From Candidatus Zhuqueibacterota bacterium (GTDB lineage Bacteria; KSB1; UBA2214), in assembly GCA_022706175.1 (NCBI GenBank), contig JAKJDB010000007.1:1-17959 (forward strand): a stretch of 17,959 nt of DNA. Direction: 5' to 3'. Positions 1 through 17,959 of this stretch are shown one piece after another. Positions within the stretch are counted from its first letter, which is position 1; each line of letters begins with the position of its first letter. Under the pieces are notes generated by a model, which ran no database searches, was not told where the DNA came from, and was given only the letters and a program-made list of their open reading frames with translations. Position numbers and translations under genes: made by a program.

Positions 1-871
1 CGCCGATGTTGCCGCTCGAGCTGAACCCCAATCCGCCCACCAGCTGAGCGCACAGATCAGAGATGATATCTCCGAACATGTTGCTGGTCACCAACACGCC
101 GTAATCCTGCGGATTCTTGATCAGCCACATGCACATGGCATCGATGTTCGCCTCCCACAAGGGGATGCCCGGAAAATCGCGGCTGATCTTGCGCGCCTCG
201 CGGACAAACAGACCGCTGGTTTCGCGTATCACATTGGGCTTTTCCACCACGGTGACGCTTTTATAACCGTGCTGCTGCGCATATTCGAAAGCCTTGCGCA
301 CAATATGCCGGCTGGCCTGTTGAGTGATGATGCGCAGCGAAACCGCCACTTCATCGCCGGCGGCCTGGTCGAAGCGCTTCATCTTGGGTTGATGTTTGCA
401 TAACACCTCGCGCACCTCGTCCGGCAGAGGATAAAACTCGATGCCGCTGTACAGGTCCTCGGTGTTTTCCCGGAAAACCACCAGATCGATATCATCGCGA
501 TAGTTCAACGGATTGCCGGCATACGCCTTACACGGCCGTAGGTTGGTGGCCAGGTTGAATTCCTGGCGCAGCCGTACGATCGGACTGCTGTACACCAATC
601 CCTTGTTGCGCAACGCAGGGGCTAATTCAGCCTCCGCCTCTTCCTTGGGTTTGGAGGTGATGGCGCCGAACAGACAGCAATCGGTTTTTTTCAGCAGCTC
701 GATCGTGCGCTTGGGCAGGGGATCGCCTTCCCGGCACCAGAATTCCCAGCCGATGTCGCCGGGAAGATACTCTGCATTCAGCTCGAGTTTGTCCAGCACA
801 ATTCGGCAGGCCTCCATGACATCCCTGCCGATACCATCGCCCGGCAGCACGGCAATACGGTACTTGGCCAT
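1..871 (-). CDS. Isocitrate/isopropylmalate-family dehydrogenase, probably NAD(P)-isocitrate dehydrogenase (3' part outside window)
   Basis: Oxidative decarboxylation of a 2-hydroxy acid, most likely isocitrate to 2-oxoglutarate in the cytoplasm. About 290 N-terminal residues are visible; the C-terminus is cut by the window edge. The protein opens MAKYRIAVLPGDGIG, with the family GDGIG turn at residues 11-15. Arginines of the substrate loop lie in RLRQEFNLATNLRPCK (100-115). RENTEDLYSG (134-143) is the form seen in isocitrate and homoisocitrate dehydrogenases rather than the TGG(I)Y form of 3-isopropylmalate dehydrogenases. EKPNVIRETSGLF supplies the catalytic-lysine region, and NMFGDIISD carries metal-binding aspartates near the cut end. 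Two ATGs are possible (871 or 874); an AAAGGA-like ribosome site lies just upstream, and 871 has the better spacing. A promoter candidate lies between this gene and the PorV-like gene before it. Tartrate or homoisocitrate dehydrogenase remain alternatives. Confidence 0.88.
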   Translation of the reverse strand, partial: MAKYRIAVLPGDGIGRDVMEACRIVLDKLELNAEYLPGDIGWEFWCREGDPLPKRTIELLKKTDCCLFGAITSKPKEEAEAELAPALRNKGLVYSSPIVRLRQEFNLATNLRPCKAYAGNPLNYRDDIDLVVFRENTEDLYSGIEFYPLPDEVREVLCKHQPKMKRFDQAAGDEVAVSLRIITQQASRHIVRKAFEYAQQHGYKSVTVVEKPNVIRETSGLFVREARKISRDFPGIPLWEANIDAMCMWLIKNPQDYGVLVTSNMFGDIISDLCAQLVGGLGFSSSGNIG

Positions 872-905
872 CATCGATTCCTTTCCATCAGGGCGGAATA
901 TAATT

Positions 906-934
906 ATTTTAGCTATTTACAAGGATTTATTCAA
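906..934 (-). promoter_or_regulatory. Candidate sigma70-like promoter for the dehydrogenase gene
   Basis: On the minus strand TTGAAT (929-934) and TAAAAT (906-911) are separated by exactly 17 bases, in the AT-rich 75-base gap between the PorV-like gene and the dehydrogenase. Matches to the E. coli consensus are 4/6 and 5/6. It would give the dehydrogenase its own transcript with a leader of about 30 bases. In AT-rich DNA such matches can arise by chance, and the sigma preference of this lineage is unknown. Confidence 0.4.
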
Positions 935-946
935 GTAAAATGTAGC

Positions 947-1852
947 CTAGAGGTCAAAGGTGATCGAAAACTGATGAGTGGTGCCAAGCCCCTGTTTGAA
1001 CGGTACATAAGCATAGTCCATGACCAACGAATTCAGCGCCAGGCCGAACCCCATGCTCAGGTCGCGATTGCTGTGATTGGAAGCATAGCCTGCGCGCATG
1101 GCCAGCATGGCCAACGGCCAGATCTCCACGCCTGCGTTCACATAGCCGTCTTTGTCAAACACCTGTACATAATCCGCAGCCAACAGCAGTCGCAATGCGC
1201 CCTCTGCCAGCGGGAGGGTGTAGCCGGCGCCGATGCGCATGGTTTCCGGCAGATTCAGTTTTTCCCGGTACAGCGTGGAGGTGGAACCCAGGTTCTGCAC
1301 CGTTGCGCCCAGTCTCAGCCCTGACAAGGGGGTCTGAACCTGAGCGCCGAAATCCACGCTATATCCGTTTGCGCTTTCGGTGTAGATCTTTTCATACAGC
1401 CAGCGAAGGTTCATACCGAGCGAAAGCTGTTCACTCAACGGACGTGCCAGAGTGATGCCCAGGGCAACGGTGTGGCTGGAGAAAGTGGATGACGGCTCCT
1501 CCGAGGCGATGGTGCGTTGTTCGATGTCATCCACGCTGGTCAACAGCGCGTGAACACCCCAACTCCAACGCCGGTTCGAGGCGGCCACAGCCAACGCCTC
1601 GTGGCGGACGCCCTGAATCCACGCGTTATGCGTTACATGCAACTGGCGTTGGTGAAGCCAGGCCAACCCGGCCGGATTCCAAAACGGCGATGCGGCATCA
1701 CGAGTCACGGCCGTGGCGGCCTCGGCCATCGCGGTGGCACGGCTGCTGCTGCCGATCTGCAGTGCGCTCAGTCCGCTGCCGGACTGAGCGGATGACACCG
1801 AGGCGAGCGCTAAAAGAACGCCAAAGGCGTTGCGATACATGGTCCGGTTCAT
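947..1852 (-). CDS. PorV/PorQ-family outer-membrane beta-barrel protein (copy 2)
   Basis: Predicted secreted outer-membrane protein of 301 residues from the PorV/PorQ (UPF0164) group. A signal peptide covers about residues 1-23 (hydrophobic FGVLLALASVSS, likely cleavage near SAQS). The family signature follows: GSSSRATAMAEAATAVTRDA and then FWNPAGLA at residues 57-64. The rest alternates polar and hydrophobic residues with many aromatic strand ends and finishes in a terminal beta strand (HQFSITFDL), as in barrels inserted by the BAM machinery. In Bacteroidota PorV is an outer-membrane shuttle of the type IX secretion system, while PorQ and other paralogues have related or unknown roles, so the exact role here is not fixed. 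It starts 15 bases after the stop of the related gene before it, with an AAGGGATGG ribosome site, so the two are probably co-transcribed. Confidence 0.8.
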   Translation of the reverse strand: MNRTMYRNAFGVLLALASVSSAQSGSGLSALQIGSSSRATAMAEAATAVTRDAASPFWNPAGLAWLHQRQLHVTHNAWIQGVRHEALAVAASNRRWSWGVHALLTSVDDIEQRTIASEEPSSTFSSHTVALGITLARPLSEQLSLGMNLRWLYEKIYTESANGYSVDFGAQVQTPLSGLRLGATVQNLGSTSTLYREKLNLPETMRIGAGYTLPLAEGALRLLLAADYVQVFDKDGYVNAGVEIWPLAMLAMRAGYASNHSNRDLSMGFGLALNSLVMDYAYVPFKQGLGTTHQFSITFDL

Positions 1853-1867
1853 AAACCCATCCCTTGA

Positions 1868-2836
1868 TTAAAAATCAAATCCCCAGGTGAACAGATGATC
1901 TGCGCCGGGCTCTTCATCCGGAAACAGATAGGCGTAATTCAACGTGGTGCGGCGATGAAACAGCTCAGTGCCGAATAAAAGACCGAAACAGGGCCGGCCG
2001 TCATCCAGTCCCAGCTGAAGAGCGCCCAGCTCCTGATAAGAAAATTCCATGCCCATATGATAGCGCGGATTCTGTTCCTTGCTGTCCTCCAACTCGGCGA
2101 CGAGCAACAGCCACTTCTGCGGAATGCGATAAGCGGCGGCGAAGCGCAGAACGTGTGGAAAGTGATAGGTTGTGCTGGTGCCTCTCTCCCACAGTTTGTC
2201 GGTGTTCCAGGTGTATTTGGAATTGATGTCGCGTGCAACCACGGCCAACGACAGATCCGTAAACGGCGAGTAATAAGCGCCCACGTCCATGCCGAAGCCC
2301 AGAGAGGAGACGGCCGAATTGTCATTGGCGATGCCGGGCATGCGGTTGTAGAGCACTTTGGCGGACACGCCGATGGATACCCGGCTCATGGGCGCCAGAG
2401 CGAAGGAAAAATAAAACGCATCTTCCGAATTGGAAAAAGTGCCGATGGGATTGCCGGACAGATCGCGTCCGTCTATATTGTTCACTCCTGCGCGCAGCCA
2501 GGCCAGACCAAACCCCGCCTTGATCGGCCCACGGCTGTCCGGGCTCTGCGGCGGCTGCAGCGGCATGGAAAAACCGACATAGCTGGTATAGCGATCCAGC
2601 GTGCGATGGCCATAAGACAACGTGGCCTGCCGCTGCTCCAGATGCGGTAACAGTGCGGGATTGTAAATGCCGGCGACGGCGCCCTGAGGAACGGCGGAAT
2701 ACGCATCGCCCAGCGCCTGCGCCCGGCTGCCGATGCCCATGCGCAAAAAAGCGCCGGCATAGCCGCCGTCGCCGTCCCGTGCCAAACCCATCGACCACCC
2801 GGTCAGTATCATCACATAAAGAATCGTCTTTTTCAT
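1868..2836 (-). CDS. PorV/PorQ-family outer-membrane beta-barrel protein (copy 1)
   Basis: A 322-residue predicted outer-membrane protein, paralogous to the gene downstream. A signal peptide (MKKTILYVMILTGWSMGLA) is followed by the family signature GSRAQALGDAYSAVPQGAV and the conserved NP pair in IYNPALL (residues 57-63). The pattern of alternating strands, and a C-terminus ending in an aromatic residue (FTWGFDF), fits a barrel. The ribosome site is weak (GAGTGAGCGC-type). It lies 79 bases downstream of the propeller gene and 15 bases upstream of the second PorV-like gene. The context suggests service to a type IX-like export route, possibly for the propeller encoded just upstream. That functional link is an inference; family membership is well supported. 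Confidence 0.8.
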   Translation of the reverse strand: MKKTILYVMILTGWSMGLARDGDGGYAGAFLRMGIGSRAQALGDAYSAVPQGAVAGIYNPALLPHLEQRQATLSYGHRTLDRYTSYVGFSMPLQPPQSPDSRGPIKAGFGLAWLRAGVNNIDGRDLSGNPIGTFSNSEDAFYFSFALAPMSRVSIGVSAKVLYNRMPGIANDNSAVSSLGFGMDVGAYYSPFTDLSLAVVARDINSKYTWNTDKLWERGTSTTYHFPHVLRFAAAYRIPQKWLLLVAELEDSKEQNPRYHMGMEFSYQELGALQLGLDDGRPCFGLLFGTELFHRRTTLNYAYLFPDEEPGADHLFTWGFDF

Positions 2837-2915
2837 GCGCGCTCACTCGTTAAAGGAATTCGAACAGCGAGAGTCACGGATCGCCGGCGATCACGACCGC
2901 AGGGAAAGCGAACCC

Positions 2916-4346
2916 TCAATTCACCACCATCACCTTGCCCCAGTGCGCACCGTCGTTCTCCAGATCGATGCGGTAAAAGTAAACGCCGTTGGCCACCGCA
3001 TCGCCGTAATCGTTGCGGCCGTTCCACACATCGCTGTAATCCGCCGGACCGTGACGAAAGGCGTCCCGACAGACGGTGGCCACCAGGTCCATGGCATAAT
3101 CGAACACCTGAATGGTCACCCGCGTATCCGTCAGCGTGTTGTACTGAAAACGAACATGGCCGTCGCCGCCCAGCTGGTTGTGCCGAGTGGGCGAAAAGGG
3201 ATTGGGATAGGCATAGGTGCGCGGCTGCCCCACTGCGCCCGTGGGCTGAAAGGCGCGAAAGATCTTCCAGCTGTAGCCGTTGTCGTTGGTGCGCGCCAGT
3301 CCGTCGGTGGTGCCGACCCAGAGCACTCCGTCCCTGCCCCAGGCAGAGTCGGTCTCCGAGTCGTAGACCCGATTGCTGCTCTCCGCATCCTTGATGGCGG
3401 GGAACAGATACCAGGCGGCGCCATAGTCCGTGGATTTGAACAATCCACTGTTGCAGGCCACATACACCACGCTGCCGTCAAAGGCAAAATTATGCGCCTG
3501 CTCATCTCTGAGCATGGTCTGCCAGGAAAGCCCGCCGTTCTCCGATTTGGAAACAGCATAAAACTCGTCGTCGCCTTCCGCTTTCCAGGAGGCGGCCCAG
3601 ATGATGCTCTTTGCAGCGGTTTTTTGAAAAGCCAGAGCCGTGACAAAATTGCCGGAGATCGGCTCCTTCTGATTGGTGTGATTAAAATTCACCCAGGTTC
3701 GGCCGTTGTCCAGCGATTTGTTAACGCCCTCTGCCGTGCCCACGTACAAAGCCCCGTCGCCGACCGTCAGGCTGAACGCCCGATGGTTCAATCGATTGCT
3801 CGGATTGAAAACGAACGTGTCGGGCGGCGCGACCTGCCAGGTTCTGCATCCGTCTTTTGATTGGATCAGGCCGCCGCCAAAACAGGCGATCCAGACCACA
3901 CCATCCACCACCTCCACATCATAAGCCAGATTCTGCACCGGCGTTACGCCGGGCTGGGGAAAGTGCGTCCAGCTGTCGCCGCCGTCCAGGCTGACGCTCA
4001 GCCCCGTGCCCTTGGACAGATACTGATCAGATACCGCGGTCAGAGTGTCGGTCGCTGTGGCCACCAGGATGGTGTCGCCCTGCACATAAAGGCCGCTGAC
4101 CGACCCATGGCCCAGACCCTGTGCCGGCAGAAACGTTTCAAACGTTTCACCCCCATCCACTGTGCGCGACAACCCGTGGCCGGTGCCGAACCAGAGAACG
4201 CCCTTGGCCTCCTTGATGTCGGAGATTCCGTTGCCGGCCAATCCTTTTTGCAGCGAGGCCGTTTCACCCAGGCGATAGGTTTTCATCAACCGGTTCTGCG
4301 CCAGCCCGGCTGTGGTCAGCAACAAAAGCAGGAGAAATTTTTTCAT
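2916..4346 (-). CDS. Secreted seven-bladed BNR/Asp-box beta-propeller with FlgD-like/type IX C-terminal domain
   Basis: A 476-residue exported protein. A signal peptide (MKKFLLLLLLTTAGLAQ) is followed by seven Asp-box motifs of the S/T-x-D-x-G-x-x-W type at about residues 61, 118, 162, 210, 267, 304 and 352 (for example KSLDNGRTW and KSTDYGAAW). This matches a seven-bladed sialidase/photosystem-assembly-like propeller. Residues 379-476 form a C-terminal domain beginning YPNPFSP and containing WNGRNDYG and GVYFYRI, the FlgD Ig-like or type IX sorting-domain pattern. No sialidase catalytic constellation was recognised, so it is more likely a binding or scaffold protein than a hydrolase. I chose the ATG at 4346 over an in-frame TTG three bases upstream because it gives the cleaner MKK signal start. 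It lies between an Ig-repeat lipoprotein and two PorV-like barrels, consistent with a cell-surface unit. Confidence 0.82.
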   Translation of the reverse strand: MKKFLLLLLLTTAGLAQNRLMKTYRLGETASLQKGLAGNGISDIKEAKGVLWFGTGHGLSRTVDGGETFETFLPAQGLGHGSVSGLYVQGDTILVATATDTLTAVSDQYLSKGTGLSVSLDGGDSWTHFPQPGVTPVQNLAYDVEVVDGVVWIACFGGGLIQSKDGCRTWQVAPPDTFVFNPSNRLNHRAFSLTVGDGALYVGTAEGVNKSLDNGRTWVNFNHTNQKEPISGNFVTALAFQKTAAKSIIWAASWKAEGDDEFYAVSKSENGGLSWQTMLRDEQAHNFAFDGSVVYVACNSGLFKSTDYGAAWYLFPAIKDAESSNRVYDSETDSAWGRDGVLWVGTTDGLARTNDNGYSWKIFRAFQPTGAVGQPRTYAYPNPFSPTRHNQLGGDGHVRFQYNTLTDTRVTIQVFDYAMDLVATVCRDAFRHGPADYSDVWNGRNDYGDAVANGVYFYRIDLENDGAHWGKVMVVN

Positions 4347-4385
4347 CAATCGGTTCCGCTTCGGATTTGGTTCAGCAACGAACTA

Positions 4386-5555
4386 TCAATCACCTATCAA
4401 CGTCACTTTATAAAAAACTTCCACGCTCTGGTTCCCCACCAGATCCTCGGCCTGGAATCCCAGCGTGTACTCTCCCAACAGATTGCCGCTGTCAAAAACG
4501 CCGCGAATCGAGTACACGCCGTCATTGGCCGTGACATCGCCGCGATAGCCATAGTCCCATTTGGACAGATCGAAGGCAAGGCCGTTGTCATACATCTGAT
4601 AAGGGCTGGCCGAGGGATAGCTGTTGTCCGGCTTTTTCCACGAGAGCCTGACCCACTTGATGTCTCCGGCGCCCTGCGGATCGCTGATCCGGGCTTCGAT
4701 CAAAAACGTCACGGTGCCGGACGCCGGTCGGTTCACCTGCTGAGCCATGGTGACCTTGACGATGGCCGGGGCACTGTTGTTGATCACCATTTTTTTACTC
4801 ACCATGGCGCTGCTCAAACCTGCCTTGTCCAGTGCATGAAAACGGAGATCATACTCACCCTGCTTGCCGCTAGCGTAGGTGCTGTCCATTTGCAGCGCGC
4901 ACATGCCGTCTCCGGCGATCAGGTCGCCGCCGGCGCCGTTGTCGTACAGCGTATCGCTGAAAAGAACGGCGCCGTTCTGAAATCCAGACATCAGGACACA
5001 GAGAATATCATCCAGCCCGGTGGAATCGGCCACTGTTGCCGTGATGGTCTTGAAACCGTTGAAACCGCTCGGCAGAGCATCCGGGCAGACCAGGGAGGTG
5101 ATTTCAGGCGGATGCACATCCATGGACTGAACGGGAATTTTGAGTGAAGAGACAGACCTGCCTGGAATGGAAAACTCAAAGATCAGCTTGCCCGGCCCCA
5201 CACCGGCAGACGGCCAGAGCAGCTGCCCGGTGTACACGCCGTCAAACGCGATCACATCGCCGGCGCCCGGATGCGCCTTATCGCCGTCGTCATACAGATT
5301 CACCGTCATCAGTTTGGTCATCGTGGTTTCTGAAAGAATGTCCAGGGCGACCGAGGCGATATCGCCGGCTGAAGCGCCGTTCACCGCCACCGCCAGCACA
5401 TAACGTCTGCCCGGATTGATGACAGACGGGACGCTCTTGCTGACCAGCTCCAGATCCGTTGAAACGAAAGAATTGACCATCATCTTTCGTTCCAGGCATC
5501 CGGCCAGTAAAAGCGGCAAGAGTGCCAGCCCAATTTTTTTTCTCATATCGATCAT
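4386..5555 (-). CDS. Lipoprotein with three Ig-like repeats carrying a YDxG...GDxxAxDGxY motif
   Basis: A 389-residue predicted envelope lipoprotein. A short charged start (MRKK) and hydrophobic segment end in the lipobox LLAGC, with the lipidated cysteine at residue 20. Three similar units of about 110 residues follow. Each contains a YD(D/N)G element and a GDVIAFDGVY-like element: residues 88-108, 204-218 and 322-348. The Asp/Asn/Gly-rich loops look like calcium-stabilised turns in extracellular Ig-like folds; metal binding is an inference. No catalytic domain is visible. Possible starts are an ATG at 5555 or 5546 and an in-frame GTG at 5579; none has a strong ribosome site, and the ATGs give a normal lipoprotein signal. 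It lies directly after the HAD gene and before the propeller gene, so an attachment or surface-complex role is plausible. Confidence 0.75.
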   Translation of the reverse strand: MIDMRKKIGLALLPLLLAGCLERKMMVNSFVSTDLELVSKSVPSVINPGRRYVLAVAVNGASAGDIASVALDILSETTMTKLMTVNLYDDGDKAHPGAGDVIAFDGVYTGQLLWPSAGVGPGKLIFEFSIPGRSVSSLKIPVQSMDVHPPEITSLVCPDALPSGFNGFKTITATVADSTGLDDILCVLMSGFQNGAVLFSDTLYDNGAGGDLIAGDGMCALQMDSTYASGKQGEYDLRFHALDKAGLSSAMVSKKMVINNSAPAIVKVTMAQQVNRPASGTVTFLIEARISDPQGAGDIKWVRLSWKKPDNSYPSASPYQMYDNGLAFDLSKWDYGYRGDVTANDGVYSIRGVFDSGNLLGEYTLGFQAEDLVGNQSVEVFYKVTLIGD

Positions 5556-5590
5556 ACTTTCATGCCGTTCGAAGTTCACTTGAATGGCTT

Positions 5591-5599
5591 ATTATAACA
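5591..5599 (-). promoter_or_regulatory. Candidate extended -10 promoter for the lipoprotein/propeller/PorV group
   Basis: On the minus strand the string TGTTATAAT matches the full extended -10 consensus TGnTATAAT. It overlaps the stop codon of the HAD gene and lies about 35 bases upstream of the preferred lipoprotein ATG. No good -35 hexamer sits at 16-18 bases, which extended -10 promoters can tolerate. If real it would let the surface-protein genes be transcribed separately from the tryptophanase/HAD genes. Confidence 0.4.
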
Positions 5600-6239
5600 C
5601 CATTGTTTCCAAATACTTTAATAATTCAGCGTGCGATTCTAGTATAACGTCGGCCTGAAGCAAATGTTCCCTAGCCAGGGTGGTGGTCAGAGCGATGCAA
5701 AACATGCCGGCGCTCTTGGCCGCTTCGATGCCAAAGGGCGCGTTTTCCACAACCACACAAAATTCCGGCGCTACGCCCAGGCGGTCAGCGGCCACCAGAA
5801 ACGGATCCGGCCAGGGCTTGCCGCGGGTGTAATCCCCCTGCTTGATCACGACCTGAAAACGCTGCAGCAAGGCCGAATCGATCACATGCTGGACGTTCGC
5901 CAGGGTAGTGCCCGTGGCGACAGCACGTACCAGGTGATGGCGGTCGCACAGGTCCAGAATGGACGCGATTTCAGGATAGGGTTTGCTGTCGCAGATCTGT
6001 AAAAAGATCTCGTTCCTTTCCGCCATATACTGCTTGGCGGTCTCATCATCCAACTCGACGCCGTGGCGGCGCGCCATGGCCTGAACGATGCGAAAAGCCG
6101 GAGAGCCCTCATGCAGGCGCATCACCTGCTCATCGGCGACCAGGCCGCGTGGCTGCAGCACGCGCTGCCAGGCCTCGTAATGAAATGGAATCGTATACGC
6201 CAGAACTCCGTCGAAATCAAAAATAATCGCTTTGATCAA
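5592..6239 (-). CDS. HAD-superfamily phosphatase, beta-phosphoglucomutase-like subgroup
   Basis: A 215-residue cytoplasmic HAD hydrolase with an alpha-helical cap. Motif I is DFDGVLAYT (nucleophile Asp8, acid/base Asp10), motif II is ATGTT (around residues 108-112), motif III is Lys141 in GKPWPDP, and motif IV is VVVENAPFGIEAAKSAGM with Glu165 and Asn166. The Asn in place of the second acidic residue is tolerated in this subgroup. The length fits single-domain phosphatases and beta-phosphoglucomutases; the substrate cannot be read from sequence. The start is a TTG whose first bases overlap the stop of the tryptophanase gene (TTGA), with a strong GGAGG site seven bases upstream inside that gene, so translation is probably coupled. 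The pairing suggests a role with tryptophanase, perhaps on a phosphorylated cofactor or metabolite; this is a guess. Confidence 0.88.
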   Translation of the reverse strand: MIKAIIFDFDGVLAYTIPFHYEAWQRVLQPRGLVADEQVMRLHEGSPAFRIVQAMARRHGVELDDETAKQYMAERNEIFLQICDSKPYPEIASILDLCDRHHLVRAVATGTTLANVQHVIDSALLQRFQVVIKQGDYTRGKPWPDPFLVAADRLGVAPEFCVVVENAPFGIEAAKSAGMFCIALTTTLAREHLLQADVILESHAELLKYLETMVL

Positions 6240-7609
6240 TCCACTTCCTCCAGCCGGGCGGTAAAATGGCGCAAGAGCGGCGCCTGATGAACGATGCGCA
6301 ATCCTTTGATGGCCTCGTGGTTTCTATATAGTTCGATGATCGATTCGGCGACATACTGCATATGCATGGACGTGTAGACTCGGCGGGGGATGGCCAGCCG
6401 GACCAGTTCGAGATCGGGAAAGTTTTCCCGGCCCGACTGCGGATCCCTTGCGCCGAACATGAGGCCGCCGATCTCGGTCGCGCGAATGCCGGCCTCCCGG
6501 TACAGGGCGCAGGTGAGCGCCTGTCCCGGAAACTGTTCGCGCGGCAAATGGGGCAAAAACTTTTTCGCGTTTAGAAACACCGCGTGTCCGCCGAAGGGTT
6601 TCACCATCGGGATGCCGGCCTGATCGAGCAGGTCGCCCAGATAGTGAACCTGGCCGACCCGATGGGCCAGATACTCTTCGTCCACTCCTTCTTGCAGACC
6701 GCGGGCGATGGCCTCGAGATCGCGGCCGGCCAAACCGCCGTAGGTCGGAAAACCTTCCAGCAGTATGAGCAGATTGGCGCACTGTTCCGCCCAGGCATCG
6801 TTGTTCAGGGCGAGAAATCCGCCGATGTTGACCAGTCCGTCCTTCTTGGCGCTCATGGTGCAGCCGTCGGCCAGACTGAACAGTTCGCGGCTGATCTCTT
6901 GAACGGCGCGGCCGCTGTAGCCGGGTTCCCGCTGTTGAATGAAATAACAATTCTCCGCGAACCGGCAGGCATCGATGAAAAAAGGCCGTTGATATTTTTT
7001 GGCGATGGCGCTGACGCAGCGGATGTTCTCCATGGAGACCGGTTGGCCGCCGACGCTGTTGTTGGTGATGGTCATCATGATCAACGGGACGTTAGCGCCC
7101 TTTTGTTGCAGCAACCGTTCCAATTTCTCCGTATCCATGTTCCCCTTGAACGGGTGCTCCCGCTCAGGATCATGCGCCGCCTCGATGACCAGATCCATCG
7201 GCACACCCTGACGGTGCAGCACGTTGGCGCGTGTGGTGTCAAAATGCGTGTTGTTGGGCACCACATCGCCCGGCCGTACAGCCACGGAGAACAGCAGATG
7301 CTCAGCCGAACGCCCCTGATGCGTAGGAAGGACGTTTTTAAAGCCGAAGATCGATCGAACCGATTCGGCAAAATGGTAATAATTTTTGCTGCCGGCGTAG
7401 GACTCGTCGCCCAGCATGATCCCGGCCCATTGGTTATCGCTCATGGCCGAGGTGCCGCTGTCGGTGAGCAAATCCACATAGATGCTTTCGGCGGGCAGAC
7501 GAAAAACATTAAAGCCGGCTTCCCGGATCAACCGGTCGCGCTGCGCACGCGTGGTTTTCCGGACAGGCTCGACGACCTTGATGCGAAAAGGTTCTGCGGG
7601 AAAGCGCAT
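6236..7609 (-). CDS. tnaA: Tryptophanase (tryptophan indole-lyase), PLP-dependent
   Basis: A 457-residue PLP enzyme converting L-tryptophan to indole, pyruvate and ammonia. It aligns along its whole length with the tyrosine phenol-lyase/tryptophanase family: LLTDSGTSAMSD, Tyr71 in GDESYAGS, THQGR at 96-100, PLP-binding Asp213 and Arg216 in FIDACRF, the Schiff-base lysine Lys256 in MSAKKDG, and the carboxylate-binding Arg404. Three positions separate the two activities. Asp124 (HFDTT; Thr in tyrosine phenol-lyase), Ile380 (RATEIG; Arg in tyrosine phenol-lyase) and His448 (LLRHFTARL; Phe in tyrosine phenol-lyase) all match tryptophanase. The ATG at 7609 has a GAGG site four bases upstream. No tnaC-like leader peptide is visible in the 91 bases upstream and no tryptophan permease is nearby, so regulation differs from enteric bacteria. 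It overlaps the HAD gene by four bases. Confidence 0.93.
   Translation of the reverse strand: MRFPAEPFRIKVVEPVRKTTRAQRDRLIREAGFNVFRLPAESIYVDLLTDSGTSAMSDNQWAGIMLGDESYAGSKNYYHFAESVRSIFGFKNVLPTHQGRSAEHLLFSVAVRPGDVVPNNTHFDTTRANVLHRQGVPMDLVIEAAHDPEREHPFKGNMDTEKLERLLQQKGANVPLIMMTITNNSVGGQPVSMENIRCVSAIAKKYQRPFFIDACRFAENCYFIQQREPGYSGRAVQEISRELFSLADGCTMSAKKDGLVNIGGFLALNNDAWAEQCANLLILLEGFPTYGGLAGRDLEAIARGLQEGVDEEYLAHRVGQVHYLGDLLDQAGIPMVKPFGGHAVFLNAKKFLPHLPREQFPGQALTCALYREAGIRATEIGGLMFGARDPQSGRENFPDLELVRLAIPRRVYTSMHMQYVAESIIELYRNHEAIKGLRIVHQAPLLRHFTARLEEVD
6247..6251 (-). promoter_or_regulatory. Ribosome binding site deciding the TTG start of the HAD gene
   Basis: A perfect GGAGG on the minus strand lies seven bases upstream of TTG at 6239 and inside the last codons of tnaA. 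It supports this non-ATG start and translational coupling. Confidence 0.75.
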
Positions 7610-7700
7610 GGGACCTCTGCTTTGAATATATGGCGGCCCGAAGCGGCGCCGTAGGCTGCAAACAGCGTCCGGGCGACGGGCAGATCAATTTCAGCGGCCG

Positions 7701-8237
7701 CTATTTCAACGGCTCAAAATTCATAAAATCGGCGTGATGGACGATGATGCTTTCCGGAGTGCGATAGCCGCTGTCGCCCTCTTTGGCGTGCGTAGCGATG
7801 ATATGGACCACGGCGTCGGGCAGCTCGTGGCCGGCCGCCAGAGCGGCGCCGCTGAAGGGATGACGCAACAGCCGGCCGTTTTCGCTCTTGACGAAGCGGC
7901 CGTCCGCCACCTGGTATTCCAGTAACTTGCCGATATCGTGCAGCAGGCCGCCGCTCACCACCCAATCCAGATTCAGCACCGGGCCGCGCGGGTACTGCTC
8001 ATTAAAGATTTTTGCCGCCGCTGCGGCCATCTGCGTCACACTGCGGACATGAGTGCGGAACGAGACCGGACAATCGCTGATGAGCAGGGTGAACGGCAGC
8101 CGATCGAGATCTTCCAGACTCCAGCCGCCCCGGTTCATGGCGTCCAGCCAGCAGTGGACCGTCTTTTGCCGCAGCCCCTGCTCCTGAATCCAGTCGAATT
8201 CAGGGATCAGGGAACGCAATTTTTTCTCCTGCATCAT
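7701..8237 (-). CDS. HD-domain metal-dependent phosphohydrolase-like protein
   Basis: A small cytoplasmic protein of 178 residues with an HD domain. The metal-ligand series is complete: His63 (SFRTHVRSV), the His100-Asp101 pair (LLHDIGK), His126 (RHPFSG), His150 (ATHAKEG) and Asp170 (VHHADF). The extra histidines between the HD pair and the last Asp are typical of HD proteins that hold two metals, such as YqeK-type nucleotide hydrolases, so activity is likely. The substrate is unknown. A GTG at 8249 would overlap the stop of the PdxJ-like gene by four bases, but a GAGG site six bases upstream of ATG 8237 favours the ATG. Its tight link to a PdxJ-like gene and its place before tryptophanase suggest a shared pathway. 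Confidence 0.8.
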   Translation of the reverse strand: MMQEKKLRSLIPEFDWIQEQGLRQKTVHCWLDAMNRGGWSLEDLDRLPFTLLISDCPVSFRTHVRSVTQMAAAAAKIFNEQYPRGPVLNLDWVVSGGLLHDIGKLLEYQVADGRFVKSENGRLLRHPFSGAALAAGHELPDAVVHIIATHAKEGDSGYRTPESIIVHHADFMNFEPLK

Positions 8238-8243
8238 GCAGAA

Positions 8244-8247
8244 CCTC
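8244..8247 (-). promoter_or_regulatory. Ribosome binding site for the HD-domain gene
   Basis: GAGG on the minus strand overlaps the stop codon of the PdxJ-like gene and lies six bases upstream of ATG 8237. It supports that start over the GTG at 8249, and it ties translation of the two genes together. Confidence 0.55.
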
Positions 8248-8956
8248 ACTTGCCGATCAACTGCGATTTAAAATGGATGACCGCGCGGTCAATGCCGACC
8301 AACAGGCTGCGGCTGATGATCGCCCGGCCGACGTTGCACTCTTCGATGATGTCGATGCTGCCGATTTCGCGGATGTTTTGATAGGACAGCCCGCGTCCGG
8401 CCGAGACGCCCATGCCGAGTTTGTGCGCCGCCAGCGCCACGGAGCGGATGCGCTCTACCTGTTCGGTCATGGTGCCCAGATCCTCGACCAGCGAAAAGGG
8501 AAACGTGTTGATCTGCACATAATCCATACCGGCGCGCGCCGCGGCCCGCACCTGGTTGTTCTCCGGCGCGATCAACGCGTTGACGACGATATTGTTGGCG
8601 CGCAACGTGGCGGCCACCTCCTCGATGTATTCGAGGTTGGCGTCCACATCCAAGGACGCGGACTCATCCTCCACCGCCGGCAGCAGCGTGACCATGTCGG
8701 GCAGCGTGCGGATGGCCTTTTTCACCATCTCGTCTTCCAGCGGGATAGCCAGGTTGAGATGGGTTTTCACGACCTCCTTGAGCACATGCAGATCGCGGTC
8801 GCTGATATCCGAACGATTGGGCGCCCAACACACCACAATGCCGTCGATGCCGGCGATCTCTGCGGCCATGGCCACATTGACCGGGTCCGGCTCCCGTTTT
8901 CTATTGAGCTGGCGCAGTTGCGCCACCTGATTGATGCACAAACATAATCTGGCCAT
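8246..8956 (-). CDS. PdxJ-like TIM-barrel protein lacking the catalytic residues of pyridoxine 5'-phosphate synthase
   Basis: A 236-residue homologue of PdxJ, the enzyme that closes the pyridoxine ring from 1-deoxyxylulose 5-phosphate and aminoacetone phosphate. Homology is clear: AGIDGIVVCWAPNRSDISDRD aligns with the E. coli AGADGITV...ITDRD segment, SAGRGLSYQNI with NAGHGLTYHNV, and NVGRAIISRS with NIGHAIIGRA. The working residues differ. Against E. coli numbering His45 is Cys43, Arg47 is Ala45, His52 is Asp50, Glu72 is Ala70, Glu153 is Gln148, His193 is Arg188 and His216 is Arg211. The N-terminal NIDHIATLR has lost two residues including Asp11-His12. These comparisons use the E. coli sequence from memory. 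Ring-closure activity is therefore unlikely, and a changed ligand or a regulatory role is more probable. The start is firm: AGGAGAGG lies upstream of ATG 8956. It overlaps or abuts the HD-domain gene. Confidence 0.85.
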   Translation of the reverse strand: MARLCLCINQVAQLRQLNRKREPDPVNVAMAAEIAGIDGIVVCWAPNRSDISDRDLHVLKEVVKTHLNLAIPLEDEMVKKAIRTLPDMVTLLPAVEDESASLDVDANLEYIEEVAATLRANNIVVNALIAPENNQVRAAARAGMDYVQINTFPFSLVEDLGTMTEQVERIRSVALAAHKLGMGVSAGRGLSYQNIREIGSIDIIEECNVGRAIISRSLLVGIDRAVIHFKSQLIGK

Positions 8957-9047
8957 ACCGCTTCCTCTCCTGATTGAAAGCCCCAGACGCCGGATTCAGC
9001 GTTTACCGCCGGCGCCGTTTCCGCTGAGCGGCTGCTCGCCGCCCTCC

Positions 9048-10199
9048 CTATGGTATCACATCGGTGACGGAGACAAACTCGATGCCCCGTGTCTGCAGCC
9101 GCGGCATCATCTCCTGCAGAATCCGCAGCGTCCGTTTGCGCAAATGGCCGATGGCGACCACATGACCGTTGGCCACCGCCAGATCGGCCATTTTAGTCAA
9201 CTGGCTGCGAATGAAATCCGAATTATCCTCGGCATCGATGAACACCTGATTCACCGCCACCGGCACGCGCAGCGATCGGGCCGCCTCCACCGCCACGCTG
9301 GCGCTGTTGGTCCGGCTGTCGATAAAAATCTTGTTCTGCCGCTTCAATTCCTCCAGCACGATTTTCATCACCGCCTTGTCCGCCGTCACTTTGGAGCCCT
9401 GATGGTTGTTCATGCCCACGGCCGCGGGCAGTTGGGCGAAGGCGCTGCGCACGCGCAGCCGGATCGTTCCCGGATCGTGGCGGGAAAGGATGGTGAATCC
9501 ATCGTCCGCGTATTTGCCCTCCGCCGGCTCCATCGGCATATGCACCAGAATGGTGCGGTTGGCCAGCGCCGCCTCGCGCGCCACCCGTTTGCTCTCGTCC
9601 AAGCCAGGAATGATGGAGATGGTCACAGGAAAGCCCAGCAGGAGAAATTCCTTCACCAGGCTGTTGTAGGAATAGCCAAAATCATCGATGACGATGGCCG
9701 CCTTGCCTGACACGGTTTTCAATCCGCTGCGCCGCCACAAAGTGATCCGGCGGGCCAGCTTGTCATCCACCAGCAGCTCTGCATCGATCCGGCTTCTCGC
9801 TCGGTCATCCTTGATGTGTTCCAGTCGTGCATCTACCTTGTCCAGCCGGTTGCGCAGCTCTGCAAGAAAATCGAACACCGGCAGCTCTTTGGGCACGGTG
9901 GCGGAATAGGTGTTGCCCGAGTCGCGAATCAGATTTTCGCGAATATGAAATTCGCCGAGCAGACGAGTCAGAACCTCCACCGCGGCCGCTGCGTCCTCAG
10001 GGTCTGCCTCGACAACCGCCGGTCGCGTCGCCGGGGGCGTCGGTGTTTCCGATCGGGTCGTCTCTTCAACCGGCGGCGGCAGTTCGGCGGAACGCCAGGT
10101 CACAATGCGAATCGTACCCAGAACCAGGGCCGAGATCGACAGAACGATGATCCACATCGTCAGACGGTCAACAGGCCATTCCGGCAGCCTTATTTTCAT
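9048..10199 (-). CDS. Divergent polysaccharide deacetylase family protein, membrane-anchored (YibQ-like)
   Basis: A 383-residue protein with an N-terminal membrane anchor (about residues 14-31, MWIIVLSISALVLG), a Pro/Thr/Ala/Glu-rich linker (41-72), a small mixed domain (about 73-160) and a C-terminal divergent polysaccharide deacetylase domain (167-380). Family marks are AIVIDDFGYS with Asp172 and Asp173, HMPMEP (220-225), MNNHQGS (263-269), IDSRT around 293-297 and AIGH (349-352). The family is linked to the periplasm and cell-wall turnover, but its biochemical role is poorly known. An open frame continues upstream to 10316 and overlaps the preceding gene. I chose ATG 10199 because it precedes the membrane anchor and clears that overlap; its ribosome site is weak (AGGAG about 15 bases away). 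It follows a putative lipoprotein gene by 25 bases. Confidence 0.82.
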   Translation of the reverse strand: MKIRLPEWPVDRLTMWIIVLSISALVLGTIRIVTWRSAELPPPVEETTRSETPTPPATRPAVVEADPEDAAAAVEVLTRLLGEFHIRENLIRDSGNTYSATVPKELPVFDFLAELRNRLDKVDARLEHIKDDRARSRIDAELLVDDKLARRITLWRRSGLKTVSGKAAIVIDDFGYSYNSLVKEFLLLGFPVTISIIPGLDESKRVAREAALANRTILVHMPMEPAEGKYADDGFTILSRHDPGTIRLRVRSAFAQLPAAVGMNNHQGSKVTADKAVMKIVLEELKRQNKIFIDSRTNSASVAVEAARSLRVPVAVNQVFIDAEDNSDFIRSQLTKMADLAVANGHVVAIGHLRKRTLRILQEMMPRLQTRGIEFVSVTDVIP

Positions 10200-10224
10200 A
10201 CGCAGGTTCGCACACTCCTGTCTC

Positions 10225-10827
10225 TCAGTTGCCGAACGCCGCCCGCACCGCACTCCAGGTCGGTTGACTGGCGGTGGCGTAATCGGTCCAGCGATGGATG
10301 TACCACATGTTTTCAATAGAACGAATCAGGCGAAACTCGATCTGCCCGCGGGTTTTCACCAGACCCACAGTCGCCTGACGTTGATGCCGCAGGGTGAGCT
10401 CATACTCTTGCAGCAGAATCACCGAATCCTGATACACACTCTCGCGCAAAGAGGTCAACATCAATTGACTGGTGGAATCTTTCGGCAGATAGAGCAGCAG
10501 TTGATTCAAATAGATGCGCTCTTGCTCATATCCCCAGTTTCTGAAAACGCCGGGATTCGCGGCGTTGACCGACTGTTCCGGAATAAAGAGGAACCGGCGG
10601 CCGGCCTTGCCGGTATCCGCCAGACAACGCAGATAGTTCTGCGCGTTTTTCTCCGCGATCGCATTGCGCAGGTTGACCATCACGTAACTGGACGACGTGG
10701 GTTGGATCCAGCTGGATTGCTGGTTGATCGGCGGCTCCGGATCACGGGTGGCGAACGGCGATCGGCAGGCCAGCGCCGGCAGCATCACCCACCCCAACCA
10801 CCCGAGTCCTTTTGCACAACAGGTCAC
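10225..10827 (-). CDS. Conserved hypothetical protein, probable lipoprotein
   Basis: A 200-residue protein I do not recognise by name. The N-terminus has a hydrophobic stretch (LGWLGWVMLPALAC) ending at Cys21 with an imperfect lipobox, so it is probably exported and lipid-anchored. The mature part holds WIQPTSSSYVMVNLRNAI (about 40-57), an alpha/beta pattern, and a C-terminal MWYIHRWTDY followed by TWSAVRAAFG. The ending of Trp-x-x-x-Trp-x-Asp and a final short helix recalls NTF2-like accessory lipoproteins, but this is only an impression. The start is a GTG at 10827 with a clear GGAAGGA site five to six bases upstream. It sits between the DUF4921 gene and the membrane-anchored deacetylase, so an envelope role is likely. 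Confidence 0.65.
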   Translation of the reverse strand: MTCCAKGLGWLGWVMLPALACRSPFATRDPEPPINQQSSWIQPTSSSYVMVNLRNAIAEKNAQNYLRCLADTGKAGRRFLFIPEQSVNAANPGVFRNWGYEQERIYLNQLLLYLPKDSTSQLMLTSLRESVYQDSVILLQEYELTLRHQRQATVGLVKTRGQIEFRLIRSIENMWYIHRWTDYATASQPTWSAVRAAFGN

Positions 10828-10855
10828 GACAGATCCTTCCCCTTGCGATGCGGAT

Positions 10856-12190
10856 TCAGGTTTCGAAATCGTTTTTGTAATACAACAGGGAATTGGGCCG
10901 CACCGGACACTCCTCGGCGATCAACAATCGGCCCAGGCGCCCCTGATAACGCAATTCGAACAGACGCGGAACCAGCTTGTCGCGCAATTCGGTCAACGAG
11001 ACCGGATTGACATAGATCTTGGTGCCGCCTTCAAATCCGGCGGCGATGTTGACGCGCCATTTGATGAGTATATGCCAGGGGATGGGAATGGTGGAATCGA
11101 ACGGCCGGCAATACCACTCCTCGTTGCAGGAGATGTTCGCACCTGAGGCCACGTGCACCGCATGCACCACATCGCTGAACCCGCGCAGCTCCTCTTCCGT
11201 GTGATTGCAGGGACGGCAGTGGATGCTTTTGGAATAGATGGCGATGCTGGGGTGGCGATGGCCCAGATCGACAAACGCCACCGCGTGATCGTTTTCACAC
11301 AGCACATAGTTGTTGTAAGCGGCGTAATTGGCCGCATACTCGTTGTACATGTTCGGATTGCGATAGGCCATATTCAACTCGCCCTCCAGCGACACGCCCC
11401 ATTCATCCAGGCCGCACAGCTGTTTGTGCAGATGATCGAAGGAAGCGCCCGCCTCCTTGAGCCAGTTCTGATACACGGCGATGTAACGGACATAGCGGTT
11501 GTTGGCTTGAATGTCGGACATGGCGGCGAGGGTGAAACGGAAATAATCGAAATGCTCATCCGGAGTCAATTCGCCGGAGGAACATAACTGGGAGTCCCAC
11601 TCGGCGCCGGGCCGGTAATGCCGGCTGGGAATCACCAGCTCATGACAGCCGCCGAAAAAGGCGTCGGTCAGATCAAACTTGCGCTCCCGGGGAAACCGCT
11701 GGATCTCCTCTTCGCTTAATCCGGAATATTTCAGCTTTAAATCAACGACGGAAAGAGCGTGTGCGCGCCCGCGGTCCGTGGACAAGTACCGTTCTTTCCA
11801 GGAACGGTTTGTGTCCGACAGCCGGTAATTGAAATTTTTCTTCCAATAGTCGATGGTGACGATTTCAAAAAGATTGGCGATGCGACGGAACAGCGCCCCC
11901 TCGGCCAATCCCTCCTCAGCCGGCAGCCGGTCACGAATCAACCGCCCGCCCTCGGCAAGGACCATACGGGATTTTTCCGGCGGCGTGTTGCTGTGCCGTG
12001 CAGGACAAAAGTTGCAGTAATCCTCAGGCTGACGGATCTCGATCCGCTGCGCCGTGGAGGGAACGCCGGTAAAGATAGGACGGCTCTTGCGGCCGGGGAT
12101 AAACCAAACCTCCGTGCCGGTGAACGGATTGACGTGCTTCTCCGTTCCGTCCGGCATCACTCTCACCATGGTTCTATCAATGCGATCCAT
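10856..12190 (-). CDS. DUF4921-family protein, GalT/HIT-like nucleotidyltransferase relative
   Basis: A 444-residue cytoplasmic protein matching my recollection of the DUF4921 family, whose members open with DGT...NPFTGTEVW...PGR, as here at residues 14-34. Several features resemble galactose-1-phosphate uridylyltransferase. A CxxC pair lies at Cys59 and Cys62, followed by TPPEK. GGCHELVIPSRHY (180-192) resembles the GalT segment before its active site. GASFDHLHKQL (248-258) supplies His253-x-His255-x-Gln257, equivalent to the GalT HPHGQ triad. A nucleotide-sugar or other nucleotidyl-transfer reaction is a reasonable inference, but the substrate is unknown. The start ATG 12190 has a weak ribosome site; an internal ATG at 12169 is possible. 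It begins 15 bases after the secreted peptidase gene stops. Confidence 0.78.
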   Translation of the reverse strand: MDRIDRTMVRVMPDGTEKHVNPFTGTEVWFIPGRKSRPIFTGVPSTAQRIEIRQPEDYCNFCPARHSNTPPEKSRMVLAEGGRLIRDRLPAEEGLAEGALFRRIANLFEIVTIDYWKKNFNYRLSDTNRSWKERYLSTDRGRAHALSVVDLKLKYSGLSEEEIQRFPRERKFDLTDAFFGGCHELVIPSRHYRPGAEWDSQLCSSGELTPDEHFDYFRFTLAAMSDIQANNRYVRYIAVYQNWLKEAGASFDHLHKQLCGLDEWGVSLEGELNMAYRNPNMYNEYAANYAAYNNYVLCENDHAVAFVDLGHRHPSIAIYSKSIHCRPCNHTEEELRGFSDVVHAVHVASGANISCNEEWYCRPFDSTIPIPWHILIKWRVNIAAGFEGGTKIYVNPVSLTELRDKLVPRLFELRYQGRLGRLLIAEECPVRPNSLLYYKNDFET

Positions 12191-12205
12191 AGGGCGCCGA
12201 TCCGG

Positions 12206-13867
12206 TCACTGGGTGATGAACTGCTGGACAAAGTAACGGGCGCTGAGCGGCTCACCGGTGGCCCTGGCGATCATCTCATCCCAACGATAGCGGCTCGCCG
12301 GCATAAAGACCCGGTTCCTCAGCGTATCGCCGAGCGCCGCGCAGCCGACGGCACTCCACGCACCGCCCGCAGGCGTCGGCAGCGTCTTCTTCACATATTC
12401 GGTGAGTTGAGAGGCAAACAGCTCGCCCAACAAATAGTTGTGATAATAGCACGGCGCAATGGTAAAGTGGATCTTGGCCGCCCAATCCGGCTCGTGACGG
12501 TCCTTCGGCGAATGAATCATCTGATATTTTTCCACCAGCTGCCACCACAACCGATTCAGATCCTGATCCGGATTGGCGTACAGTTCTTTTTCAAAGTAAT
12601 ACATCACCATGGCCCAACGGGCAAAGATCAACTGCTTGGCGGCCATGGAGGAGGCGGAGGGCGTCTTGATCTTTTCATATTCAGCCGGAGGCAGATTCAG
12701 CATGTCCCGCATCCACTCGGCCTGACGGCTGAAACGGCCGAAAAACATGGCGATCGCCTCTGTGGTGAACGCGTGGGCGGGCTGGCGCAGCAGATAGGGC
12801 AGCGATGGATCGTGACAGCGATCATAGGTCGCATGCCCCAATTCATGCAACAGGGTCTCCATCCAACGCTCGTTGTTCTGCAGATTGCACAGAATGCGCA
12901 CATCGCCGCAGCGGTCGATGTCCGTGCTGAAGGCGTGCGGATTTTTGCCGTCGCGTTCGTAGAGATCGCTGTTGGCCAGGATGGCTGTCACATCCAGACC
13001 GATGCCGCTGTAAAATCGGCTCGCCAGCTGTTTCACATCCTTGCCCGCATAATAGCGGTCCGGATCGAACGCGACATCGGACGGGGCTTCTTGAAAAAAT
13101 GGATCCTGATAATGCCACGGCGCCAGGCCGGATGCAGTGACATGAAATTTTTTGCTCAGCTCTTCATCCATTTGGCGGCGCAGCTCGGTGAAAGGTGCCT
13201 GGCTCAGCGCGAACAGTTCGGTGAACACGCGGTCCACCTCCTCCTGGCTCTGCTCCGCCAAGTGCAGCGACAGGGCGTGATAATCCTTGAAGCCCAGGCT
13301 GTGGGCCGCCTGATTGCGCAGGCGAACCAGTGCGATCAGATCCGACGCAACCCGGCCGCCCACCTGCTTGCTTGCCTCCCAGGCCAACCGACGCTTGCCG
13401 GCATCGGTTTCGTTCTTGAATATCTCATCGATCCGGCCGGCGCTCACCGCCACACCGTCGATCCGGCCGCGAAAGGTGCTGAAGGTCTGCTCCACTTTTG
13501 CCGCCAGCTCGACCATTTGCTTCAGCAGCTTAGGATCGATCTGATTTTCCATATAGGCGTTGACCAACAGCTGCAGCTGTCGGGCCAGCAGCGGATCAGT
13601 GATGCCGCCGGTCTTTTGCCACCGGGTCAAAACCTCAAAGGTTTTGCGGTCGCTGTAGATCTGCCTGAGCTGCAGATTCAACGCCGCATAACGGCTGTAG
13701 GCGGATGAATCGCCGGTGCAGGCCGCCTGCCAGTAAGCCAGGTTGGCCTCCGTTTGCAGCGGTTGAACCTGCGCTACATGCGCATCGATAAACTGTCTCA
13801 AGGCGTTCTCTCCCGAATGCGCACAGGACAGAGCCAGCACGCAAACCATCCCCAAAAACCTTTTCAT
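12206..13867 (-). CDS. Secreted M2-like (ACE-type) zinc metallopeptidase
   Basis: A 553-residue exported peptidase. The signal segment MKRFLGMVCVLALSC ends at Cys15 with an imperfect lipobox, so it may be a lipoprotein. The mostly helical body is typical of M2/M3 gluzincins. The zinc site is HELGH (His341, Glu342, His345) with the third ligand Glu370 in FTTEAIAMFFG, as in the HExxH...HEAIGD pattern of angiotensin-converting-enzyme relatives. Length and order fit bacterial M2 peptidases, which trim dipeptides from C-termini. An open frame extends to 13930, but ATG 13867 gives the signal peptide and has GGAG seven bases upstream. It is the first gene of the long minus-strand block, so transcription of that block probably starts in the adjacent divergent region. 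Confidence 0.85.
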   Translation of the reverse strand: MKRFLGMVCVLALSCAHSGENALRQFIDAHVAQVQPLQTEANLAYWQAACTGDSSAYSRYAALNLQLRQIYSDRKTFEVLTRWQKTGGITDPLLARQLQLLVNAYMENQIDPKLLKQMVELAAKVEQTFSTFRGRIDGVAVSAGRIDEIFKNETDAGKRRLAWEASKQVGGRVASDLIALVRLRNQAAHSLGFKDYHALSLHLAEQSQEEVDRVFTELFALSQAPFTELRRQMDEELSKKFHVTASGLAPWHYQDPFFQEAPSDVAFDPDRYYAGKDVKQLASRFYSGIGLDVTAILANSDLYERDGKNPHAFSTDIDRCGDVRILCNLQNNERWMETLLHELGHATYDRCHDPSLPYLLRQPAHAFTTEAIAMFFGRFSRQAEWMRDMLNLPPAEYEKIKTPSASSMAAKQLIFARWAMVMYYFEKELYANPDQDLNRLWWQLVEKYQMIHSPKDRHEPDWAAKIHFTIAPCYYHNYLLGELFASQLTEYVKKTLPTPAGGAWSAVGCAALGDTLRNRVFMPASRYRWDEMIARATGEPLSARYFVQQFITQ

Positions 13868-13938
13868 AACAGCACTCCGGAATAGTCTAAAATATAGTTT
13901 ACTAAAAATGGCGACGATTTCCAAGGACATTTTCTTGC

Positions 13939-13967
13939 TTGAAAAGCTGCCGCAGGGAAGCTATATT
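13939..13967 (+). promoter_or_regulatory. Sigma70-like promoter for the serine hydrolase gene
   Basis: TTGAAA (13939-13944) and TATATT (13962-13967) match the consensus at 5/6 each with a 17-base spacer. They lie in the 147-base divergent region, giving a leader of about 40 bases before ATG 14015. The same region must also serve the minus-strand peptidase gene; only an AT-rich CTATATTTTA stretch near 13885-13900, without a convincing -35, was seen for that direction. Confidence 0.55.
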
Positions 13968-14014
13968 GAGATCAATCAGCGGCGATCGACGGATTAAAAC
14001 GAAAGAGTTAAACG

Positions 14015-15217
14015 ATGAAAAAAAGCCTCCTTCCGGCCGGGCTCTGCCTCCTGTGCCTGTTGCACGCAGCGCAATCGGCCGAACCCGCAGCCGGACCCTC
14101 TTTTGCCCGCGCGGGCATAGATCGAAAATCCCTGGCGTGGATCGACACGGTGGTCGCAAAAACCATCGAAGAAAAAACCATTCCCGGCGCCGTGGTGCTG
14201 GTGTCGCGGCGCGGACAGGTGGTCTATCGCAAAGCATTTGGATATGCCGAATTGGCGCCGGAAAAAATTCCCATGACCGTCGACAAAATGTTCGATATGG
14301 CCTCGGTCACCAAACCGGTGGCTACCGCCACTTCGATCATGGTGCTGTGCGAACGCGGCCGGCTGCGCCTGACCGACCGAGTGTCCACCTATCTTCCCGA
14401 GTTCACCCGCTATCAAAATCCGGACAGCTCCTGGGCGGAAGAGGCGCGCATCTGGCATCTGCTCACCCACACCTCCGGCCTGCCCGCCTATACCAACGCG
14501 GATACCGCGGCGCTCAAGCTGGGACAACCGTGCACGCGCGAAGCGTTGGCTCGCTATATCGCCGGGCTGAAAAAAATGAACGCGCCCGGCGAGGTCTATC
14601 GCTACAGTTGTCTGGGATTCATCACCCTGGCCCATGTGATCGAAAAAATCACCGGCAAAAATGTGCACACATTCAGCCAGGAGGCGGTGTTCCAGCCTCT
14701 GCGCATGCGCCACACCACCTATGTGCCAGGGCCTGAACTGCTGTCGTTGTGCGTGCCCACTGAAGTGGTGAACGGACAGCCCTGGCTCGGCATCGTGCAC
14801 GATCCGCTGGCCCGGTTGCAAGGCGGCATCTCGGGCAATGCCGGTCTCTATTCCACGGCGGATGACTTGGCGCGCTATTGCCAGATGATGCTCAACGGCG
14901 GCGTGTTGAACCGAGTGCGTATTCTAAGCCCGGTGACCGTAAACCGCATGATCCACATTCCTGAGACCCCCAGCCAGGCCAAACGCGGCTACGGCTGGGT
15001 GGTTAAAGACGGAGTCTCCTGGGTGGGCGGCGATCTGCTGCCTGATCTGGGCTACGGCCACACCGGGTACACCGGAACCTCCATCTGGATCGATCCGGCC
15101 ACTCAATCGTTCATCATTATTCTGACCAATCGCGTCCATCCTCAGGACCGGGGAGAGGTGGATTCGCTGCGCAGCGCCATCGCCAACATCGTAGCCGGCG
15201 CCATGACCGATCTGTAA
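14015..15217 (+). CDS. Secreted beta-lactamase-family serine hydrolase (class C/esterase/D-peptidase-like)
   Basis: A 400-residue exported serine hydrolase of the beta-lactamase (PF00144) fold. A signal peptide (MKKSLLPAGLCLLCLLHAAQSA) is followed by the nucleophile motif Ser97-Val-Thr-Lys100 in MASVTKPVAT, HLLTHTSGLP (148-157), the Tyr197-Ser-Cys position corresponding to YxN, and His349-Thr-Gly351 in place of KTG. HTG is common in family members acting as esterases or D-amino-acid peptidases rather than as beta-lactamases, and Cys in place of the usual Asn argues further against antibiotic hydrolysis. The substrate is unknown; peptidoglycan peptides or esters are plausible. It is the first plus-strand gene, with a good promoter upstream, and ends 70 bases before the GroES-like gene. 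Confidence 0.88.
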   Translation: MKKSLLPAGLCLLCLLHAAQSAEPAAGPSFARAGIDRKSLAWIDTVVAKTIEEKTIPGAVVLVSRRGQVVYRKAFGYAELAPEKIPMTVDKMFDMASVTKPVATATSIMVLCERGRLRLTDRVSTYLPEFTRYQNPDSSWAEEARIWHLLTHTSGLPAYTNADTAALKLGQPCTREALARYIAGLKKMNAPGEVYRYSCLGFITLAHVIEKITGKNVHTFSQEAVFQPLRMRHTTYVPGPELLSLCVPTEVVNGQPWLGIVHDPLARLQGGISGNAGLYSTADDLARYCQMMLNGGVLNRVRILSPVTVNRMIHIPETPSQAKRGYGWVVKDGVSWVGGDLLPDLGYGHTGYTGTSIWIDPATQSFIIILTNRVHPQDRGEVDSLRSAIANIVAGAMTDL

Positions 15218-15287
15218 AATGTATTGCACTTTTAAGAAAAATGTATTAGTTTACTCAATAAAAAACAGTCGTCATTTACAGAGGAAC

Positions 15288-15650
15288 ATGAAAAAGGGCA
15301 ACCGGGAAATTGTCGTTATCGGTGATCGCGTCTTGATCGTACCGGACCTGGGTGAAGAGCGCAGCAATGTGGGCCTCTATTTGCCCAAATGGGCGCTGGA
15401 AAAAGAATCGATCCAGGCCGGCACTATTGTCGAAATCGGGCCGGGCGTTCCCATGGCACCGCCCGCGGATATCGACGAAGAGTCCTGGCGGCCGAAAAAT
15501 ACACCCTCGCAACCTGCCGCTCAGCAGGCCAAGGTGGGTGATTATGCGGTGTTTTTACGCAAAGCCGCTGTAGAGGTCAAACTGGACGGCGATACCTTTT
15601 TAATCGTGCCTCAGGCGGCTTTGCTGGTGCTGATACGGGAACGGTCCTGA
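15288..15650 (+). CDS. GroES-like co-chaperone, extended variant without adjacent groEL
   Basis: A 120-residue homologue of the 10-kDa chaperonin. The fold marks are IGDRVLIVPD (11-20), SNVGLYLPKWALEKE in the roof/mobile-loop region, GTIVEIGPG (45-53), KVGDYAVF (82-89) and the closing VEVKLDGDTFLIVPQAALLVLIRE. Canonical GroES has about 95 residues; the extra length lies between GPG and KVGD (about 54-81), rich in Pro, Asp, Glu and Gln. The loop reads NVGLYLP rather than the usual GGI(V)LP. Similar extended forms annotated as GroES family occur in Bacteroidota, from memory. No groEL follows. An open frame extends to 15219, but AGAGGA just before ATG 15288 and homology set the start there. Whether it caps GroEL or does something else is open. 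Confidence 0.82.
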   Translation: MKKGNREIVVIGDRVLIVPDLGEERSNVGLYLPKWALEKESIQAGTIVEIGPGVPMAPPADIDEESWRPKNTPSQPAAQQAKVGDYAVFLRKAAVEVKLDGDTFLIVPQAALLVLIRERS

Positions 15651-15698
15651 CGGCTTTTCCAGGCGATTCATTCGATATCGAAGGGAAGGGGATTCGGT

Positions 15699-16247
15699 AT
15701 GCCAAGCAAGACGATGATGCTGTTAGCAGGAGCTCTTTTTGGCTTTATTCTTTTATTTTACATTCTGGAAAAATTTTTCAGCTCTTTCGGCGCCAAAGTT
15801 GAAGTCACCAACCCTCCGTATGAACCCAAGCCTCTGATGCCCTGGCTTCTCGGCTTTGCTTTTCTAATGATCAGCGGTTATTATCTATTGAGCCATCCCG
15901 AAAAGCTCCGTGATCTGCGGGTCGATCTCCTGACCCTCCGCGTAAATTCATCCGAAGAATCCCGCGAATATTCCGGCAGCGGCTATGGCCGTCGCTCCGG
16001 CCTCGGCGCCGGTTATGATACCGATCCATCCAACAACCGATATATCATCGGCGGACTCAAAGACAAGCAACTGAAAAAATTGGACCGGTTGCTCGAGTTC
16101 GATAAACGCAACGGCTATCTCAACGATACCACAGTCGAGCGTTTGGCCGACAGCGATGAAGATGTTGTCCAGGCCTATTACCGGTTTCTTAAATGTAAAA
16201 ATCTCATGCGTTCCACCAACACCGTCATTTATCCCGACGAACGGTGA
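15699..16247 (+). CDS. Unrecognised two-helix inner-membrane protein
   Basis: A 182-residue protein I do not recognise. It has two predicted membrane helices (about residues 6-28, LLAGALFGFILLFYILEKFF, and 49-65, WLLGFAFLMISGYYLL). A Ser/Gly/Tyr/Arg-rich linker follows (about 84-112, including YSGSGYGRRSGLGAGYD), then a charged helical tail (about 118-172) with KDKQLKKLDRLLEFDKRNG. The tail probably faces the cytoplasm and could bind a partner. The start is firm, with AAGGGG seven bases upstream of ATG 15699. It lies 48 bases after the GroES-like gene and is followed by two terminator-like hairpins, so it probably ends that transcription unit. Confidence 0.75.
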   Translation: MPSKTMMLLAGALFGFILLFYILEKFFSSFGAKVEVTNPPYEPKPLMPWLLGFAFLMISGYYLLSHPEKLRDLRVDLLTLRVNSSEESREYSGSGYGRRSGLGAGYDTDPSNNRYIIGGLKDKQLKKLDRLLEFDKRNGYLNDTTVERLADSDEDVVQAYYRFLKCKNLMRSTNTVIYPDER

Positions 16248-16261
16248 TCAGCTTTTTTTTT
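16220..16261 (+). terminator. Candidate intrinsic terminator overlapping the stop of the membrane-protein gene
   Basis: CACCGT (16220-16225) pairs perfectly with ACGGTG (16241-16246) around a 15-base loop, and a run of nine T follows at 16253-16261. The stem is short and six bases separate it from the T run, so efficiency is uncertain. The T run supports termination after the membrane-protein gene. Confidence 0.45.
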
Positions 16262-16311
16262 CGCTCAACTCCATCCCTTCGGCCTACGCACGCTTTCACT
16301 ATCGTGATGTT

Positions 16312-16355
16312 GCCGTCCGCCTGACCGAAAAGGTGAAACTTTCCGGGCGGCTTTT
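16312..16355 (+). terminator. Hairpin with T-tract upstream of the rhamnosidase gene (terminator or attenuator)
   Basis: GCCGTCCG (16312-16319) pairs with CGGGCGGC (16344-16351) through eight base pairs, one of them G-U. The loop is 24 bases, and TTTTCGTTT follows the stem. It ends 22 bases before ATG 16378. It is either a second terminator for the upstream gene or, if transcription starts before it, a leader attenuator for the rhamnosidase. The 130-base gap shows no clear promoter. Confidence 0.45.
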
Positions 16356-16377
16356 CGTTTCTTCCGGGAGTCCACCC

Positions 16378-17959
16378 ATGAAACTGAAAGAATGCCTGCC
16401 GTTTTTTTTGCTCGCCATTTACGGCGCCGGCCTGCCGGCTGCATCCACCGTCCTCTCCATCACCCGGATGACCTGCGAATATGCGCAGAATCCCGTGGGC
16501 GTGGAAAATCCGCATCCCTCGTTCAGCTGGATGCTTCAATCAAACGGCTACAACAAACGCCAAACCGCCTTTCAGATCATCGCAGCCACAGACCGCCGTA
16601 AGCTGAGTGCGAAAAAGGCCGATCTGTGGAATTCCGGAATCGTGCGCAAACCGTACTCTAGCCACATACCCTATCAAGGCCGGACGTTGCTGCCGCGGCA
16701 GACAGGCTGGTGGCAAGTGCGGGTATGGGATGAACAGGACCGCCCCTCCGCCTGGAGCCCGCCGGCCCGTTGGGAGATGGGCTTACTGCAGCCCTCGGAC
16801 TGGCAAGCCCTGTGGATCGGCAGCGGTCCGGCGACAGAGCCGCGGCCTGCAAGCGGATTTTTTCAGCAGCAACAAGAACAATCCGCTTTTCCGGATACGG
16901 TGCATATGGACGGACGCAGCACGCTGCTGCGTAAAACCTTTCGCATCGACAAACCTGTGCGCAGCGCGCGCGCCTATGTCTGCGGACTGGGCTATTACGA
17001 GCTGTACTGCAACGGCCGCCGCGTCGGCGATCAGGTGCTGGCGCCGGCCAAGACCAACTATCGCAAGTGGGTCCTGTACGATATCCTCGATCTGAGCCCG
17101 CTGCTTCAATCCGGCGACAACGCCCTGGGCCTAATGCTCGGCAACGGCTGGTTCAATCCCTATAAAAAATGGTGGGACCCCTATCGCATGCAATGGTTCG
17201 GCTCCAAACGTGCGATCGTGCAGCTGCATATCGATTACCGCGACGGCTCCTCCCAGGTGATCATCAGCGACCGCGATTGGAGGACCGCGCCGGGCCCGGT
17301 TCTGTTCTCCTGCATCTATGACGGCGAAGTGTATGACGCCACCCAGGAACCGACCGGCTGGCGCCAGCCCGGTTTCGACGACAGCGGCTGGTCTCATGCC
17401 AGCGTGGTGGAAGCGCCCGGCGGCGTTCTGACCCACTCGCTCATGCCGGATATCAAGGTCACCCAACAGCTCAAACCCATCGCCCTGACCTTTCCCGCCC
17501 CCGGCCTGGCGGTGTATGACCTGGGACAAAATTTCAGCGGCTGGGTGCGCATGACCTGTCACGGCCGGCGCGGCGAGCGCATGACCCTGCGCTATGCCGA
17601 AGACCTGCAGACAGACGGCATGCTGGATTTCACCAGCAACGAAAAAGCCCTGAACACCGATGTCTATGTGCTCAGCGGGGCTGGGACCGAGACCTATGAA
17701 CCCCGCTTCACCTTCCACGGCTTTCGCTATGTGCAGGTCAGCGGCCTGGCCTATCCCCCTGCGATCAACGACCTGACCGGCTGCGTGGTGCATACCGCGG
17801 TGGATACGCTTTCCACCTTTACCTGCAGCGACGAACTGGTCAACCGCATCCACCGCGCCACGCTCTGGTCGCAGCGCAGCAACCTCATGGGCTATCCCAT
17901 GGACTGTCCACAGCGCGACGAACGGCTCGGCTGGCTGGGCGACGCCATGGTGACCATGG
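16378..17959 (+). CDS. GH78 alpha-L-rhamnosidase, secreted (5' part; runs off the window)
   Basis: The first 527 codons, fully open, of a glycoside hydrolase family 78 enzyme that removes terminal alpha-L-rhamnose from plant or microbial glycans. A signal peptide (MKLKECLPFFLLAIYGAGLPA) is followed by an N-terminal Ig/fibronectin-like domain (ENPHPSFSWML around 44-54, GWWQVRVWDEQ, WSPPARWEMGL). Next comes the rhamnosidase N domain (about 190-390, with AYVCGLGYYELYCNGRRVGD and LGNGWFN), then the concanavalin-like segment with VYDLGQNFSGW. The start of the catalytic barrel shows MDCPQRDERLGWLGDA at 508-523, the hallmark stretch with the family acidic residues. Full-length relatives have about 900 residues, so roughly 40% is missing. 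GGGAG lies seven bases upstream of ATG 16378. No transporter or other glycosidase is visible in the window. Confidence 0.93.
   Translation, partial: MKLKECLPFFLLAIYGAGLPAASTVLSITRMTCEYAQNPVGVENPHPSFSWMLQSNGYNKRQTAFQIIAATDRRKLSAKKADLWNSGIVRKPYSSHIPYQGRTLLPRQTGWWQVRVWDEQDRPSAWSPPARWEMGLLQPSDWQALWIGSGPATEPRPASGFFQQQQEQSAFPDTVHMDGRSTLLRKTFRIDKPVRSARAYVCGLGYYELYCNGRRVGDQVLAPAKTNYRKWVLYDILDLSPLLQSGDNALGLMLGNGWFNPYKKWWDPYRMQWFGSKRAIVQLHIDYRDGSSQVIISDRDWRTAPGPVLFSCIYDGEVYDATQEPTGWRQPGFDDSGWSHASVVEAPGGVLTHSLMPDIKVTQQLKPIALTFPAPGLAVYDLGQNFSGWVRMTCHGRRGERMTLRYAEDLQTDGMLDFTSNEKALNTDVYVLSGAGTETYEPRFTFHGFRYVQVSGLAYPPAINDLTGCVVHTAVDTLSTFTCSDELVNRIHRATLWSQRSNLMGYPMDCPQRDERLGWLGDAMVTM

Follow-up and report, generated by a model that had tools for sequence, protein, structure and literature searches.

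The pdxJ homolog at positions 8246..8956 (minus strand) of the window, by which we mean the whole stretch of 17,959 nucleotides analyzed here, has lost the active site of pyridoxine 5'-phosphate (PNP) synthase at the very locus where sister genomes carry their normal pdxJ. Across the phylum this conversion is associated with PdxS, a point that is central here and reaches beyond the preliminary description of the gene. We consider it probable that PdxJ was retired when PdxST took over and that it persists because of a function separate from PNP synthesis, most likely a non-catalytic one.

Results

An intact PdxJ fold with a replaced active site

The gene encodes a protein of 236 amino acids starting from ATG, with a Shine-Dalgarno-like AGGAGAGG (8964..8971, minus strand) that can be read in the sequence 7 nt 5' of the start codon. 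A Pfam profile search assigns PF03740 to residues 4-231 (E=1.1e-55; 188.8 bits against a gathering score of 24.5). The protein also matches six NCBIfam PdxJ equivalog models, but in every case below the cut-off (151.4 bits against 192.75 for TIGR00559 and 187.4 against 190 for NF003625, with the other four further below). Eight solved sequences match the protein, each of them named as a PdxJ enzyme, and identity to the nearest solved PdxJ is 32-34% in structural alignment. The AF2 model (mean pLDDT 93.3) shows the (beta/alpha)8 fold of PdxJ: its top 16 matches in the PDB are PdxJ without exception, with query TM-scores of 0.85-0.96 (0.95 to both 3gk0 and 1ho1). PdxJ homology and a preserved barrel, both proposed from the letters of the DNA, are thus borne out. 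The barrel is also kept in the AlphaFold model of a strongly altered protein from subclade B (mean pLDDT 90.5, loop 98-108 poorly predicted), for which the 16 top PDB matches are likewise all PdxJ.

Residues are numbered according to E. coli PdxJ (K-12 record), to which the window protein was aligned. His45, Glu72 and His193, which we take to be the catalytic residues of PdxJ, are Cys, Ala and Arg in the window protein, and the residues that presumably bind its ligands (Asn9, Asp11, His12, Arg20, Arg47, His52, Thr102 and His216) are all changed. The substitutions H45C, R47A, H52D, E72A, E153Q, H193R and H216R are each as previously noted. The supposed deletion of Asp11-His12 turns out to be a pair of substitutions (D11N, H12Q), since the alignment, ungapped here, pairs the segment with Asn9-Gln10 of the window protein. 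Further changes, absent from the earlier list, are N9C, R20N, R51S, H155N and, in the loop closing over the active site, the loss of Thr102 along with a gap of three residues. In PdxJ this loop opens and closes, and non-conserved residues approximately 6 Å from the intermediate have been catalogued (PMC10471632).

Conservation of the remodelled pocket

In a search of 5.8 billion proteins we obtained 223 relatives, of which the best 120, at least 50% identical over the aligned part, were analyzed. Organism names, which few of these 120 bear, are candidate division KSB1, Zhuqueibacterota, Calditrichaeota or only "bacterium". Those carrying a protein name are all called pyridoxine 5'-phosphate synthase, the misnaming that the preliminary description had foretold. 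Defined by Cys at position 9, the clade of the window protein comprises 101 of 121 proteins (the query and the 120 listed relatives), and most of the substitutions are shared by orthologs.

Among the 101 listed clade members, the codons of Cys7, Asn9 and Gln10 (E. coli N9, D11 and H12; 8927..8938, minus strand, as are all codons given here) form a new strand-1 signature, C-x-N-Q, with Cys in 101, Asn in 93 and Gln in 86 members. Within the segment from Cys43 to Asp50 (E. coli H45-H52; 8807..8830), which carries H45C, R47A, R51S and H52D, Asp at position 52 is found in 90. Ala70 in place of the catalytic Glu72 (8747..8749) recurs in 93, Gln148-x-Asn150 in place of E153 and H155 (8507..8515) in 91 and 93, respectively, and Arg188 in place of the catalytic His193 (8393..8395) in 89 of the 101. 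Other positions vary: position 45 is Gln in 51, His in 24 and Cys in 2 of the 101, with Arg in 69 and Ala in 2 at position 47, so that H45C and R47A are peculiar to the nearest relatives of the window protein. Position 216 (Arg211; 8324..8326) is Arg in just 40, Trp in 30 and Lys in 15 of the listed members. The proposal that two His-to-Arg changes reflect one new anionic ligand is therefore not supported, as Arg is kept at position 193 but not at 216.

To assess conservation more quantitatively we compared the entropy of 11 pocket positions with that of the other alignment columns. In canonical PdxJ the pocket is far more conserved than those other columns (mean 0.08 bits vs 0.97), whereas in the window's clade it is about average (1.00 bits vs 1.16, with random draws as low in 26% of cases), which does not bear out a pocket conserved as a whole. 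In subclade B it is even more variable than the other columns (1.87 bits vs 1.42). The closing loop, residues 96-106, is hypervariable in the window's clade (3.03 bits vs 0.52 in canonical PdxJ). A second search, with a query from the most altered group, gave 461 relatives. Of the best 120 listed, 113 are non-canonical, and the commonest residues in these 113 are Asn9 (kept in 89), Glu11 (85), Pro45 (76), Pro52 (74), Gln72 (77), Glu153 (kept in 94) and His155 (kept in 86). The pocket residues of altered PdxJ differ from subclade to subclade. In subclade B, despite the drifting pocket and destroyed active site, the C-terminus AVRDM(V/A)xL(V/I)H is nearly invariant (for example in L079:7320-8033(+)), and this stretch is a possible candidate for an interaction surface.

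These patterns bear on whether the pocket was remade for another reaction or substrate, with Cys9, Asn11, Gln12, Asp52, Gln153, Asn155 and Arg193 as working residues. TIM barrels change reactions easily, and the re-fixation of eight pocket positions in 85-100% of the listed clade members (from Cys9 in all 101 down to Gln12 in 86) fits a new enzyme as well as it fits a binding protein. Against this stand the pocket entropy of the clade, which is not clearly lower than that of other columns, the hypervariable closing loop and the lack of a constant new neighbor gene, pointing to a role, among the loci compared. The pocket of subclade B, which varies more than the other columns, argues against one conserved new reaction. 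We therefore regard a new enzyme as a serious but doubtful alternative. As subclade B combines a drifting pocket with a preserved fold and C-terminus, we favor a role resting on the protein itself and not on its chemistry. For the window's clade, the new residue set common to most members suggests that the protein may still bind a small molecule in its remodelled pocket.

Association with PdxS across the phylum

The genome with a locus 99% identical to the window (G004) encodes PdxS and an adjacent PdxT and has neither a PF10590 (PdxH) match nor a second PdxJ, a gene content that does not fit the DXP-dependent pathway and that answers the earlier question of a canonical pdxJ versus PdxS/PdxT. 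We extended the analysis to 82 genomes of its phylum. A PdxJ homolog is found in 76 of them, 38 divergent (138-245 bits) and 38 canonical (>250 bits) by score, three of the canonical-scoring genomes having partial matches in broken contigs. PdxS (PF01680) occurs in 37 of the 38 divergent genomes, in pieces only in G022 and G055, and in none of the 38 canonical ones. The sole exception is G050, a genome listed without a completeness estimate, in which a divergent PdxJ but no PdxS was found. Six genomes lack PdxJ, and one of these (G036) has PdxS. In the four genomes examined for it, pdxS adjoins pdxT and PdxS contains the lysine motifs AKCRIGH and TKGEAG. PdxH, whose oxidase activity PNP would require, occurs in 0/38 divergent and 21/38 canonical genomes; its absence alone proves little, because it is missing from 17 of the 38 canonical genomes as well. 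PdxA proved uninformative as a marker, with matches of E<1e-20 in 17/38 divergent genomes and three weak matches besides.

The residues were tabulated for all 38 divergent genomes and for 30 of the 38 canonical. None of the 38 divergent genomes retains His52, Glu72 or His193; His12 is lost in 37 and His45 in 33, while Arg47 is kept in 26, Glu153 in 13 and His45 in 5. The 30 canonical genomes keep all 13 positions, with the exception of Glu72 in one. The losses of His52, Glu72 and His193 from every divergent genome exceed chance, given that His52 and His193 are present in all 30 of these canonical genomes and Glu72 in 29. Each divergent genome has one PF03740 match and no second, canonical PdxJ. 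In G063, a canonical PdxJ at L034:1495-2211(+) has Lys at the position of Glu72, and that genome carries a second PdxJ copy as well (G063:C193).

Since altered PdxJ co-occurs with PdxS, it could also be a regulator or carrier of vitamin B6, its barrel still binding PLP or PNP and tuning PdxST in the manner of plant PDX1.2. A gene for a PLP-dependent lyase two genes downstream in the window would fit such a role. PDX1.2 is a paralog of PdxS/PDX1, not of PdxJ, and stands beside active copies, whereas the window gene is a single-copy PdxJ ortholog. The two are alike in being homologs of vitamin B6 synthases, and PDX1.2, reported to be a non-catalytic pseudoenzyme that regulates vitamin B6 biosynthesis (PMC6829848), offers a precedent for such a regulator and, by analogy, the nearest precedent in spirit for the altered PdxJ. 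The variation of pocket residues between subclades speaks against such a function. YggS/PLPBP (TIGR00044) is present in 33/38 divergent and 36/38 canonical genomes, and so altered PdxJ is no simple stand-in for that protein; replacement of YggS/PLPBP was rejected on this ground. Overall, such a B6-linked function seems unlikely to us.

The altered gene occupies the locus of normal pdxJ

Gene order was compared between 39 divergent loci, including the window, and 20 canonical loci, over the stretches retrieved, some of which are ended by contig ends. Directly upstream of the window gene lies a divergent polysaccharide deacetylase (PF04748; 9048..10316, minus strand), preceded by a second conserved neighbor (10225..10827, minus strand), a probable lipoprotein judged by eye from its N-terminus and without a Pfam or NCBIfam match. 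The deacetylase gene is near pdxJ at 35/39 divergent and 18/20 canonical loci, mostly directly upstream on the same strand and preceded by the putative lipoprotein gene. As the altered pdxJ sits in the slot of its relatives' normal pdxJ, it is the orthologous pdxJ of the phylum converted in place and not a duplicate. The shared synteny together with the single PdxJ homolog per divergent genome led us to reject a paralog.

The downstream side is less constant. In the window, an HD/HDIG-domain gene (7701..8249, minus strand; PF01966, E=1.7e-11) overlaps the pdxJ stop by 4 nt and is followed by genes for a tryptophanase/tyrosine phenol-lyase-like PLP enzyme (6236..7609, minus strand; Pfam and NCBIfam matches) and a HAD-family hydrolase (5592..6239, minus strand; Pfam match). 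Asparaginase, assigned to PF06089 in the one copy tested, is encoded 3' of pdxJ at 13/20 canonical and 0/39 divergent loci. The HD gene follows directly at 17/39 divergent loci (13/23 in clade C, 3/3 in A, 1/2 in S and 0/11 in B) and is near but non-adjacent at 1/20 canonical loci. Orthologs keep this neighbor directly after pdxJ at fewer than half of the divergent loci, and the HD protein was rejected as an obligate partner. The deacetylase is unsupported as an obligate partner too: outside the phylum it adjoins altered pdxJ in G135, where asparaginase is the opposite neighbor, and in G136, as well as the normal pdxJ of G139, but no PF04748 gene was found in G134 and G155, both with altered PdxJ, and it occurs in 4/15 outside genomes that have PdxS without PdxJ.

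The deacetylase gene beside the altered pdxJ of G136 (G136:C99:1973-2620(-), L177) carries an internal TAG stop. Elsewhere in the window, 15219-15650(+) encodes a 143-amino-acid GroES-like protein with a long interruption between its two Cpn10 halves, and the neighboring genes that were scanned include no chaperonin of GroEL size. The gene at 12206-13930(-) encodes a metallopeptidase that is hard to classify, with matches to M2 (E 7e-23) and to M3 and M32 (~1e-13).

Selection and number of origins

Based on simple Nei-Gojobori counts, which are weak at high dS, dN/dS is 0.015-0.19 in the 9 of 13 divergent pairs with finite dS, the other 4 being saturated, and 0.025-0.078 in 5 of 8 canonical pairs. 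No internal stop was found in pdxJ of any of the 38 divergent genomes. The earlier claim that the gene is kept under selection agrees with both observations, and on the same grounds a pseudogene was rejected as the main reading.

A slowly decaying relic, held only by its operon position, would account for the faster change of the protein: the ratio of PdxJ differences to those of the adjoining deacetylase is 0.65 among divergent and 0.24 among canonical genomes, approximately 2.7 times higher, dN/dS tends to be higher (up to 0.19 in divergent vs up to 0.08 in canonical pairs), and much of the sequence has changed in subclade B, G135 and G155. Yet the dN/dS values still lie within the range given above, the reading frames are free of stops, the C-terminus of subclade B is near-invariant, and the gene is kept where its upstream neighbors sit elsewhere (L070, L074, L075), which together make a relic improbable. 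The idea that PNP is still made by an unusual active site could draw on the kept fold and on His45 in 5/38 and Arg47 in 26/38 divergent genomes, but with two catalytic residues out of three (Glu72 and His193) gone in 38/38, PdxS present in 37/38 and PdxH in 0/38, we give it almost no credence.

In the PdxJ tree of the phylum all 39 divergent rows are joined (support 97/94). When outside sequences are included, the divergent rows of the phylum do not form one clade, and in a thinned set with the longest branches removed they fall on one side of a branch with support 79. The deacetylase tree, in which deep nodes are weak, separates the divergent groups. The rpoC trees, covering 42 of 64 phylum rows, also place them apart, yet do not reject one clade (AU p 0.15). 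The gene may thus have converted a single time within the phylum, and the association with PdxS in 37/38 genomes therefore does not amount to 38 independent trials.

Altered PdxJ outside the phylum

The relatives search spanned 156 genomes. As the phylum search had yielded just 82, the other 74 must come from outside the phylum. PdxS is above the cut-off in 19 of these 74 (a sub-threshold PF01680 match in G148 was excluded), 15 without a PdxJ match and four with PdxJ, namely G134, G135, G136 and G155, in which PF03740 was confirmed. His12, His45, His52 and His193 are lost in all four of these PdxJ, the alignment of G135 (26% identical) being the least certain. Glu72 is lost in three, and G136 keeps both Glu72 and Arg20. 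The PdxJ of G136 is nearest to a canonical PdxJ (57% identity), and its grouping with divergent sequences is not rejected (AU p 0.396; 50 of 84 rows). Six PdxJ from outside genomes that lack PdxS are unchanged at 12 or all 13 of the tabulated positions (two have Asn at 155); outside PdxJ beyond those tabulated were classed by score only. As 15 of the 19 outside PdxS genomes as well as G036 are without PdxJ, the retained role is not universal.

Two other kinds of PdxJ were noticed. One type with Asn11-Lys12 keeps His45, Glu72 and His193 (L086:6965-7690(+), L087:6887-7642(+), L179:4731-5474(+) and L185:4696-5415(-), the last two from outside the phylum). It is an extra copy in G081, G028 and G142 and the sole PdxJ match in G143, and is for this reason probably an ordinary functional type. 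In addition, the 362-amino-acid protein P0221, on a contig of 1694 bases, joins a PdxJ domain to a phosphatidylserine decarboxylase domain (PF02666) and may be an artefact.

Discussion

The altered PdxJ has the fold of its family with the catalytic residues lost, is conserved in orthologs and is under purifying selection, as is characteristic of pseudoenzymes. We propose that in lineages that had acquired PdxS-PdxT the PNP supplied by PdxJ would no longer have been needed. Several ligand residues would then have been lost along with catalytic ones (Glu72 and His193 throughout the divergent genomes of the phylum, His45 in the majority), while the (beta/alpha)8 protein stayed in its old operon slot under purifying selection as a non-catalytic binding or scaffold protein. 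That the slot has been kept and selection persists points to a role independent of PNP synthesis. It is also possible, and we hold this tentatively, that in these bacteria PdxJ has all along done a second job that needs no catalysis, which is unmasked whenever PdxST takes over and the gene stays: the chemistry would be free to decay and the second job alone would hold the gene in its old operon. If so, the altered PdxJ of several deep lineages would be natural separation-of-function variants of a textbook biosynthetic enzyme.

A 2023 survey treats pdxJ as a signature gene of the DXP-dependent pathway and reports both PLP pathways as apparent in ten of 21,105 genomes, including Caldithrix abyssi and Fibrobacter succinogenes, noting that the DXP-dependent pathway might be incomplete and that other steps are missing (PMC9997740). 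The genomes described here resemble these cases in carrying pdxJ together with pdxST; the passages of the survey available to us are silent on a loss of the PdxJ active site, and among the literature matches listed, from a search outside of which most subscription journals lie, we found no description of an inactive PdxJ. Our findings bear on the use of pdxJ as a signature gene and on the PNP synthase name that relatives of the altered protein, where named, carry in public records. For the lineages studied, this label is in all likelihood mistaken, PdxST being the route that the organisms use. A biosynthetic enzyme whose active site disappears at the original locus, alongside a replacement pathway, and which deep lineages nonetheless retain as a full protein amounts to a natural experiment that probes PdxJ for a hidden function.
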